A program made the translations under genes and the position numbers. From Curtobacterium sp. Leaf261 (GTDB taxonomy: Bacteria; Actinomycetota; Actinomycetes; Actinomycetales; Microbacteriaceae): DNA of 64,000 bases. The notes under the pieces are model-generated. The model saw only the letters and a list, made by a program, of their open reading frames with translations, ran no database searches and was not told the origin of the DNA. The stretch's first letter is position 1. Each line of letters begins with the position of its first letter. Shown here one piece after another: positions 1-64,000 of the stretch. The stretch covers positions 675,591 through 739,590 of the forward strand of contig NZ_LMMJ01000001.1 of the NCBI RefSeq assembly GCF_001422205.1. Direction: 5' to 3'.

Positions 1-1
1 C

Positions 2-904
2 GGTGTCGTGACCATCGTCTCGACGCTGAACTACGACACCTCGTCCGAGGCGGCCGGCACCGGCATGATCATCTCCTCCGACGGCGAGGTCCTGACGAAC
101 AACCACGTCATCGACGGCGCCACGAGCATCACGGTGACCGACGAGTCGACCGGCAGGGAGTACACCGCCGACGTGGTCGGCACCGACTCCACCGACGACG
201 TGGCGGTCCTGAAGCTCCGGGACGCATCCGGTCTGACCACCGCGACGCTCGACACGTCGGGCAACCTCGCCGCCGGCGACACCATCACCGACGTCGGCAA
301 CGCCGAGGGCACGGGCGACCTCGTGTCCGCCACCGGGACCGTGACCGCCCTGAACCAGAGCATCACGGTGCAGAGCGAGTCCGGCTCGGGCAGCGAGTCG
401 TTGAAGGGCCTCATCGAGGTCGACGCGGACGTGGTGTCCGGCGACTCCGGCGGCCCGATCCTCGACACCGACGGCGAGGTCGTCGGCATGACGACGGCCG
501 CCTCCTCGGGCACCGCGGACGTCACCGGCTACGCGATCCCGATCACGACGGCGAAGACCATCGCCGACCAGATCCTGGCGGGCAAGGCGTCGTCGACGGT
601 CACGATCGGCCTGCCGGCGTTCCTCGGTCTCGAGCTGTCCACCGCGTCGAGCGGATCGACCGGCACGACGACCTCCGGGGTCACCCTCGGCGGCGTGGTG
701 TCCGGCTCCCCCGCCGAGAAGGCCGGGCTCGCCGCGGGCGACGTCGTGACCAGCATCGACGGCACGACGGTCACGGGTTCCGCGCAGCTGAGCGACCTCA
801 TCAAGACGCACGCCATCGGTGACACGATCACGGTCGGGTACACCGCGGCGGACGGCACCACGGGGACGGTCACGGCGACGCTCGTCTCCGGCCCCGCGGA
901 CTGA
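2..904 (+). CDS. HtrA/DegP-type serine protease with PDZ domain (5' end missing)
   Basis: The reading frame is already open at the window edge, so the start and any membrane anchor or signal peptide lie outside. The visible part is a trypsin-fold S1C protease followed by one PDZ domain. The catalytic triad is readable: His in NNHVID (about bases 100-117), Asp in DDVAVLKL (about 193-216) and Ser in GDSGGP (about 441-458). The PDZ domain covers roughly bases 640-895 (GVVSGSPAEKAGLAAGDVV). Family members degrade misfolded proteins outside the membrane. A perfect hairpin follows the stop, and the next gene is convergent. The GTG at base 8 lies inside the protease domain and is not the real start. 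Confidence 0.93.
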   Translation, partial: GVVTIVSTLNYDTSSEAAGTGMIISSDGEVLTNNHVIDGATSITVTDESTGREYTADVVGTDSTDDVAVLKLRDASGLTTATLDTSGNLAAGDTITDVGNAEGTGDLVSATGTVTALNQSITVQSESGSGSESLKGLIEVDADVVSGDSGGPILDTDGEVVGMTTAASSGTADVTGYAIPITTAKTIADQILAGKASSTVTIGLPAFLGLELSTASSGSTGTTTSGVTLGGVVSGSPAEKAGLAAGDVVTSIDGTTVTGSAQLSDLIKTHAIGDTITVGYTAADGTTGTVTATLVSGPAD

Positions 905-951
905 CGCGGCCGGCGCGGCCGCACACGGCGGTCCGTGCCGCTGCACCACCG

Positions 952-993
952 GATCCACCCCGCGCGACGCGACCACGTCGCGCGGGGTGGATC
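952..993. terminator. Perfect 17-bp hairpin between convergent genes
   Basis: Bases 952-968 are the exact reverse complement of 977-993, with an 8-base loop. It lies between the protease end and the convergent gene ending at 1099, so it probably ends transcription from both sides. There is no T-run. A further direct copy of the right arm (TCGCGCGGGGTGGA) follows at 997-1010. Confidence 0.65.
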
Positions 994-1098
994 TCGTCGC
1001 GCGGGGTGGAGCACGCGGGCAAGAGCGCTCGAGCAGGCGCAAGCGGACGGGAGCGCGCGGGCGCGCAGCCGCACGGAGCAGCGGCCGGGAGGCCCGGG

Positions 1099-2547
1099 TC
1101 AGGACCCGAGGACGCTCTCGACGAGCAGGCGGTACAGGTTCGCGGGCGCCTCGACGCGGAACGCCGTCTCGTCGCCGGTCACCGCCCCGACCCGCGCGAA
1201 CCCGACCTCGTCGGCACGGACGATCGTCAGCGGACGGGGACGCCCCGGTCGGCGCAGGTACGACACGGTCCACGGCGCCGCCCAGAGCCTGGCGAGCACG
1301 GGGTCGGCATCACGGATCGCCGTCGGGAGGGCGGCCGCGTCGGCATCGCCCCCGAGCCGCCGTTCGACGAGCCCGGTCGGGAGGCGGGGCGTGAGCGTCG
1401 GGACGGTCCATGCCGGAGCGATACCGATCCTCCCGGCCAGCAGCGCCACCAGCGCGTCCAGCGTGAGCGTGCCCACCGCCGACTCGTCGGCGTCGGGTGC
1501 GGTGCTGACGAGCACCGTCGCGGTGTCCACGCCGGTCCATGCGCGGACACGCGAGGTCGTCGCGTCCGGGTGGTGCTGTTCGAGCGTCAACGGCTGGGCG
1601 TCGTCGGCCCACGGCGCGAGGATCGCCGTGGTCGACGCCGGGATCGTGCCGAACCGTCCGACGAGGCCCCGCTCGACGAGGGTGCGACCGGCGGGAGAGC
1701 GGAGCGCAGAGGGGTTCCAGCGCCGACCGGCCATGCCCTGGAGTGCGGCGAGCGCGGCGTCGTCGATCGCCGGGCCGACGGCGGGTTCCGCGGGGTGCGC
1801 CGCCGGGACGAGGTCCTCGAGCGGCGCGTTCGGTGACATCGCGTCGAGGAACGCCGCCGGGACGGTGGACGTCACGCGGACGGACTCGAGCACGGCGAAG
1901 ACGACCTCGTCCGTCGACCGCACGTCCGCCTGGGCTCGTTCTGCGACGACGTCGATGCGGTGCCGGCCCGTGGTGAGGAGCAGGTGCGCGACGAACCGGT
2001 CGCCCGCGGCGTCCGACGTCGCGCGGTCGTCGTGCTGGTGGCGGTCGTGCCGGTGGCCGTCGTGCCGGTGGCCGTCGTGCCGGTGGCCGTCATCGTGCTG
2101 GTGGCCGTCGTCGGGGCGCCGGCCGGTGTCCGCGGCGGCGGGAGCAGGAGCAGGAACGGGAGCCGGCGATGGTGCCTGCGCGCCTGCTGCTCCGGCTCCG
2201 GCTGCGACGTCGGGAGCGGCCGCGGACATGTCGACGGTGCTCGGCTTCCGGTACTCGACGAGTCGTCCGGGTGCGTCGGCGGCGGACCACGGGTCACACC
2301 CGACGACGAGGACGCCGTCGACCTGGCCGGGAAGCCTTGCGAGGAGACCCCGCGCTTCGTCGGCGATGGTGTTGTCGCTCGGTCGGGACCGGACCGTCAC
2401 GACGACGCCGTCGCCGCTGATCCGGAGGTCGGTGCCGGACGGGACCTCGCTCCGCCAGTGCACGGGTCGCGTCAGGGTGATCCGCGCGGTCCGCTCGACG
2501 ATCCCCGCGCTGGTGGGTGCCGGACCGGGACGAGCGGGGACGACCAT
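1099..2547 (-). CDS. Unrecognised 482-aa protein with a histidine-rich repeat linker
   Basis: I do not recognise the family. The N-terminal 100 residues look like a compact alpha/beta domain (VLVVGCDP near residue 80). An Ala/Pro-rich stretch follows, then a linker in which GHRHD is repeated (bases about 2030-2110, ten His in some 25 residues), then a C-terminal domain of about 300 residues. The linker suggests metal binding, but this is inference. I place the start at ATG 2547 rather than GTG 2553, because a TACCGT -10 box ends exactly six bases upstream of the ATG. Base use is typical of the window. Confidence 0.75.
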   Translation of the reverse strand: MVVPARPGPAPTSAGIVERTARITLTRPVHWRSEVPSGTDLRISGDGVVVTVRSRPSDNTIADEARGLLARLPGQVDGVLVVGCDPWSAADAPGRLVEYRKPSTVDMSAAAPDVAAGAGAAGAQAPSPAPVPAPAPAAADTGRRPDDGHQHDDGHRHDGHRHDGHRHDRHQHDDRATSDAAGDRFVAHLLLTTGRHRIDVVAERAQADVRSTDEVVFAVLESVRVTSTVPAAFLDAMSPNAPLEDLVPAAHPAEPAVGPAIDDAALAALQGMAGRRWNPSALRSPAGRTLVERGLVGRFGTIPASTTAILAPWADDAQPLTLEQHHPDATTSRVRAWTGVDTATVLVSTAPDADESAVGTLTLDALVALLAGRIGIAPAWTVPTLTPRLPTGLVERRLGGDADAAALPTAIRDADPVLARLWAAPWTVSYLRRPGRPRPLTIVRADEVGFARVGAVTGDETAFRVEAPANLYRLLVESVLGS

Positions 2548-2553
2548 GGTCAC

Positions 2554-2559
2554 ACGGTA
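2554..2559 (-). promoter_or_regulatory. -10 box (TACCGT) setting the start of the His-rich gene
   Basis: The minus strand reads TACCGT followed by six bases and ATG (2547). Transcription would begin at or next to the start codon, giving a leaderless mRNA. GTG 2553 directly abuts the box and would lie upstream of the expected first transcribed base. Confidence 0.5.
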
Positions 2560-2672
2560 CGTGGGAGCGCGGAACGGGCGGCCGAGGCGCGCGGGCGGGC
2601 CAGACGCCCGACGGGTCAGACACCGGGTCAGACGCCGGGTCAGGCGCCCGACGGGTCAGGACGCCCGGCGGG

Positions 2673-2936
2673 TCAGGACGCCCGGCGGCGGGGTCGCGGC
2701 GCCGGCGGCGGCGGGACCTGCTTCGCGGCGACGACCGCGTCGAGGTCGACCTCGACCTCGTCGCGCTTCGTCCGCACGGTGCACGTCGTCTCGGTCCGTC
2801 CGACGAGGTCGCCGAGCGCGTCCCGGGCACCGCCGCCGTCGAGCATCCGCACCACGACACGCGTTCCGAGCGGGACGACCCGCAGCAGGGTCAGGGCGCG
2901 GCGGCGGAGTGCCGCGGCATGCTCGTCCTCGTCCAC
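2673..2936 (-). CDS. Small SH3-like domain protein (resembles the N-terminal domain of Rv0428c-type acetyltransferases)
   Basis: This is an 87-aa protein with a GTG start, preceded on its strand by TAGGGT (2943-2948) six bases upstream, so probably leaderless. The core VPLGTRVVVRMLDGGGARDA, then LVGRTETTCTVRT and AVVAAKQVPPPPAPR resembles the SH3-like domain found in front of the GNAT domain of mycobacterial Rv0428c-type proteins. Here it stands alone with no acetyltransferase part. The tail is basic (RPRRRAS). Function unknown; the family link is from remembered sequence pattern only. Confidence 0.7.
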   Translation of the reverse strand: MDEDEHAAALRRRALTLLRVVPLGTRVVVRMLDGGGARDALGDLVGRTETTCTVRTKRDEVEVDLDAVVAAKQVPPPPAPRPRRRAS

Positions 2937-3018
2937 GCCGCAACCCTACGACCGGTGCCGACTCCCCTGGACCGCAGGTCCCGTGGACCGCGGACGGAAC
3001 GCGCCTAGGCTGACGCTC

Positions 3019-3381
3019 ATGGAACGCGCCAGGGTCGACAGCTGGATCTGGGCGGTGCGGCTCGCGAAGACCCGCTCCGCCGCGACCGCCGCCTGTCGCG
3101 CCGGACACGTGCGGGTGAACGGCGAGCGGGCGAAGGCGGCGCAGGTCGTCGGCCCCGGGGACGAGGTCCGGGTCCGTGCGAACGGGTTCGACCGGATCGT
3201 GGTCGTCAAGGGCGTGATCGTGAAGCGTGTCGGCGCCGCGGTGGCGGGCGAGTACCTCGACGACCGGACGCCCCCGCCGCCGAGCCCCGAGGAGGCCGGC
3301 TTCGTCCCGACGCGTGAGCGGGGTGCCGGTCGTCCGAGCAAACGCGAACGCCGGGACCTCGAGAAGCTCCGGGGCCACTAG
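3019..3381 (+). CDS. S4-domain RNA-binding protein (Hsp15/RqcP-like)
   Basis: This 120-aa protein opens with a classic S4 domain: VDSWIWAVRLAKTRSAATAACRAGHVRVNG and then the GDEVRVR turn. A basic C-terminal tail (RPSKRERRDLEKLRGH) follows. Hsp15/RqcP-type S4 proteins bind stalled 50S-peptidyl-tRNA complexes or structured rRNA. Length and layout fit. TAGGCT at 3006-3011 ends seven bases before the ATG, suggesting a leaderless message. It is divergent from the SH3-like gene, so both promoters fit in the 82-base gap. Confidence 0.88.
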   Translation: MERARVDSWIWAVRLAKTRSAATAACRAGHVRVNGERAKAAQVVGPGDEVRVRANGFDRIVVVKGVIVKRVGAAVAGEYLDDRTPPPPSPEEAGFVPTRERGAGRPSKRERRDLEKLRGH

Positions 3382-3420
3382 CCCAACCGGTCGTCCCCGT
3401 CAGCGGGACGCGGCCGCGTG

Positions 3421-4368
3421 CTACACGAAGCGGACGGTCTCCTGCAGGCGCGCACGGACCTCGAACACGTCGACCGCACCGCGATCGGGGCCGTACCCGC
3501 CGTTCAGCACGATCGCGAGGCTCCGCCGCTTGACGATGAGCGCGACGGGCTTCTTCGGGTTGCCGACGACCTGGACGTCGTCCTCGATCGCGGTGTCCGG
3601 CACGACGAGGATCCGGCCGGTGAACCGCACCCGGGTCTGCTTCGTGACGACCCGTGCCGCGCGGACGAGCTCCTTGACGGGGCGCTCCCCCGGCAGCAGT
3701 GTCTGCCCGGTGATCTCGCCGCGCTCGAGTTCGACCGGTCCGCCCCAGTCGATGGACTCGAGCGCCCAGAGACCGGACGGCGCGAGCACCGCGTGGTCGA
3801 GCTTGCCCTCGGGCCCGGCGTCGATGTCGTGCCAGACCGTGACGCCGATCCCCATGTCGCCGACGATCAGCGCCGTCGCCTCCTCCGCCAGGGCCTCGCC
3901 GAGGAGCCGACGGATCGCCCGCGGTGCGCTGCGGACGAGCGCTGGGTCGTACGGGTCCTCGATGGGATCGCCGAGGCCCACCCACTCGCGCTCGGCGGCC
4001 AGGAACACCTCGCGCGACCGGCCCCCCGGATGTCCGAACGACCGGGCCCGCGGTCGGGAGTCGCGGCGTCCGGCGGGCGGTGCGTACGCGGAGCGGCCGG
4101 CGTCGGATCGCCACACCGACGAGCCCGACGGGGCGAACGCCGACTCGGTCGACCTGGCCGCCCCGGTGTCGTACGCGCGACGCGCACCCGGCGTCCCGAC
4201 GCGTTCCCAGGCGGTCTGCAGCGCACGGAACCGCTGCGGGTCGCCGCCGAGGTCCGGATGGGTCTCGCGGGCGGCTCGGCGGTAGGCGCGGCGGAGTTCG
4301 TCGTCATCGACGGTCGCGGCGACCCCGAGGACCTCGTACGGGGTCGCGTCTGCAGGGCTGTCGGTCAT
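3421..4368 (-). CDS. J-domain protein with a C-terminal NERD-like domain
   Basis: Residues 9-70 form a DnaJ domain (TPYEVLGVAATVDDDELRRAYR, then the HPD motif). After a variable linker, residues about 165-300 resemble a nuclease-related (NERD) domain: LDHAVLAPSGLWALESIDWGG, then QTLLPGERPVKELVRAARVV. The NERD E/D-x-K catalytic trio is not intact here: the segment reads ESIDW where a Lys is expected, so nuclease activity is doubtful. The J-domain should still recruit an Hsp70. 315 aa. A TACTGT box lies eight bases upstream of the ATG. Confidence 0.82.
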   Translation of the reverse strand: MTDSPADATPYEVLGVAATVDDDELRRAYRRAARETHPDLGGDPQRFRALQTAWERVGTPGARRAYDTGAARSTESAFAPSGSSVWRSDAGRSAYAPPAGRRDSRPRARSFGHPGGRSREVFLAAEREWVGLGDPIEDPYDPALVRSAPRAIRRLLGEALAEEATALIVGDMGIGVTVWHDIDAGPEGKLDHAVLAPSGLWALESIDWGGPVELERGEITGQTLLPGERPVKELVRAARVVTKQTRVRFTGRILVVPDTAIEDDVQVVGNPKKPVALIVKRRSLAIVLNGGYGPDRGAVDVFEVRARLQETVRFV

Positions 4369-4516
4369 GGCAGGGGAACAGTACCGAACCTGCGTGGGCG
4401 ACCGCGTCGGAGCGCCTGGGCCTTTCCTGCAAGAACTCCGGATCGGGGCCGGCGAGCCGGGAAGGCACGGGCCGGTGGTTCCGAACCGGTCTGGAGGCGC
4501 GGAGAACCCCCGCCAC

Positions 4517-4669
4517 TCAGGTGACGGTCACCGACACGGGCACCTCGGCGAAGCGTCCCCAGCGCGCCGCAGCGGCGTCGATCGCCCGTCGGTCGGCGGC
4601 CCCGACCTGCCGGAGGAGATCGCCCGCATGCGCGAGACGCGACCGCCCGCCGGACTGGAGGGACGGCAC
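4517..4669 (-). pseudogene. Coding-like C-terminal remnant cut by a palindromic element
   Basis: On the minus strand a frame ending at 4517 reads like a true protein end: LAHAGDLLRQVGAADRRAID, then AAAARWGRFAEVPVSVTVT and a stop. Third positions are strongly G/C. Upstream the frame runs straight into the palindrome at 4647-4698. The only possible start is a GTG in the loop of that hairpin, without a ribosome binding site. I read it as the tail of a lost gene, but a small 50-aa gene is not excluded. I do not recognise the family. Confidence 0.3.
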
Positions 4670-4698
4670 AGGCCCGCACCGTCCCTCCAGTCCGGCGG
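4647..4698. repeat. Perfect 20-bp palindrome, GGACTGGAGG family
   Basis: The arms 4647-4666 and 4679-4698 are exact reverse complements around a 12-base loop; the core is GGACTGGAGGGACGG. It lies 3' of the phosphotransferase gene ending at 4802 and could end that transcript, but there is no T-run and the same core recurs throughout the window. A half copy (CCGGTCTGGAGGCGCGG) lies near 4480. The rest of the 433-base gap 4369-4801 holds nothing beyond the remnant at 4517-4669. Confidence 0.75.
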
Positions 4699-4801
4699 TT
4701 CCACACCGGTTCGGGACACACGCACCACGAACGACCCACGCCCGATGTCCCGAACCCGTCCGGGTGGCGGGCCAAGTGCGGGTCCGCGCGGAGCGACCGC
4801 G

Positions 4802-5545
4802 TCAGCGCACTGCGTCTGCGATCGCGGCGGCGTGCGTCTCGATGTACGCGACGTCGGCGCGGTAGAGGTCGACATGCCCCTCGGCGAGGTCCTCGGCGAA
4901 CTTCTCCACGCCCGCCGCGGCCTGCGTCTCGATCGTCGTGACGAGCGCGACGATCCCCGCGACCATGGCGTCGACGAGCTGTGCGCGGCTCGTGACGTCG
5001 AGGTCGTAGGCGCGGCAGAACTCCTCCGCCCGCGCGAGTCGGGTCTCGAGCGCCGGGATCGGACCACCCTCGACCGTGCCCGTGGTGAACGGGGCGAAGC
5101 GGTACACCGCCGACGCGACGTCCCAGACGCGCGGCCCGGGGTGTGCCGTGTCGAAGTCGATGATCCCGACCGCGTTCCGACCATCGAACACGCAGTTGTA
5201 CGGCGCGAAGTCCCCGTGGCAGATCGTCTGGACGGGCGCGCGGTCGGCCTGGGACCAGAGGTCGGAGTCCGACCGCGGGTAGGTCGCGGCCTCGTCGTGG
5301 TAGTTCCGGAGGAGCCTGGCGGCGGTGACGAGCGCCGCCTCCGATGCGACGTCGGCGGTCCAGGGGTACTCCCCCGCGTGTCCGGGGAGGAACGAGACCG
5401 TCTCGAGGGACTCGCCCAGGGCGATGGGCTCCGGTGCCTCGACGAACCCCCGCTCGTGGAGGTGGGCGAGCAGTCGGTGGACGGTCGGTGTCCACGGCCC
5501 GGCCGGGCGGTGGACCCGGTCCTCGGCTCTTTCGATCCGTTCCAT
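4802..5545 (-). CDS. Aminoglycoside phosphotransferase (APH)-family kinase-like protein
   Basis: 247 aa. The catalytic loop QTICHGDFAPYNCVF (Brenner-type HxDxxxxN) and the metal-binding IIDFDTAHPGPRVWD are both present, so the enzyme should be active. The N-terminal half is short compared with antibiotic kinases, and the substrate cannot be named; many such proteins phosphorylate small metabolites. The start at 5545 is chosen because GGAGG lies nine bases upstream and the protein begins cleanly with MERIERAED. It is monocistronic, divergent from the pcp gene. Confidence 0.85.
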   Translation of the reverse strand: MERIERAEDRVHRPAGPWTPTVHRLLAHLHERGFVEAPEPIALGESLETVSFLPGHAGEYPWTADVASEAALVTAARLLRNYHDEAATYPRSDSDLWSQADRAPVQTICHGDFAPYNCVFDGRNAVGIIDFDTAHPGPRVWDVASAVYRFAPFTTGTVEGGPIPALETRLARAEEFCRAYDLDVTSRAQLVDAMVAGIVALVTTIETQAAAGVEKFAEDLAEGHVDLYRADVAYIETHAAAIADAVR

Positions 5546-5743
5546 GGTGGAACCTCCAAGCGAGAGGCGTCTCCGTCGACGCCGTTCGTTCGAGGGTAGC
5601 GGGAACGCACCCGGTCGTGTGCCGTCCGTCGACAACCGCCTGGGAATCGTCACACCGTGGAAACGCGCTCGACGCACGAGCTCCGGACGCGGTGTCTGCC
5701 GTGCCGGACGCGGTGTCTGCCGTGCCGGACGTACCCTGGGGGC

Positions 5744-6391
5744 GTGACCACGATCCTCCTGACCGGATTCGAACCGTTCGCAGGCGCGGTGCGCAACCCG
5801 TCCTGGGACGCCGTGTCGCGCATCGCGGCCGAGTGGCAGGGTGACGAGCGGGTCGAGGCGGTGCTGCTGCCGGTGTCGTTCGTCCGCTCGGTCGAGGTCC
5901 TCGCCGAGGCGCTCGACCGGCTGACGCCGGACGTCGTCGTCGCGGTCGGGCTCGCGGAGGGCCGCTCCGGCATCACCCCGGAACGGATCGCGGTGAACCT
6001 CGACGACGCGCGGATCCCCGATGCGGACGGCGCGCAGCCCGTCGACGCCCCCGTCCTGCCTGGAGGCCCGGCCGCGTTCTTCACGACGCTGCCGGTCAAG
6101 CGCATGGTCGCCGCCGCACGCGACGCCGGCGCCCCAGCCTCGCTCTCGGCGACCGCTGGCGCGTACGTCTGCAACCACGTGTTCACCGCGCTGCAGTCCC
6201 TGCTCGCCGGTCGCCCGGGTGTCCGGAGCGGGTTCGTGCACGTCGGCGCGACCCCGGAGACGCGGGACTCGGAGCGCCAGGACCCGACCTCGGTCCCGCT
6301 CGAGACGATCGTCGCCGGGCTGACGGCGGCCGTGCGCGCGGCGATCGACCCCCGACCGGACCTCGACGTGCCCGAGGGCGCGGTCGCGTAG
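5744..6391 (+). CDS. pcp: Pyroglutamyl-peptidase I
   Basis: 215 aa, the usual size of this C15 cysteine peptidase, which removes N-terminal pyroglutamate from peptides in the cytoplasm. Recognisable features are the N-terminal LLTGFEPF, the catalytic Glu in GLAEGRSGITPERIAVN, the nucleophilic Cys in GAYVCNHVF and the His in GFVHVGATPE. It starts at GTG 5744, with TACCCT six bases upstream (leaderless type). A 21-bp unit (GGACGCGGTGTCTGCCGTGCC) is repeated twice just before the promoter. The next gene is convergent. Confidence 0.92.
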   Translation: MTTILLTGFEPFAGAVRNPSWDAVSRIAAEWQGDERVEAVLLPVSFVRSVEVLAEALDRLTPDVVVAVGLAEGRSGITPERIAVNLDDARIPDADGAQPVDAPVLPGGPAAFFTTLPVKRMVAAARDAGAPASLSATAGAYVCNHVFTALQSLLAGRPGVRSGFVHVGATPETRDSERQDPTSVPLETIVAGLTAAVRAAIDPRPDLDVPEGAVA

Positions 6392-6405
6392 CGGAGTCCG
6401 CCGGG

Positions 6406-7356
6406 TCAGGAGGGGTCGCGGAGCCAGGACGGACCGCGCACGACCGCGCCGACGGCCTCCGCGCGCTCCCGCAGCTCGCGATCGGCGGTCACGACCACCA
6501 CGGGCGACGCGCCGGAGCCGACCACGCGGGATGCCTCGGCGACGATCGCGTCGTCGCCGCTCGCCGGAGCGCGGACCACGGACAGCGAGGCACCGACGGA
6601 CCCAGCGGGCCCCTGCGCCGGCCCGGGATCGGCGGCCGCGCGGGCATCACCCTCGAGGACGACCGTCCACGACGGCCACCAGGTGGTGAACGGCAGATCC
6701 AGTGCGTCGGACGACAGTCCACCGGTCGCGAGTGCGGACACCCGTGTGAGCAGTCGGTCGGCCGCCGCGGCACGATCCCGCCACCAGCCGTCGGGCACGC
6801 TCCCCACGACGTTCGCGGCGTCGACGACCACGACGGGCCGGGCGTCGAGGACCGCACGGAGCCCCGGCCAGCTCCGACCGAAGCCCGGGTGCAGCAGGAG
6901 GTCCTCGACGGCGTCCGCGGGGACCCACTCGAGCGACAGGCTCTCGCGATCGCCGATCTCCGGCGCGAACGCGGTGGCAGCGCGGGCGACGACGGTGGTG
7001 TAGCTCCAGTACCCGAGGTCGACGACCGACGTGTGGCGGAGCTGCAGTGCGGCGGCAGGGACGGCAGCCTCCTCCGCGGACTCCCGGAGGGCACCGGTGA
7101 CGGCGTCCTCGCCGACGTGTCTGGCACCGCCGGGGATGCCCCACGTCCCGCCGTAGTGACTCCACTCGACGCGGTGCTGCAGGAGGACCCGACCGGCGTC
7201 GTCGGCCACGAGCAACCCGGCTGCCCCGACCGTGCCCCACGCCTTCTGGCCGTCGGGGCCGTACGCCCAGCCGTCGCCGGGGTCGCGCGGACCCGGCGGT
7301 GGACCGGTCGGTCGGCCCGCTGGGACCTCGGGATGCTCGACCGGCTCGTGACCCAT
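6406..7356 (-). CDS. Nudix hydrolase fused to a NYN/PIN-like domain
   Basis: 316 aa with two parts. Residues 35-175 are a Nudix domain with box GGARHVGEDAVTGALRESAEEA (the last conserved Gly is Ala). Residues about 180-316 look like a NYN/PIN-type nuclease fold: PVVVVDAANVVG at its start, then VVRAPASGDDAIVAEA and VVVTADRELRERA, which carry the expected acidic residues. The first part would hydrolyse a nucleoside diphosphate derivative; the second may act on RNA. Start chosen at ATG 7356, with TACGCT six bases upstream. Both activities are family-based inference. Confidence 0.85.
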   Translation of the reverse strand: MGHEPVEHPEVPAGRPTGPPPGPRDPGDGWAYGPDGQKAWGTVGAAGLLVADDAGRVLLQHRVEWSHYGGTWGIPGGARHVGEDAVTGALRESAEEAAVPAAALQLRHTSVVDLGYWSYTTVVARAATAFAPEIGDRESLSLEWVPADAVEDLLLHPGFGRSWPGLRAVLDARPVVVVDAANVVGSVPDGWWRDRAAAADRLLTRVSALATGGLSSDALDLPFTTWWPSWTVVLEGDARAAADPGPAQGPAGSVGASLSVVRAPASGDDAIVAEASRVVGSGASPVVVVTADRELRERAEAVGAVVRGPSWLRDPS

Positions 7357-7433
7357 TCCCCTAGCGTATGCGCCGACCGCTGGTCGTGGCGGTCCTCGCG
7401 GCAGCCGGTCGTCAGCTCCGCGGCACCCGGTCG

Positions 7434-7937
7434 TCAGCTCCGCGGCACCCGGTGCAGCTCGACCGTGAAGACACCCGCGTCGGCGACCGCGGTCATCCAC
7501 GTGCAGAACGGCTGCCGACGTCGATCCGTGGGCGACCCGGGGTTGACGAGCCGGAGCCCGGTGTCGGCGACGGTGTCCCAGGGGATGTGTGAGTGCCCGA
7601 ACACCAGGACGTCCGTGTCCGGGTACCGCTCGGCCATGCGGGCCTCACGCCCGGTCGCGGGGCCGGTCTCGTGCACGACGGCGAACTGGACGCCGTCGAG
7701 GACCGTACCGGCCTCGAGCGGCAGGCGCTCGTCGAACTCCGGACCGTCGTTGTTCCCCCGCACGGCGACGAGACGCCGGGATCGTGCCGCGATGAGGTCG
7801 AGGGTCGCGAGGTCGACCCAGTCGCCGGCGTGCACCACGACGTCGCTCTCCTCGATCGCCGTCCAGAGTGCCGCCGGCAGGTCCTTGGCGCGCTTCGGGA
7901 GATGGGTGTCGGAGAGCAGGGTGATCCGGGTCGCCAT
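7434..7937 (-). CDS. YfcE/MJ0936-type metallophosphoesterase
   Basis: 167 aa, typical for this small calcineurin-like phosphodiesterase family. All metal ligands are visible: SDTHLPKRA, HAGDW, RGNNDGPE, HETG, and GHSHIPWD with NPGS after it. Likely hydrolyses a small phosphodiester in the cytoplasm. It starts three bases after the MarR gene stop, so the two are one operon (MarR first). Confidence 0.9.
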   Translation of the reverse strand: MATRITLLSDTHLPKRAKDLPAALWTAIEESDVVVHAGDWVDLATLDLIAARSRRLVAVRGNNDGPEFDERLPLEAGTVLDGVQFAVVHETGPATGREARMAERYPDTDVLVFGHSHIPWDTVADTGLRLVNPGSPTDRRRQPFCTWMTAVADAGVFTVELHRVPRS

Positions 7938-7940
7938 GGG

Positions 7941-8447
7941 TCAGTCCTCGCGCGCTCGGGCGCTCTCGGGCACCGGCGCGGCCTCGCCGGACACGGGCGC
8001 AGCCTCGTCCGCAGCGTCCGCCGCGCCGAGCCGCTCGAGGAGTCCCGCGAGGAGCGCCACGTCGTCGTCGGACCAGTCCGCGAGCCGGGCGTCGAGGCTG
8101 TCCCGGTGCACGCGGACGCTCCGGACGAGCGCGGCACGCCCGGTCTCGGTGACGCCGAGGGGCTTCGCGTTCCCCGAACCCCCGTCCGTCGTCTCGATGA
8201 GCCCGGCCCGCACGAGCCCGGCGAGCTGTCGCGAGATCGTCGACCGGTTGAGGCGCAGGAACCGCGCGATGTCGATCGCCATGCAGCCGGGATGCTGCGC
8301 CACGAAGTCGACGAGCGAGTGGTCCACGATGCTGAGCGCTGCCTCGGGTCCCCTGGCCCGGACGGCCGCACGACGGGTGATCCGGGAGAGCTCCGCGTAG
8401 GCGCGCGTGACGTCCGCCTCCCGGAGTCGGTCGGTGGTCTCGGACAT
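7941..8447 (-). CDS. MarR-family transcriptional regulator
   Basis: 168 aa. The winged helix-turn-helix is clear: CMAIDIARFLRLNRSTISRQ, then LVRAGLIE and a wing near GNAKPLGVTETGRAAL. The start at 8447 has GAGGAGTG seven bases upstream. Divergent from the Pip-like membrane protein; MarR proteins beside such genes usually repress them, and a palindrome overlies the neighbour's -10 box. Co-transcribed with the phosphoesterase behind it. Confidence 0.9.
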   Translation of the reverse strand: MSETTDRLREADVTRAYAELSRITRRAAVRARGPEAALSIVDHSLVDFVAQHPGCMAIDIARFLRLNRSTISRQLAGLVRAGLIETTDGGSGNAKPLGVTETGRAALVRSVRVHRDSLDARLADWSDDDVALLAGLLERLGAADAADEAAPVSGEAAPVPESARARED

Positions 8448-8517
8448 CGTCACTCCTCGCGTCGTTCCTCGAGCAACGGTAGCGGCCTCGGCCCGTGGTG
8501 GCGGTTCGGCCGTGTAA

Positions 8518-8534
8518 GTTGTAAAGTGCAACAC
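8518..8534. promoter_or_regulatory. Candidate MarR operator over the -10 box of the Pip-like gene
   Basis: GTTG-TAAAGTG-CAAC (8518-8532) is a short inverted repeat that encloses TAAAGT (8522-8527), seven bases before ATG 8535. A protein bound here would block the -10. A related half site TGTTGC recurs just inside the gene (8543-8548). MarR binding is inferred from the divergent position. Confidence 0.45.
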
Positions 8535-9749
8535 ATGTCCGATGTTGCAGAACACAACCTACTGCCCGTCCGCCGCCTCCCGCAGACGGACGTCCCGCAG
8601 ACGGACGCCCCGCACCCGGACACCCCGCCGACGCACACCCGGCGCTCGGTCGACCTGCACCCGGAGACCGGGCGGACCGAGCCGGACCGGCAGCACGCCG
8701 CTCCGCGCACCCCCTCCGTCGCACACCCCGAGGGGCTCGGCAGAGCCCTCCTCACCTTCGCGACACACATCCTCGTCCCGCTGTTCCTCGCTGCCGGGAT
8801 GGGCCTCGCCTACCTCGGGGCCTTCCACGCGCCCCAGCCGAAGGACCTGCCGGTCGGCATCGTCGGCCAGGGATCTGCGAGCCAGGTGTTCGCGCAGACG
8901 GTGACGGACGAGTCCGACGGTGCCCTCGTCGCGCACGTGGTGGCGAGCTCAGCGGACGCGAGGACGAGCATCCGCGACCGCGACCTCGCCGCGGTCTACG
9001 AACCCGGTGCGACGAGTGCGACCCTCTACGTGTCGAGCGCGGCCTCGGACACGACGGCGACCGTCGCCGGCAAGGTGTTCGCACCGATCGCCTTCGCGCA
9101 GAAGCTCCCCCTCCGCACCGTCGACGTCGTGGCCGCCGGGGCGGACGACTCCACCGGACAGGGCCTCTTCTTCCTGCTCGTCGCCCTGAGCGTCGGCGGG
9201 TACTCGAGCGCCATCGCCGTGGCCGCCTTCGCCGCACGCCTCCGTCTGCTCTGGACCGCGGTCGTCGGCCTGGCGACCGCCGGTGTCGTCGCCGGCATCG
9301 GGATCGTCATCGCCGGACCGGTCTACGGCGTGGTGACGCACCACGAGTGGCAGATCTTCCTGTTCGCGTGGATGTACGACGCCGCGATCATCGGCCTCGG
9401 CGTCGGTCTCCACCCGATGCTCGGCCGGTGGACGACGCCGGTGCTCACGATGCTGTTCGTGATGCTCAACTTCACCTCCTCCGGCGGCATCTTCCAGCCC
9501 GCGCTGCAGCCGGGGTTCTTCGCCGGCCTGAACACCTTCTGGAGCGGTGCCGCCTGGCTCGGTGCGGCGCAGGACCTGCAGTACTTCCCGGGGGCGTCCC
9601 TCGGGAGGAGCGCGCTCGTGCTCTCGCTGTGGCTGGCGGCCGCGGTGCTCCTCGTCGGGATCGTGCACGGCCTGGTGGCCCGTCGCACCCGGATCGCCCG
9701 GGAGCGCGCCGTGACCCCGCTCGAGGAGGAAGAGGTCGTCGCCGCCTGA
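8535..9749 (+). CDS. YhgE/Pip-like multi-pass membrane protein
   Basis: 404 aa. A Pro/Thr/His-rich cytoplasmic N-terminus (about 70 residues) is followed by one membrane helix (LLTFATHILVPLFLAAGMGL), then an extracytoplasmic domain of some 110 residues, then five helices near residues 215-395 and an acidic C-terminus (TPLEEEEVVAA). This is the layout of ABC-2/YhgE-Pip family proteins, some of them phage receptors or efflux-like components; the exact role is unknown. No ATPase gene is adjacent. Expression is probably set by the divergent MarR. Confidence 0.8.
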   Translation: MSDVAEHNLLPVRRLPQTDVPQTDAPHPDTPPTHTRRSVDLHPETGRTEPDRQHAAPRTPSVAHPEGLGRALLTFATHILVPLFLAAGMGLAYLGAFHAPQPKDLPVGIVGQGSASQVFAQTVTDESDGALVAHVVASSADARTSIRDRDLAAVYEPGATSATLYVSSAASDTTATVAGKVFAPIAFAQKLPLRTVDVVAAGADDSTGQGLFFLLVALSVGGYSSAIAVAAFAARLRLLWTAVVGLATAGVVAGIGIVIAGPVYGVVTHHEWQIFLFAWMYDAAIIGLGVGLHPMLGRWTTPVLTMLFVMLNFTSSGGIFQPALQPGFFAGLNTFWSGAAWLGAAQDLQYFPGASLGRSALVLSLWLAAAVLLVGIVHGLVARRTRIARERAVTPLEEEEVVAA

Positions 9750-9760
9750 CCGGCACCGTC

Positions 9761-9876
9761 GACGGACCGGAGGGACGGTGCCAGGCCGGACCGCGCCTCC
9801 CGTCCGGCTCGCGCCGTTGACGGACCGGAGGGACGGTGCGAGGCCGGACCGCGCCTCCCGTCCGGCACCTGGCCGC
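9761..9876. repeat. Two tandem 58-bp copies of a palindromic unit
   Basis: The unit begins GACGGACCGGAGGGACGGTG and contains CGCGCCTCCCGTCCGG; the second copy starts 58 bases after the first (9761 and 9819). It belongs to the same family as the GGACTGGAGG/GGACGGGAGG palindromes. It lies just after the Pip-like gene and may form stacked hairpins. Confidence 0.7.
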
Positions 9877-9932
9877 ATCGCGGACCGTCAGCCGAAGCGA
9901 GCGCGGTCGTCGGCCGGCGATGCCCCTCGGTC

Positions 9933-10062
9933 GCACCACTCCTGCCGCATCGCCCCACCATCCACCGCTGGTGCGATGCGCGGCCCGTGGTGCGATGAGC
10001 AGGTGATGGTGCGATGCGCAGATCATGGTGCGATGCGCGGGCATTGGTGCGATGCGCGAGGA
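9933..10062. repeat. Cluster of TGGTGCGATG words
   Basis: GGTGCGATG(CGC) occurs five times in about 90 bases (9971-10062), preceded by inverted forms (TCGCACCACTCC, CCGCATCGCCCC). A second, larger cluster with the same words lies at 51545-51900. This gap (9750-10202, 453 bases, between convergent genes) contains only repeats; I see no gene in it. Confidence 0.6.
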
Positions 10063-10083
10063 ACGGCCGGCGGCCGTGGCGTA

Positions 10084-10145
10084 CCGGACTGGAGGCACGG
10101 CTGGCGTCACCGACGTCGGGTGCGCTGGGTGGGCCTCCAGTCCGG
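10084..10145. repeat. GGACTGGAGG-family palindrome
   Basis: CCGGACTGGAGGC at 10084-10096 pairs exactly with GCCTCCAGTCCGG at 10133-10145 around a 36-base loop. It may help end transcription of the convergent gene ending at 10203. Confidence 0.65.
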
Positions 10146-10153
10146 CTGTCCGC

Positions 10154-10207
10154 GACCGTCGTTCGTTCAGTGACCGTCGTTCGTTCAGTGACCGTCGTTC
10201 GTTCAGC
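10154..10207. repeat. Three 18-bp tandem copies overlapping a stop codon
   Basis: GACCGTCGTTCGTTCAGT is repeated three times (last base changed in the third). The third copy contains the stop codon (10203-10205) and last codons of the VOC gene, so the array looks like a duplication of that gene's end. Confidence 0.75.
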
Positions 10208-10667
10208 GACCGTCGGCGGCGGCTTCGAGCGCCGCGATGTCGAGCTTCACCATGTCCATCATCGCGGTCATCGTCCTCGCGGCCCGTTCGGGGTCCGGGT
10301 CGGACAGCAGTTCGGACATCCGCGTCGGGGTGATCTGCCACGCCACGCCCCAGCGGTCCCGGAGCCAGCCGCACGCGACCTCCTCGCCGCCGTCGGTGAG
10401 GGCGTCCCAGTACCGGTCGAGTTCCTGCTGGTCGTCGACGTCGACCTGGAACGAGACGGCGTCGTTGTGCGGGTGCCCGGGGCCGCCGTTCATGGCGCGC
10501 CACCGCTGCCCGGCGAGGGTGAACTCGACGACCGTCGTGGTGGTCGCGTCCCCGTCGCTCATCCGGTTGACGGTGTCGATCCTCGAGTCCGGGAAGAGGC
10601 TCGTGTAGAGGGTGGCGGCCTCTTCGGCCTGGCCGTCGAACCAGAGGAACGGGACGATGCGCTGCAT
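10203..10667 (-). CDS. VOC-family (PhnB-like) protein
   Basis: 154 aa matching the PhnB/3-demethylubiquinone methyltransferase-like branch of the vicinal oxygen chelate superfamily: MQRIVPFLWFDGQAEEAATL, then EFTLAGQRWRAMNGGP and CGWLRDRWGVAWQITPTRM. Members are usually annotated from fold only, so no substrate can be given. AGGAG lies seven bases before ATG 10667. The coding end is shared with a tandem repeat. Confidence 0.88.
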   Translation of the reverse strand: MQRIVPFLWFDGQAEEAATLYTSLFPDSRIDTVNRMSDGDATTTTVVEFTLAGQRWRAMNGGPGHPHNDAVSFQVDVDDQQELDRYWDALTDGGEEVACGWLRDRWGVAWQITPTRMSELLSDPDPERAARTMTAMMDMVKLDIAALEAAADGR

Positions 10668-10761
10668 GATGAGCTCCTGTGCTCGGGTGCTTCCTGGTGT
10701 TCCGTGCGGGCTGCGCCGTGGGTCTGTCCCGTGGCGCCGTGGGTCTGTCCTGCTCCGGCGT

Positions 10762-11046
10762 TCAGCGGCTCAGCAGCGCCGCCTTCTCGGGGTGCTCGTC
10801 GAACCACTGGCCGACGAACCAGCACATCGGGACGATGCGCATCGTCGAGGTCTGCTCCACGTCGTCGATCGCCGCCGTGACGAGCTCCCCGCCGTACCCG
10901 TGCCCGCGGTGCTTCGGGACCGTGTAGGTGTGTGGGAACGCGATGGCGTCGCCGTTGACGCTGTAGTCGAGCACGCTCACGAGGTCGCCGTCGACGCTCA
11001 GCGTGTAGCGGTTCTGGTCGGTCTCGTTCCGGAACTCGTGCGCCAT
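10762..11046 (-). CDS. Small YjdJ-type GNAT acetyltransferase
   Basis: 94 aa, the size of the minimal GNAT-like domain. The acetyl-CoA loop is visible as VPKHRGHGYGGELVTAAIDD, followed by PMCWFVGQWFDEHPE, typical of the YjdJ/AtAct-type group. Start chosen at ATG 11046, where the protein begins MAHEFRNETDQNRYTLSVDG. Divergent from the next gene. The short gap downstream holds two imperfect copies of GGCGCCGTGGGTCTGTCC. Confidence 0.85.
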   Translation of the reverse strand: MAHEFRNETDQNRYTLSVDGDLVSVLDYSVNGDAIAFPHTYTVPKHRGHGYGGELVTAAIDDVEQTSTMRIVPMCWFVGQWFDEHPEKAALLSR

Positions 11047-11128
11047 GCCGTCATCATGCACCCTTCGGAGCCGCTCCGAACTGGGTGGTCCCTGGAATTC
11101 GAGCGCGTCGGCGGCGTTGTCTTGCTGC

Positions 11129-11776
11129 ATGACCACGATCGGATTCATCGGCTCAGGCAACATCGGTTCCCAGCTCGCTCGGCTGGCCGTCGCACACGGC
11201 TACGACGTCGTGATGAGCAACTCGCGCGGCCCGGAGACGCTCTCGGACCTCGTCGCGGAGCTCGGCGAGCGCGCGACGGCGGGCACGCGGGACGAGGCCG
11301 CGGCCAAGGGGGACCTGGTCGTCGTGACCGTGCCGCTCGCCGCGATCTCGACGATCCCCGTCGAGCCGCTCGTCGGCAAGGTCGTCGTCGACACGAACAA
11401 CTACTACCCGCAGCGCGACGGACAGATCAGCGAACTCGACGCCGAGACCACGACGGTGTCGGAGATCCTGCAGGACCGGCTCCCGGAGTCGCACGTCGTC
11501 AAGGCGTTCAACCACATCGCAGCCGCCGACCTGACGACCGCCGGGAGCCCGTCCGGCACCGCTGGCCGACGCGCGCTCATCGTCGCGGGCAACGACCCCG
11601 AGGCACGGAAGGCCGTCGGGGACCTGATCGACGAGTTCGGCTTCGAGCCGGTCGACATCGGCGTGCTCAGCGAGGGATGGCGCATCCAGCGCGACACCCC
11701 CGGGTACGTCGCACCGTTCGACGCGATCGGCCTCGAGCTCGCGGTGGCGGACGCCAAGCGCTACGCCGACATGTAG
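11129..11776 (+). CDS. NADP-binding oxidoreductase, F420-dependent NADP reductase (Fno)-like
   Basis: 215 aa. The N-terminus has the dinucleotide motif GFIGSGNIGSQLARLA followed by VVMSNSRGPE, fitting NADP(H). The middle matches NPD-type reductases (VVVDTNNYYPQRDG, VVKAFNHIAAADL). The family includes F420H2:NADP oxidoreductases and related coenzyme-F420-independent proteins; which applies cannot be decided. Transcription ends at a strong hairpin (11814-11869) shared with the convergent aldo/keto reductase. Confidence 0.82.
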   Translation: MTTIGFIGSGNIGSQLARLAVAHGYDVVMSNSRGPETLSDLVAELGERATAGTRDEAAAKGDLVVVTVPLAAISTIPVEPLVGKVVVDTNNYYPQRDGQISELDAETTTVSEILQDRLPESHVVKAFNHIAAADLTTAGSPSGTAGRRALIVAGNDPEARKAVGDLIDEFGFEPVDIGVLSEGWRIQRDTPGYVAPFDAIGLELAVADAKRYADM

Positions 11777-11813
11777 CACGCGAGGCCGCCGCGGCGGTCG
11801 CTCGTCCCTGCAT

Positions 11814-11869
11814 TGAGAAGTGCCCATCTGTCGGGTCTGGTTCGACACTCGACAGATGGGCACTTCTCA
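11814..11869. terminator. Perfect 20-bp bidirectional hairpin
   Basis: Bases 11814-11833 and 11850-11869 are exact complements with a 16-base loop. It lies between convergent genes ending at 11776 and 11911. The arm contains CATCTGTCGGGT; a related CTGTCGGGT hairpin sits between convergent genes at 62713-62767. Confidence 0.75.
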
Positions 11870-11910
11870 TGCGCTCGACGGCCCCGCGCTGGGCCGCGCG
11901 CGGGGCCTCG

Positions 11911-12876
11911 TCAGGCGTCGAAGAGCACCGTCAGTTCGGCGAGCTCGTCCTCGTCCGGCGTCCACGCGGTCCCGGCGTCGACGTTCTGGGTGATCTGCTC
12001 GGGCTTCGTGGCACCCGCGATGACGCTCGTCAGCCCGGGCTGCGCGAGCAACCACGCGAACGTCGCCTGCAGCATCGTGATCCCCCGGGCGTCGCAGAAG
12101 TCCTGGTACCCACGGAGCACGCCCCACGGCGCGTCCTCGAGCAGCTCGGGCTTGAGCTTCGAGATCCGGCCGTCCGCCGGGCCGCCGTCGGCGGTGTACT
12201 TGCCCGTCAGCAGCCCGTTGTACAGCGGGAAGTACGGCAGGAACCCCAGTGCGTAGGCGCGGACCGCCGGCAGGACCTCATGCTCGACGCCGCGGGCGAG
12301 CGGGCTGTACTCGTTCTGTGCGGACACGAACGACGCGGTCCCGGCGATCGCAGCGGTCAGTTCGGCCTCCGCGATCTGCCACCCGGCGAAGTTCGAGTGC
12401 CCGATGTACCGGATCTTGCCCTCGCGGACCAGGTCGTCGAGCACCGACAGCGTCTCCTCGATCGGCGTGATCGGGTCCGGCGTGTGCATCTGGTAGAGAT
12501 CGATCCAGTCGGTGTCGAGTCGGCGGAGCGAGGCCTCGACCGCGAGCCGCACGTACCGCCGTGAGCCCCTGGCACCCCAGTCCGGGCCGTTCGCGCCGCG
12601 CATGTCCGCGCCGAACTTGGTCGCGAGGACGATCTCGTCGCGACGGCCGGCGAGCGCCGCGCCCATCATCGACTCCGAGCGTCCGGGCTCCCCGCCGTAG
12701 ATGTCGGCGGTGTCGAACAGGGTCACCCCCGCGTCGATCGCGGCCGAGATCACCGCGTTCGTGCCCTCCTGGGACTCGGTGGCTGTCCCCGGCCTGCCGA
12801 AGTTGTTGCACCCGAGGCCGACCGTCGAGACGACGAGGCCGGAGGGTCCGAGTGGGCGGTGTTCGATGTCTGCCAT
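11911..12876 (-). CDS. Aldo/keto reductase
   Basis: 321 aa TIM-barrel oxidoreductase. The tetrad is visible: Asp and Tyr in DTADIYGG, Lys in LATKFGAD and His in YQMHTPDP. The NADPH-binding end is also present (SVIAGATKPEQITQNV). It resembles the YdjG/YhdN/Mgd branch that reduces small aldehydes. ATG 12876 has TACGGT six bases upstream, so a leaderless message is likely. Neighbours give no clue to the substrate. Confidence 0.92.
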   Translation of the reverse strand: MADIEHRPLGPSGLVVSTVGLGCNNFGRPGTATESQEGTNAVISAAIDAGVTLFDTADIYGGEPGRSESMMGAALAGRRDEIVLATKFGADMRGANGPDWGARGSRRYVRLAVEASLRRLDTDWIDLYQMHTPDPITPIEETLSVLDDLVREGKIRYIGHSNFAGWQIAEAELTAAIAGTASFVSAQNEYSPLARGVEHEVLPAVRAYALGFLPYFPLYNGLLTGKYTADGGPADGRISKLKPELLEDAPWGVLRGYQDFCDARGITMLQATFAWLLAQPGLTSVIAGATKPEQITQNVDAGTAWTPDEDELAELTVLFDA

Positions 12877-12974
12877 GCCTCGACCGTACCGGCGTCGCCC
12901 GAACTGGGGCATGAGTCCTGCTCGGACAACCGGTACAACTTGGACAACACATCTGCAGGATCGAGGAGTCAACC

Positions 12975-15242
12975 GTGGGGTCACATCGTCTGCCGGGTCG
13001 GCCCGACCGACCGTCGTCCCCCGACGCACCGGTCCCCGAGCAGCCGGCGCGTCGCCGCCTCGCCTCGGCGTTCGACGCGATCTCGAGTGTCCCCGACGAG
13101 CTGGCCGCCGTCGTGCTGCCGGTCGACGACGCCACCTCGGACCACCTGCCCGCCGTCATCGCCCCCGCAGCGACCGCGTCGGCCGTGCCGGGCGAGAGCG
13201 CGCGGTCGCATGCTGCCGCTCCGTCGCCCCGGCCGAAGCGCCCGCTCCCGGCGTGGGTCACGGCGCCGCCCGTGCCGATGGCGTCCGACGCGGCATCGCC
13301 GTCGCTGCCCGCTGCTCCCGTCTCCCCCGTGGTCGCGCCGGGTGCGGCGGTCCCGCGGACCGTCCGGCCGGAGGCGACCGGGAACGGGACGCCCGACCCC
13401 TCGAACGTCCACGGCGCGCTGCCGCACGATCCCGCCGCGCACCGGGCCGACCCGTCGCTGACGGGACACGATGCAGCGCACGACGAGCGCGAACCGACGG
13501 ACGGACTGGAGGGACGGCGCACCCCCGCAACGCCGGCCCTCGACCCGAACGCCACGGCACCCGACTTCCCGCCGCAGGCCGGGACACTGCCGCCGGCGCC
13601 GACCTCACCGACGGTCGACACCACCCCCGTGATGCGACAGCCGGACGGGAGCGTCGCGGTCCCCCCGGCCGGATCGTGGTTCACCACGCCGCCGGTCGTC
13701 GCAGCCGATGCCGTCGCCGCGGAGCAGGATGCTCAGCAGGGTGCAGTGCCCAACGGCGCTCTGCCCGGAGCAGCACGGCCCGACGGCGCACTGCCCGGAG
13801 CAGCACGGCCCGACGGCGCACTGCCCGGAGCAGCACGGTCCGACGGTGGCGCGAGCCCGAGTGCAGCGTCGATCCAACGGCCGCACGACAGCACAGCGAT
13901 TGCCCCGCACACCGCGCCGCACACCGCGCCGCCCGCCGGCGGTCAGCCGTTCGCGGGAGGTCAGCCGTCCGCCGACCGGTCCACGCCGCCCGCTCCCGGT
14001 CGGGCGGCTCCCCTCGTCCACGACGCCACGACGACGGCGCAGGCCGCCCAGTCCGCGCAGGCCGAGCACGAACGTCGTGCGCTCCTCGATCCGAACGCCG
14101 GGCAGCCGAGGTTCTCGGTCCCGGGGCTCGAGCACCTCATCGTGCCGGGGAGCGAGACGCCCGGTGCGGGACAGGCGGCAGCGCAGGTCGCCCCGGCCGC
14201 GCACTGGACGGCTCCGCAGCAGCCGGCCGCAGCGCCGTCGATCCCGCAGCGGTCCGCCCCGCCGCAGTTCGTCCCCCAGCAGTTCGTTCCGCAGCCGCAG
14301 TCCGTTCCGCAGCAGGCGGCCGTCGGGCACTCCGGTGTGCGCAGCCAGGGCCAGCAGCAGTCCATTCCGCAGCCGCAGCCGCAGCCGCAGCCGCAGTCCG
14401 TTCCGCTGCAGCAGCCCCTCGCGCGGCAACTCCCGCAGCCCTCCGTCCCGCAGCCGCCCGTCCAGGAGCCGTCGTTCGCGCAGGTCGTGTTCCCGCAGCA
14501 GACCGCGGGTGACCAGCCGCTCTCATCGGCGTCCTCGTCCACCGGTGTCGCGGGCGTCACCGATCCCGTGTCGGCGACCGCCGCGGCTGCACGAGCCGGC
14601 CACGCTGTCCAGGGCGGGACGAGCGTCGGAGGCGATCCGTCCCTCCAGACCGAGACTGCACCCGCAGCGCCCGGTTCCCGCACGTCATCCGGTGCGCGCA
14701 GGACGTCGAAGGCGGCGGCGCGCCGTTCGGCCGCTGCCGCACGCTCGACGGCGAAGGTCGAGGCGGCCGCTGCGCGGCAGCAGGCCGGCGCCGGGCGCAC
14801 GGAACGCTCTGGCATGCCGAGGGGCGCTGCGGCCGAGCGACGGACCACGACACCGACCGCGACGAGGGCGTCGCGTCCCGCACGTTCTTCCGCCGAGTCC
14901 GGTGCTCCCGCGCGGCCCGTCATCGCGCCGTCGACGGCGGCGTTCCTCGCGGCCGTGCTCGGTGTCGTCGTCCTGGCGCTCGGGGCGCTCGGCGTCCTGT
15001 CGGGCGGGCAGGTGCACGCCGCCGGAGTCGTCGTCGGCGTGCTCGCGATCCTGCTCGCGACGCTGGTGCTCCGCGGGGGAACGGCTTCGACGTGGCGACT
15101 GATCGCGCTGGTCGGACTGGTGCTCGGTGTCGTCGGCACCGCACTCACGCTCTACGAGGTCGCGGTCGTCGCTGGACCGGCCATGGGCATCCACGTCCCC
15201 GCGATCCCCGGTGGGCCGGGGCTCACCGGCCTCGGCCTGTAG
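12975..15242 (+). CDS. Large Pro/Ala/Gln-rich protein with C-terminal membrane helices
   Basis: 755 aa; I do not recognise a family. Residues 1-560 are low complexity (Pro, Ala, Gln; runs of PQ), with GALPGAARPD in three tandem copies near residues 261-290. An Ala/Arg/Ser-rich basic stretch follows (about 565-640), then three or four helices (FLAAVLGVVVLALGALGVLS, GVVVGVLAILLATLVL, LIALVGLVLGVVGTALTLY). The long region is probably cytoplasmic and disordered. GTG start with GAGGAG eight bases upstream. One copy of the GGACTGGAGGGACGG repeat is embedded and translated (DGLEGRRTP, about 13500). Confidence 0.7.
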   Translation: MGSHRLPGRPDRPSSPDAPVPEQPARRRLASAFDAISSVPDELAAVVLPVDDATSDHLPAVIAPAATASAVPGESARSHAAAPSPRPKRPLPAWVTAPPVPMASDAASPSLPAAPVSPVVAPGAAVPRTVRPEATGNGTPDPSNVHGALPHDPAAHRADPSLTGHDAAHDEREPTDGLEGRRTPATPALDPNATAPDFPPQAGTLPPAPTSPTVDTTPVMRQPDGSVAVPPAGSWFTTPPVVAADAVAAEQDAQQGAVPNGALPGAARPDGALPGAARPDGALPGAARSDGGASPSAASIQRPHDSTAIAPHTAPHTAPPAGGQPFAGGQPSADRSTPPAPGRAAPLVHDATTTAQAAQSAQAEHERRALLDPNAGQPRFSVPGLEHLIVPGSETPGAGQAAAQVAPAAHWTAPQQPAAAPSIPQRSAPPQFVPQQFVPQPQSVPQQAAVGHSGVRSQGQQQSIPQPQPQPQPQSVPLQQPLARQLPQPSVPQPPVQEPSFAQVVFPQQTAGDQPLSSASSSTGVAGVTDPVSATAAAARAGHAVQGGTSVGGDPSLQTETAPAAPGSRTSSGARRTSKAAARRSAAAARSTAKVEAAAARQQAGAGRTERSGMPRGAAAERRTTTPTATRASRPARSSAESGAPARPVIAPSTAAFLAAVLGVVVLALGALGVLSGGQVHAAGVVVGVLAILLATLVLRGGTASTWRLIALVGLVLGVVGTALTLYEVAVVAGPAMGIHVPAIPGGPGLTGLGL
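13755..13844 (+). repeat. Three 30-bp in-frame tandem repeats
   Basis: A 30-base unit encoding GALPGAARPD is repeated three times (starts 13755, 13785, 13815) inside the 755-aa gene; the last copy ends in SD. Copy number may vary between strains. Confidence 0.8.
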
Positions 15243-15409
15243 CCACCGGCCACGCGGCGGAGGCCTGCCGCCACCGGCCACGCGGCGGAAGCCCGTCGCC
15301 ACCGGCCACGCGGCGGAGGCCTGCCGCCACCGGCCACGCGGCGGAGGCCTGCCGCCACCGGCCACGCGGCGGAGGCCTGTCGCCACCGGCCACGCGGCGG
15401 GGGGCCGCC
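15242..15409. repeat. Six tandem 28-bp repeats
   Basis: Unit GCCACCGGCCACGCGGCGGA plus GGCCTGCC, starts at 15242, 15270, 15298, 15326, 15354 and 15382. It begins with the last base of the preceding stop codon. There are no spacers, so it is not a CRISPR array. The following gene is convergent (ends 15454). Confidence 0.85.
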
Positions 15410-15453
15410 ACTGCTCCCGGTCACACGTGCCCGACGCGCCGGGGGCGACCGCC

Positions 15454-16347
15454 TCAGACCGCGCGGATCACCCCGCGGCTGAGGATCGCGTTCGTCAGCG
15501 CGTCGACCGGCTCCCTGGCCACCGTCGGGTTCGCCATGAGCACGTAGTCGACGCTCGGCAAATCGGGGAGACCGAGTCGCTGGGACACCTTGACGAGGTC
15601 CGCGGGGATCAGCGAGTGCGGGAACACGGCGACGCCGATCCCGGCCCGGACGGCGGCGAGGACCCCGTTGACGTCACGGGTGTTGCAGGTGATCCGCCAG
15701 GTGCGGCCCGCTGCCTCGAGGGCGTCGATCGCCATCTGCCGACTGATGCTCGGTGCCTGGTAGGCGATCAGCGGTACCGTCTCGTGCCGCTCGACCGCGA
15801 TGCCGTCCTGCGCCATCCACACCATCTGGTCGGTCGCCACACGGGTGCCGTCGGCGGACTCCCCCGCGGTCTGCTTGATGAACACCAGGTCGAGCTGCCC
15901 GGCCCGCAGTCGGCGGAGGAGCGGGGTCGACTGGTTGATCGTCAGCTCGAGGTTGATCTGGGGGTGCAGCCGTCGGAAGTCCCGGAGGATCCGCGGCAGC
16001 TGGGTGATCGCGAGGTCGTCGGCGGCACCGAAACGGAGGCGCCCGCGGGTCGCCGTCCCGGAGAAGTACGAGTCGGCCTGCGCGTGCGCGGCGAGGATCG
16101 ACCGGGCGAACCCGGCCATCGCGTCGCCGTTGTCGGTGAGCGAGACACCCCGGGTGTCCCGCGCGACGAGGGTCCGCCCCGCCGCGTCCTCGAGCCGTCG
16201 GACATGCTGCGACACCGTCGGCTGGCTGATCCCGAGCCGGGCCGCCGCCTGGGTGAAGCTCGCGGTCTCGGCGACGGCCAGGAACGTCTGGAGGAGGACG
16301 GGATCGAGCACGGTGCCCTCCTGGTGCGGTCGTTCGGCCTCGGTCAT
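15454..16347 (-). CDS. LysR-family regulator
   Basis: 297 aa. The N-terminal helix-turn-helix (LQTFLAVAETASFTQAAARL, ISQPTVSQHVRRLE) is followed by a periplasmic-binding-like effector domain. Divergent from the MFS transporter gene, which is the likely target; the effector is unknown. The gap has direct repeats AATGGGTTG and AATGGGTCG (about 16358 and 16389) that could be part of the binding site. Start taken at 16347 because it gives a standard N-terminus; an in-frame ATG also lies upstream. Confidence 0.9.
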   Translation of the reverse strand: MTEAERPHQEGTVLDPVLLQTFLAVAETASFTQAAARLGISQPTVSQHVRRLEDAAGRTLVARDTRGVSLTDNGDAMAGFARSILAAHAQADSYFSGTATRGRLRFGAADDLAITQLPRILRDFRRLHPQINLELTINQSTPLLRRLRAGQLDLVFIKQTAGESADGTRVATDQMVWMAQDGIAVERHETVPLIAYQAPSISRQMAIDALEAAGRTWRITCNTRDVNGVLAAVRAGIGVAVFPHSLIPADLVKVSQRLGLPDLPSVDYVLMANPTVAREPVDALTNAILSRGVIRAV

Positions 16348-16404
16348 TGCGGAACCCAATGGGTTGATAGCCACCATACGGGGATCGAATGGGTCGCGGG
16401 CAAC

Positions 16405-16410
16405 TAGTTT
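16405..16410 (+). promoter_or_regulatory. -10 box (TAGTTT) of the MFS gene
   Basis: TAGTTT ends five bases before GTG 16416, matching the spacing seen at many starts here, so 16416 is preferred over ATG 16389 (upstream of the box) and GTG 16461. Confidence 0.45.
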
Positions 16411-16415
16411 CGAAG

Positions 16416-17819
16416 GTGAATCACCAGCACCATCCATCACCGATCGTCGGAGCATCTGTCGTGACCGCGCCACCGTCCCTGTCCACCCGCACGTCGTCGA
16501 CGCCGTCCGCCACGGCCTTCCCCCCGACGGAGCCACTGCCGATCCAGGGCGAGCGACCACCGTGGCGGCACACGCTCATCGCCCTCTCGGTGCCGAACTT
16601 CCGCCTGTTCACGGCGACGAACCTCGTCGCGATGACCGCCGGCTGGATGCAGCGGATCGCGCAGGACTGGCTCGTCCTCGAACTGACGCACTCGGTCGCC
16701 GCCGTCGGCGTCACCGTCGCGATGCAGTTCGCCCCGATGCTCCTGTTCGGACTGCTCGGCGGCGTCATCGTCGACCGGTACCCCAAGCGGATGCTGATGA
16801 TGCTCACGCAGGGTGGCTTCGCGCTGCTCAGCGCGCTGCTCGCCGTGCTGACCCTGACCGGCGTGGTCGAGGCATGGCACATCTGGGCGATCGCGTTCGT
16901 CGTCGGGCTCGTCACCGTGATCGACAACCCGGCTCGCCAGGTGTTCGTCAGCGAGATCGTCGGCCAGAAGCACCTGCGGAACGCGATCAGCCTCAACTCG
17001 TCGGTGTTCCAGCTCGGCGGGATGATCGGTCCGGCGCTCTCCGGGCTCCTGCTCGTGGCGGTCGGCGCGGGCTGGTCGTTCGGCGTCAACGCGATCGCGT
17101 GCGCGGCCGTCGTCGTCACGCTCGGCTTCCTGAACGCCTCTGAGCTCCACCGGATGCCGTCGATGCCGCGTCGGAAGGGCCAGCTCGTCGAGGGTCTGCG
17201 GTACGCGATCGGCAAGCCGACGATCATCGTGCCGGTGATCCTCGTCGCGTTCTTCTCGGTGTTCGCGCTGACGATGCCGGTGCTGCTGTCGGCCTTCGCG
17301 TCGAACGTCTACCACGTCGGTGCCGGGGGCTACGGCCTGTTCAACTCGATGATCGCGATCGGAGCACTCACCGGGGCGCTGCTCTCGACCCGCCGGGCGA
17401 CCGTCCGGCTCCGGACGATCGTCGGCGGTGTGTTCAGCACGGGGGTGCTCCTCGTGCTGGCGGGGTCGATCCCGGTGATCGCGCCCTTCGCGATCGTGCT
17501 CGTGGCGGTCGGGATGTCGCAGCTGCTCTTCCAGACGGCGTCGAACTCCCTCGTGCAGATGTCCTCGAACATCGCGATCCGTGGGCGCGTGATGAGCCTG
17601 TACGTGCTCGTGCTGCTCGGCGGCCAGGCGATCGGCGGCCCGCTCATGGGGCAGATCGTCGACCACTTCGGTCCGCACGTCGGCATGGTCGTCGCCGGCG
17701 GGGTGCCGGCCCTCGCGGCAGCCGTCATCGGCGTGCTGCTCGCGCGTCGGGGTGGCTTCCACGTCGAGATGCACCTCCGCCACCACATGCCCCTGCCGCA
17801 CATCGTCGGGCAGCGCTGA
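16416..17819 (+). CDS. MFS transporter (Enterobactin/EntS-like branch)
   Basis: About 467 aa with 12 predicted helices after a roughly 45-residue hydrophilic N-terminus. The loop motif GGVIVDRYPKRMLMMLTQGG between helices 2 and 3 and DNPARQVFVSEIV after helix 4 are typical of the MFS_3/EntS-type exporters. A small molecule or siderophore could be the substrate, but nothing nearby says which. The His-rich C-terminus (FHVEMHLRHHMPLPHIVGQR) is unusual. Probably controlled by the divergent LysR protein. Confidence 0.87.
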   Translation: MNHQHHPSPIVGASVVTAPPSLSTRTSSTPSATAFPPTEPLPIQGERPPWRHTLIALSVPNFRLFTATNLVAMTAGWMQRIAQDWLVLELTHSVAAVGVTVAMQFAPMLLFGLLGGVIVDRYPKRMLMMLTQGGFALLSALLAVLTLTGVVEAWHIWAIAFVVGLVTVIDNPARQVFVSEIVGQKHLRNAISLNSSVFQLGGMIGPALSGLLLVAVGAGWSFGVNAIACAAVVVTLGFLNASELHRMPSMPRRKGQLVEGLRYAIGKPTIIVPVILVAFFSVFALTMPVLLSAFASNVYHVGAGGYGLFNSMIAIGALTGALLSTRRATVRLRTIVGGVFSTGVLLVLAGSIPVIAPFAIVLVAVGMSQLLFQTASNSLVQMSSNIAIRGRVMSLYVLVLLGGQAIGGPLMGQIVDHFGPHVGMVVAGGVPALAAAVIGVLLARRGGFHVEMHLRHHMPLPHIVGQR

Positions 17820-17853
17820 GCGGCGGCGTTCCGCGCCGTCGGCCCGCGGCTCC

Positions 17854-17927
17854 GTGTTCTGAACACCTCCGTCCGACCGGAACACCCGGATGCCGGTGTT
17901 CTCGGCGGACGCGCGTGTTCAGAACAC
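17854..17927. repeat. 74-bp three-palindrome element, copy 1
   Basis: Three palindromes in a row: GTGTTCTGAACAC (17854-17866), GAACACCCGG...GTGTTC (17880-17901) and GTGTTCAGAACAC (17915-17927), with exactly 13 bases between neighbours. Copy 2 at 36622-36695 has the same order and spacing. Confidence 0.8.
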
Positions 17928-18008
17928 GCGTGGTCGCGCTGCGGCCAGGGCGCTTGCGCATCGTGTCCGCTCGGAATCCCCCGGAGGCCGCGGGTGTTGG
18001 CTGGAGGC

Positions 18009-19037
18009 ATGCGATCCATCGTCTACACACGCACAGGTGACCCGTCCGTCCTCGAACTCGTGGAGCGCCCCGTGGCGGATCCGGGGGCCGGAGAGGTCCG
18101 GGTGCGCATCGTCGCCTCCGGCGTGAACCCCACCGACTGGAAGGCCCGCGCGGGCGGCACGTACGGCGAGGGCCTGCCGTTCCCGGAGATCACCCCGAAC
18201 CAGGACGGCTCCGGCGTGGTGGATGCCGTCGGACCCGACGTCGACGGGCTCGCCGTCGGTGACCGGGTGTGGCTGTTCATGGCCGCCGCGTCGCGCCCGA
18301 CCGGGACCGCACAGGAGTTCACCGTCGTCCCGGCCGAGCGTGTCGTCCCGCTGCCCGACGGCGTCTCGTTCGACGTCGGCGCGTCGCTCGGTGTCCCCGC
18401 GATGACCGCGCACCGAGCCCTCACGGTGCACGAGGACGGACCCTCGCGGCTCGCTCCGGGCAGCCTCGCGGGGCGCACCGTCCTCGTCGCGGGTGGTGCT
18501 GGCGCAGTCGGACACGCCGCGATCCAGCTCGCCGTCTGGGCCGGCGCAACGGTGATCTCGACGGTGAGCAGCGACGCCAAGGCCGCCCTCGCGACGTCCG
18601 CCGGCGCTCACCACACGGTGAACTACCGGTCCGACGACGCCGCGGCGCAGATCAAGGAGATCGCACCCGACGGCGTGGACATCGTCGTCGAGGTGTCGAT
18701 CCCGCAGAACGCCGACCTCGTCGCCGAGGTGCTGGCGAACCACGGCGTCGTGTCGATCTACGCGAACAACGGCGGCGACGCGGCGACACTGCCGATCCGG
18801 CCGAACATGACCGTGAACGCGCGCTACCAGTTCCTGCTGCTGTACACGATCGGTGATGCCGCGCTCCAGGCCGCCGCCGAGGACGTCACCGCCGCACTCC
18901 GCGACGACGCCCTGCCCGTCGGCGAGGAGCACGGCCTCCCGCTCACCCGGTTCCCGCTCGAGGACACGGCCGGGGCGCACGCCGCGGTCGAGGCCGACAC
19001 GGTCGGCAAGGTGCTGGTCGAGGTGGCGGCCGAGTAG
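18009..19037 (+). CDS. Quinone oxidoreductase-like NADPH-dependent reductase (MDR family)
   Basis: 342 aa of the zinc-free medium-chain reductase type: the N-terminal GroES-like domain has ASGVNPTDWKARAG, and the Rossmann part has VLVAGGAGAVGHAAIQLA then NYRSDDAAAQI. The cysteine ligands of zinc enzymes are absent. Such proteins reduce quinones or alpha,beta-unsaturated carbonyls with NADPH. CTGGAGG lies directly upstream of the ATG, giving a strong ribosome binding site. Convergent with the DoxX gene; the gap is GC-rich degenerate repeat (CCAGGCCCGG words). Confidence 0.9.
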   Translation: MRSIVYTRTGDPSVLELVERPVADPGAGEVRVRIVASGVNPTDWKARAGGTYGEGLPFPEITPNQDGSGVVDAVGPDVDGLAVGDRVWLFMAAASRPTGTAQEFTVVPAERVVPLPDGVSFDVGASLGVPAMTAHRALTVHEDGPSRLAPGSLAGRTVLVAGGAGAVGHAAIQLAVWAGATVISTVSSDAKAALATSAGAHHTVNYRSDDAAAQIKEIAPDGVDIVVEVSIPQNADLVAEVLANHGVVSIYANNGGDAATLPIRPNMTVNARYQFLLLYTIGDAALQAAAEDVTAALRDDALPVGEEHGLPLTRFPLEDTAGAHAAVEADTVGKVLVEVAAE

Positions 19038-19145
19038 CGCTGGCGTGGCTCCGGGGCCGGTTCCGGGCCTGGCTCCAGGGCCGGTCCCGGGTCGGGCTCC
19101 CAGGCCGGTTGCAGGCCCGGCTCCAGGCCCGGCCCCGGCCCGCGA

Positions 19146-19697
19146 TCAGGACCCGGCAGGCTCGGTCTCCGCCGGGGGCACCGGGTCGGCTGCCAGCGCC
19201 TTGCGGCGTCGGTACACCTCCACCCCGATCGCCACGGGGATCGCCGCGAGCGCCAGTCCCCGCATCCACGGCCGGTCGAACACGTGACCGGTCGCGTGGT
19301 CGATCGACACCGGACCGGCGCCCCCGAGCGCGAACATCGACGCCGCGAAGCCCAGGAAAGCCGGGAACTCCAGGCCGCCGTCGGAGTTGAAGAACCCGTT
19401 CGGCACGTGGATGCTCGACGCCACCCCCATGGTCGTCGCGGCACCGGCACCCGCGAGCGGCGTGCCGATCCCGAGCGCCAGGGCAGCCCCCGCCCCGGCC
19501 TCCCCGAGTCCGGCGAGCACCGCGTGCTGCTTGCCGGGTCGGAACCCCATGCCGTGCATCGCCTGCGCGGTGCCCTCGACACCGCCCCCGCCGAACAGCC
19601 CGAAGAGCTTCTGCGACCCGTGCGCGACGAGGACGGCGCCGAGTCCGATGCGGAGGATGGTCTTGGCAGCGACGGCTGCGGAGGAGGAGTGCGTCAT
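19146..19697 (-). CDS. DoxX-family membrane protein
   Basis: 183 aa with four helices: ILRIGLGAVLVAHGSQKLFG is the family hallmark, followed by GGVEGTAQAMHGMGFRPG. In mycobacteria DoxX works with superoxide dismutase and a thiol oxidoreductase; here its partner is unknown. It starts two bases after the HAD gene stop, so the two can be co-transcribed, and TACCGT (19705-19710) seven bases before its ATG suggests an extra leaderless promoter. Confidence 0.88.
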   Translation of the reverse strand: MTHSSSAAVAAKTILRIGLGAVLVAHGSQKLFGLFGGGGVEGTAQAMHGMGFRPGKQHAVLAGLGEAGAGAALALGIGTPLAGAGAATTMGVASSIHVPNGFFNSDGGLEFPAFLGFAASMFALGGAGPVSIDHATGHVFDRPWMRGLALAAIPVAIGVEVYRRRKALAADPVPPAETEPAGS

Positions 19698-19699
19698 CG

Positions 19700-20569
19700 T
19701 CAGGACGGTACGCCGAGGTCGCTCGGACCGCCCGCGTCGGACACGGGGCGGACAGCGTTCGCGAGCAGCCAGCGCGCCACGCCGTCGTCGGCGTTCGACG
19801 CGATGACCGCCGTCGCGGCGCGGCGCACCTCGGCCACGGCGTTCCCGACGGCGTAGGCCTCGTCCGCGATCGCGAACATCGGCAGGTCGTTGAGGTTGTC
19901 CCCGAACACCACGATCCGATCGGCCCCGAGCCGGTCGGCCAGGGCACGGACCGCGACCGCCTTCGAGGTGCCGGCGGGAGCGACCTCGAGCCAGATCTCC
20001 TCCGGGTGGTAGGTGTCCGGGTGCGCGTTCACGACGGCACGGTCCCCCACGACCGCTCGGATCGACGCGGCGAGCGCCTGCATCTCGCCCGACCCGCCGA
20101 TGCACTGCACGATGAACACACCGGACGTCGGCAGGTCGCCCCAGTCGCCGAGCGGGTCGTTCCGCGGGTCTGCGGGCCGGTCGTCCCAGAAGCTCTCGAC
20201 GCCGGCGTTCCGGGCGGCGCGGACCCACGACACACGCTCCTGGCCGTCGTCGTCCACGCGGAACACCAGCGGCGGGCAGCCCTGTGCGCGACAGACCTCG
20301 ATCGCGGCACGCACCACGTCGTCGGGGAGTGCATGCCGATCGAGCGTCGTGCCGTCGACCGCGTCGTACGTGAGGATCCCGTTGTAGAGCACGACGGGCA
20401 CCCCGAACCGGAGGTCCCCGAGGATCCTCGAGGTCGAGAGCCACGACCGGGCGGTCGCACAGGTGATCAGGACACCCGCCCTCTGCAGCGTGGCGACCGC
20501 ATCCGCGGTGAACGGGCTGACGTCGCCGGTGGGTGCGAGGAGGGTCCCGTCGAGGTCGGTCACGTACAT
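19700..20569 (-). CDS. Cof-type HAD hydrolase
   Basis: 289 aa. HAD motif I is DLDGTLL, motif II is CATARSW, the conserved Lys lies in GTSKAVAV and motif IV is VFGDNLNDLPMF. The C2-type cap fits Cof/YbiV-like sugar-phosphate phosphatases. Start taken at ATG 20569 (MYVTDLDGTLL); GTG 20578 is an alternative. First gene of a pair with DoxX. Confidence 0.9.
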   Translation of the reverse strand: MYVTDLDGTLLAPTGDVSPFTADAVATLQRAGVLITCATARSWLSTSRILGDLRFGVPVVLYNGILTYDAVDGTTLDRHALPDDVVRAAIEVCRAQGCPPLVFRVDDDGQERVSWVRAARNAGVESFWDDRPADPRNDPLGDWGDLPTSGVFIVQCIGGSGEMQALAASIRAVVGDRAVVNAHPDTYHPEEIWLEVAPAGTSKAVAVRALADRLGADRIVVFGDNLNDLPMFAIADEAYAVGNAVAEVRRAATAVIASNADDGVARWLLANAVRPVSDAGGPSDLGVPS

Positions 20570-20679
20570 CGTCGGCACACCCCCACCCTGCCAGAGCCAG
20601 GGTGCGGAATGCTGCCGGCGCCACGGGGACCGGGTCGCGGGTGTGCGGGTCACGGCCGGCAGGCTGCCGGACCCGGACA

Positions 20680-20728
20680 CGGACGGGAGGCGCGGTGCGG
20701 GTCGGACGCGCACCGCGCCTCCCGTCCG
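20680..20728. repeat. Perfect 20-bp GGACGGGAGG palindrome between divergent genes
   Basis: Arms 20680-20699 and 20709-20728 are exact complements with a 9-base loop. Both flanking genes point away from it, so it cannot be a terminator for either. Same family as the elements at 4647, 10084, 30363 and 58079. Confidence 0.8.
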
Positions 20729-20776
20729 GTGGTCGCGTCCGCGGCGTCTGTCGGACGGAACCGGTAAGCATGGGAC

Positions 20777-21652
20777 ATGACCTCTCCTGCACAGCACCGA
20801 ACCGCGATCGTCTTCGGCGGAGGAGGTGTCGCCGGCATCGCCTGGGAACTCGGGCTCGTGCAGGGCCTGCTCGAGGCGGGTGTCCCGCTCGACGACGCGG
20901 ACCTGGTCGTCGGGACGAGCGCCGGCAGCGTCGTGGGCGGGCTCCTGCGGTTCGGGAGCGTTCCGCAGAGCTACCGGGAACAGCTCGCGCCGACGCCGTC
21001 GTCCTACGAGGCACCGCTCACGCCGGACTGGGCGGGGATCGGCGGGCAGCTCGCCCAGGCCCTCCGCGGGGTCCGGACCGACGACGGCGGCCAGGAGGCC
21101 CGCGCGCGGGTCGGTCGGCTGTCGATGGCGGTCACCGCAGGCCAGACAGCGGACGAGCGGGAGACCACGTTCGCGGAGTCCTTCCCCTCGGGCACCTGGC
21201 CGGCGGCACCCCTGGCCGTGTGCGCGGTGGACGCGGTCGACGGGTCGTTCCGCGTGTTCACCGAGGCGGACGGCGTGCCGCTCACCCGCGCGATCGCCGC
21301 GAGCTGCTCGGTGCCGCTCGTGTGGAGCCCGGTCGAGATCGGAGGCACGCCCTACATCGACGGCGGCGCACGCTCCGTCACGAACGCGGACGTCGCAGAC
21401 GGGTACGACCGTGTGCTCGTGATCGCCTGCCGACAGGAGGACCCGTCGCCGACCGGACCGTGGCTCGACGTCGCGGTTTCGGGGTTGGCCGCCGCCGGTG
21501 CGCGGGTCGAGGTGGTCGTCGCGGACGAGGCATCCCAGGCCGCGTACGGCGACGACGTGCTCGCCGTCGCGAGTCGTGCGCCGTCGGCGAGGGCCGGACG
21601 GGCGCAGGCCGAGGGTCTCGCGGAGCGGCTCACGGCGTTCTGGCGGGGCTAG
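20777..21652 (+). CDS. Patatin-like phospholipase
   Basis: 291 aa. The oxyanion loop GGGGVAGIAWELG, the nucleophile elbow GTSAGSVVGG and the catalytic Asp in YIDGGARS are all present, giving a complete Ser-Asp dyad. Such enzymes release fatty acids from phospholipids or other lipids. No signal peptide is visible, so it is probably cytoplasmic. ATG 20777 begins seven bases after TAAGCA. Confidence 0.9.
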   Translation: MTSPAQHRTAIVFGGGGVAGIAWELGLVQGLLEAGVPLDDADLVVGTSAGSVVGGLLRFGSVPQSYREQLAPTPSSYEAPLTPDWAGIGGQLAQALRGVRTDDGGQEARARVGRLSMAVTAGQTADERETTFAESFPSGTWPAAPLAVCAVDAVDGSFRVFTEADGVPLTRAIAASCSVPLVWSPVEIGGTPYIDGGARSVTNADVADGYDRVLVIACRQEDPSPTGPWLDVAVSGLAAAGARVEVVVADEASQAAYGDDVLAVASRAPSARAGRAQAEGLAERLTAFWRG

Positions 21653-21730
21653 GACAGCCGCCACTCAGGAGTTCTCCACAGATCCTCCGCAGCCCTGCCG
21701 CCGATCCGTGCCGCTCGCTAGCGTGGGAGC

Positions 21731-23923
21731 ATGCCACACGACGACACGACGCCCTTCTCCGATCTCGACGCCTTCATCGCCCTGCCACGGGTGGACGGCA
21801 TCGCGCTCGCGCCCGATGGTTCGCGTGTCGCACTGACGGTGAGCACCCTGAAGCCCGACGCGACGGGGTACACCCGCTCGATCTGGGCGGTCCCGACGTC
21901 GGGTGCCGGTGATCCTGTCCGTCTGACGCGGTCCGCCAAGGGCGAGGGCGGTGTGGCGTTCAGCCGACACGGGGACGTCCTGTTCACCTCGGCGCGACCC
22001 GACGCGGACGCCGATGCGGACACCGAGGCGTCGCAGCTCTGGCTGCTGCCGGCTGCCGGCGGGGAGGCCCGTGCGGTCACCCGTCTCGCTGGTGGCGTCG
22101 GCGGGGTGCTCGCCACCGCACTCGCGTCCGACACCGTGGTCGTCGGGGCGGATCTCCTGCCCGCGGCGAACGCGACACCGGACCGACTGCTCGAGCGCGA
22201 CGCCGAGCTCCGGGCGTCGCGGAAGGACGCATCCGTGACCGCGATCCTGCACGAGACGTACCCCGTGCGGTACTGGGACCACGACCTGGGCCCCGACGAA
22301 CCACATCTGCTCGCGCTCGACCTCGCCGGGTCGACGGACAGTGCGGTCGCTGCTGCTCGGAGTGGAGCGGCGGCGGGTGCCGGGTCTGGTGCGGGTGCTG
22401 GTGCGGGTGCCGGGTCTGGAGCGGTTGCTGGTGCGGGTGCCGGGTCTGGTGCGGGTTCGGGGCGCGAGACGCCGACGACCCCGTACCCATCGACGCTCCC
22501 CCGGCCCCGGACGCTCACCCCGAGCCCGGGCCGGAGCGCGGACACGGCAGGGCAGGCACTGAGCCCGGACGGCAGCACACTCATCGCCGCGCTGAAGGTG
22601 CCCGAGCAGCGGAACGGCAGGACGCGCCTCGTCGCGATCGATGTCCGGACCGGTGCCCACACGGTGCTCTTCGACGAACAGGACGTCTTCTTCGAGATGC
22701 CTGCGGTGAGCCACGACGGCCGATCGATCGCGTACCTCCGTGCGGTGCGGGACACCCCGGCCGGCCCGAACGACCACGAGATCTGGGTCGCCGACATCGA
22801 CGGCGGCAACGCCAGGCGGATCGCGACGACCTGGGACCGCTGGGCGAACGAGTTCGTGTTCGACGCCGATGATCGCGCACTCGTCGCGACCGCGGACCAG
22901 GACGGCCGGGGCCCGGTCTTCCGACTGCCGATCGACGGCGGCGCAGTCGAGCAGGTCACCACCGATGACTTCGCGTACACCGGCATCGCGGTGGACGCCT
23001 CGAGCGGTGTGATCGTGGCGCTGCGGTCCTCGTGGACGACACCGCCGCACCCCGTGCGGATCGATCCCGACGGTTCGGTCACCGCGCTGCCGACGCCCGC
23101 GCCGCTCCCAGCCGTGCCGGGCCGGATGTCCGACGTGTCGACGACCACCGAGGACGGCGTCCGCGTCCGCGGGTGGCTCATCACCCCGCCGGACGCGACC
23201 GCGGAGACCCCGGCGCCGCTCCTGCTCTGGATCCACGGCGGTCCGCTCAACTCGTGGAACGCCTGGAGCTGGCGCTGGACCCCGATGCTCGCCGTGGCCC
23301 AGGGCTACGCGGTCCTCCTGCCGGACCCGGCGCTGTCCACCGGGTACGGCCTCGACTTCATCGCCCGCGGATGGGACGCCTGGGGCCAGGCGCCGTACAC
23401 GGACCTCATGCGCATCACCGACGAGGTCGTCGCCCGCCCGGACATCGACCAGTCCCGGACGGCGGCGATGGGCGGTTCGTTCGGCGGCTACATGGCGAAC
23501 TGGGTGGCCGGGCACACCGATCGGTTCGACGCCGTCGTCACGCACGCCTCGCTCTGGGCGCTCGAGCAGTTCAACGGGACGACCGACTCGTCGGACTACT
23601 GGCAGTCGATCTTCTCGCCCGAGGGCATGGCGGCGAACGACCCGCATCGCTTCGTCACGGACATCGTCTCGCCGATGCTCGTGATCCACGGCGATCACGA
23701 CTACCGGGTGCCGATCGGCGAGGGCCTCCGGCTGTGGTCCGAACTGGCCGAGCACCACGCGGGTGCCGACGGGTCGATGCCGCACCGGTTCCTGTACTTC
23801 CCGGACGAGAACCACTGGGTGCTGAAGCCCCAGCACGCCAAGGTCTGGTACCAGACGGTCTTCGCGTTCCTCGGGCAGCACGTGCTCGGCACGGACTGGG
23901 AGCGGCCCGCACTGCTCGGGTGA
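21731..23923 (+). CDS. S9-family prolyl-oligopeptidase-type peptidase
   Basis: 730 aa: a beta-propeller region (residues 15-420) followed by an alpha/beta-hydrolase peptidase domain. The catalytic triad is visible: Ser in GGSFGGYMANW (about 582), Asp in HGDHDYRVP (about 655), His in DENHWVLKP (about 693). It would act on short peptides or acylated amino acids in the cytoplasm. Residues about 203-265 are a Gly/Ala/Ser-repeat insertion (units of GAGAG/GSGAG) followed by a Pro/Thr stretch, out of keeping with the propeller. TAGCGT lies six bases before the ATG. Confidence 0.92.
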   Translation: MPHDDTTPFSDLDAFIALPRVDGIALAPDGSRVALTVSTLKPDATGYTRSIWAVPTSGAGDPVRLTRSAKGEGGVAFSRHGDVLFTSARPDADADADTEASQLWLLPAAGGEARAVTRLAGGVGGVLATALASDTVVVGADLLPAANATPDRLLERDAELRASRKDASVTAILHETYPVRYWDHDLGPDEPHLLALDLAGSTDSAVAAARSGAAAGAGSGAGAGAGAGSGAVAGAGAGSGAGSGRETPTTPYPSTLPRPRTLTPSPGRSADTAGQALSPDGSTLIAALKVPEQRNGRTRLVAIDVRTGAHTVLFDEQDVFFEMPAVSHDGRSIAYLRAVRDTPAGPNDHEIWVADIDGGNARRIATTWDRWANEFVFDADDRALVATADQDGRGPVFRLPIDGGAVEQVTTDDFAYTGIAVDASSGVIVALRSSWTTPPHPVRIDPDGSVTALPTPAPLPAVPGRMSDVSTTTEDGVRVRGWLITPPDATAETPAPLLLWIHGGPLNSWNAWSWRWTPMLAVAQGYAVLLPDPALSTGYGLDFIARGWDAWGQAPYTDLMRITDEVVARPDIDQSRTAAMGGSFGGYMANWVAGHTDRFDAVVTHASLWALEQFNGTTDSSDYWQSIFSPEGMAANDPHRFVTDIVSPMLVIHGDHDYRVPIGEGLRLWSELAEHHAGADGSMPHRFLYFPDENHWVLKPQHAKVWYQTVFAFLGQHVLGTDWERPALLG

Positions 23924-23974
23924 TGGTCCGAGGTCCGGCTCGATGCAACGGTTCGGAACGATGCAACGGTCCGA

Positions 23975-24018
23975 GGTGGTGTTGCGTGGTGCAACACCAC
24001 CCGGATCCGGCGTAGGCT
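23975..24018 (+). promoter_or_regulatory. Palindromic operator candidate and -10 box ahead of the alcohol dehydrogenase operon
   Basis: GGTGGTGTTGC (23975-23985) pairs with GCAACACCACC (23991-24001) around five bases. TAGGCT at 24013-24018 is a good -10, so the palindrome would cover the -35 region. GATGCAACGGTTC and GATGCAACGGTCC lie just upstream. The TTGC/GCAA core resembles the palindrome beside the TetR gene at 33540. Confidence 0.45.
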
Positions 24019-24061
24019 CGGAGTGTCGACGGCGACGGTGCCGTCCACGGACGGAGGCGGC

Positions 24062-25231
24062 ATGCGCATCACGGGAGCAGTGCTCCGCGAGATCGGCAGT
24101 GCACCGCCGTACGCGTCGACCCGCCCGATCGAGGTCACGGATCTCGAACTCGACGACCCCGGTCCCGGTGAGCTCCTGGTCCGCATCGAGGCCGCCGGGA
24201 TCTGCCACTCGGACCTGTCGGTCGTCGACGGGAACCGTCCGCGGCCGGTGCCGATGCTCCTCGGGCACGAGGCGGCCGGCATCGTCGAACGCATCGGCGA
24301 GGACGCCCCGGAGCTCGACGGCGTGCGGGTGGGCGACCGCGTCGTCCTGACCTTCCTCCCCCGCTGCGGACACTGCGCCGCGTGCGGCACGGACGGGCGG
24401 CTCCCCTGCGAGGTCGGATCCGCCGCGAACGCCGCCGGGACGCTCGTGGGCGGCGCGGTCCGTATCCGCGACACGTCCGGCGCGCCGATCGCCCACCACC
24501 TCGGTGCATCCGCCTTCGCCACACACGCTGTCGTCAACCGCACGTCGGTCGTCCGCGTCGATGCCGACGTCCCACCCGGGGTCGCGGCACTGCTCGGTTG
24601 CGCCGTGCTCACCGGCGGTGGAGCGGTCCTGAACGCGTCCGGAGCCGCACCGGACGACACGATCATGGTTGTCGGACTCGGCGGCGTCGGGATGGCAGCG
24701 CTCCTCGTCGCCGTCGCGCTCGGGCACCGCGTGGTCGCCGTCGACGCGATCGAGGCGAAGCTCGACGCCGCGAGGGATGCCGGTGCCGCCGAGACCCGCA
24801 CACCCGTGGACCTCGCCGAGTCCGGTGTGACCGCACCCGTCGTCATCGAGGCGGCCGGACACCCGACGGCCTTCGAGACGGCGGTCGCGGCCACCGCAGC
24901 CGGCGGGACCACGGTGACCGTGGGCCTCCCGTCCGCCGACGCGCGAGCGTCCATCGCGCCACTGGCGCTCACGAGCGGCGCCCGGTCGATCGTCGGCAGC
25001 TACCTCGGCTCGTCCGTGCCGTCGCGGGACATCCCGCGGTACGCACAGCTCTGGCGCGAGGGCCGGCTGCCGGTCGAGCGCCTCATCTCCGGACGCGTCG
25101 CACTCGCGGACGTGAACGAGGCGATGGACGCGCTCGCATCGGGGCAGGCGCTCCGCCAGCTCATCACCTTCGACGCCACACCCACCACGGCCGACCCGAC
25201 CGCGGACCACTCTCGAGAGGACCTTCCATGA
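24062..25231 (+). CDS. Zinc-dependent alcohol dehydrogenase (MDR family)
   Basis: 389 aa. Catalytic zinc ligands are visible in GICHSDLS and GHEAAGIVE. The four structural-zinc cysteines are in CGHCAACGTDGRLPC, and the coenzyme motif is VVGLGGVGMAALL, all typical of class III/NDMA-like alcohol dehydrogenases that use NAD or a bound nicotinamide. Start at ATG 24062 with GGAGG six bases upstream; GTG 24023 is an in-frame alternative near the predicted transcript start. The stop overlaps the next ATG (ATGA), so this is the first gene of an ADH-SDR-MaoC operon. Confidence 0.9.
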   Translation: MRITGAVLREIGSAPPYASTRPIEVTDLELDDPGPGELLVRIEAAGICHSDLSVVDGNRPRPVPMLLGHEAAGIVERIGEDAPELDGVRVGDRVVLTFLPRCGHCAACGTDGRLPCEVGSAANAAGTLVGGAVRIRDTSGAPIAHHLGASAFATHAVVNRTSVVRVDADVPPGVAALLGCAVLTGGGAVLNASGAAPDDTIMVVGLGGVGMAALLVAVALGHRVVAVDAIEAKLDAARDAGAAETRTPVDLAESGVTAPVVIEAAGHPTAFETAVAATAAGGTTVTVGLPSADARASIAPLALTSGARSIVGSYLGSSVPSRDIPRYAQLWREGRLPVERLISGRVALADVNEAMDALASGQALRQLITFDATPTTADPTADHSREDLP

Positions 25232-26001
25232 CCGACACCGAGTCCCCCAGCACGCAGCGCATCGCGATCGTCACCGGCGGTGCACGCGGCATCGGTGCTG
25301 CCACAGCGAAACGCCTCGCTGCAGACGGGCTCGCGGTCGCCGTGATCGACCTCGTCGAGAGCTCGACGAGCGACACGGTCGAGGCGATCACCTCCGCGGG
25401 CGGCCGCGCGATCGGCGTCGGGGCCGACGTCTCCGTCACCGCCGACGTCCAGGCCGCGGTCGCCCGCATCGCCGACGAGCTCGGCGCACCGACCGTGCTC
25501 GTCAACAACGCCGGGGTGCTCCGCGACAACCTGGTCTTCAAGATGACCGACGACGACTGGGACACCGTCGTGAACGTGCACCTCCGCGGCTCGTTCCTGA
25601 TGAGCCGCGAGGTCCAGAAGCACCAGGTCGAGGCCGGGTGGGGGCGGATCGTGTCGATGTCCTCGACGTCGGCCCTCGGCAACCGCGGCCAGGCGAACTA
25701 CTCCGCGGTGAAGGCCGGGCTGCAGGGGCTCACGAAGACCCTCGCGATCGAACTCGGCCGGTACGGCGTGACGGCCAACGCGATCGCCCCGGGGTTCATC
25801 GCGACGGACATGACCCGGGCCACCGCCGAGCGGATGCAGGTGTCGTTCGAGGACTTCCTCGAGGGCGCGGCGAAGGAGATCCCGGTCGGCCGCGCAGGCC
25901 AGCCGGAGGACATCGCGAACGCCGTGTCGTTCTTCGTCTCCGAGGCGTCGTCGTTCGTCTCCGGACAGGTGCTGTACGTCGCGGGCGGGCCGAAGGCGTG
26001 A
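25228..26001 (+). CDS. FabG-like short-chain dehydrogenase
   Basis: 257 aa classical SDR: TGGARGIGAATAKRL for cofactor binding, NNAG, catalytic Ser in SMSSTSALGN and the YSAVK catalytic pair. Likely oxidises a 3-hydroxyacyl-CoA (or reduces a ketoacyl thioester), fitting its place between an alcohol dehydrogenase and a MaoC hydratase. It overlaps both neighbours by a few bases (ATGA before, TGATG after), so translation is coupled. Confidence 0.92.
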   Translation: MTDTESPSTQRIAIVTGGARGIGAATAKRLAADGLAVAVIDLVESSTSDTVEAITSAGGRAIGVGADVSVTADVQAAVARIADELGAPTVLVNNAGVLRDNLVFKMTDDDWDTVVNVHLRGSFLMSREVQKHQVEAGWGRIVSMSSTSALGNRGQANYSAVKAGLQGLTKTLAIELGRYGVTANAIAPGFIATDMTRATAERMQVSFEDFLEGAAKEIPVGRAGQPEDIANAVSFFVSEASSFVSGQVLYVAGGPKA

Positions 26002-26456
26002 TGCGCTTCAACTCCCCCGCGGCGCTCGTCGACGCCGGCAGCCTCGACCTCGGCGAGTCGTCGTGGCTCGAGGTCACCCAGGACATGGTCGACGGGTTCG
26101 CCGACGCCACGGGCGACCACCAGTGGATCCACGTCGACCCGGTCCGTGCGGTAGACGGACCCTTCGGGGGCACGATCGCGCACGGGTACCTGACACTCGC
26201 GCTCGTCCCGCGGTTCGTCGGCGAGGTCCTGGAGGTCGGACACCTGGCACTCGCGATCAACGCCGGGTCCGACCGCGTCCGGTTCGTGCAGCCGGTCCCG
26301 GTCGGCGTCCGGGTCAGGGCCGGGGTGCGGCTCGTGGCCGCGGAGCCGTCCGGGCCGGGGATCCGCGCCACGGTGCGGGTGACGGTCGAGATCGAGGGCG
26401 AGTCGAAGCCGGCCCTCGTCGCCGACACCCTGACGATCTACGTGTCCGAGGACTGA
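26001..26456 (+). CDS. MaoC-like (R)-specific enoyl-CoA hydratase
   Basis: 151 aa single hot-dog domain. The hydratase-2 motif is clear: DGFADATGDHQWIHVD followed by GGTIAHGYLTLALVP. Catalyses reversible hydration of trans-2-enoyl-CoA. Last gene of the ADH-SDR-MaoC operon. Immediately after its stop lies a decayed piece of a thiolase gene on the other strand. Confidence 0.92.
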   Translation: MRFNSPAALVDAGSLDLGESSWLEVTQDMVDGFADATGDHQWIHVDPVRAVDGPFGGTIAHGYLTLALVPRFVGEVLEVGHLALAINAGSDRVRFVQPVPVGVRVRAGVRLVAAEPSGPGIRATVRVTVEIEGESKPALVADTLTIYVSED

Positions 26457-26457
26457 C

Positions 26458-26570
26458 CCCACCGCCGACGCACATCGTCTCGCGCCCGTAGCGGCCATCG
26501 GTCGAGCGCAGGCCGTTCAGCAGCGTGGCCGCAACCCGGGCCCCGCGCGCAACGGGCTCACCCGGCCGAC
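26458..26570 (-). pseudogene. Remnant of a thiolase gene (C-terminal part)
   Basis: Bases 26467-26531 match 31085-31149, inside the intact thiolase gene, at 61 of 65 positions; weaker similarity continues to about 26570. Translated on the minus strand it reads ATLLNGLRSTDGRYGRETMC, against ATLLNGLRSTGGRYGLETMC in the intact enzyme. The last codons and stop are missing, and the MaoC stop abuts directly. It is in the same orientation as the intact gene, 4,618 bases away. The lipoprotein gene end (26558) overlaps it. Confidence 0.85.
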
Positions 26571-27103
26571 GCACCCGATGTCGGGATCGTCGGGGTGTCG
26601 TGTTCGAGGTCGAAGGCGTAACAGGCGCTGACGACACCGGTGATCACGATGCCGTCGGCGGTGTTGAAGTCCGCGAACCGGCTGTCGGGTCCGAGCCCCA
26701 CCACCCTCGTCGAGTCGCGGATCTCCGCGTCGTATCCGCGTGCGTGGAACAGGGCCAGGACGGTGCTCGCGACCTCCTGTCCGTCCGCCACAGCGGTACC
26801 GCGAGCGGTCCGTGCGATCTGGATGCCCGCCTCACCACGACTCGTGGTGCAGGTCATGAACCGATCCAGCGACGGTTCCTCCCAAGCTCCTGGAACCGCT
26901 CGTGTGATCGCTTCGATGAGGTCCAGCGATTCAGCGTTCGCGGACTCGACGGTGACCGCGGGCGGGTTCGTCATGGCACTCCTCGTGTGTTGTGGTTTCC
27001 CGGATGAGCGTGCTCCAGAACAGCCGGTGCACGCACCCAGCAGCACTGCTGCGATGACGACCACCACTGTCGTGCGGATGGTCTTCGAAACCTCACCCGT
27101 CAT
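26558..27103 (-). CDS. Small lipoprotein, unrecognised
   Basis: 181 aa. Residues 1-28 are a lipoprotein signal: basic start, hydrophobic TTVVVVIAAVLLGAC, lipobox LGAC with Cys25. The mature part (about 155 aa) has no family I know; it contains an ITRAVPGAWEEPSLDRFMTC segment and two further Cys that could form a disulphide. Its start overlaps the end of the DUF1023 gene by 11 bases, so they are co-expressed. As the lipid-anchored partner of a possible secreted hydrolase it could be an immunity or accessory protein, which is inference. GC content here is below that of flanking genes (hand counts of 60-65% on single lines). Confidence 0.72.
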   Translation of the reverse strand: MTGEVSKTIRTTVVVVIAAVLLGACTGCSGARSSGKPQHTRSAMTNPPAVTVESANAESLDLIEAITRAVPGAWEEPSLDRFMTCTTSRGEAGIQIARTARGTAVADGQEVASTVLALFHARGYDAEIRDSTRVVGLGPDSRFADFNTADGIVITGVVSACYAFDLEHDTPTIPTSGASAG

Positions 27104-28877
27104 AGTTGCTCCGCGTCACGTGGTTTCCCTGTCCGACCGTGATCTTCGCGACACTGTCGAGCGAGTGGCTGCCGGGCGACAGGTATCCGTCGCCGTCACT
27201 CACCCAGTGTCCGTCGGACAGGAGCACCCCCGGATTCGAGTCGTGCGTGTGGCTGCCCAGCAGCAAGCCGTCCGGGCCGACGTCGAAGAGCTTCGTCCCG
27301 AACGCGGCGGTCGGCTTGGTCCGATGCTGGGACGGCCCGCGCCCCAGGTCGGCCCACCGATCACCCCGAGCCTCCGCCGAGTACATCTCGCCCGCCGGGA
27401 CCTGGAGGTCGCTGCGTCGCTCGACCGCCAGACCCGCTGACGCGAGGGTGACGAATCGATCGGCGCGCGTCTGCTCGAGCGCGACGGACGAGACCGTCGT
27501 CCCGTAGGAATGGCCGACCACGTTGATCGTCGGATCGCCGTGGCGTGTCGCCCGGACTCCGTTCAACTCTCCGGCGAGGTAGGTTCCGCCCACTTTCGCC
27601 TGACGCACCGAGGGCTCCGTGAGCAGCGACGGGGCGTCGTACCCGATCCACGCCACGACCGCGTGCGTCGATCCCGGGTCGTACGTCATCTGGGTCCTGC
27701 GAAGCCGATCGGCCGAGTCCACCCACTGCGGGACAGCGTCCTCGCCGGCCGTCCAGGTCAGCATGCCCGGCACCAGGTAGGTGACATCGTCTGCGATGTC
27801 GAGGTCGCCGATGGTCAGTGCCGCCCTTGGCACGCCTCGCGGGTCGAGCGTCGTGATCTGCAGCGGAGTTCCCGTCGCGTCAGCGAGTGCCATCTGCTGA
27901 CGGATCTTCGCGATGGTCCTGTCCAGGGCGGTGTTCCGCCCGGACGATCGATACGCGCGGACAGCGGTCCGGTTCGCGAGGTCCCGCGCCGAGAAGAACA
28001 CACCCTGGAGGTTCCCGATCAGCACCGGCAGCGCCGTTGCCAGTGCCTGCTGCACTGCCGACAGCGTGTGCGGATCGTTCCCCAGACCCCGCCACCACGC
28101 GTCCACGGCCGTCGGATCGGGCGGCTGGTCGATGAACGCCTCGTACGCCGTCGCGTGCCGCTTCCGCCACCGTTCCAGCTCCGGGACGGTCATCACGCCG
28201 AGCCGCTCGAGCAGTTCCAGCTGACGATCGGTGATCCGCTTGTCGAACGCGGCAGCCGCACCGACGAAGTCGAATCCGTACCGGGTCTCGGGGACCGAGT
28301 GCTGACCGACGAACAGTCCGTCGTCCGTGTCGGTGTTGCGGAGGCGCCGGAGCGCGTCCGCGCAGTCGGCCTGGGCGGCGGTCCAGTCCCGCCGGAGTCG
28401 CTGGACGCGATCCTCGAGCTCGGCGTTCGCGTCGACGAGGTCCCCGATGCCACGCCAAGTCAGGGGTTCATCACCGACATCGAGGTCGTCGTTCCGCCGC
28501 CCCACCACCGCGGCAGCGTGCGCCCTGAACGCCGCGATGTCCTCCTCGAGCCGCCGCTGACGAGATCGGAGCGTCGTGACGGCGGCACAGAAGTCGTGAA
28601 GCGCCGCACTCGCACCGCCGGTGTCGGTGCTCAGGTCCACCCCAGCCGCGGCCGACGGGGCCATCGCGCCGTACAGACGCTCGACCGCACCGGGCACGGC
28701 CAGTCCGGATGGGAGCGCTCCCGTCCATCGGAACGAGATCTCGACAGCTGCGCGGCCGATCTCCCCACCCGCACTCCGCAGCACGCCCGACGCCGATTCG
28801 AGCGTTGCGACGTCGATCGCGATCCTCGGGAGATCGGACACGTCGACCATCCCGGCGATGGCGACGGCCGTCGTCAT
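27093..28877 (-). CDS. DUF1023-type alpha/beta hydrolase with WXG/LXG-like N-terminal helical region
   Basis: 594 aa. Residues 1-240 are helical and rich in Ala, Arg and Glu (LHDFCAAVTTLRSRQRRLEE, then VDANAELEDRVQRLRRDWTA), like the N-terminal region of type VII-linked proteins. Residues about 330-540 are an alpha/beta hydrolase of the DUF1023 group with nucleophile elbow VVGHSYGTTVSSVAL and a likely acid/His pair further on (DGLLLGSHTHDSN). Such enzymes are probably lipases or esterases. No signal peptide. Overlaps the WXG-like gene before it (ATGA) and the lipoprotein gene after it. Confidence 0.85.
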   Translation of the reverse strand: MTTAVAIAGMVDVSDLPRIAIDVATLESASGVLRSAGGEIGRAAVEISFRWTGALPSGLAVPGAVERLYGAMAPSAAAGVDLSTDTGGASAALHDFCAAVTTLRSRQRRLEEDIAAFRAHAAAVVGRRNDDLDVGDEPLTWRGIGDLVDANAELEDRVQRLRRDWTAAQADCADALRRLRNTDTDDGLFVGQHSVPETRYGFDFVGAAAAFDKRITDRQLELLERLGVMTVPELERWRKRHATAYEAFIDQPPDPTAVDAWWRGLGNDPHTLSAVQQALATALPVLIGNLQGVFFSARDLANRTAVRAYRSSGRNTALDRTIAKIRQQMALADATGTPLQITTLDPRGVPRAALTIGDLDIADDVTYLVPGMLTWTAGEDAVPQWVDSADRLRRTQMTYDPGSTHAVVAWIGYDAPSLLTEPSVRQAKVGGTYLAGELNGVRATRHGDPTINVVGHSYGTTVSSVALEQTRADRFVTLASAGLAVERRSDLQVPAGEMYSAEARGDRWADLGRGPSQHRTKPTAAFGTKLFDVGPDGLLLGSHTHDSNPGVLLSDGHWVSDGDGYLSPGSHSLDSVAKITVGQGNHVTRSNYDG

Positions 28878-29215
28878 CGTGCGGCTCCGACGAGGTCAGC
28901 CACCGTCGGATGCGCCGCCGCTCGGAGGGCGTTCGCTGCCATCTCGTCATCGCCGAGCACGATCGCCGCGACGACATCACCGGTCGCCCCGAGCACAGCA
29001 CCGATGTGCGCCTCGATACGCCCTGCCGCCGCATCATGCCGCCGGGCAAACAGCGACATCGCCGTCCGGACGTCCTCCGACGCGGCGACGGCGTCCACGG
29101 CATCCCGCAACCCGTCACCGAGCTGACGCCCCGCTCCGGCGATCTGCTCGGCCGCGCTTGCTTCCTGCACAACCACGTCACGAACCCCCGCAACGTCAAC
29201 GCTCCACGTCGTCAT
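28874..29215 (-). CDS. Small WXG100-like / DUF6507-like protein
   Basis: 113 aa, almost entirely helical, starting MTTWSVDVAGVRDVVVQEAS. It resembles small actinobacterial proteins found ahead of type VII-linked hydrolases, which pair with the helical N-terminus of their neighbour. ATG 29215 has GAGGAG 12 bases upstream. Translationally coupled to the DUF1023 gene by a 4-base overlap. No ESX secretion machinery lies in the window, so the export route is unproven. Confidence 0.72.
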   Translation of the reverse strand: MTTWSVDVAGVRDVVVQEASAAEQIAGAGRQLGDGLRDAVDAVAASEDVRTAMSLFARRHDAAAGRIEAHIGAVLGATGDVVAAIVLGDDEMAANALRAAAHPTVADLVGAAR

Positions 29216-29349
29216 CGATCCCCCGCTCCTCGGTCGGGATTGACGATAGCCACTCTGTGTTTCAGTGGCAAATACGTCGTGTTTCACATGCACAGAGCGT
29301 CGCTCAGTGCCCGCGTTGCTCCGTGTGGCCGGTCGGCGTGCGCAGCGAA

Positions 29350-29409
29350 ACACCGCTCTCCCAGCACAACACCGCGCTCGATGGCGGTGTCCCAGCAGGA
29401 GAGCGGTGT
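29350..29409. repeat. Nested hairpin upstream of the membrane protein gene
   Basis: Outer arms ACACCGCTCTCC (29350-29361) and GGAGAGCGGTGT (29398-29409), inner arms ACACCGC (29369-29375) and GCGGTGT (29384-29390). The inner hairpin is very similar to one after the same gene (30188-30210). Lies between divergent genes, so not a terminator. Confidence 0.65.
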
Positions 29410-29429
29410 CCCGCGGTGGTGGACGGACG

Positions 29430-29435
29430 TACGCT
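29430..29435 (+). promoter_or_regulatory. -10 box (TACGCT) of the membrane protein gene
   Basis: TACGCT ends six bases before ATG 29442; the transcript is probably leaderless. Confidence 0.5.
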
Positions 29436-29441
29436 GACGCC

Positions 29442-30056
29442 ATGGAGTCCGATGCCCGCGAGGACTGGGGTGCTGCCGACGAACGGGTGCAGCAGGTGAT
29501 CGAGGGCCGCTACCCCGTCGTCGGGATGTCGAGCCAGGCACTGTCGACGGTGATGGCCGGCGTGTTCGCGGCCATCACCGTCGTCACCGCCGGCGGATCG
29601 ATCGTCGACCCGAGCAACGCGGTCGTCTCCCTCCCACTCGCGGTCATCAAGCTCGCGCTGGCCCTCGTCGGTGTCGCGCTCGCCGTCGTCGGGTGGCAGC
29701 TCGCGAGACGGCGGAACGAACTCGCCCCGGCGGGGAGCGGGTACTCGCCGGTCCGGACGCTGACGTCGTCACAGCGCCGCGTGGTCCGGCGTCAGACCCG
29801 GGGACGAGACACCCTGACCGCCGAGGCTGCCCCGATCGTGGCAGCACTGCTCCGAGAGCGGCTCGCCCCAGCTCGAACGGTCCTGATGACCGTCGCCGGG
29901 TTGGAGCTGACCCTCCTCGGCAACGCGCTCCCGACCGTCTGGCTCTCGATCCTCACGGCGATAGTCATCGTGTCCATCGGTGCAGCCGTGGTGGTCTCGC
30001 ACCGGATCGACACCCGCCGACTCGCCGCGGTGGAGCGCGCGTTCCCGTCCGTCTGA
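29442..30056 (+). CDS. Four-helix membrane protein, unrecognised
   Basis: 204 aa. Four hydrophobic helices are visible: near residues 28-48 (STVMAGVFAAITVV), 62-84 (LPLAVIKLALALVGVALAVV), 147-165 (VLMTVAGLELTLLGNAL) and 168-188 (LSILTAIVIVSIGAAVVV). A hydrophilic Arg-rich loop lies between the second and third. I do not recognise the family. It is alone on its strand between the WXG-like cassette and the methyltransferase, and similar hairpins flank it on both sides. Confidence 0.72.
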   Translation: MESDAREDWGAADERVQQVIEGRYPVVGMSSQALSTVMAGVFAAITVVTAGGSIVDPSNAVVSLPLAVIKLALALVGVALAVVGWQLARRRNELAPAGSGYSPVRTLTSSQRRVVRRQTRGRDTLTAEAAPIVAALLRERLAPARTVLMTVAGLELTLLGNALPTVWLSILTAIVIVSIGAAVVVSHRIDTRRLAAVERAFPSV

Positions 30057-30183
30057 CCCACGGCGACAACGGTCACCGCGACGCCGGACGCGGTGACCGC
30101 GACGGTGACGACCGTGACGGAGTGGAGCCGCGCCTCCCGTCCGGATCGCGAGCGGCCTCGCCGCGGGAACACCGTCCACCGAA

Positions 30184-30213
30184 CACGACACCGCACTCAA
30201 CCGCGGTGTCGTG
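30184..30213. terminator. Hairpin between convergent genes
   Basis: CACGACACCGC (30184-30194) pairs exactly with GCGGTGTCGTG (30203-30213), loop of eight. It lies between genes ending at 30056 and 30229. A GGACGGGAGG half element is at 30126-30142. Confidence 0.65.
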
Positions 30214-30228
30214 GCGGGAGCGCGGCGT

Positions 30229-30873
30229 TCAGCAGGCCGGCTCCGCGACCCGGGCGAGGACGAAGCCCTGCGGGTCGCGCTCGTGCGCCGCGGCCGGCGG
30301 CCGCACCCCGCTGTCGACCACCGTGAAGCCGGACGCGACGAGCGCGTCGGTGACCTCCGTGACGGACTGGAGGCGCGCCTCCAGTCCGAATCCCTGTCTC
30401 GCCGCCCAGGCGAGCGGGCGCGTCCCCGCTCCCTCCTGGAACGCGAGGAGCACGTGTCCAGCAGGGGCGAGGACCCGGCGCCACTCGGCGAACACGCGCG
30501 GCAGCGCCTCCGGCGGCGTGTGGATGACGGAGTACCAGGCCAGGACACCACCGACGGAGCCGTCCGCCCAGGGCTGAGCGTCGAGCGGGGCGACCTCGAA
30601 GCGGACCCCGGGGTGTGCGGCCTTCGCGATCGCGATCATCGCCGGCGACAGGTCGGACCCGACGACGTCGACCCCGCGTGCGGAGAGAACGGGTGTCATC
30701 CGGCCGTGGCCGCACCCGACGTCGGCGACGACCGACACCGGGCTTCGTGCGACGACGTCTGCGAACGCCGAGATCCACGTCTGGTCGCTCGTCGTCTCCG
30801 CGCGGAGATCGGGCAGCGCGGCGGCGTAGGCAGCAGCTCCGGCGTCGTACGCAGCGCGGAGGAGGTCGTCCAT
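30229..30873 (-). CDS. Class I SAM-dependent methyltransferase
   Basis: 214 aa, UbiE/Methyltransf_11 type: SAM motif VVADVGCGHGRMTPVL, then DVVGSDLSPAMIAIA, VRFEVAPLDAQPWADGS and LAPAGHVLLAF. The acceptor is unknown. Residues around 162-170 (GLEARLQS) are encoded by a 26-base perfect palindrome of the GGACTGGAGG family, so the repeat is part of the working reading frame. TACCGT lies six bases before ATG 30873. Confidence 0.88.
   Translation of the reverse strand: MDDLLRAAYDAGAAAYAAALPDLRAETTSDQTWISAFADVVARSPVSVVADVGCGHGRMTPVLSARGVDVVGSDLSPAMIAIAKAAHPGVRFEVAPLDAQPWADGSVGGVLAWYSVIHTPPEALPRVFAEWRRVLAPAGHVLLAFQEGAGTRPLAWAARQGFGLEARLQSVTEVTDALVASGFTVVDSGVRPPAAAHERDPQGFVLARVAEPAC
30363..30388. repeat. 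26-base perfect palindrome inside the methyltransferase gene
   Basis: CGGACTGGAGGCG and CGCCTCCAGTCCG are joined without a loop. It keeps the reading frame open in the gene on the minus strand. Confidence 0.85.
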
Positions 30874-30957
30874 GCGTCGACGGTACCGCCTGGCTCGAGA
30901 AGTCCTCGGGCGACGACGGCGGCTCCCGATCTCGCGGCCGTCGCGGACGCCACTGTC

Positions 30958-31030
30958 CGCAAGACACGAAGTCGGCGGCACCGCGCAGAGACATACCTCT
31001 GCGCGACGCCGCCAACGTGGTGTTTTGCGG
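30958..31030 (-). terminator. Long imperfect hairpin after the thiolase gene
   Basis: CCGCAAGACAC (30958-30968) pairs with GTGTTTTGCGG (31020-31030) and, inside, GCGCAGAG pairs with CTCTGCGC around ACATAC, with internal loops between. It follows the thiolase stop (31043) on the minus strand and precedes the methyltransferase, so it probably ends the acyl-CoA operon transcript. Confidence 0.65.
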
Positions 31031-31042
31031 ATGGGGGGCCGG

Positions 31043-32274
<1,232 letters not shown>

Positions 32275-32275
<1 letters not shown>

Positions 32276-33513
32276 CAGACGAACGCCGCGATCCCGGTCA
32301 CGGCGCGACCGACGATGAGCGTGTTCATCTCGCGGGTCCCCTCGTACGAGTAGATCGCCTCGGCGTCGGCGAAGAACCGCGCGACGCCCTTCTCGAGCAC
32401 GATGCCGTTGCCGCCGAGCACCTCGCGGCACCAGGCCACGGTCTCGCGCATCTTCGACGTCGCGAAGGCCTTCGCCATCGCGGAGTGCTCGTCGCGCTGG
32501 ACGCCCTCGTCCTGCATCCGGGACGCCTGCAGGCAGAGCCCGATCGACGCGGTGATGTTCGAGAGCGACTTGACGAGCAGGTCCTGCACCAGCTGGTGCG
32601 ACGCGATGGGCTTGCCGAACTGCTCGCGTTCCTTCGTGTAGCGGAGGGCAGCCTCGTACGCACCGACGGCGATCCCGACGGCCTGCCACGCGACCTCGCA
32701 GCGGGTCAGACGGAGCACGGTCGCGGTGTCGCGGAACGAGTTCGCGTTCTGCAGCCGGCGGCTCTCCGGCACAACGACGCCGGACATCACGATGTCGGCG
32801 TTCTGCACCATCCGCAGGGCGATCTTGTCCTCGATCTTCGTCGCGGTGAACCCGGGGGTGTCCGTGGTCACGAGGAAGCCCTTGACCTGCCCGTCCGCGG
32901 TGTCCTTCGCCCAGATGACGACGACGTCCGCGAAGGTCGCGTTCCCGATCCAGCGCTTCTCGCCGTCGAGGATCCAGTTGTCCCCGTCCCGCCGCGCGGT
33001 GGTCCGGAGACCGCGGGCGGAGTCAGAACCGGAGAGGGGCTCGGTGAGCCCGAACGCGCCGAGCACCTCTCCGGTGGCCATGCGCGGCAGCCACTCCTGC
33101 CGCTGTTCCTCGGAGCCGCCGACGGCGATCGAGTTCATCGCGAGTCCGGACTGCACGCCGACGAACGTCGCGACGCTCGCGTCGACGCGGGCCGTCTCGA
33201 GGGCGGCCCAACCGCGGAAGACGGCGGTGTTCTCGAACTGCCGGACGCTCGGGATCGCAGAGCCGAACGACCCGGTCTCGGCGAGGGGCTTGATGAGGTG
33301 CATCGGGAACTCGGCCTTCGCCCAGTACTCGTTCGCGATCGGCGCGACCTGCTCGTCGAGGAACGCACGGAGCCGCAGCGCATGCGCGCGCTCGTCGTCG
33401 GTGAGCACGTCCATGTACCGGTAGAAGTCGGCCTCGAGGTAGTCCGAGGCGGGTGCGACCGGAGTCGCGGGGGCCGGGATCGCAGTGGCCGGAGCCGTGG
33501 TCGTCGTTGACAT
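32275..33513 (-). CDS. Acyl-CoA dehydrogenase, glutaryl-CoA dehydrogenase-like
   Basis: 412 aa. FAD/acyl-CoA signature GAFGLTEPLSGSDSA, then GEKRWIGNATFADVVVIWAK and KIEDKIALRMVQNADIVMSG. The catalytic Glu is in YSYEGTREMN (about residue 389), a placement shared with glutaryl-CoA dehydrogenases and short-chain acyl-CoA oxidases rather than ordinary fatty-acyl dehydrogenases. The acid oxidised is unknown. An Ala/Pro/Thr-rich N-terminus of 25 residues precedes the domain. GGAGG lies just before ATG 33513. Divergent from the TetR gene; operon with thiolase. Confidence 0.92.
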
Positions 33514-33539
33514 GCCTCCACTGTGCATCGTTCTGGAGA

Positions 33540-33551
33540 ATGTTGCAACAT
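33540..33551. promoter_or_regulatory. ATGTTGCAACAT palindrome, probable TetR operator
   Basis: A perfect 12-base palindrome in the 57-base gap between the divergent acyl-CoA dehydrogenase (start 33513) and TetR (start 33571) genes, seven bases upstream of the TetR -10 box. Placement suits control of both directions. Confidence 0.55.
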
Positions 33552-33557
33552 CGGGGT

Positions 33558-33563
33558 TAGGAT
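33558..33563 (+). promoter_or_regulatory. -10 box (TAGGAT) of the TetR gene
   Basis: TAGGAT ends seven bases before ATG 33571, which favours that start over ATG 33562 and suggests a leaderless mRNA. Confidence 0.5.
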
Positions 33564-33570
33564 GCTCAGC

Positions 33571-34302
33571 ATGGTCACGACATCGAGGTCGGGGACGGCG
33601 GTCGCCGTCGACGACGACACCGCTGCCGTCGGCGCGGTGGACGACGCCGGGCGGATGGTCGGCGACCGCGGGACGGCGCTCGTCCCGAGCGTGCTCTCCG
33701 ACAGACTGGAGGCCCATCCCGACGCCCTGCGCGCGTTCCGTTCCGCACGCCACCGGTTCATCGACGGGGACAGGATCGACATGAGCCGGCTCGCCACCGA
33801 GCTCGGCGTGGACCGGACGAGCCTCTTCCGCTGGGTCGGGAACCGCGACCAGCTCCTCTCCGAGGTCCTCTGGTCGCTCGCCGTCCCGACGCTCGACGGC
33901 GCGGATCGGGCTGTCGATGCCCTGGGACCGGCCCGGATCATCGGGGTCCTGTCGCACTTCGTCGCCGACCTCATCGACGCGTCCTACTTCCGGGTGTTCC
34001 TCATGCGGGAGCCGTCGCGGGCACTCCGACTCCTCACCACGACCGACAGTGACGTCCAGCGTCGGTTCATCGCCGTCGTCACCGCACTCATCGACGACGA
34101 GGTCGTCGCCGGACGTTTCGACCCGGCACCCCTGTCGACCCACGAGCTCGCATCGCTGCTCGTGCGGATCTCCGAGTCCTTCACCTACGCCGACCTGATC
34201 AGCGGTGAGCCGCCGAGCGCGGATCGCGCCCGGGCCGCATTCGAGTACATCCTCCGACCGACCACGACGTCGACCACGACCACGACGACCACGGCCGCCT
34301 GA
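33571..34302 (+). CDS. TetR-family regulator, QsdR-like
   Basis: 243 aa. After about 35 acidic residues the DNA-binding domain reads FRSARHRFIDGDRIDMSRLA, TELGVDRTSLFRWVGNRDQL, which is the QsdR-type TetR pattern; the ligand domain follows (ARIIGVLSHFVADLIDASYF). The C-terminus is a run of Thr. It is divergent from the acyl-CoA dehydrogenase/thiolase operon and followed on its own strand by thioesterase and CoA ligase genes, so an acyl-CoA ligand is likely but inferred. Confidence 0.88.
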   Translation: MVTTSRSGTAVAVDDDTAAVGAVDDAGRMVGDRGTALVPSVLSDRLEAHPDALRAFRSARHRFIDGDRIDMSRLATELGVDRTSLFRWVGNRDQLLSEVLWSLAVPTLDGADRAVDALGPARIIGVLSHFVADLIDASYFRVFLMREPSRALRLLTTTDSDVQRRFIAVVTALIDDEVVAGRFDPAPLSTHELASLLVRISESFTYADLISGEPPSADRARAAFEYILRPTTTSTTTTTTTAA

Positions 34303-34346
34303 CCAGGCCCGTTCACCGACCAAGAACCACCGACCAGGAAGCACGG

Positions 34347-34889
34347 ATGCCCGACAACGACGTCGCCACCATCGACCGCACCGACCCCGAGGCACACCAG
34401 CAGCCCGATCCGTTCGGGACCGTCGAGGCGTTCCCCCACCGCCGCGCGTTCGACACCCGGTGGAACGACAACGACGTGTTCGGCCACGTCAACAACACCA
34501 TCTACTACGCCGCGATGGACACCGCGATCACGAGCTGGTTCGTCAGCGAGTACCACCTCGACCCCACCGGCAGCGAGTGGATCGCGGTGATCGTCGCCTC
34601 GTCGTGCCGGTTCGTCAAGTCGGCGGTGTTCCCGGACGTCATCGAGGTCGGGGTGCGTGCCGAGCGCATCGGCCGCTCGAGCATCGTCTGGCGCTTCGGG
34701 CTGTTCCGGCAGTCCGACGGGGCGCTCCTCGCGACGGGCGAGTTCGTGCACGTCGTCGTCGCCCGCGACGGCGACCGCCGACCGGTCCCCGTGCCGGACG
34801 ACCTCCGCGCGCTCGTCGAACGCACCATGCTCCGACCGGAGGCCGACGCTCCCAGCGCACACCGAGCCTCCAGTCCGAATCCCTCCTGA
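34347..34889 (+). CDS. 4HBT-type acyl-CoA thioesterase
   Basis: 180 aa hot-dog protein. The 4-hydroxybenzoyl-CoA thioesterase motif is FDTRWNDNDVFGHVNNTIYY, with Asp in the DNDVFGH position. Releases a carboxylic acid from its CoA ester. AGGAAG sits seven bases before the ATG. The last residues (RASSPNPS) are encoded by a half copy of the CCTCCAGTCC repeat, which therefore supplies the stop region. Confidence 0.88.
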   Translation: MPDNDVATIDRTDPEAHQQPDPFGTVEAFPHRRAFDTRWNDNDVFGHVNNTIYYAAMDTAITSWFVSEYHLDPTGSEWIAVIVASSCRFVKSAVFPDVIEVGVRAERIGRSSIVWRFGLFRQSDGALLATGEFVHVVVARDGDRRPVPVPDDLRALVERTMLRPEADAPSAHRASSPNPS

Positions 34890-34941
34890 CCATCCCGATC
34901 ACGCAACCCGCACCTCGATCACGCAACCGAAAGGAACCGGA

Positions 34942-36591
34942 ATGAACGACGATGTCCTGACCGGACCCGGCCTCGCCACCCTGAGCGTCGCCGCCATCCT
35001 CGCCGAGTCCGCCCACCGCCACCCCGACAAGACCGCGGTCATCTGGGCCGGCAACGACGGGCCGGAGCACGAGGTCAGCTACCGCGACCTGTGGGACCAG
35101 GCGCGCGCGACCGCCGGCGTGCTGCGGGACATGGGGATCGGGAAGGGCGACCGCGTCGCGATGATCATCCCGAACGTCCCCGCGTTCCCCCGCGTCTACT
35201 ACGCGATCCTCGCGCTCGGCGCCGTCGCCGTCCCGGTGCACCTGCTGTTCAAGCACGACGAGATCGAGCACGTCCTCCGGGACAGCGGGGCGAAGGTCGC
35301 CGTCGTCGCCGCGCCCATGCTCGGCGAGGCACTCCCCGCGGCCGCGGCCGTCAGCATCCCGGTGCTCTCGGTGATGGTGCCGGACGAGATGGTGCCGCAG
35401 GTGCCCGTCCCCCGCCTCGAGGACCTCGCCGCCGACGCGACCCCGATCGACCGGTACGTCTCCACGAGCCCGATCGACGCCGCGACGCTGCTCTACACGT
35501 CGGGGACGACCGGGACGCCGAAGGGCGCCGTCGGATCGCACGTCGCGCTCGTCGAGCAGGTGCACGTGTCGCTTCTCGACGTGTTCGACCTGACGCACGA
35601 CGACGTCATCTTCGGCGGGCTCCCGCTCTTCCACACGTTCGGCCAGACCGCCGTGCTGAACACCGCGTTCCGCCGCGGGTGCACCATCGTGATGCTCCCG
35701 AAGTTCGACGCGGTGCAGGCGCTCGAGGCGTGCGTCGAGTACGGCGTCACGGCGTTCGACGGCGTGCCGACGATGTTCATCGCGCTCCTCCAGGCCGCCG
35801 GGGTCACCGACGCGCGACCGCCGCTGCGGTTCTGCGTGTCCGGCGGCGCCTCACTGCCCGTCGCCGTGCTCGAGCAGTTCCAGGAGACGTTCGGGGCACC
35901 GGTGCACGAGGGGTACGGGCTCACCGAGACCTCGCCGATCGTCGCCGTCAACCCGATCGGCATCCCGACGCAGCCCGGGACCGTCGGGATCCCGCTGTGG
36001 GGTGTCGACGTGGTCATCGCCGACGCCGAGGTCGAGGACCGCATCGTGCCGCTCCCGCTCGGCGAGCTCGGCGAGATCGTCGTCCGCGGACATCTGCTGT
36101 TCAAGGGGTACCTCGGGCGTGCGGAGGCCACGGCGGAGGCGGTCGTCGACGGGTTCTTCCGCACCGGCGACCTCGGCACGATGAGCGAGGACGACCACAT
36201 CACGATCGTCGACCGCAAGAAGGACATGATCGTGCGGAACGGCTACAACGTGTACCCGTCCGAGGTCGAGGCGATCATGCACCACCACGAGGCCGTCGGG
36301 AACATCGCCGTGTTCGGGGTGCCGCACGACACCCACGGGCAGGAGGTGCACGCGGCCGTGGTCGCTGCGCCCGGCGTGACGCTCGACGCCGAGGTCGCCG
36401 ACGAGCTCATCGCGTACGCGAAGGAGCACATGGCGGCGTACAAGTTCCCGCGCGTCGTCCATGTGATGGACGCGCTGCCGCTGGGGCCGTCGGGCAAGGT
36501 GTTGAAGCGGCAGCTCGTGGCGGAGTTCGCGGACGCCGCGCCCGCGGCGGTGGCGCCCCCGACGAGCAGCATCGGGGTGGTCGGCGCGTAG
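34942..36591 (+). CDS. AMP-dependent fatty-acid/aromatic-acid CoA ligase
   Basis: 549 aa ANL-family enzyme with all core motifs: LLYTSGTTGTPKGAVGSH, GYGLTETSP, GFFRTGDLG, DRKKDMIVRNGYNVYPSEVE and the catalytic Lys in GPSGKVLKR. It makes an acyl-CoA from a free acid and ATP. AAAGGA lies six bases upstream of ATG 34942. Operon with TetR and thioesterase. The acid is not predictable from sequence alone. Confidence 0.93.
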   Translation: MNDDVLTGPGLATLSVAAILAESAHRHPDKTAVIWAGNDGPEHEVSYRDLWDQARATAGVLRDMGIGKGDRVAMIIPNVPAFPRVYYAILALGAVAVPVHLLFKHDEIEHVLRDSGAKVAVVAAPMLGEALPAAAAVSIPVLSVMVPDEMVPQVPVPRLEDLAADATPIDRYVSTSPIDAATLLYTSGTTGTPKGAVGSHVALVEQVHVSLLDVFDLTHDDVIFGGLPLFHTFGQTAVLNTAFRRGCTIVMLPKFDAVQALEACVEYGVTAFDGVPTMFIALLQAAGVTDARPPLRFCVSGGASLPVAVLEQFQETFGAPVHEGYGLTETSPIVAVNPIGIPTQPGTVGIPLWGVDVVIADAEVEDRIVPLPLGELGEIVVRGHLLFKGYLGRAEATAEAVVDGFFRTGDLGTMSEDDHITIVDRKKDMIVRNGYNVYPSEVEAIMHHHEAVGNIAVFGVPHDTHGQEVHAAVVAAPGVTLDAEVADELIAYAKEHMAAYKFPRVVHVMDALPLGPSGKVLKRQLVAEFADAAPAAVAPPTSSIGVVGA

Positions 36592-36621
36592 GGGGCGCGG
36601 CGCGGCGCTCGGGCGGGGCGG

Positions 36622-36695
36622 GTGTTCTGAACACGCGCGTCCACGGCGAACACCCGGATGCGGGTGTTCGCCATGGATGGCGGTGTTCCGAACAC
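36622..36695. repeat. 74-bp three-palindrome element, copy 2
   Basis: GTGTTCTGAACAC (36622-36634), GAACACCCGG...GTGTTC (36648-36669) and GTGTTCCGAACAC (36683-36695), again with 13-base gaps. Lies between the convergent CoA ligase and putA genes. Confidence 0.8.
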
Positions 36696-36731
36696 CCGGA
36701 GCCGGAACGGCCGCCCCGCCCCGCCCCTCCG

Positions 36732-39700
36732 CTACAGCAGCCCCGCGGACAGCGCGTTCGGCGTCCCGAACCGGTGCGCCGTGATCGACACCGCCTGCTC
36801 CCGGAGGAACGGCAGCATCTCGACGCGGCCGGACTCCGTCACGGGGCCGTCGTACACCGCGAGGTCCGGTCGCCCGTCGGTCGCGGCAGCGAGCGCCGCG
36901 AACGACCCACCGATGAGCCGGACCCGACCACCGTCCATCCGGACGACCGACTCGTGGAACGAAGACGACGACGCGATCGACAGTGACGTGACAGCGGGCA
37001 CGGTCCGCAGCGCGTTCGACACGACCGCGGGCAGTGACACCGACGGGTCGACCGACACCGCCACCGAGGCACCGGCCACCGAGGCCGCCGCGACGACCCG
37101 GACCAGGTCCCCGATCGACCCGTCGGCGGCGAGCCGCACGAGCACCGGCGACGGCCACGGCAGGTACCGCGCGACGTTCCGCTCGGCCTCGATCGCGGAG
37201 ACGTCATCCGCCGTACCGAACAGCGTCGACCACGCGAGCGCGTCGGACGCCACGGCGCGATCCAGGGACGCTCGCGCAGCCGGAGACAGGGCGGGCCCGG
37301 CATCGGCCTGGAGGCGCGTCACGGCCCGGTCGGTCACGGCACCGCCCGCAGATGCCTGCGTCGGCACCCACGACCCGAGCCCCATCAGGTACGACAGTCC
37401 ACCGGCCTTCGTGCCCGGACCGACGGCCGACTTCTTCCACCCGCCGAACGGCTGCCGCCGGACGATCGCCCCGGTGATGCCCCGGTTGATGTACAGGTTG
37501 CCCGCCTCGATGCGCTCGAGCCACGTCCTGAGCTCGCGGGGATCGAGCGAGTGCAGCCCCGAGGTGAGGCCGTAGTCGACCTCGTTGACGATGTCGATCG
37601 CCTCGTCGAGGGACGACGCGGTCATCACCCCGAGGATCGGCCCGAAGTACTCCGTGAGGTGGTAGTCCGATCCGCGCCGGACCCCGCCACGAACACCGGG
37701 CGACCAGAGCGAACCGGCCTCGTCGAGCTGCTTCGGTCGCAGCATCCACGACTCCCCCGGCCCGAGCGTCGTCAGCCCGGTGAGGAGCTTGCCCGCCGCC
37801 GGTTCGATGATCGGGCCCATCTGCGTCGTCGGGTCGGACGGCAGCCCGACGGTGAGCGACGACACCGCGTCGAGCAGCTGGTTCTTGAACCGCTTCGACC
37901 GGGCCACGCTCCCGACGAGCACCACGAGCGACGCCGCCGAGCACTTCTGCCCCGCGTGCCCGAACGCCGACGCGACGACGTCCTTGACCGCGAGGTCGAG
38001 GTCGGCCGACGGCGTGACGATGATCGCGTTCTTGCCCGAGGTCTCGGCGAGCAGCGGCAGGTCCTGGCGGAACGACCGGAACAGCGAAGCGGTCTCGTAC
38101 GCGCCGGTGAGGATCACCCGGTCGACGAGGGGCGACGCCACGAGCGACTCACCCAACGAGTCCTCGGCAACCTGCACGAGCGTCAGCACGTCAGCGGGAG
38201 CCCCCGCGGATGCCAGCGCCGCTCGCAGCACCGACGCGAGCACGGCACCGCAGCGCTCCGCGGGTCCGGCGGGCTTCAGCACGACACCGGACCCGGCGGC
38301 GAGCGCGGCCAGAGTGGACCCGGCCGGGATCGCGACGGGGAAGTTCCACGGCGGCGTGACGAGCGTCAGCGCAGCGGGAACGAACGAGGCACCATCGACG
38401 GAGGACAGACCGACGGCGAGCTCCCCGTAGAAGTGCGCGAAGTCGACGGCCTCGGAGACCTCGACGTCGGCCTGGTCGATCGTCTTGCCGGCCTCGGCGC
38501 CCATCACCTCGACGAGCTCGGTGCGGTGCGCCTCGAGGGCGTCGCCGAGCGCGTGCAGGACGGCACCCCGCTGCACTCCGGTCCACGCGCCCCACTCGAC
38601 GCCCGCCGAACGGACCCGGTCGAGTGTCGACGTGAGCAATCCGGGGTCCGTCACCCGCGCCGAGTCGATGTCGTCGACCCCCAGCGTCGACGAGGTGACC
38701 CGCTCCGTGATCGCGCGCGCCCACGCGCGGTTGGCGGCGATCGACGGATCCGTGTCGGGCGTGTTGGAGAACGCTCCGACGGTCGGGGCGACGACAGCCG
38801 CGAACCGGTCCGCCGACCGGTGTGGCGCCGGGGCCTCGAGCGCCCCGGGAGCCCCCAGAGCGGCGAGCGATGCCCGGAACCGCGACTCCTCCCGTGCGAA
38901 CAGGGACGGGGACGAGGACAGCTCGAACACGGCGGACATGAAGTTGTCCTGCGACGCACCCTCTTCCAGCCGACGGATCAGGTACGCGATCGCGACGTCG
39001 AACTCGGCCGGGTGCACGACCGGCGTGTAGAGGAGGAGCGAGCCCACGGTGTTCTGCACGGCGGCGGCCTGCCCCTGCGCCATGCCGAGGAGCATCTCGA
39101 AGTCGATGCCGTCGCGGACACCGCGCTGCCCGGCGAGGAGCCAGGCGTGCGCGACGTCGAACAGGTTGTGGCCGGCGACACCGACCCGGACGTTCTCGAC
39201 GCGCGAGGGGGTGAGCGCCCAGTCGAGCACGCGCTTGTAGTTCGTGTCGGAGTCCTGCTTGGTGTGCCACGTCGCGAGCGGCCAGCCGTGCACGGACGCC
39301 TCGACCTGCTCCATCGGCAGGTTCGCGCCCTTGACGAGCCGGACCTTGATGTCCGCGCCGCCGCGGGCACGACGGGCGGCGGACCACTCCTGCAGGTGCT
39401 GCATCGCGCCGAGGGCGTCGGGCAGGTAGGCCTGCAGGACGATCCCCGCCTCGAGCCCGAGGAACGCCGGCTCGTCGAGGAGCGCCGTGAAGACCGCGAT
39501 GGTCAGGTCGAGGTCCTTGTACTCCTCCATGTCGAGGTTGATGAACTTCTGCGGCGACGCGGCGGCGGCGCGCTCGAAGAGGGGTCGGAGCTGTCCGACG
39601 ATGTCGAGCACGGCCTCGTCGAACGCCCACGGCGAGTGCGGGTGCACGGTCGAGGAGACCTTGATCGACACGTAGTCGACGTCGTCGCGTGCAAGGAGCG

Positions 39701-40220
39701 CCATCGTCCCCGCGAGTCGCCTGGCCGCCTCCTGCTCGCCGAGGACCGCCTCGCCGAGCAGGTTCATGTTGAGTCGGATCCCGGGCTTCTTGATCTTCCG
39801 AATCGCCGGACCGAGCTTCGCGTCGGTCGCGTCGATGATCAGGTGGCCCACCATCTCGCGCAGCACACGGCGCGCGAGGGGCACAACGACACCCGGGAGG
39901 ACCGGTGCGAGTCCGCCACCGAGGCGCACCAGACCGCGCATGGCGGCCGGGAGGAACGTGGGGACGTCCGGTGCGATGGTCCGGAGCGTGCGCCCCGCGA
40001 CCGACAGGTCCTCCGGACGGACGACACCGTCGACGAAGCCGACCGTGAACGCCAGGCCCTTCGGGTCCTTGAGGACGCCGGCGAGCTGCGCGGCGCTGCC
40101 GTCGACCGGGTACCCGGATGCCTCGTCGAGCCAGCGGCGGACGAGCGCGACGGTCTCGGCGGCGAGCGCGTCGTCGGCGGGCGCGGCTGATGCGGCAGGA
40201 ACGGCAGCGGTGTCGGTCAT
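36732..40220 (-). CDS. putA: Bifunctional proline dehydrogenase / glutamate-semialdehyde dehydrogenase
   Basis: 1162 aa. Residues about 90-410 are the FAD-dependent proline dehydrogenase barrel (KVRLVKGANLPMEQ, then DFEMLLGMAQG). Residues about 520-960 are the NAD-dependent aldehyde dehydrogenase (TPPWNFPVAIPAGS, LAETSGKNAIIV, catalytic Cys near 758 in FGHAGQKCSAASL). The C-terminal 180 residues are the extra domain seen in long PutA forms. There is no N-terminal ribbon-helix-helix, so it does not regulate itself. Converts proline to glutamate. Divergent from a LysR gene; TACAGT upstream is a possible -10. Confidence 0.95.
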   Translation of the reverse strand: MTDTAAVPAASAAPADDALAAETVALVRRWLDEASGYPVDGSAAQLAGVLKDPKGLAFTVGFVDGVVRPEDLSVAGRTLRTIAPDVPTFLPAAMRGLVRLGGGLAPVLPGVVVPLARRVLREMVGHLIIDATDAKLGPAIRKIKKPGIRLNMNLLGEAVLGEQEAARRLAGTMALLARDDVDYVSIKVSSTVHPHSPWAFDEAVLDIVGQLRPLFERAAAASPQKFINLDMEEYKDLDLTIAVFTALLDEPAFLGLEAGIVLQAYLPDALGAMQHLQEWSAARRARGGADIKVRLVKGANLPMEQVEASVHGWPLATWHTKQDSDTNYKRVLDWALTPSRVENVRVGVAGHNLFDVAHAWLLAGQRGVRDGIDFEMLLGMAQGQAAAVQNTVGSLLLYTPVVHPAEFDVAIAYLIRRLEEGASQDNFMSAVFELSSSPSLFAREESRFRASLAALGAPGALEAPAPHRSADRFAAVVAPTVGAFSNTPDTDPSIAANRAWARAITERVTSSTLGVDDIDSARVTDPGLLTSTLDRVRSAGVEWGAWTGVQRGAVLHALGDALEAHRTELVEVMGAEAGKTIDQADVEVSEAVDFAHFYGELAVGLSSVDGASFVPAALTLVTPPWNFPVAIPAGSTLAALAAGSGVVLKPAGPAERCGAVLASVLRAALASAGAPADVLTLVQVAEDSLGESLVASPLVDRVILTGAYETASLFRSFRQDLPLLAETSGKNAIIVTPSADLDLAVKDVVASAFGHAGQKCSAASLVVLVGSVARSKRFKNQLLDAVSSLTVGLPSDPTTQMGPIIEPAAGKLLTGLTTLGPGESWMLRPKQLDEAGSLWSPGVRGGVRRGSDYHLTEYFGPILGVMTASSLDEAIDIVNEVDYGLTSGLHSLDPRELRTWLERIEAGNLYINRGITGAIVRRQPFGGWKKSAVGPGTKAGGLSYLMGLGSWVPTQASAGGAVTDRAVTRLQADAGPALSPAARASLDRAVASDALAWSTLFGTADDVSAIEAERNVARYLPWPSPVLVRLAADGSIGDLVRVVAAASVAGASVAVSVDPSVSLPAVVSNALRTVPAVTSLSIASSSSFHESVVRMDGGRVRLIGGSFAALAAATDGRPDLAVYDGPVTESGRVEMLPFLREQAVSITAHRFGTPNALSAGLL

Positions 40221-40267
40221 GTGACCAGTGTGGAGCGCGGGGACACTGTAGGGAAAGCGATGATTCG

Positions 40268-40277
40268 TGATGCATCA
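40268..40277. promoter_or_regulatory. TGATGCATCA palindrome in the putA/LysR gap
   Basis: A perfect 10-base palindrome midway between the divergent starts (40220 and 40313). Likely part of the LysR operator controlling putA. Confidence 0.45.
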
Positions 40278-40312
40278 TGTTCAGTACAGCTACCGAGTGG
40301 AGGAGCCGACCG

Positions 40313-41242
40313 ATGCTCGACGTCCGACGCCTCGTGATCCTCCGAGAGCTCAGTGTCCGCGGGACCATCGCCGCGGTCGCCGACGCGATGAACTTCACGC
40401 CCTCCGCGGTGTCGCAGCAGCTCGCGACGCTCGAGCGCGAGGCCGGCGTGCCGCTCCTCCGGAAGGCCGGCCGCCGCGTGCAGCTCACCCCCCAGGCGGA
40501 GGTCCTCGTGGCGGCTGCCGGCGAGGTCCTCGACACGCTCGATGCCGCACAGGCCGCCCTCGAGTCGACCCTGACGACGGTGCAGGGCCGGGTCCGTGTC
40601 GCCGTGTTCCAGTCGGCCGCCCTCGCCCTCATGCCGTTCGCACTCCGGGCCATGGCGGAAGAACACCCCGACGTCCGCGTCGAGATGGTCCAGCGTGAAC
40701 CGGAGTCGGCGCTGTACGAGACGTGGGCACGCGACTTCGACATGGTGATCGCCGAGCAGTACCCGGCACATGCCGCTCCCCGACACCCGGGGCTCGACCG
40801 GCGCGACCTGACGACCGACGCCGTCCGACTGGCACTCCCACCGGTCGACGTCGCGCTGCGCCCTGTGTCGACGCTCGCGGAGGCGGCAGCGATGCCGTGG
40901 GTGATGGAGCCGCGCGGGACCGCGTCCCGGCACTTCGCGGAGCAGCTCTGCCGGTCGACGGGGTTCGAGCCCGACGTGCGCTTCGAGACCGCCGACCTGC
41001 AGACCCAGATCCGCCTCGTGGAGTCGGGCAACGCGGTGTGCCTCATCCCGGACCTCGTCTGGGCCGGACGGCCGACACCGGCGCGGCTCGTCGAGCTGCC
41101 GGGGTCGCCGCGGCGGACGATCTTCACGTCGGAGCGGGAGTCCGGACGGCGTTCTCCGGCCGTCCGGGCGTTCCGCGAGACGCTCGAGCGGGCCGCGGTG
41201 GCGCAGCGGGCGCACCCGGACGGGGTCGCCCCCGCACGATGA
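40313..41242 (+). CDS. LysR-family regulator, probably of proline use
   Basis: 309 aa. Helix-turn-helix: MLDVRRLVILRELSVRGTIA, then NFTPSAVSQQLATLEREAGV. The effector domain follows. Start at 40313, with GGAGGAG nine bases upstream; the longer frame from 40277 begins inside the palindrome. Being divergent from putA it is the natural candidate for a proline-responsive activator, which is inference. Confidence 0.9.
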   Translation: MLDVRRLVILRELSVRGTIAAVADAMNFTPSAVSQQLATLEREAGVPLLRKAGRRVQLTPQAEVLVAAAGEVLDTLDAAQAALESTLTTVQGRVRVAVFQSAALALMPFALRAMAEEHPDVRVEMVQREPESALYETWARDFDMVIAEQYPAHAAPRHPGLDRRDLTTDAVRLALPPVDVALRPVSTLAEAAAMPWVMEPRGTASRHFAEQLCRSTGFEPDVRFETADLQTQIRLVESGNAVCLIPDLVWAGRPTPARLVELPGSPRRTIFTSERESGRRSPAVRAFRETLERAAVAQRAHPDGVAPAR

Positions 41243-41357
41243 CCCTGCTCGACGCCGCGGTCCGCCCGTCCCCCAGTTCGTGGGGCTTTCGGCGGACCGT
41301 CTCGCACAGTGTCTCCTGAACCCCCTACGATCTGGGCACAGCCAGATTCATGGCTGA

Positions 41358-41378
41358 TTCACATACTCGACATGTGAA
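41358..41378. promoter_or_regulatory. TTCACAT-N7-ATGTGAA inverted repeat
   Basis: Perfect 7-base arms separated by ACTCGAC, immediately followed by a second palindrome ACATGTGAACACATGT. It lies downstream of a TACGAT -10 (41326-41331) in the leader of the surface-protein gene, a good place for a repressor. Confidence 0.4.
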
Positions 41379-41412
41379 CACATGTCGGGTCTCGGACACA
41401 CAGGGGATCTCC

Positions 41413-42987
41413 GTGGACCACAGCACCACTCCGTTCCGCCGCGCGTGCGCGGTCGGGGCGACCGTCACCATCGTCGGCCTCGCCGCCGGACTCGGCGGGC
41501 TCGGCGTCAGCGCCGCGTCCGCCGCGGAGCCGACCAGCGCGACGTCGCAGAGCAGCGACACGTCGAGCCCGGCGAGCGGTGACGCATCGACGCCGACCTC
41601 CGCACCCGCGGACAGCGGCACGAGCACCGCCGACACGAGCACGACGGCGCCCGGCACCACGGCTCCGAGCACGTCCGCCGGATCCACCGCGACGACACCG
41701 GACGCCGGCACGGACCCGAGCGGGACGGGCACCACGCCCGCGGCCACGACCCCGACGAGCGCGACGCCGACCGACACGACGCCGACCGCGACCGCCCCGG
41801 CCGACGCCACGCCCGCGGACACGACCCCCGCGACGAACGCACCGTCGTCGAGCACGCCCACGACGGTCACGCCCGCGGCCGCCGACCCCGAGGAGTCCTT
41901 CTTCGCCGGCAACGCGGTCGTGGACGGGAACGCCCGCGTCGGCGACACCCTCACCGCCAGCCTCGAGGGCAGCACCGATGTCGGCACCACCACCTACCAG
42001 TGGTTCCGCGACGGGAACGCCGTGCTCGGAGCGACCACCGCGACCTACGCGCTGACGGCCGCCGACCTCGCGACCCGCATCACCGTGCAGATCACCGCGA
42101 CGAGCACGGACGGCACGCAGCAGACCACCCGCACCGGGGCCGCGCAGCGCTTCGTGCAGCCGGCGGGAGCCCCGGGCTTCGCCGAGACCAGCGTCGAGGT
42201 CCACGTGACCGCCGGCGAGGAGCTGAGCTACCTGTCGACCGCGACCGGTGACCCCGGCATCGACTACTCGATCGACACCACGCAGAACCCCCTCGTCGAC
42301 GGCGTGACCTTCACGAACGGCCTGTTCTCCGGGACGCCCTTCTTCGCCGAGTCCGGCGTCTACACGGTCACCGCGACGAACGCCGCCGGTTCGGCCTCGC
42401 AGAGCGTGTCGCTCGTCGTCGACCCGGCTGCCACGGCCGGCCTGTTCGGGTACCTCCTGCCGACGGACGAGAACTCGGACGACGTCTGGTTCGCGGACAG
42501 CCTCGACGGCTCCTCGGACCCGGTCACCGTCACCGACGGCACCGCCCTGGCCGTCAACGCGTTCTTCGAGGACGAGTTCGGCAACGAGTCGGCGTCGGCG
42601 TTCGAGCTCGGCACGCTGACGTCGAGCAACGCGGCGGACACGATCACGGCCGAGTCCGAGGACGTCCCCGCCGGGGTCGTGTTCCACGGTTCGGGCGCCC
42701 GGACCCTGACGTACCGCGCCGGCGCGTACACGATCTCCTGGTCGGTCACCGTGACCGGTGCCGCGGTGACCACGCCGGTCGCCACCACGCCCGTCGTCGC
42801 ACCGGTCGGCTCGACGATCGTCGTCCCGGCCGCCGCCCCGACGCGCGCCGTCGCGACCGCGCACCGCTCGGGTCTCGCGCACACCGGCTCCGACGACGCC
42901 GGGCTCCTCGCCTGGGCGCTCGGGCTCATCGCCGCGGGTGCCGCGGTGACCGTCCTGCGGTTCCGTCGCCGACGCACCCAGCGCTGA
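41413..42987 (+). CDS. LAxTG-anchored cell-surface protein
   Basis: 524 aa. An N-terminal signal peptide (FRRACAVGATVTIVGLAAGL, cleavage near SAASAAEP) is followed by about 140 residues of Thr/Ser/Ala/Pro repeats, then Ig-like/putative-Ig modules (DGNARVGDTLTASLEGSTDV, FAETSVEVHVTAGEELSYLS). The C-terminus is LAHTGSDDAG, a membrane helix and RFRRRRTQR: the LAxTG sorting signal used by class E sortases. No sortase gene is nearby. GTG 41413 gives the cleanest signal peptide (AGGGGAT upstream); ATG 41350 is in frame but lies within the palindromic leader. Confidence 0.85.
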   Translation: MDHSTTPFRRACAVGATVTIVGLAAGLGGLGVSAASAAEPTSATSQSSDTSSPASGDASTPTSAPADSGTSTADTSTTAPGTTAPSTSAGSTATTPDAGTDPSGTGTTPAATTPTSATPTDTTPTATAPADATPADTTPATNAPSSSTPTTVTPAAADPEESFFAGNAVVDGNARVGDTLTASLEGSTDVGTTTYQWFRDGNAVLGATTATYALTAADLATRITVQITATSTDGTQQTTRTGAAQRFVQPAGAPGFAETSVEVHVTAGEELSYLSTATGDPGIDYSIDTTQNPLVDGVTFTNGLFSGTPFFAESGVYTVTATNAAGSASQSVSLVVDPAATAGLFGYLLPTDENSDDVWFADSLDGSSDPVTVTDGTALAVNAFFEDEFGNESASAFELGTLTSSNAADTITAESEDVPAGVVFHGSGARTLTYRAGAYTISWSVTVTGAAVTTPVATTPVVAPVGSTIVVPAAAPTRAVATAHRSGLAHTGSDDAGLLAWALGLIAAGAAVTVLRFRRRRTQR

Positions 42988-43064
42988 CCGTCCCTCCAGT
43001 CCGCATCGTCACCGTCCCGTGGGCGGTCACCGATGACCGGACGGGAGGAACGGATCCCCTGACC

Positions 43065-43097
43065 GGAGCCCGTCACCCCACCGGGGTGGCGGGCTCC
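43065..43097 (+). terminator. 15-bp hairpin after the surface-protein gene
   Basis: GGAGCCCGTCACCCC pairs with GGGGTGGCGGGCTCC (one G-T pair), loop ACC. It follows the surface-protein stop and a degraded GGACTGGAGG-family element (about 42991-43050). Confidence 0.65.
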
Positions 43098-43120
43098 CGC
43101 CATGCCCGGCTGCGGATCGG

Positions 43121-43126
43121 TACCGT
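43121..43126 (+). promoter_or_regulatory. -10 box (TACCGT) of azoR
   Basis: Ends six bases before ATG 43133; leaderless type. Confidence 0.5.
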
Positions 43127-43132
43127 TGGCAC

Positions 43133-43774
43133 ATGCCGAACCTCCTGCACCTCGACTCCTCCGCCGACCTCGCACACTCCCGCTCCCGCGCCCTGACCGC
43201 CGCGTTCGCCGAGGCGTGGACCGCCCGCGGACCGGAGTACACCGTGACCCGCCGCGACCTGCACGTCGACCAGCTCCCGCACCTCGAGGCGTCCGCACTG
43301 CACTGGCCGGAGTCCGCCCGGCAGCCGGGTGCCTCGATCCCCGACGGGGCCGAAGCCCTGCAGCAGGAGGTCATCGACGAGCTCCTCGGGGCGGACGTGC
43401 TGCTCGTCGGTTCGCCCCTCTACAACTACACGGTGGCGTCGACCCTCAAGGCGTGGATCGACCGCGTGCACGTCCCCGGGGTCCTGGCACCCGCCGAGCC
43501 CGGTGACGTGCAGCCCCTCGCCGGGCGTCCCGCGGTGACCGTCGTGTCCCGTGGTGGGTCGTACGACGCGGGCACGCCGTCCGAGCACTGGGACCACGGG
43601 AGCCCCGTCCTGCAGCTCATCCTCGGCACCGCACTCGGCATGGACGTGCACCCCGTGACGACGAGCCTGACCCTCGCGGACGTGCTGCCGGGGCTCGCGG
43701 AGTTCTCCGAGCGGTCGCACGACGAGTTCGAGGCCGCGCGTGCGGAGCTCGTCGGCCTGGCGCGGACGCTGTAG
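43133..43774 (+). CDS. azoR: FMN-dependent NADH-azoreductase
   Basis: 213 aa flavodoxin-like fold. LHLDSSADLAHSRSRAL binds the FMN phosphate; SPLYNYTVASTLKAWIDRV is the family signature, followed by VVSRGGSYDAG. Reduces quinones and azo compounds with NADH. The stop codon runs straight into a 15-bp tandem repeat. Confidence 0.92.
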   Translation: MPNLLHLDSSADLAHSRSRALTAAFAEAWTARGPEYTVTRRDLHVDQLPHLEASALHWPESARQPGASIPDGAEALQQEVIDELLGADVLLVGSPLYNYTVASTLKAWIDRVHVPGVLAPAEPGDVQPLAGRPAVTVVSRGGSYDAGTPSEHWDHGSPVLQLILGTALGMDVHPVTTSLTLADVLPGLAEFSERSHDEFEAARAELVGLARTL

Positions 43775-43833
43775 CCCCGAACGGTTCTGCCCCGAACGGT
43801 TCTGCCCCGAACGGTTCTGCCCCGAACGGTTCT
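43774..43833. repeat. Four tandem 15-bp repeats
   Basis: GCCCCGAACGGTTCT four times, starting at the last base of the azoR stop codon. Confidence 0.85.
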
Positions 43834-43843
43834 GTCGCAGGGA

Positions 43844-43882
43844 GCGTCAACTGGCCGAGGGACTCCCTGGCACAGTTGACGC
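43844..43882 (+). terminator. Hairpin after the azoR repeat array
   Basis: GCGTCAACTG (43844-43853) pairs with CAGTTGACGC (43873-43882); the loop itself contains an imperfect palindrome around AGGGACTCCCT. GGCAGAACCG just after can also pair with the repeat unit. Probably ends the azoR transcript; an operator role is possible. Confidence 0.5.
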
Positions 43883-43967
43883 CCGCTGGGGCAGAACCGG
43901 TTCCGCGCGCGCGGCCGGGAGGGACGACACGCGTCGCGCAGGTCGGCCGCGTCGGTAGGGTGGCCGG

Positions 43968-45089
43968 GTGACGAACCCGGCTGCCCCCGCTGGTCCCGCA
44001 GGCACCGCTGGCGCTCCGACCCCGCGCCCGCCGAGCCCGCCCGCCCCGATCTCCGCCGTGCAGGCCGAGGCCCTCCGCTCGGGGCAGCTGCCGCCGCTCG
44101 AGCAGGTCCGCGACGGCGTCTGGACGATGTCGATCCCGTTCCGGGCCGGCATCCCCGACTCCACGCTGACCTACGTCGTCGAGGGCTCCGACGGCTCCCT
44201 CACACTCATCGACCCCGGGTGGGGTGTGGACGCGACGCTCGACCTCCTCGACGACGGACTCCGGATGATCGGGCACTCGCTCGACGACGTCGCGCTCGTC
44301 GCCGTCACGCACCTGCACATCGACCACGTCGGTGCCGCCGCCGCGGTCCGTGCCCGGTCGGGGGCGCGCGTGGCGATGCACCCCGCCGAGGCGTTCGCGA
44401 TCGATCACCAGCTCGAGGACCGTGCCCTCGACGACGAGGACATCACCGGGTGGGGTGTCCCGTCCGCGCTCCTGCCCGAGCTGCATGAGAAGTGGGGGTC
44501 CGGTCGGCGCATCCCCTCGGTCGACATCCCGTCGGTGTCGCCCGACCTGGTCGTCGAGGACGGTGACCTCCTCCCGGTACCCGGGCGGACGATCCGGGCG
44601 CTGTGGACCCCGGGGCACACGACGGGCCACCTGTGCTTCGTCGACGAGCCGGACGGGCTGCTGTTCACGGGCGACCACGTGCTCCCGCGCATCAACTCCG
44701 GACTCGGGCTCGGCGGTCGGTCGACGACGAACCCGCTCGACGACTACCTGGCCTCCCTCGACCGGGTGTCCGCGATCGACCGGTCGTCCGGACGCGCCCC
44801 GCTCGAGGTCTGCCCGGGGCACGAGTACCGGTTCGCCGACGTCGGCACGCGTGCTGCGGTGCTCGCGGACCACCGCAGCGAGCGGCAGGAGGCCGTCGCG
44901 GCGGCGCTCGACGACTTCGCCGCGCGGGGCGAGCGTCCGACGATGTGGGAGGTCGCCTCGCGGGTGCCCTTCCGCGGCGGGATCGACTCGATGACCGGGT
45001 ACCTGCTGGCCTCCGCGCTCACCCAGACGGGGTTCCACGTGCGCGCGCTCGGCCGCCAGGACGAGGTCCGGGCGGCCTCGCGCAGCTGA
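43968..45089 (+). CDS. MBL-fold metallo-hydrolase
   Basis: 373 aa. Metal-binding motif THLHIDHVGAAAAV (HxHxDH), then PGHTTGHLCF and TGDHVLPRI with the bridging Asp and the last His in CPGHEYRFADV. The Pro/Ala-rich first 30 residues are probably disordered. Lactonase, thioesterase or glyoxalase-like activity is possible. GTG start, with TAGGGT six bases upstream. Confidence 0.9.
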   Translation: MTNPAAPAGPAGTAGAPTPRPPSPPAPISAVQAEALRSGQLPPLEQVRDGVWTMSIPFRAGIPDSTLTYVVEGSDGSLTLIDPGWGVDATLDLLDDGLRMIGHSLDDVALVAVTHLHIDHVGAAAAVRARSGARVAMHPAEAFAIDHQLEDRALDDEDITGWGVPSALLPELHEKWGSGRRIPSVDIPSVSPDLVVEDGDLLPVPGRTIRALWTPGHTTGHLCFVDEPDGLLFTGDHVLPRINSGLGLGGRSTTNPLDDYLASLDRVSAIDRSSGRAPLEVCPGHEYRFADVGTRAAVLADHRSERQEAVAAALDDFAARGERPTMWEVASRVPFRGGIDSMTGYLLASALTQTGFHVRALGRQDEVRAASRS

Positions 45090-45242
45090 TCCCACCCCGG
45101 TACGGCTTGTCGCTGTGCCCGGAAAGCGACGAGATCGCCCGGGATTCGGCCGCGATCGGTCGCTCTGCCCGAAAACCGACAGGCGCACGGTCCGACCGAG
45201 CGGTCGAGCGCACGGTCCGCCCGAGCGCCCGAGCGTGCCCGC

Positions 45243-45917
45243 TCAGTACGGCGCGGTCTGCACCTGCACACCCGCGGCGGCCGCGACCTCGCGGACCCGG
45301 GCGTCGAGCTCGGCACCGCGCAGGGTCTTCGGGAACCCGATGACCGTCCGGTAGACCGGCAGGTCGATCGCCGTCCACTGTCCGTTGCTCACGACGACCC
45401 GCAGTGCGTCGACCCGGCCGAACTGATAGCGGCCGCCGGCGGTGGTCTCCCCGGACCCGACGGACTGCACGAACTGCCGCGGGATCCCGAGGACGAGCGT
45501 CGGGGTGCTGCCGCCGGTGTAGACGCCGATGCCGTTGTGGTCGGCCACGAGCGTGGCGTACCCGCGACGGGGTGGTCGGCCCACGAGCGTCGTGCCGAGC
45601 ATGGAGGCCGCGTTCTCGATCTCCTTCGCGAGGTCGCGCTTCATCGTCACCGCAGCCAGGTGCGCACCGGGGTGCTGGGTCGCGAGGGCCCGCTCCCGGC
45701 TGCGGGTGCGGGCGTGGGAGACGGCGAAGACGATCTCGATGACGACGAACACGGCGAGCGCGATGAGCACGAGCGAGATGACGATCCCGCCGGTGGACAT
45801 GCCCTCTTCGTGCTCGCGCCAGGCCAGCAGCCCGAAGCGCAGCACGATGTAGGCCGCGACCACCGCGATCCCGATGATGCCGCCGCGTCGACGACCCGCC
45901 CCGTTGTCGTTCCCCAT
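45243..45917 (-). CDS. Two-helix membrane protein, unrecognised
   Basis: 224 aa. Two N-terminal helices (IIGIAVVAAYIVLRFGLLAW and IVISLVLIALAVFVVIEIVF) are followed by a soluble domain of about 150 residues without a recognised family (LGTTLVGRPPRRGYATLVAD, VYRTVIGFPKTLRGAELDA). The topology suggests a cytoplasmic domain. TAGAGT lies eight bases before ATG 45917. Divergent from the enoyl-CoA hydratase operon, sharing a 36-base gap. Confidence 0.75.
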   Translation of the reverse strand: MGNDNGAGRRRGGIIGIAVVAAYIVLRFGLLAWREHEEGMSTGGIVISLVLIALAVFVVIEIVFAVSHARTRSRERALATQHPGAHLAAVTMKRDLAKEIENAASMLGTTLVGRPPRRGYATLVADHNGIGVYTGGSTPTLVLGIPRQFVQSVGSGETTAGGRYQFGRVDALRVVVSNGQWTAIDLPVYRTVIGFPKTLRGAELDARVREVAAAAGVQVQTAPY

Positions 45918-45925
45918 GGGAGACA

Positions 45926-45946
45926 ACTCTAGGGCGGCGATAGTCT
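45926..45946. promoter_or_regulatory. Back-to-back -10 boxes
   Basis: TAGAGT on the minus strand (45931-45926) serves the membrane-protein gene; TAGTCT on the plus strand (45941-45946) ends seven bases before GTG 45954. With both genes starting within 36 bases, the two promoters must overlap and could exclude each other. Confidence 0.5.
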
Positions 45947-45953
45947 CGTCCAC

Positions 45954-46781
45954 GTGAACGATCCCGCAGGAACCTCCGCGTCCGACTCCGCCGCCGAGAG
46001 CCCCGTCCGCGTCGAACGGCCGGCTCCGGGCGTGCTCGTCGCGACCCTCGACAGCCCGGGCACCGGGAACGCGCTCGACACCGAGATGGTCCAGGCGCTC
46101 GAGGACCTCGCCGACAGCGTGCACGGAGACGTCGACGTCCGCGTGGTCGTCCTCCGGGCCACGGGCGAGCACTTCTCGCTCGGCTACGACGTCGCGGAGC
46201 TCGCTGACCGGGAGCGTGACAGCATCCCGGGAGACCTCGACCGCCAGGAGCGCACCGCCGACGTCCTCGCGGCCATCCGGTCGCTCCGCGTGCCCGTCGT
46301 CGCGGCGATCGACGGCAGCACGAGCGGCACGGGGCTCGCCCTCGCTCTCGTCGCGGACATCCGGATCGCCGGGCCGTCGGCGGTCTTCCAGGCGACGTTC
46401 ACACCGCTCGGCACCGCGGCGGGCGAGCTCGGCGTCTCGTGGTTGCTCCCCCGGCTCGTCGGTCCGTCGATCGCCGCGGACATCGTGTTCACGGGCCGCG
46501 TCGTCGACGCCGACGAGGCCGCCCGGGTCCGCCTCGTGAACCGTGTCGCCGAGGACGTCGACGCCGCGGCACTCGACCTCGCGACGACCATCGCGGCGAA
46601 CTCCCCGGCGGGCGTGCGGCTCTCGAAGCGCGCACTGCAGGCCGCGCAGGAGATCCCGTCGTACGACGCCCACCTGGAGCTCGAGAACCGCGGGCAGACC
46701 CTCCTCACGCGCACGTCCGACATGGCCGAGGCGCTCGAGGCCTTCCTCGAGAAGCGCCAGCCGTCGTTCGGGAACGCGTGA
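45954..46781 (+). CDS. Enoyl-CoA hydratase/isomerase family protein (first copy)
   Basis: 275 aa crotonase fold. Oxyanion-hole segments are GEHFSLGYDVAEL and DGSTSGTGLALALVADIRIA; the usual catalytic Glu pair position reads PLGTAAGELGVSWLLPRLVG, with one Glu (GELG). Probably hydrates or isomerises an enoyl-CoA. Start at GTG 45954. First gene of a four-gene operon with overlapping starts (TGATG to the next gene). Confidence 0.9.
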   Translation: MNDPAGTSASDSAAESPVRVERPAPGVLVATLDSPGTGNALDTEMVQALEDLADSVHGDVDVRVVVLRATGEHFSLGYDVAELADRERDSIPGDLDRQERTADVLAAIRSLRVPVVAAIDGSTSGTGLALALVADIRIAGPSAVFQATFTPLGTAAGELGVSWLLPRLVGPSIAADIVFTGRVVDADEAARVRLVNRVAEDVDAAALDLATTIAANSPAGVRLSKRALQAAQEIPSYDAHLELENRGQTLLTRTSDMAEALEAFLEKRQPSFGNA

Positions 46782-47545
46782 TGGCCGCGCGCGCCGAGGC
46801 ATGGCAGGGCATCACCGTCGAGCACCTCGGCGACGGGGTCAGCCGGCTCAGCATCGACAACCCGACGAAGATGAACGCCGTCGACGCCGCGGTGTTCGCC
46901 GAGATCGGTGCCGCCGCGCGGGAGCTCCGCCGCGACGGCACCCGCGCGCTCGTGCTGACCGGCGCCGGCGACCGGGCGTTCTGCGCCGGGTACGACCTCG
47001 CCGCGATCCCGGGACTCCGGGCGACGACGATCCCGGAGTTCCTCGACATCGAGGACACCGCGAGCGAGGCGCTCCAGGCCGTCCACGACCTGCCGTTCCC
47101 GGTCGTCGCGGCCGTGAACGGTGCCGCGGCCGGCGGCGGCCTGTCCATCGCACTCGCGGCCGACATCCGGATCGGTGTGCCGAGGACGAGCTTCACGGCG
47201 TCGTTCGTCAAGGTCGGGTTCTCCGTCGGCGAGCTCGGCACCTCGTGGATGCTCCCCCGTGTCGTCGGCCCGGGCGTCGCCGCGGAGCTCTCGTTCACCG
47301 GCCGGACCGTCCGGGCACCCGAGGCCCTGGACATCGGCCTGCTCGACCGCGTCGTCGACGCCGGCTCGGACGCCGAGGCCGCCGCGCACGTCGCGCTCCT
47401 GCAGGAGCAGGCGGTCGCACTCGCGCGCACCATGGCGGATCCCGCGCGTCGCGGCACCAGGATCGGCAAGCGATCGCTCGGGAGGGCCGTGGAGACCCCG
47501 TCGTACGAGGTCTCGGTCCGCCAGGCCCTCGGTGACCGCGCATGA
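46781..47545 (+). CDS. Enoyl-CoA hydratase/isomerase family protein (second copy)
   Basis: 254 aa. AGDRAFCAGYDLAAIP and NGAAAGGGLSIALAADIRIG form the oxyanion hole; VGFSVGELGTSWMLPRVVG carries the Glu. Clearly related to the preceding gene, so the pair probably arose by duplication and may act on successive or alternative intermediates. Start at ATG 46781 by overlap with the previous stop; the end overlaps the next ATG (ATGA). Confidence 0.92.
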   Translation: MAARAEAWQGITVEHLGDGVSRLSIDNPTKMNAVDAAVFAEIGAAARELRRDGTRALVLTGAGDRAFCAGYDLAAIPGLRATTIPEFLDIEDTASEALQAVHDLPFPVVAAVNGAAAGGGLSIALAADIRIGVPRTSFTASFVKVGFSVGELGTSWMLPRVVGPGVAAELSFTGRTVRAPEALDIGLLDRVVDAGSDAEAAAHVALLQEQAVALARTMADPARRGTRIGKRSLGRAVETPSYEVSVRQALGDRA

Positions 47546-48603
47546 GCGCGACCGACGGGAACGACGCGAGCACCGCCTCCAGACCGACAGGCGAACCGGC
47601 GGGAGGACGGACGGGAGGCACGGTGCCGGTCGCGCGCACCGGCGTGCGTCCGGAGGACGACCGGCGTCACCGTCCGGAACCGGGCGGCCGGATGCGGGAC
47701 AGCCTGTTCTTCCAGACCGTGCTCGCCGAGGAGCAGGTCGCGCTGCAGGTGTACCTCTTCGTCACGGGGACCGGCGCGGCCGGCTACAACGTCGTCGTGT
47801 GGGGGGGACCCGGCGTCCCTCTCGTCCGGCAGTTCGACGGCGGACGCGTCCCCGACGACATGGACTTCGACGACTTCTCGGTCGGGTCCCTGACGATCCG
47901 GAACCTCGAGCCGCTCCGCACCGCGACGGTCTCGGTCCGTTCGGAGCACCTCGACCTCGACCTGTCGTTCCGGGCGATCCAGGACGCGTTCTCGTACCAC
48001 GACAACCCCGACGGACTGCCGTCGTGGTTCGCGCTCGACCGGATCGAGCAGACCGGCCGGGTCGAGGGTGTTCTCCGCGCGGGCGACCGATCGTACGAGC
48101 TCGGACCGATGGGCCACCGCGACCACTCGTGGGGCATGCGCGACTGGCGCGCCCCGCAGCACTGGAAGTGGTTCGTGGCCTACACGCCGTCGGGTGCCGC
48201 GGTGAACGGCTGGATCTGGGTCGCCCGGGGCACGTGGGGGTTCGCGGGCTCGGTGCTCCGCGACGGTGTCACGGTCCCGGTTCGGACGATCGAGCACGCC
48301 GCGACGTACGACGATCGGTTCCAGCAGCAGACCCTGCGTGCCGTGCTGCACGACGTCGACGGCGGGGCGACATCGCTCGAGCTCGACGTCTTCGGGGTGG
48401 TGCACCTCGGTGACGAACGCACCGGGACCACCATCCTCGAGGGTGCGTGCACCGCGCGCATCGACGGCGAGGAGGGCGTCGGACAGTTCGAGACCGAGTG
48501 GCCGACGCCGTACTTCGAGCACCTCGGCGGTTCGGACCCCAGCGGGGCGGACGCCCGCGGCACGGATCGCCGCGGCGAGCAGGGACCGAGCGCGCCGGCA
48601 TGA
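47542..48603 (+). CDS. DUF7064/DUF7065-like protein
   Basis: 353 aa from the coupled ATG. The folded part begins near residue 50 (MRDSLFFQTVLAEEQVALQV), making ATG 47692 a possible true start. Key segment GHRDHSWGMRDWRAPQHWKW matches the paired DUF7065/DUF7064 lipocalin-like (CrtC/AttH-type) proteins that accompany acyl-CoA and steroid/terpenoid genes in actinobacteria. Function not established. The first 50 residues are disordered and partly encoded by a GGACGGGAGG-type repeat (about 47575-47630). Confidence 0.75.
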   Translation: MSATDGNDASTASRPTGEPAGGRTGGTVPVARTGVRPEDDRRHRPEPGGRMRDSLFFQTVLAEEQVALQVYLFVTGTGAAGYNVVVWGGPGVPLVRQFDGGRVPDDMDFDDFSVGSLTIRNLEPLRTATVSVRSEHLDLDLSFRAIQDAFSYHDNPDGLPSWFALDRIEQTGRVEGVLRAGDRSYELGPMGHRDHSWGMRDWRAPQHWKWFVAYTPSGAAVNGWIWVARGTWGFAGSVLRDGVTVPVRTIEHAATYDDRFQQQTLRAVLHDVDGGATSLELDVFGVVHLGDERTGTTILEGACTARIDGEEGVGQFETEWPTPYFEHLGGSDPSGADARGTDRRGEQGPSAPA

Positions 48604-49655
48604 GCGACCCGATGCAGCCCGACGCCGCCACGACCGGGGCGCTCGGGACGTGGCTCGCGCGGCACGACCTGGTGTCCGAGCCCGTCACGGTCCGTCCGAT
48701 CGGGGACGGTCACGCGAACATCACCTACCTCGTCACCGGGGCGGACTCGCGACGCGTCGTGGTCCGTCGTCCGCCGCCGCCGCCCACCCCGCCGGGCGCG
48801 AACGACGTCCTCCGCGAAGCGCGGATCATCGCGGCCGTGCACGCCCATGCCGACGACGATGGTCCGAACGCGGTGCCCGTCCCCGGCGTGCTCGCGGTGG
48901 CCGAGGCCGGCGACGTGCTCGACGTCCCGTGCTTCGCGATGTCGTACGTCGCCGGTCCGGTCGTCACCACGACGCTCCCGGACACCCTCGCCACGGCCGA
49001 CGACCGGACGGCACTGGCGTTCGACCTCGTCGACACGCTCGCGGCCCTGCACCGCATCCCGTGGGACTCGCTCGGGCTCCGCGGTCGGCCGCAGGGCGCG
49101 AACCTCCGGCAGCGCGACCGGCTCGCGATGCTCGTGGCCGACCAGGACGGCGCGCCACCGGCCGCGTTCGCCGACGTCGACGCATGGCTCGTGCGGCATG
49201 CACCCGCGGAGTCCGGCGCCGCGCTCGTGCACAACGACTTCCGGCTCGGCAACGTGCTGCTCGCCCCGGACGCTCCTCGTGTCGCCGCCGTCCTCGACTG
49301 GGAGCTCGCGGCGATCGGCGATCCGCTCGTCGACCTCGGCTACCTGATCGCGGCGTGGTCCGGCCCGGGCGGACCCCGGAACCCCGTGCAGGAGCTCGGA
49401 TCGGCGACGAGTGCGGCAGGGTTCCCGGACCCGGCCATGCTCGCGACGCACTACGCGGAGACGACGGGGGCGTCCCTCCAGTCCATGTCCTGGTACGTGA
49501 CGCTCGCGAACTGGAAGCTCGCGGTCCTCTACGAGTACAGCCGCAGGCGGTACGAGCGCGGCGACGGCGATCCGTACTACGCGGGCACCGACAAGGTGGC
49601 TGCGTTCTTGGAGGCTGCCGACAAGTCACGACACGACTTCTCGTCGGACAGGTAG
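48600..49655 (+). CDS. APH-family phosphotransferase of the acyl-CoA-associated type
   Basis: 351 aa kinase-like protein. GDGHANITYLV is the N-lobe loop, ALVHNDFRLGNVLL the catalytic loop (Asp present, the usual HGD reads HND) and VAAVLDWELAAIGDPLVDLG the metal-binding segment. This branch is often fused to or beside acyl-CoA dehydrogenases. The substrate is unknown. Coupled to the previous gene by ATGA; last gene of the operon before a 178-base gap. Confidence 0.9.
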   Translation: MSDPMQPDAATTGALGTWLARHDLVSEPVTVRPIGDGHANITYLVTGADSRRVVVRRPPPPPTPPGANDVLREARIIAAVHAHADDDGPNAVPVPGVLAVAEAGDVLDVPCFAMSYVAGPVVTTTLPDTLATADDRTALAFDLVDTLAALHRIPWDSLGLRGRPQGANLRQRDRLAMLVADQDGAPPAAFADVDAWLVRHAPAESGAALVHNDFRLGNVLLAPDAPRVAAVLDWELAAIGDPLVDLGYLIAAWSGPGGPRNPVQELGSATSAAGFPDPAMLATHYAETTGASLQSMSWYVTLANWKLAVLYEYSRRRYERGDGDPYYAGTDKVAAFLEAADKSRHDFSSDR

Positions 49656-49833
49656 CGGAACGGTGAACGATCGTCGCTGTTAGCCTGGGAATCGGCCGAA
49701 GACGAGTCCAACCACACGCAGCGCGCCGCCGTTCCCGGAGACCAGACCGGGGTCGCCGCGGGCCACGTGCGGCGCCCGGACCAACCGGGAACCGTCCCGT
49801 CTCCGAACCAGCAGAGTCGGAACAGGAGCACGA

Positions 49834-51519
49834 ATGACGAACACGATCGGTCACTACAGCCCGGAACAGGTCGAGCAGTACTACGCGAGCGGCGACTGGC
49901 AGGACCGGGTCCTCATCGACATCGTCCGCGAGCGCGCCGACCAGCACCCCGATCGGACCTTCGTCACCGACGGCACGCTCAGCCTCACGTACGGACGGCT
50001 CCGCGACGACGCGATCCGCCTCGCCGCCGGGCTCAAGGGCCTCGGGGTCGGCCGGGGCGACCGTGTCGTCGTGCAGATGCCGAACTGGGCCGAGTTCGCC
50101 GTGATCGTCACCGCGATCTCCCGTCTCGGCGCGATCCTGGTGCCGACGATGCCGATCTTCCGCCACGACGAGGTCGGGTACGTGCTCCGGCACTCCGAGG
50201 CGCGGGTCGTCATCGGCCCGCACGTGTTCCACCGCTTCGACCACCTCGACATGTACACCTCGCTCCGCGACGACATCGAGACGCTCGAGCACGTCGTGAT
50301 CGCGCGCGCCGAGTACCCGGGCAACCTCGCCGACCTCGGCGGGACCGACCTGGCGTCACTGTTCGTGCAGGGCGACCTCGACGAGATCGACGCGTCGCTC
50401 GGCGAGACGGCCGCCCCCGACGACGGGTTCCTCGTCGTGTACACCTCCGGCACCACGAGCCGTCCGAAGGGCTGCTACCACACGTTCAACACCGTGTACG
50501 CCGCGGCGGTGGTGCTCAACGAGCGGCTGCACGTCGACGAGCACGACGTGTTCTTCAACCCGTCACCCGTGTCGCACTCGACGGGGCTCATCACCGGCCT
50601 CCTCGAGCCCCTGCTCGCCGGGGGCGGCACCCACTTCATGCCGGTGTGGCAGCCGGACGAGGGCATCGACCGCATCCGGGACTTCGGCTGCACCATCACC
50701 GTCACGAGCACCACCTTCCTGACGACCGTGATGGAGTCCTACGACCCCGAGCGGCACGACATGTCGTCCATGCGGTACTGGGTCTGTGCCGGTGCGCCGA
50801 TCCCCGGGGCGACCGTGCAGGCCGCTCGGGCGATGTTCCCGTCGTGCCAGATCCTGTCGCTCTACGGTCGGAGCGAGAACATGACCACGTCGCTGTGCGC
50901 GCCGGAGGACCCGGCCGAGAAGTCCGTGCTGTCCGACGGCCGTGCGCTCAAGGACTCGGCGATCATGGTCGTCGACGAGGACGGGCACGAGGTCGCACTC
51001 GGCGAGTCCGGCGACATCGCGTACCGCGGCCCGTCGCACATGCTCGGGTACTACCGCGACCCCGAGCAGACCGACGAGCTGTTCACACCCGAGGGCTTCT
51101 CCCGCTCGGGGGACCTCGGCCACATGGACCCCGACGGGTTCGTCCGGGTCAGCGGCCGGATCAAGGACATCATCATCCGGGGCGGGATCAACATCTCGTC
51201 CCGCGAGGTCGAGGACATGCTGTCGGAGCACCCCGCGGTGCGCTCGGTGGCCGTCGTGGCGATGCCGGATGCCCGCCTCGGTGAGCGGTCCTGCGCCTTC
51301 GTGGTCGTCGCTCCCGGGCAGGACGAGCCGTCGCTCGGGGACCTGACGGACTTCCTGCGCGCCAAGCAGATCGCGGTGCAGAAGCTCCCCGAGCGGGTGG
51401 TCGTGATCGATACGCTGCCGATGACCCCGGTCGGCAAGGTGCGGAAGAACGTGCTGCGCGACCAGATCGCCGCGACCATCGAGGCGGAGCTGCACGGGGT
51501 GTCGAGCTCGCGCGACTGA
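49834..51519 (+). CDS. AMP-dependent acyl-CoA ligase, cyclohexanecarboxylate/bile-acid ligase-like
   Basis: 561 aa. Motifs: LVVYTSGTTSRPKGCYHTF, SLYGRSENMTTSL, GFSRSGDLGHMD, SGRIKDIIIRGGINISSREVE and the Lys in TPVGKVRKNVL. The closest remembered pattern is the AliA/BaiB-like group that activates cyclic carboxylic acids, which is inference. AGGAGC lies before the ATG. TAGCCT at 49680-49685 may start its own transcript with a leader of about 140 bases, in which I see no known riboswitch. Confidence 0.9.
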   Translation: MTNTIGHYSPEQVEQYYASGDWQDRVLIDIVRERADQHPDRTFVTDGTLSLTYGRLRDDAIRLAAGLKGLGVGRGDRVVVQMPNWAEFAVIVTAISRLGAILVPTMPIFRHDEVGYVLRHSEARVVIGPHVFHRFDHLDMYTSLRDDIETLEHVVIARAEYPGNLADLGGTDLASLFVQGDLDEIDASLGETAAPDDGFLVVYTSGTTSRPKGCYHTFNTVYAAAVVLNERLHVDEHDVFFNPSPVSHSTGLITGLLEPLLAGGGTHFMPVWQPDEGIDRIRDFGCTITVTSTTFLTTVMESYDPERHDMSSMRYWVCAGAPIPGATVQAARAMFPSCQILSLYGRSENMTTSLCAPEDPAEKSVLSDGRALKDSAIMVVDEDGHEVALGESGDIAYRGPSHMLGYYRDPEQTDELFTPEGFSRSGDLGHMDPDGFVRVSGRIKDIIIRGGINISSREVEDMLSEHPAVRSVAVVAMPDARLGERSCAFVVVAPGQDEPSLGDLTDFLRAKQIAVQKLPERVVVIDTLPMTPVGKVRKNVLRDQIAATIEAELHGVSSSRD

Positions 51520-51544
51520 GCATCGGGCACAGGTCGCGGTGCGC

Positions 51545-51900
51545 GGCAGTCGTCGCGCATCGCACCACGGCTGCCGCATGGCACCACTCCCGCTGCAAGG
51601 CGCCACTCCCGCTGCATCGCCCCTCTCCCGCTGCATGGCGCCACTCCCGCCGCATCGCCCCACTCCCGCCGCATCGCCCCACTCCCGCTGCATCGCCCCA
51701 CTCCCGCTGCAAGGCGCCACTCCCGCCGCATCGCCCCACGGGTGACCCCGGGTGCGATGCGCCGTTCGTGGTGCGATGCACGGTCCGCGGTGCCTGCACT
51801 CCCACCACCCGCCACACCGCTTCTCACCCATCGCACCACTCCCGGCGCAAGGCACCACTGATCACCCCGGGTGCGATGCGCCGTTCGTGGTGTGATGCGC
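51545..51900. repeat. Array of 19-20 bp CACTCCCGCTGCATCGCC words
   Basis: About eight imperfect copies of CCACTCCCGC(C/T)GCATCGCC run from 51580 to 51735, with CAAGGCG variants, followed by inverted forms (GGGTGCGATGCGCCGTTCGT at about 51747 and again about 51868). The same words form the cluster at 9933-10062. The whole gap 51520-51961 (442 bases) is this repeat; I see no gene in it. Not a CRISPR array: no unique spacers. Confidence 0.7.
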
Positions 51901-51961
51901 CAATCGGGGCTCCACGCGCGGTCCGCGGTGCCGCGGCGCGGGGTGGGAGCAGGATGGTCCC

Positions 51962-53032
51962 ATGACCCTGCCGTCCGCGGAGAACCCCGTCCAGCCCATG
52001 CTCGCCAAGGCGGTCACAAGCGTCCCCGAGCCCGACTCCGTCGAAGGCGGACTCCGCTACGAGCCCAAGTGGGACGGGTTCCGCGGGCTGGTCTACTTCG
52101 ACGGCACGGACGTCGAGATCGGCAGCCGTGGCTCGAAGATGCTGACGCGGTACTTCCCGGAGCTCGTCGCCGCCTTCGCGGAACAGCTCCCCGGGCCGTG
52201 CGTGCTCGACGGCGAGATCATCGTCCGCCGGCCGACGGACGACACCGGCGACAACGCTCCCGGAGAGCGGCTCGACTGGGAAGCCCTGTCCCAGCGCATC
52301 CACCCCGCGGCCTCCCGAGTCGAGCAGCTCAGCGTGGCGACACCGGCCGCGTTCGTCGCCTTCGACCTGCTCCGCTTCGAGGACCGCGACCTGACCGACC
52401 TGCCCTTCGACGATCGTCGCGCCGCGCTCGAGACGCTGGCCGAGTCCCTCGCCGACCCGCTGTTCCTGTCCCAGACCACACTCGACGTCGACGAGGCCCG
52501 TCGCTGGCTCGAGCAGTTCGAGGGTGCCGGCCTCGACGGGGTCGTCGCGAAGCCCCGCACCGCGCCGTACGCACCGGGCAAGCGGACGATGCTCAAGGCG
52601 AAGCACCACCGGACGGCCGACGTCGTCGCGATCGGGTACCGGGTGCACAAGAGCGGCTCGGGCGTCGGGTCCCTGCTCCTCGGTCTGTTCGACGGGGACG
52701 AGGTCCGGCAGGTCGGCGGCGTCTCGGCGTTCTCGGACGTCCGTCGGCAGGAGCTCGTCGCGGAGCTGGAGCCCCTCGTGGTGCGCGATGCGGACGGGAG
52801 GCCCGTGGTCGGCCAGGGCGAGCGCAGCCGGTTCTCGTCGGGTCGCGACACGACCTTCGTCCCGCTCCGGCCGGAGCGGGTGCTCGAGGTCCGGTACGAC
52901 CAGATGGAGGGCGACCGGTTCCGGCACACGGTGCAGTTCGAACGCTGGAGGCCGGACCGGTTCGCGTCGTCGTGCACGTTCGACCAGCTCGAGGTCCCGG
53001 CGGCGTACGACCTCGGCAGGGTGCTTCAGTGA
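51962..53032 (+). CDS. ligC: ATP-dependent DNA ligase, LigC type
   Basis: 356 aa, the size of mycobacterial LigC. Motif I has the AMP-accepting Lys (RYEPKWDGFRGL, Lys36), III is CVLDGEIIV, IIIa FVAFDLLRF, IV GLDGVVAKP and V TMLKAKHHRTADVVAIGYRV; an OB domain follows. Seals DNA (and RNA-containing) nicks in repair. CAGGAT ends six bases before the ATG. Together with the convergent PolDom gene at 53580-54599 it reconstitutes two of the three activities of a LigD protein. Confidence 0.93.
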   Translation: MTLPSAENPVQPMLAKAVTSVPEPDSVEGGLRYEPKWDGFRGLVYFDGTDVEIGSRGSKMLTRYFPELVAAFAEQLPGPCVLDGEIIVRRPTDDTGDNAPGERLDWEALSQRIHPAASRVEQLSVATPAAFVAFDLLRFEDRDLTDLPFDDRRAALETLAESLADPLFLSQTTLDVDEARRWLEQFEGAGLDGVVAKPRTAPYAPGKRTMLKAKHHRTADVVAIGYRVHKSGSGVGSLLLGLFDGDEVRQVGGVSAFSDVRRQELVAELEPLVVRDADGRPVVGQGERSRFSSGRDTTFVPLRPERVLEVRYDQMEGDRFRHTVQFERWRPDRFASSCTFDQLEVPAAYDLGRVLQ

Positions 53033-53249
53033 GCATCACTCACTGGCAGGTCGTCCCCCGATCGGGGAGTGACGCGCGGGCCGATCCCGATGTCCTCGTC
53101 ACCCTTGTCCCCCGAAAAGCCTCTGTCGAATGTCCATCCTGCGCGATGTCGTCCCCGTGATGCGACGAACCGGCGACTTCGTGTCACGATGATTCCATCA
53201 GCATCCGGGACCCCGGTGACCTGCGGTCACATGAGCACGAGGAACAGCC

Positions 53250-53414
53250 ATGAGCACACAGCTCCTCCCCCGGCGGACGTCGCAGCGAACCCCCTTCACC
53301 GAGGTCCGTCAGTCACGGCAGCTCCGCGCACTCATCGCGAGCGCGACCATCACCGGCATCGTCAGCGTCACCGTGGCGAGCCTCGCCGCCGTCACGATCT
53401 GGCTCGGCGCGTGA
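53250..53414 (+). CDS. 54-aa single-helix membrane protein
   Basis: Begins MSTQLLPRRTSQRTPFTEVR and ends in one hydrophobic helix (LIASATITGIVSVTVASLAA). AGGAAC lies five bases before the ATG. Its stop overlaps the start of the next small gene (GTGA), a strong sign that both are translated. No known family. Lies between LigC and PolDom genes. Confidence 0.62.
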   Translation: MSTQLLPRRTSQRTPFTEVRQSRQLRALIASATITGIVSVTVASLAAVTIWLGA

Positions 53415-53560
53415 CCGGCCAGCACCCGGTCGACGGGATCTCCGAGGCGCACCGCACCACATGGTCGCGACTGTCGCGGTTCCGGACCGCGAGCATCGCC
53501 GCGCCCCCGTACACGCTGCGCGACGACGAGCCCGACCAGGGCATCGAGACGACGATCTGA
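53411..53560 (+). CDS. 49-aa acidic-tailed protein
   Basis: Starts at the GTG overlapping the previous stop: VTGQHPVDGISEAHRTTWSR, ending YTLRDDEPDQGIETTI. No helix or known motif. It ends 20 bases before the convergent PolDom gene end. The frame is open further upstream, but the coupled GTG is the natural start. Confidence 0.55.
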   Translation: MTGQHPVDGISEAHRTTWSRLSRFRTASIAAPPYTLRDDEPDQGIETTI

Positions 53561-53579
53561 CCGAGCGGGCAGGCGCCCG

Positions 53580-54599
53580 CTAGTCCTTCCGTGCCCGCGA
53601 GGGCTGCACGCGCGACGGCTCCCCCGGCATCTTCGGGAAGTCCGGCGGGAACGGCATCTCGCCGAGACCGTCCTCCAGGTCACGCTCCCACCAGCCGAGC
53701 AGCCCCTCGAGCCGCCCGGGTGACGCGTGCATGTCCTCCCACGGGTCACCGGCGCGCTTCAGCCGTCCGGGTGTGGTCGCGATCGTCAGGGTGGTCGGAT
53801 CGGTGTGCTCGAGCTCGTCCCACTCGAGCGGCGTGGAGACGGACGCGTGCGGCAGCGCCCGAGGGCTGTAGGCGCCGGCCATCGTGCGGTCGCGGTTCGC
53901 CTGGTTGTAGTCCACGAAGATGCGCTGTCCGCGCTCCTCCTTCCACCACGCCGTCGTGACCTGGTCGGGCATCCGGCGTTCGAGCTCCCGGGCGGCGGCG
54001 ATCACGGCATGGCGGACGTCGAGGAACTCCCACTCGGGGTCGATCGGGGCGAACACGTGCAGTCCGCGGTTGCCCGAGGTCTTGATCCACGCGCCGAGAC
54101 CGACCTCGTCGAGGACCGTCCGGAGCTCCTGCGCCGCGGGGATCGCATCGCGGAAGTCGGTGCCGGGCTGCGGGTCGAGGTCGATCCGCAGCTGGTCGGG
54201 GAAGTCCGGGCGGTCCGCACGCGAGGCCCACGGGTGGAACACGACGGTGTTCATCTGCGCGGCCCACACGGCGACCGCAGGTTCGTCGATGACGAGCTGC
54301 GGGTGGCTCCGGCCGCTCGGGTAGGTCACCTCGACGGAGCGGACGTACTCCGGGGCGCCCTTCGGCGGGTTCTTCGAGAAGAACTGCTCGCCGTCGACAC
54401 CACCCGGGAACCGCTGCAGCGAGATCGGCCGCCCGCCGTTCGCACGGACGAAGGCGTCGCCGACCTCGACGAGGTAGTTCGCGAGGTCGAGCTTCGTCAG
54501 CCCCGCGTCCGGCCAGAGCACTCGGCCGGGGCTCGAGACGCGAACTTCCCGGTCGCCGTCGGGACCGGGCACCGTCACGGTCGTCGCTTCGCTCACCAT
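53580..54599 (-). CDS. LigD-type DNA polymerase domain (PolDom/AEP primase family)
   Basis: 339 aa stand-alone polymerase domain. Catalytic aspartates in LRIDLDPQPG, preceded by LVIDEPAVAVWAAQMN, and the nucleotide-binding KTSGNRGLHVFAPI; DYNQANRDRTMAGAYSPR follows. Fills gaps with ribo- or deoxynucleotides at double-strand breaks. In full LigD it is fused to a ligase; here it is separate and convergent with the LigC gene. No Ku gene is in the window. TACCGT lies six bases before ATG 54599. Confidence 0.93.
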   Translation of the reverse strand: MVSEATTVTVPGPDGDREVRVSSPGRVLWPDAGLTKLDLANYLVEVGDAFVRANGGRPISLQRFPGGVDGEQFFSKNPPKGAPEYVRSVEVTYPSGRSHPQLVIDEPAVAVWAAQMNTVVFHPWASRADRPDFPDQLRIDLDPQPGTDFRDAIPAAQELRTVLDEVGLGAWIKTSGNRGLHVFAPIDPEWEFLDVRHAVIAAARELERRMPDQVTTAWWKEERGQRIFVDYNQANRDRTMAGAYSPRALPHASVSTPLEWDELEHTDPTTLTIATTPGRLKRAGDPWEDMHASPGRLEGLLGWWERDLEDGLGEMPFPPDFPKMPGEPSRVQPSRARKD

Positions 54600-54788
54600 C
54601 CCTGAACGGTACTCATGCACCCCGCGCACCAGCGGTGAGCCGGTCACCCAGGATGCGTCCGCATGCAGCGACATCGTCCTGCGGAACCGACGTCGCATCT
54701 GCCCCGCAATGTCGCTCGATGCGCAAACATGCAGCGACCAGCCCCACGAGCCGCTCCGGCCGGAGCCACGACCGGGCAGACTCGACAC

Positions 54789-55634
54789 GTGACGGATGCG
54801 GCGTACCTCGGGGTGGACCTGGCCTGGGGCGAGGGCTCCCCCACGCGGCCGGCCAACGAGACGGGGCTCGCTGCACTCGCTCGCGACGGCACCGTGCTCG
54901 ACGCCGGCTGGGCCCGCGGGCTCGACGCCGTCGAGACGTGGATCGCCGACCGGCTCGGACCTCGGACCCTCGTCGCGGTCGACGCCTCGCTCGTGGTGAC
55001 GAACCCGGCGCGGACGATGCGTGCCGGGGAGCGGCAGGTCGCTTCGCGCTACGGCCGGTGGCGCGTCGCCGCGAACCCGACGAACCTCGGCACCCCGCAC
55101 CAGGCCGGCGCACGACTGCTCGACCGGTTGGCGTCGCACGACGTCGGGTACGTGTCGGACACGGCGTCGATGCGGGAGCGGACCGGCCCAGCGGTGTTCG
55201 AGTGCTACCCGTACACGACCATCGTCGGGGTCGAGGAGCTCGGCTACGACGACGAGCGCCCGCGGTACAAGCGCCTCGACACGAGCATCCCCCGGCCGGA
55301 GGCCCGCGCGCGTCGCGCAGTCGCCTTCGACGAGCTCGTCCGGCGGATCGGCACGCTCGCCGACCCACCGCTCCGGCTCGAGACCCACCCGACGACCGCC
55401 GAGCTCGTCACCGAGCCGTCGGGCATCGTCGATCGCGCGTACAAGCACCGCGAGGACCTGCTCGACGGCGCCCTCTGCGCATGGACCGCAGCGTACTGGG
55501 AGCGGCACGGCGACGAACGCGTGCAGGTCCTCGGCACCGACGGGCTGGTCCCCGAGGACGCCCCGGACGCACTCGGCCGCCGGCCGGGCATCGTCGCGCC
55601 CGCTCGCCCCGAGCAGCGCCGGCCGCGTCCGTGA
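54789..55634 (+). CDS. DUF429 protein (RNase H-like fold)
   Basis: 281 aa. YLGVDLAWGEG at the start and VAVDASLVVTN next carry the acidic residues of the DUF429 RNase H-like fold; CYPYTTIVGVEELGYDDERP and DLLDGALCAWTAAYW complete the family pattern. Activity unknown; a nuclease is plausible. GTG start, with CAGACT six bases upstream. Followed by a GGACTGGAGG-family element. Confidence 0.82.
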   Translation: MTDAAYLGVDLAWGEGSPTRPANETGLAALARDGTVLDAGWARGLDAVETWIADRLGPRTLVAVDASLVVTNPARTMRAGERQVASRYGRWRVAANPTNLGTPHQAGARLLDRLASHDVGYVSDTASMRERTGPAVFECYPYTTIVGVEELGYDDERPRYKRLDTSIPRPEARARRAVAFDELVRRIGTLADPPLRLETHPTTAELVTEPSGIVDRAYKHREDLLDGALCAWTAAYWERHGDERVQVLGTDGLVPEDAPDALGRRPGIVAPARPEQRRPRP

Positions 55635-55652
55635 GCGGCGCCGGAGCGGTAC

Positions 55653-55695
55653 GCCGGACTGGAGGGACGGTGCGGGCCCGCCCCGCGCCTCCCGG
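55653..55695. repeat. GGACTGGAGG-family element
   Basis: GCCGGACTGGAGGGACGGTG and CCCCGCGCCTCCCGG form an imperfect hairpin; its right edge touches the -10 box (TAGGGT, 55697-55702) of the next gene. Confidence 0.6.
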
Positions 55696-55708
55696 CTAGG
55701 GTTGGTCC

Positions 55709-56920
55709 GTGACCGACGCGCGCACCGACCGACTGCGCATCGCGCTGGTCTCCCTCCACACCTCCCCCGGCGACGAGCCGGGATCCGGCGAGGTCGGGGG
55801 CATGAACGTCGTGGTCCGACACCAGGCCGAGGCGCTCGCGGACCTCGGACACGCGGTCGAGGTGATCACCCGGCGATCCTCGCCGGACCAGCCCGACGTC
55901 GTCGAGCTCGTCGAGGGCGTCTGCCTCCGCTTCCTGTCCGCGGGGCCTGCCGAGGCGGTCCCGAAGGGCGAACACGACGCGTTCATCGAGCCGTTCCGCG
56001 ACGGCCTCGCCGCACTCGACCGCGAGTTCGACGTGTTCCACTCGCACCACTGGTTCTCCGGCATGGCCGCCCTCCCCGTCGCCCGCGACCGCGGCGTCCC
56101 GCACGTGCAGTCCTTCCACTCGATCGCCGCCGACGCCACCACGCCGCTGTCCGAGGGCGAGCGCCCCGAGTCCGCCGGACGGATGGCGGGCGAGACGTTC
56201 CTCGCGCGGTCGTCGGACGCCGTCGTCGCGATCAGCGAGGCCGAGGCGACGACGATCCGCACCCGGCTCGGCGCACCCGCGGACCGCGTGGTGATCGTGC
56301 CTCCCGGTGTCGACGGGTCCGTGTTCCGCCCCGCGACCGGCGGCATGCGAGCACGACGGCCCTACGCCGTGGCCGCGGCCCGGGTCCAACCGCTCAAGGG
56401 CCTCGACCTCGCGATCGCCGCGATCGCCGCCGTGCCCGAGGACGTCCGCCCGGACCTCGTCATCGCTGGTGACGCGTCGAGCGAGGCCGGTGGCTACGTC
56501 GAGGAGCTGCGCGCGATGGCCGCAGACCTCGGGATCGCCGACAGGGTGCACTTCGTCGGACCGCAGTCCCGGCCCGACCTGGCGATGCTCTTCCGCGGAT
56601 CGAGCCTCGTGCTCGTGCCCTCGCACTCCGAGACGTACGGCCTCGTCGCGCTCGAGGGTTCGGCCTCCGGCGTCCCCGTCGTCGCGGCGGCCACCGGCGG
56701 ACTCCGCGAGGCGGTCGTGCACGGTGAGACCGGTGTCGTACTCGAGTCCCGCGAGGCCACCGACTGGGCCGCCGCGATCACCCGGATCCTCACCGACCCG
56801 GAGCACGCACGGCAGCTCGCGACAGCGGGCCGGGAGCACGCCGAACGCCTCAGCTGGGAGCAGTCGGCCGCCGGGCTCGTGGACGTCTACCGCCGGGTCC
56901 GTCGGGTCCCCGGCGTCTGA
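55709..56920 (+). CDS. GT4-family glycosyltransferase, MshA-like
   Basis: 403 aa. GSGEVGGMNVVVRHQAEALAD at the N-terminus and HSHHWFSGMAALPVA match the inositol-phosphate glycosyltransferase MshA that starts mycothiol synthesis. The nucleotide-sugar part has PPGVDGSVFRP, RVQPLKGLDLAIA and the ExxxxxxxE motif SETYGLVALEGSASG. An alternative is a sucrose-phosphate or other GT4 enzyme. GTG start six bases after TAGGGT. The next gene starts five bases after its stop, so they may be co-transcribed. Confidence 0.87.
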   Translation: MTDARTDRLRIALVSLHTSPGDEPGSGEVGGMNVVVRHQAEALADLGHAVEVITRRSSPDQPDVVELVEGVCLRFLSAGPAEAVPKGEHDAFIEPFRDGLAALDREFDVFHSHHWFSGMAALPVARDRGVPHVQSFHSIAADATTPLSEGERPESAGRMAGETFLARSSDAVVAISEAEATTIRTRLGAPADRVVIVPPGVDGSVFRPATGGMRARRPYAVAAARVQPLKGLDLAIAAIAAVPEDVRPDLVIAGDASSEAGGYVEELRAMAADLGIADRVHFVGPQSRPDLAMLFRGSSLVLVPSHSETYGLVALEGSASGVPVVAAATGGLREAVVHGETGVVLESREATDWAAAITRILTDPEHARQLATAGREHAERLSWEQSAAGLVDVYRRVRRVPGV

Positions 56921-56925
56921 ACTCC

Positions 56926-57564
56926 GTGACGCTCGACCTCGCGCGGTTCTGGTCGCTGCTCGACGCGCTGCCGGTCGAGGCGGACGCCGAGTTCCTGTAC
57001 GACGCCGGGACCCCGGACGGCGCGCTCCGTCGCGCGAACCTCGACCGGTACCTGTCGCTGCTGCACGACGCGGGCTCCCGGGTCCTCATGCTCGCCGAGG
57101 CGCCCGGCTGGCGCGGCATGACGAACACCGGGGTGCCGTTCACGAGCGTCCGGGAACTCGATGCCCGGCCCGGCCTCGTGACGGGCGACGAGGCCGGCGA
57201 CGGGTTCCGCGTCCCACCGGAACCGACGGCCCCGTGGGAGGCCTCGTCGCGCATCGTCTGGTCAGCGCTCCGGGACTGGTCCGTCCCGCTGCCCGTGGCA
57301 TGGGGTGTGTTCCCGCACCACCCGTTCGTCGCTGGAGACCGCCTCACGAATCGCACCCCGCGTCCCGCCGAGGTCCGGGCCGGTGCGCCGATCGCGCTCG
57401 AACTGGCGTCGGCGATGGGGATCGAGCACGTCGTCGCCGTCGGGAGGAAGGCACAGGGTGCACTGGCGGACGCGGGCGTCGACGCCGTTGCGGTGCGGCA
57501 CCCGGCGCAGGGCGGAGCTCGGCAGTTCACCGAGCAGCTGGCCGCGTTCGCGGCAGCACACTGA
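56926..57564 (+). CDS. Uracil-DNA glycosylase-superfamily protein
   Basis: 212 aa. The pattern VLMLAEAPGWRGMTNTGVPF (motif 1 region), WGVFPHHPF and EHVVAVGRKAQGAL then AVRHPAQGGARQF (motif 2 position) fits the UDG superfamily rather than classical Ung. Whether it removes uracil cannot be told. GTG start directly downstream of the glycosyltransferase. Confidence 0.8.
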   Translation: MTLDLARFWSLLDALPVEADAEFLYDAGTPDGALRRANLDRYLSLLHDAGSRVLMLAEAPGWRGMTNTGVPFTSVRELDARPGLVTGDEAGDGFRVPPEPTAPWEASSRIVWSALRDWSVPLPVAWGVFPHHPFVAGDRLTNRTPRPAEVRAGAPIALELASAMGIEHVVAVGRKAQGALADAGVDAVAVRHPAQGGARQFTEQLAAFAAAH

Positions 57565-57608
57565 GGCCACCGCGGCACCGCGGCACCGCGACGCACCCGC
57601 CGGTCAGC

Positions 57609-58037
57609 TCACTCCGTCTCGATCGTCACGCCCTTCGCCCGCAGCTCCGCGTCGACGTGCGCCGGGAGCGGTGCGACGGTCCACACGGCCTCGAGCGCCG
57701 GCAGGTCGACGATGTCCGACCACGTCTGCGGGTCGTAGCGGTCGTCGTCACCGTCCCAGTCCGGGTGCACGTCCTGGTAGATCTCGAGCGTGCCGTCGAT
57801 GGTCAGCGTCGTGACGAGCTCGAGCTGGGCGGGCATCACGTCGAGCGATGCGTAGTACTCCCGGGCGAGCGCGTCCTGTCCCTCGACGGCGTCGCCCTCC
57901 TCGTCGCCGTCCTCCGCCCCGCCGGTGTACGGCACGAGCACGTCGAGGTCGTAGCACAGCGCCTCGAGCACGAGCAGTTTGGCGTTGAAGTCGGCGAAGT
58001 CGTAGGGCTCTTCGGTTCCGTTCGAGGCAGCGTCCAT
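57609..58037 (-). CDS. Small acidic cytoplasmic protein, possibly DUF6892-like
   Basis: 142 aa, strongly acidic (GGAEDGDEEGDAVEGQD). DFADFNAKLLVLEALCYDLDV near the start recalls DUF6892 proteins, from memory only. No membrane segment or catalytic motif. TACGAT (58045-58050 on the plus strand as ATCGTA) is seven bases before the ATG. Function unknown. Confidence 0.72.
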   Translation of the reverse strand: MDAASNGTEEPYDFADFNAKLLVLEALCYDLDVLVPYTGGAEDGDEEGDAVEGQDALAREYYASLDVMPAQLELVTTLTIDGTLEIYQDVHPDWDGDDDRYDPQTWSDIVDLPALEAVWTVAPLPAHVDAELRAKGVTIETE

Positions 58038-58078
58038 GGCGAGGATCGTAGACCGGCCGCCTGACGGACGCGCGGAAC

Positions 58079-58112
58079 GGACCGGACGGGAGGCGCGCCT
58101 CCAGTCCGGTCC
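58079..58112. repeat. 34-base near-perfect palindrome, GGACTGGAGG family
   Basis: GGACCGGACGGGAGGCG is followed at once by CGCCTCCAGTCCGGTCC; one mismatch. It lies between the acidic-protein start and the A-T-TE gene end, where it could end transcription of the latter. Confidence 0.8.
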
Positions 58113-58150
58113 GCAGCGGACGCCATCAGGCGGTCGCCACCCGACCGGTG

Positions 58151-60934
58151 TCAGGACGCGGGGACGTCCTCGTCGATCGCCGCGCGGAGCACGGCTGCCA
58201 GCTCGGTGACGTGCGGCTCCCGCAGCAGCGAGGAGTGCTCGCTCTCGAGCCGCGGCCAGCGCATGTCACCGGTCAGGAACTCCGCCCACGCCTCGCGGCC
58301 GTCGGGGTTGTTGTCCGCCTGCACGAACGTCACGCGGCCGTCGTACTGCGGCACCCTGTAGCGCTTCGACATGAGCGACGCCTGGTCGAACAGCGCGTCG
58401 AACTGCTTCTGCCCCGAGTACTGGAACACACCCGCTCCGTACGCGCGGATCCGGCGGCCGACGCGGCGGAACTGCGCCGCGCCTCCCGGCAGGACACGGC
58501 GGACCTGCTTGTCGACCGTCCGGAGGACCGCCGCGATCGCGGGGTTGGCGTTCTCGCGGTCGGGGAGCCTCGCGAACTCGAGGGCACCCTGCTCAGCGGT
58601 GGTGCGCGGGAGGTAGGTGTCGAGGAGCACGACGTGCTCGACGACCTCGCCCGCGGTGGTCAGCATCCTCGAGATCTGAAGGGCGACGAGCCCACCGAGC
58701 GAGTGTCCGACGATGAGGTACGGACCGTGGGGCTGGACGACCCGCATGAGCTCGAGGTACCGCTTGGCGGACGCCTCGATGCTCCAGTCCGGGAACGTCC
58801 GGCGCTCGAGACCGTGCTGCTGGAAGGCGTACACGTCATGCCCGGCGAGGTGCCGGGACAGCGGCAGGAACGTCAGCGCGAGCGCGCCGGCACCCGTGAT
58901 GCAGAAGACCGGCGAGCCGCTCCCGCCACTCGTCAGCTTGACGACGTCCGGGTGGCTCGGGATCGCGGCGGCCCCGGAGCGGACCCGGCGCGCGAACTCG
59001 CGGACGGTCGGGTTCTCGAGGATCTCCGACGACCGGAGGTCCACGCCGATGCGCTCCTGCACCGTGGCGAGCATCTCCTCGGCGGACAGCGAGTCGCCAC
59101 CGAGCTCGGCGAAGTCGTCGTCGAGTCCCACCGACGGGAGACCGAGGACCTCGGCCCAGATCTGGCCGACCACGAGCTCCCACTGGTCGAAGGTCGTCTC
59201 GGACATCTCGGTGCCGGTGGACTCGGCGGCACCGACGACCACCTGCGCGGCGTCGACCTCGGAGTCCGTCGCGGTGACGGTCGGTGCCGTGACCGGCGTC
59301 GTCGCGCCGGGGGCCGGGACCGCGGGCAGCTGTGCACGGTCGACCTTGCCGCGCTCGTTCCGCGGGAGCACGATCATCGGCACGATCGCACCGGGGACCA
59401 TGTAGTCCGGCAGCTGGTCGCGGAGTGCCCGACGGATCGCCGCGGGCGACGCGGTCCGCCGGCCGGAGCGCTGCACGACGTAGGCCACGAGGCGCGTCGG
59501 TGCCGGTGGGTTCTTGACGGCGAGCACGATGGCGTCCTGGACACCGTCGAGCGCACGGATGGCGGCCTCGACCTCGCTCGGCTCGACGAGGTAGCCACGG
59601 ACCTTGACCGCGTCGTCCGCGCGACCGAGGAGCGTGATGCGCCCCTCGGCGTCGAACCGGCCGAGGTCGCCCTGCTTCCACGTCGGGGTGCCGTCGTCGT
59701 CGACGCCGGCTCGCGCCGCCGTCTGCTCCGGGGCGCCCCAGTACCCGGCCGTCATGGCGTCGGAGACGACCTGGATGTCGCCGGTCTCGCCGACGTCGGC
59801 CAGCGATCCGTCCGCGCGGAGGATCCTGACCTCCTTGCCGAACGCGATCCGGCCGGAGGGGACGGGACCGTCGGGGATCGGGTCCCCCGGGGCGATCTCG
59901 TTGAAGGCGATCACGTTCGTCTCGCTCGAGCCGGTCCAGTTGAAGAAGGACGCGTCCTCGTGCATGAACGGCCGGAGCGCGGCGATGTCCGGACCGGTGA
60001 TCGCTTCGCCGACCGTCGCGAACATCCGGACGCCGTGCAGCCGCGACTCGTCGGCGTCGAGGGCTGCGACGACCGAGCGCACGAGGTGCGGTGTGCAGTG
60101 GAACGTCGTGACCCGCTGGTCCACGATCCACGCCATGAGCTTCTCGATCCCGGTGTCGCGGGGATCGACGATGTGGACGCTCGCGCCGGCGAGCAGCCCG
60201 GTGACGACGAGCGAGAACCCTGCGGCGAACCCGTGCGGCAGGACCGAGGAGACCCGGTCATTAGCACCGATCCGGAAGGCGATCCGCTCACTCGCGGCGT
60301 CGACGAGCACCTGTCGGTGCGTCATGACGACGCCCTTCGGCGCCCCGGTCGAGCCGGAGGTGAAGATGATGGTGATACCGTCACGACCACCGCGCTCGAG
60401 GCCTGCCGGAACGAGGGGGATCGCGTCGTCGCCCGCCGCGACGGCAGCGGCGTCACCGAGCATGGACGACAGCGCGTGCACTCGGTCGGCACCGTCGACG
60501 AGCGGCAGCGAGTACTCGTGGTTCGCGTCGTCGGCGATGACCTCGCGGATGCCGGCGAGCCGGATCACGTGCTCGAGACGCGCCTGCGGGAGGTGTGGAT
60601 CGAGCGCGACGAACAGCCGCCCGGCCTTGACGAGCCCGAGCATCGCGAGGACACCGTCGGTGCCGTGCGCGGTCATCAGTCCGACCGGGACGGTGTCGCC
60701 ACCGAGGGTCGGTCCGACACCGGGGCCGGTGTGGTCGTCCGGCGCGAGTCGGTCGTCCAACAGCACGGCGAGCGCGCCCGTGAGTCGATCGGTCTCGCGG
60801 TAGGTGAGCGAACGGCTGGCGTCGGTGAGTGCCGAGCCGTCGGGGTTGGTGGCTGCGGAGATCGCGAGTCCCTCGATGAGGGACCCGACGGGCTCCGAGT
60901 CGATCTGCGCCTGGGAGTGGGCGTGGGTCAACAA
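58151..60934 (-). CDS. Single-module NRPS-like synthetase: adenylation - thiolation - thioesterase
   Basis: 927 aa. Adenylation domain 20-540: FTSGSTGAPKG (191-201), NWTGSSETN (332-340), QGDLGRF (421-427), GRADDAVKVRGYLVEPSEVE (437-456), catalytic Lys530 in NERGKVDR. Carrier domain 585-655 with Ser615 in LGGDSLS. Thioesterase 670-925 with nucleophile in GHSLGGLVALQ (Ser745) and a His in SEHSSLL. No condensation domain. At the slot where amino-acid-activating domains have Asp (core A4, FDxS), this one reads FAAG (about 237), so an acid without an alpha-amino group is expected. The start is TTG, with GGGAGG eight bases upstream. Divergent from an APC permease; no phosphopantetheinyl transferase nearby. 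Confidence 0.92.
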   Translation of the reverse strand: MLTHAHSQAQIDSEPVGSLIEGLAISAATNPDGSALTDASRSLTYRETDRLTGALAVLLDDRLAPDDHTGPGVGPTLGGDTVPVGLMTAHGTDGVLAMLGLVKAGRLFVALDPHLPQARLEHVIRLAGIREVIADDANHEYSLPLVDGADRVHALSSMLGDAAAVAAGDDAIPLVPAGLERGGRDGITIIFTSGSTGAPKGVVMTHRQVLVDAASERIAFRIGANDRVSSVLPHGFAAGFSLVVTGLLAGASVHIVDPRDTGIEKLMAWIVDQRVTTFHCTPHLVRSVVAALDADESRLHGVRMFATVGEAITGPDIAALRPFMHEDASFFNWTGSSETNVIAFNEIAPGDPIPDGPVPSGRIAFGKEVRILRADGSLADVGETGDIQVVSDAMTAGYWGAPEQTAARAGVDDDGTPTWKQGDLGRFDAEGRITLLGRADDAVKVRGYLVEPSEVEAAIRALDGVQDAIVLAVKNPPAPTRLVAYVVQRSGRRTASPAAIRRALRDQLPDYMVPGAIVPMIVLPRNERGKVDRAQLPAVPAPGATTPVTAPTVTATDSEVDAAQVVVGAAESTGTEMSETTFDQWELVVGQIWAEVLGLPSVGLDDDFAELGGDSLSAEEMLATVQERIGVDLRSSEILENPTVREFARRVRSGAAAIPSHPDVVKLTSGGSGSPVFCITGAGALALTFLPLSRHLAGHDVYAFQQHGLERRTFPDWSIEASAKRYLELMRVVQPHGPYLIVGHSLGGLVALQISRMLTTAGEVVEHVVLLDTYLPRTTAEQGALEFARLPDRENANPAIAAVLRTVDKQVRRVLPGGAAQFRRVGRRIRAYGAGVFQYSGQKQFDALFDQASLMSKRYRVPQYDGRVTFVQADNNPDGREAWAEFLTGDMRWPRLESEHSSLLREPHVTELAAVLRAAIDEDVPAS

Positions 60935-61218
60935 GGGTGAAACCTCCCGTTTCGGGTTCGGGGGTCAGTCAGTGGTTGGGTGTCACGGTACCCGCCGGTC
61001 CACAGCTCGTCCATAGATGAGCGTCGATCATGCGGGGTCCCGCCTCATTGCCCGCGTCGGTCGGGATGTGGTCGACGCAAGCTGGAGTGGCTGTCCGATG
61101 GTTGTTCGGAACCGGTGGACAGGTGGTTCGGTCCTCCCCGCGCGAACGGCGTGTTGCAGGCAGCGGAGAGGTTGCTGTGAGGACGGACAGGTTCCGGGGA
61201 ACCGCGTCAGGCTGAGGC

Positions 61219-62673
61219 ATGGCAACCACGACTCCCACCGCGGCCCCGGACGGCGACACCGAGCTGAAACGCGTCATCGGCCCGAAGCTCCTGCTGTTGT
61301 TCATCGTCGGCGACATCCTCGGGACGGGTGTCTACGCCCTCACCGGACAGGTCGCCGCGGAGGTCGGGGGCGCCGCGTGGGTGCCCTTCCTCGTGGCGTT
61401 CGGCGTGGCGCTCCTCACCGCGTTCTCCTACCTGGAGCTCGTGACGAAGTACCCGCAGACGGCGGGTGCCGCGCTCTACGTGCACAAGGCGTTCGGCATC
61501 CACTTCGTCACGTTCATCGTGACGTTCGTGGTGATGTGCTCCGGGATCACGTCGGCGTCGACGGCGTCCAGGGCGTTCGCCGCGAACCTCGGCGTCGGGT
61601 TCGGCCTCGAGCTGCCGAACGGCGTGGTGATGCTCATCGCGATGCTCTTCATGCTGCTCGTGATGGCGGTGAACTTCCGCGGGGTCAGCGAGAGCGTCAA
61701 GACGAACGTCGTGCTCACCCTCGTCGAGCTGTCCGGCCTCGTGATGGTGATCCTCATCGGGTTCTGGGCGATCGCCGGTGGGAACGCGGACTTCTCGCGG
61801 GTCGTGCTCTTCGAGAGCCCGTCGGACAAGTCCCTGCTGCTGTCCATCTCGGCGGCGACCTCGCTGGCGTTCTTCGCGATGGTGGGGTTCGAGGACTCGG
61901 TGAACATGGCCGAGGAGACCAAGGACCCGTCGCGGATCTTCCCGAAGGTCATGCTCACGGGACTCTCGATCACGGCGGTCATCTACGTGCTCGTCGGCAT
62001 CGTCGCCGTCGCGATCGTTCCGGTCGGTCAGCTCGCCGACAACGAGACCCCCCTCGTCACCGTCGTGAACACCGCCGCACCCGGGTTCCCGATCGGGGCG
62101 CTGCTGCCCTTCATCTCGATGTTCGCCGTCGCGAACAGCGCGCTGATCAACATGATGATGGCGTCGCGTCTGCTCTACGGGATGAGCAAGCAGGGGGTCC
62201 TCCCGGGCTTCCTGTCGAAGGTCAGCCCGACCCGCAGGACCCCGTCGGCCGCGATCGTCTTCACCACACTGCTGTCCCTGGCGCTCATCGGCTGGGTGTC
62301 GCTCTCGCCGGAGTCCCCCATCGTGGCCGTGCTCGGTGGCACGACGTCGCTCCTGCTCCTCGCGGTGTTCGCGGTCGTGAACGTCGTGGTGCTCGTGCTC
62401 CGGAAGGACCGGGTGGAGCACAAGCACTTCCGGGCCGGGGTCGTGGTGCCGCTCATCGGGGTCGTGGCGTGCGTGTGGCTCGTGCTCCCGGTGTCCTCGG
62501 GCCGTGCGGTCGAGCAGTACCAGATCGCCGGGGGCCTGCTCGCGATCGGGATCGTCCTCTGGGCGGTGACGTGGTTCTCGCGGCGGCGTCGCGGGTCCGC
62601 CGAGGTCGGCTCGTCCGGATCGGCGGAGACGGCGTCGGAGTCTGCGTCTGCGGAGGCGTCGCCGGAGCGCTGA
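61219..62673 (+). CDS. APC-family amino acid permease
   Basis: 484 aa, 12 helices. GDILGTGVYALTGQVAAEVG is the family's first-helix signature, followed by FSYLELVTKYPQTAGAALYV and NMAEETKDPSRIFPKVML. Imports an amino acid or amine by symport or exchange. ATG 61219 follows CAGGCT by five bases. Divergent from the A-T-TE synthetase across 284 bases that hold no other clear signal; it could move that enzyme's substrate or product, but nothing proves a link. Ser/Ala/Glu-rich C-terminal tail. Confidence 0.92.
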   Translation: MATTTPTAAPDGDTELKRVIGPKLLLLFIVGDILGTGVYALTGQVAAEVGGAAWVPFLVAFGVALLTAFSYLELVTKYPQTAGAALYVHKAFGIHFVTFIVTFVVMCSGITSASTASRAFAANLGVGFGLELPNGVVMLIAMLFMLLVMAVNFRGVSESVKTNVVLTLVELSGLVMVILIGFWAIAGGNADFSRVVLFESPSDKSLLLSISAATSLAFFAMVGFEDSVNMAEETKDPSRIFPKVMLTGLSITAVIYVLVGIVAVAIVPVGQLADNETPLVTVVNTAAPGFPIGALLPFISMFAVANSALINMMMASRLLYGMSKQGVLPGFLSKVSPTRRTPSAAIVFTTLLSLALIGWVSLSPESPIVAVLGGTTSLLLLAVFAVVNVVVLVLRKDRVEHKHFRAGVVVPLIGVVACVWLVLPVSSGRAVEQYQIAGGLLAIGIVLWAVTWFSRRRRGSAEVGSSGSAETASESASAEASPER

Positions 62674-62712
62674 CTGTGCCGGGGTGCCGCGCTGCCGCGG
62701 TGCCGTGACGCT

Positions 62713-62767
62713 GAGACGTGTGGAACTGTCGGGTCGCGTTCCTGGACCCGACAGTTCGGCACGTCTC
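62713..62767. terminator. 23-bp bidirectional hairpin
   Basis: Arms 62713-62735 and 62745-62767 pair with two mismatches around a 9-base loop, between convergent genes. The arm shares CTGTCGGGT with the hairpin at 11814-11869. A GGACGGGAGG half element follows at 62819-62828. Confidence 0.72.
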
Positions 62768-62831
62768 GTCTGCGGTCACCTGCCGGGTCTGCCGCCTGCC
62801 GGCTCTGCCGACGATGCGGACGGGAGGCCCG

Positions 62832-63770
62832 TCATGCGACGCGTGCGACCGCCCGGTCCGCCTGCTTCCGCAGCCAGTCGATCCGCTTGCCCGGCCATCC
62901 GTGGACGAGTGTCGTCCAGCGCGCCGGGAGGGCATCCGCGCCGAACCGGGCGCCGGCGAGACCCCCGGCGATCGCCGCGACGGTGTCGGTGTCCGCGCCG
63001 CCCCTGACGGCCAGCTCGAGCACGTCGACGACGTCCTCGCCGCGTGTGACCGCGGACACGGCGGCCTGGAGTGCCGCGACCACCCATCCGTTCCGGTCCG
63101 TGAAGTCGACGGGGTTCGACTGCTCGGCCTCGTCGAGCAGGTCGAGCCACCGGGCACGCCGCGGCCTGGGCAGGAGTGGGATGCCCTTCCGGACGTCGAG
63201 CGAGCCCTTCTGGACGGTGTGGCGGATCGCGACGGTCCAGAGCACACAGGCGTCGCCGGCGTCCTCCTCGTGGTGGGTCAGATCACTCACCCGGCGGGCG
63301 GCGAGCGCCAGCTGCTTCTTCTGGCCGTCACCGAGGAACCCGAGCGCGAGGGGCGCCGTGCGCATCAGCGAGCCGTTCCCCGCGGACCGACCCGTCTCGT
63401 CGTGCACGCTCGCCGCGGCCGCCCGTGCCGCATCCTCGGTGTTGGCGGCGAGGCGTCCGAACACCGCTCGCGTCTGTGCTCCCACGTCGGCGGCGTCCTG
63501 TGCCCAGTCCGACCACTCCGCGACGATCCGCCCGAGGGTCCGCGGGTCGTCGAACCGGTCGCCGCGCGCGACGGCTTCGAGGATCGGGATCGCCATGCTC
63601 GTGTCGTCGGTCCACTCGCCGGGGCTCCAGCCGAACGGGCCGCCACCCCGCATCTCGACGAGGGTGTCCTCACCGAGCGGCGGACCGAACTCGTAGCCGG
63701 CCCCGAGTGCATCGCCACAGGCCGTGGCCAGTACCGCACCGACGGCCCGGTCTCGCATCGTGTCGTCCAT
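62832..63770 (-). CDS. ADP-ribosylglycohydrolase family protein
   Basis: 312 aa. Magnesium-binding signatures are present: EWTDDTSMAIPIL near the start, AGNGSLMRTAPLAL in the middle and VRGGADTDTVAAIAGGLAGA near the end, as in DraG/ARH enzymes that remove ADP-ribose from proteins or small molecules. GAGGGG lies six bases before ATG 63770. It begins 23 bases after the stop of the cut-off gene at the window edge and may be in one operon with it. Confidence 0.9.
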   Translation of the reverse strand: MDDTMRDRAVGAVLATACGDALGAGYEFGPPLGEDTLVEMRGGGPFGWSPGEWTDDTSMAIPILEAVARGDRFDDPRTLGRIVAEWSDWAQDAADVGAQTRAVFGRLAANTEDAARAAAASVHDETGRSAGNGSLMRTAPLALGFLGDGQKKQLALAARRVSDLTHHEEDAGDACVLWTVAIRHTVQKGSLDVRKGIPLLPRPRRARWLDLLDEAEQSNPVDFTDRNGWVVAALQAAVSAVTRGEDVVDVLELAVRGGADTDTVAAIAGGLAGARFGADALPARWTTLVHGWPGKRIDWLRKQADRAVARVA

Positions 63771-63793
63771 GGTCCCCTCTCCGGTCGTCCACG

Positions 63794-64000
63794 CTATCGG
63801 GTCTGCTGACCGGGTGGCAGGACGATGTCGGCGTGACGGTCGGCCTCGGTGTGCCCGGCCCGCCCGGCCCACTCGGCGTGCTCGTCGCGCCCGGTGTGCT
63901 CGGCCGGCTCGGCGCGCCCGGTGCGCCTCACCCGGGCGGCTCGGATCCGGATGCGGACACGCCTGACCGACGCCCGGATCCGTTCTCGGAGGAACCAGGC
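63794..64000 (-). CDS. C-terminal end of a gene running off the window
   Basis: On the minus strand a frame open from the window edge ends at TAG (63794). It reads AWFLRERIRASVRRVRIRIR, then a Glu/His/Arg-rich tail (EHTGRDEHAEWAGRAGHTEA) ending DIVLPPGQQTR. Codon third positions are strongly G/C. The Arg-rich start followed by a polar tail looks like the cytoplasmic tail of a membrane protein, but the family cannot be named from 68 residues. Confidence 0.5.
   Translation of the reverse strand, partial: AWFLRERIRASVRRVRIRIRAARVRRTGRAEPAEHTGRDEHAEWAGRAGHTEADRHADIVLPPGQQTR

Follow-up and report, generated by a model that had tools for sequence, protein, structure and literature searches.

The window, meaning the whole 64,000-nucleotide stretch of Curtobacterium sp. 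Leaf261 DNA that was analysed, carries a gene for a stand-alone synthetase composed of an adenylation (A), a carrier (T) and a thioesterase (TE) domain. The first-pass annotation had placed this gene correctly at 58151-60934 and gave no strand; the gene is read from the minus strand. Its TTG start codon is preceded by a likely ribosome-binding site, and the nearest homologue (P0004) starts at the same residue as the window protein. The features of the locus are listed below, with the basis of each in brackets.

58151..60934, minus strand: A-T-TE synthetase gene, 927 aa, TTG start (open reading frame and Pfam)
60943..60948, minus strand: GGGAGG, likely ribosome-binding site, 8 bases 5' of the TTG (read from the sequence)
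59327..60859, minus strand: adenylation domain, residues 26-536, with K530 corresponding to Lys517 (Pfam; alignment for K530)
60212..60238, minus strand: core A4, residues 233-241, PHGFAAGFS, with Ala237 (60224-60226) at the Asp235 position (alignment)
59921..59941, minus strand: core A5, residues 332-338, NWTGSSE, with Ser336 in place of the Pro of GPTE (alignment)
58982..59167, minus strand: carrier domain, residues 590-651, phosphopantetheine Ser615 (Pfam and alignment)
58196..58912, minus strand: thioesterase domain, residues 675-913, with Ser745 (GHSLGG), Asp772 and His900 (Pfam and alignment)
57609..58037, minus strand: DUF6892 gene, left neighbour (open reading frame and domain match)
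61219..62673, plus strand: amino-acid permease gene, right neighbour, divergent (open reading frame and domain match)

Pfam recognised AMP-binding (residues 26-399), AMP-binding_C (454-530), PP-binding (590-651) and Thioesterase (675-913) in the window protein and found no condensation (C) domain in it, which bears out the earlier description of an A-T-TE enzyme lacking that domain. Among the matches listed, all homologues that were at least 50% identical and named by organism came from Curtobacterium. An AlphaFold model of the protein (mean pLDDT 82, pTM 0.58) matched terminal modules of non-ribosomal peptide synthetases (NRPS) such as EntF and SrfA-C, and its A, carrier and TE folds are predicted to be like theirs. 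Comparison of the whole model against known structures listed 50 matches within a span of about 3 Z units, nearly all of them peptide-synthetase or related A domains, and this comparison carried no substrate signal. Rfam models at gathering scores gave no match anywhere in the window.

We read the specificity code of the A domain by alignment with E. coli EntF and obtained AASHAVWVIK, composed of A237, A238, S241, H279, A306, V308, W333, V341, I342 and K530. The alignment columns look right, since EntF reads DVWHFSLVDK in them, which we take to be the serine code. The code of EntE from this alignment was left out of the comparison, as an excerpt of PMC11253843 describes a backbone shift at this place in domains of the DhbE kind. 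The alignment also confirmed that the motif HGFAAGFS has Ala where amino-acid-activating domains hold the A4 Asp (Asp235), as had been noted from the sequence before. Asp occupied this position in 23 of 23 reference domains (22 NRPS domains and EntF) and in none of 119 homologues (P0004-P0122, with the query and the identical P0003 excluded), which had Ala (90), Ser (11), Val (9), Thr (5), Leu (2), Pro (1) or Ile (1) instead. The Pro of the A5 motif GPTE is Ser in the window protein (GSSE), and the same homologues showed Ser in 107 cases, Ala in 10, Thr in one and Pro in one. The catalytic residues are complete, and the carrier Ser and the TE Ser, Asp and His were intact in 119/119 homologues. 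For 45 family genes the neighbourhood is known; these held Ala (27), Ile (6), Gly (4), Ser (3), Val (3) or His (2) at position 235, none had the A5 Pro, and 44 had a complete TE triad, the remaining one (L017) having a gap at the His. According to an excerpt of PMC11253843, the keto-acid domain StsA has Met in place of a Pro that amino-acid domains conserve; by our own mapping through LgrA numbering, this site would be the Pro of GPTE. Judged from the alignment, two marks of an alpha-amino-acid substrate, Asp235 and the A5 Pro, have been lost. Since the enzyme has neither a C domain nor Asp235, an alpha-amino-acid substrate is unlikely, and this half of the first-pass reading held. We are confident that the substrate is some acid other than an alpha-amino acid.

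We calculated two A-domain trees with a quick method. The first contained 61 rows, including 35 family rows, one of them the Parafrankia enzyme L164, and 19 NRPS rows, 10 family rows and 4 NRPS rows having been dropped beforehand; the second contained 46 rows after 14 further family rows and MenE had been removed. The family formed a single clade in both (35 rows with a support of 99, then 21 rows with a support of 100), and each group stayed whole in the second tree. In the first tree, the family clade was sister to the NRPS A domains with a support of 99, EchA fell outside family and NRPS domains together, also with a support of 99, and EntE clustered with acyl-CoA ligases. Whether the A domain clusters with amino-acid-activating domains had been proposed as a check in the first-pass annotation, and the answer is that the window family stands beside the NRPS domains and not inside them.

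The best clue to the substrate came from Parafrankia. At all three loci fetched from this group (L163, L164 and L165), the family member lies beside seven genes that presumably belong to a route to 3-amino-5-hydroxybenzoate (AHBA), namely AHBA synthase, a MocA oxidoreductase, a HAD phosphatase, a ROK kinase, a DHQ-synthase-like protein, a shikimate-dehydrogenase-like protein and DHQase II (aminoDAHP synthase was outside the scan). The DegT protein of the Parafrankia locus had AHBA synthase 1b9h as its best PDB match (E 2.7e-190), and the HAD protein reached 318 bits with TIGR01454, the AHBA synthesis associated protein, whose cut-off is 247. An ABC-transporter-like gene follows the family member (Pfam on L164), and glycosyltransferase, epimerase and methyltransferase genes were also present in the loci checked. 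AHBA is known mainly as a starter unit of ansamycins and mitomycins. No ketosynthase match was listed on the three Parafrankia contigs, and therefore no ansamycin-type polyketide synthase was seen there to use the AHBA. Six adenylating-enzyme queries run against the three loci and the flanking stretches L220-L222 matched only the A-T-TE itself. Since the AHBA genes are adjacent and neither another adenylating enzyme nor a ketosynthase was found there, the Parafrankia member likely loads AHBA, and an AHBA product made without a polyketide synthase is possible.

The AHBA-linked enzymes belong to the same clade as the window enzyme, with L164 representing them in the tree, but are not its nearest kin, and they are 39-40% identical to it. 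Both have an FxxG-like A4 without Asp, a GSSE-like A5 and a complete TE triad. The code of the AHBA-linked members was AATHTSWSLK in 3/3 cases, which has A235, A236, H278, W322 and K517 in common with the window code, with Thr in the former and Ser in the latter at 239. His278 and Trp322 occurred together in 46 of the 119 homologues and in 15 of the 45 family genes with known neighbourhood, while Trp322 occurred in 0/23 of the Asp-type reference domains. This shared code would tie the window enzyme to the AHBA-linked members as a pattern and not as a measured specificity. Two further Frankiaceae members (L152 and L153) read AATHTCWSLK, one letter off the AHBA-type code, and have no AHBA genes nearby.

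From the AHBA genes at three of three Parafrankia loci, together with the shared Ala, Ala, His, Trp and Lys, we infer an aryl-acid substrate, which we judge slightly better than an even bet. Our main reading, to which we assign a probability of roughly 0.5, is that the window enzyme is an A-T-TE synthetase from a separate actinobacterial clade, without the Asp of amino-acid domains, which likely activates a free aryl acid of the hydroxy- or aminobenzoate type, and not an amino acid or an aryl-pyruvate. Evidence against an aryl acid is that the AHBA link sits in the 39-40% identical relatives and not in the window genome. The A domain is predicted to adenylate the aryl acid, the activated acid would then be carried on the 4'-phosphopantetheine arm of Ser615, and Ser745 of the thioesterase would release the acyl group, either by forming an ester with a hydroxyl acceptor or by hydrolysis. 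Activation, carrier loading and TE release are established A-T-TE enzymology. Transfer to a hydroxyl is the more tentative part, and we put it somewhat below even odds. A broader proposal is a widespread actinobacterial family of single-gene aryl-acid synthetases, which would make an ester from a benzoic-type acid (AHBA in Parafrankia) without a C domain and would travel as a lone cassette in Curtobacterium; we regard this as conceivable and lean against it.

To our knowledge, the C-less A-T-TE enzymes of known product are all aryl-pyruvate dimerisers, and the first-pass annotation had pointed to RalA and the atromentin-type synthetases. A window enzyme that dimerises an aryl-pyruvate into a furanone, a quinone or a related product would have the expected domain order, which is given for RalA (ralfuranone) and for the fungal atromentin/quinone synthetases in excerpts of PMC5523082 and PMC10316625, and would have lost Asp235 as that class did. 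An excerpt of PMC10316625 presents a Val in the first code position as the mark of an alpha-keto acid; the window has Ala there. RalA and the fungal quinone synthetases themselves enter the comparison by published description. Our direct yardstick for the class was two EchA-type proteins from one Streptomyces genome, assigned by gene order. One of them (L181:5045-7897) is followed by an Epimerase gene and a SnoaL-like gene, which fits the dat/ech order of peptide synthetase, NAD-dependent dehydratase and limonene-epoxide-hydrolase-like protein given in an excerpt of PMC9379647; the other (L182:5234-8050) is followed by an Epimerase gene and an aminotransferase gene. Like the window protein, the EchA/DatA polyporic-acid synthetases of Streptomyces are A-T-TE enzymes without a C domain and without Asp235, but they are only 24-27% identical to it and occupy a separate A-domain branch. 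They have Val or Ile at 235, GMTE in A5, GYSYGG in the thioesterase and an Asn in place of the TE Asp, whereas the window protein has Ala, GSSE, GHSLGG and Asp. A constraint that joined the family and EchA in one clade was rejected with a p-AU of 0.019, in an AU test made on a quick tree, with the first tree already known, and with the two proteins assigned by gene order standing for the EchA type. A scan of the genes directly next to the window copy showed neither an aminotransferase nor an epimerase nor a SnoaL gene, unlike the EchA-type loci. The furanone or quinone reading is left unsupported by Ala235, GSSE and the separation of the A domain from the EchA type, RalA itself being known by published description only, and we consider aryl-pyruvate dimerisation improbable.

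The remaining alternatives concern alpha-hydroxy acids and amino acids, and the former draws on other members of the family. Loci were annotated with Pfam/NCBIfam and BLAST; a scan of genome contigs that gave at least 80 loci contributed L014-L017 as family members, with the Curtobacterium locus L013 outside the sample; neighbour genes came from a simple ORF chooser, and some of their ends are over-long. An FMN-dependent hydroxy-acid dehydrogenase follows the member at five Frankiaceae loci (L155, L157, L159, L161 and L166), all of which have Ile235; the sixth member with Ile235, L167 of Frankiaceae, is followed by an F420-type oxidoreductase and has no FMN dehydrogenase. These six are possibly a keto- or hydroxy-acid branch, and since the FMN dehydrogenase accompanies Ile235 at five loci, substrates would vary within the family. 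PF00756 esterases adjoin three other members (L127, L015 and L212), and an excerpt of PMC11253843 reports Ala235 (engineered TycA) or Gly235 (EnSynA1) for alpha-hydroxy-acid domains. All this is in line with a window enzyme whose substrate is an alpha-hydroxy (or alpha-keto) acid and whose product is an oligo-ester or a lactone. The FMN-linked members, however, combine Ile235 with codes that begin ISNV, unlike the window, and neither an FMN dehydrogenase nor a PF00756 esterase was found by the window copy, so that we hold this alternative to be unlikely, though worth keeping in view. An amino acid might still be activated through an unusual pocket and released by the thioesterase as an ester or as the free acid, and the sister position of the family clade to the peptide-synthetase A domains (support 99) would agree with this. 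The absence of Asp235 from every homologue and of the A5 Pro from all but one, when each reference domain keeps the Asp, makes such a substrate a very doubtful prospect.

Apart from these loci, the neighbourhoods gave scattered hints. A chorismate-lyase-like gene abuts the Glaciihabitans member L125, where PF01947 scored 33.9 bits against a threshold of 22, a weak match with a best PDB E value of 0.078, and the member from Vallicoccus (L168) has a benzoate transporter next to it; both speak for an aryl acid, though less strongly than the AHBA loci. A GT2 glycosyltransferase-like gene was found at 6/6 Curtobacterium loci of the majority type (L119-L124), and in the window's sub-clade a fatty-acid-desaturase-like gene was present at four of five loci (L115-L118), the exception being L114. 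Among the genes scanned, most family loci showed no gene for an aromatic acid, which weighs against an aryl-acid substrate, and many of the remaining loci showed no neighbour of a biosynthetic kind. The majority Curtobacterium copies do not have the pair His278 and Trp322 (AALVMVGAVK is an example), so that one genus contains two pockets. Both pocket types occur together in one Curtobacterium genome (G089, L118 and L119). Glaciihabitans genome G180 has three family copies (L125, L126 and L127), and genome G155 has two in tandem (L129).

The A-T-TE gene of the window occurs as a lone gene at a junction that is conserved in other Curtobacterium genomes. It is not unique in the group, since 26 of the 35 further genomes searched in the genus contain a family member at E <= 1e-80. 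The permease gene was present in 22/22 other Curtobacterium genomes searched (G001-G022), with DUF6892 adjoining it in 21 of them. None of the 22 had an A-T-TE match beside the permease within flanks of up to 1.5 kb, and the 16 among them with a member therefore hold it elsewhere. At ten of the permease junctions in these genomes the spacer to the first aligned permease codon measured 134-229 bases. Insertion of a single gene at this junction is the simplest reading; the alternative is that the A-T-TE gene was lost in the other Curtobacterium genomes. The composition is not obviously foreign, since the G+C content of the gene (0.714) matches that of the window (0.721). With DUF6892 and the permease as its immediate neighbours, the window copy has no aryl-acid biosynthesis gene beside it, AHBA genes included, and the aryl acid may therefore be imported or produced by genes at another place in the genome. 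A search of the window genome for AHBA synthase at E <= 1e-5, run without a positive control, found no match. A chorismate-lyase route was also considered for this genome and rejected, PF01947 being found in 0/36 genomes, the window genome included. Because both were unmatched there, the cell may import the acid, or the acid may be one other than AHBA and 4-hydroxybenzoate.

Among known systems, the EntF and SrfA-C modules, whose A domains form the sister clade, differ from the window enzyme in that the latter has no C domain, no Asp235 and no A5 Pro. The aryl-acid AMP ligases EntE and DhbE share the predicted substrate class of the window enzyme; they are free-standing, unlike the window A-T-TE. 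For DhbE, an excerpt of PMC11253843 gives an A5 of QQVxFMAEG and Asn235, and the window motif NWTGSSE is not of this kind. A search of the open-licence literature by titles and abstract beginnings returned, among the matches listed, nothing about this enzyme family, about an A-T-TE from Curtobacterium or about an AHBA cluster in Parafrankia. If benzoic-type acids are loaded, this would be a second chemistry for the C-less A-T-TE architecture, and AHBA would gain a use without a polyketide synthase. Ala235, His278 and Trp322 may serve as a candidate first pattern to pick out further members.

Elsewhere in the window, a tandem repeat at 51557-51739 (9.6 copies of a 19-base unit, also detected as units of 38 and 57 bases) lies between an acyl-CoA synthetase gene and an ATP-dependent DNA ligase gene. 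The ligase gene (51962-53032, plus strand) is convergent with a LigD-type primase-polymerase gene (about 53580-54490, minus strand), the two forming a split LigD-like repair pair.
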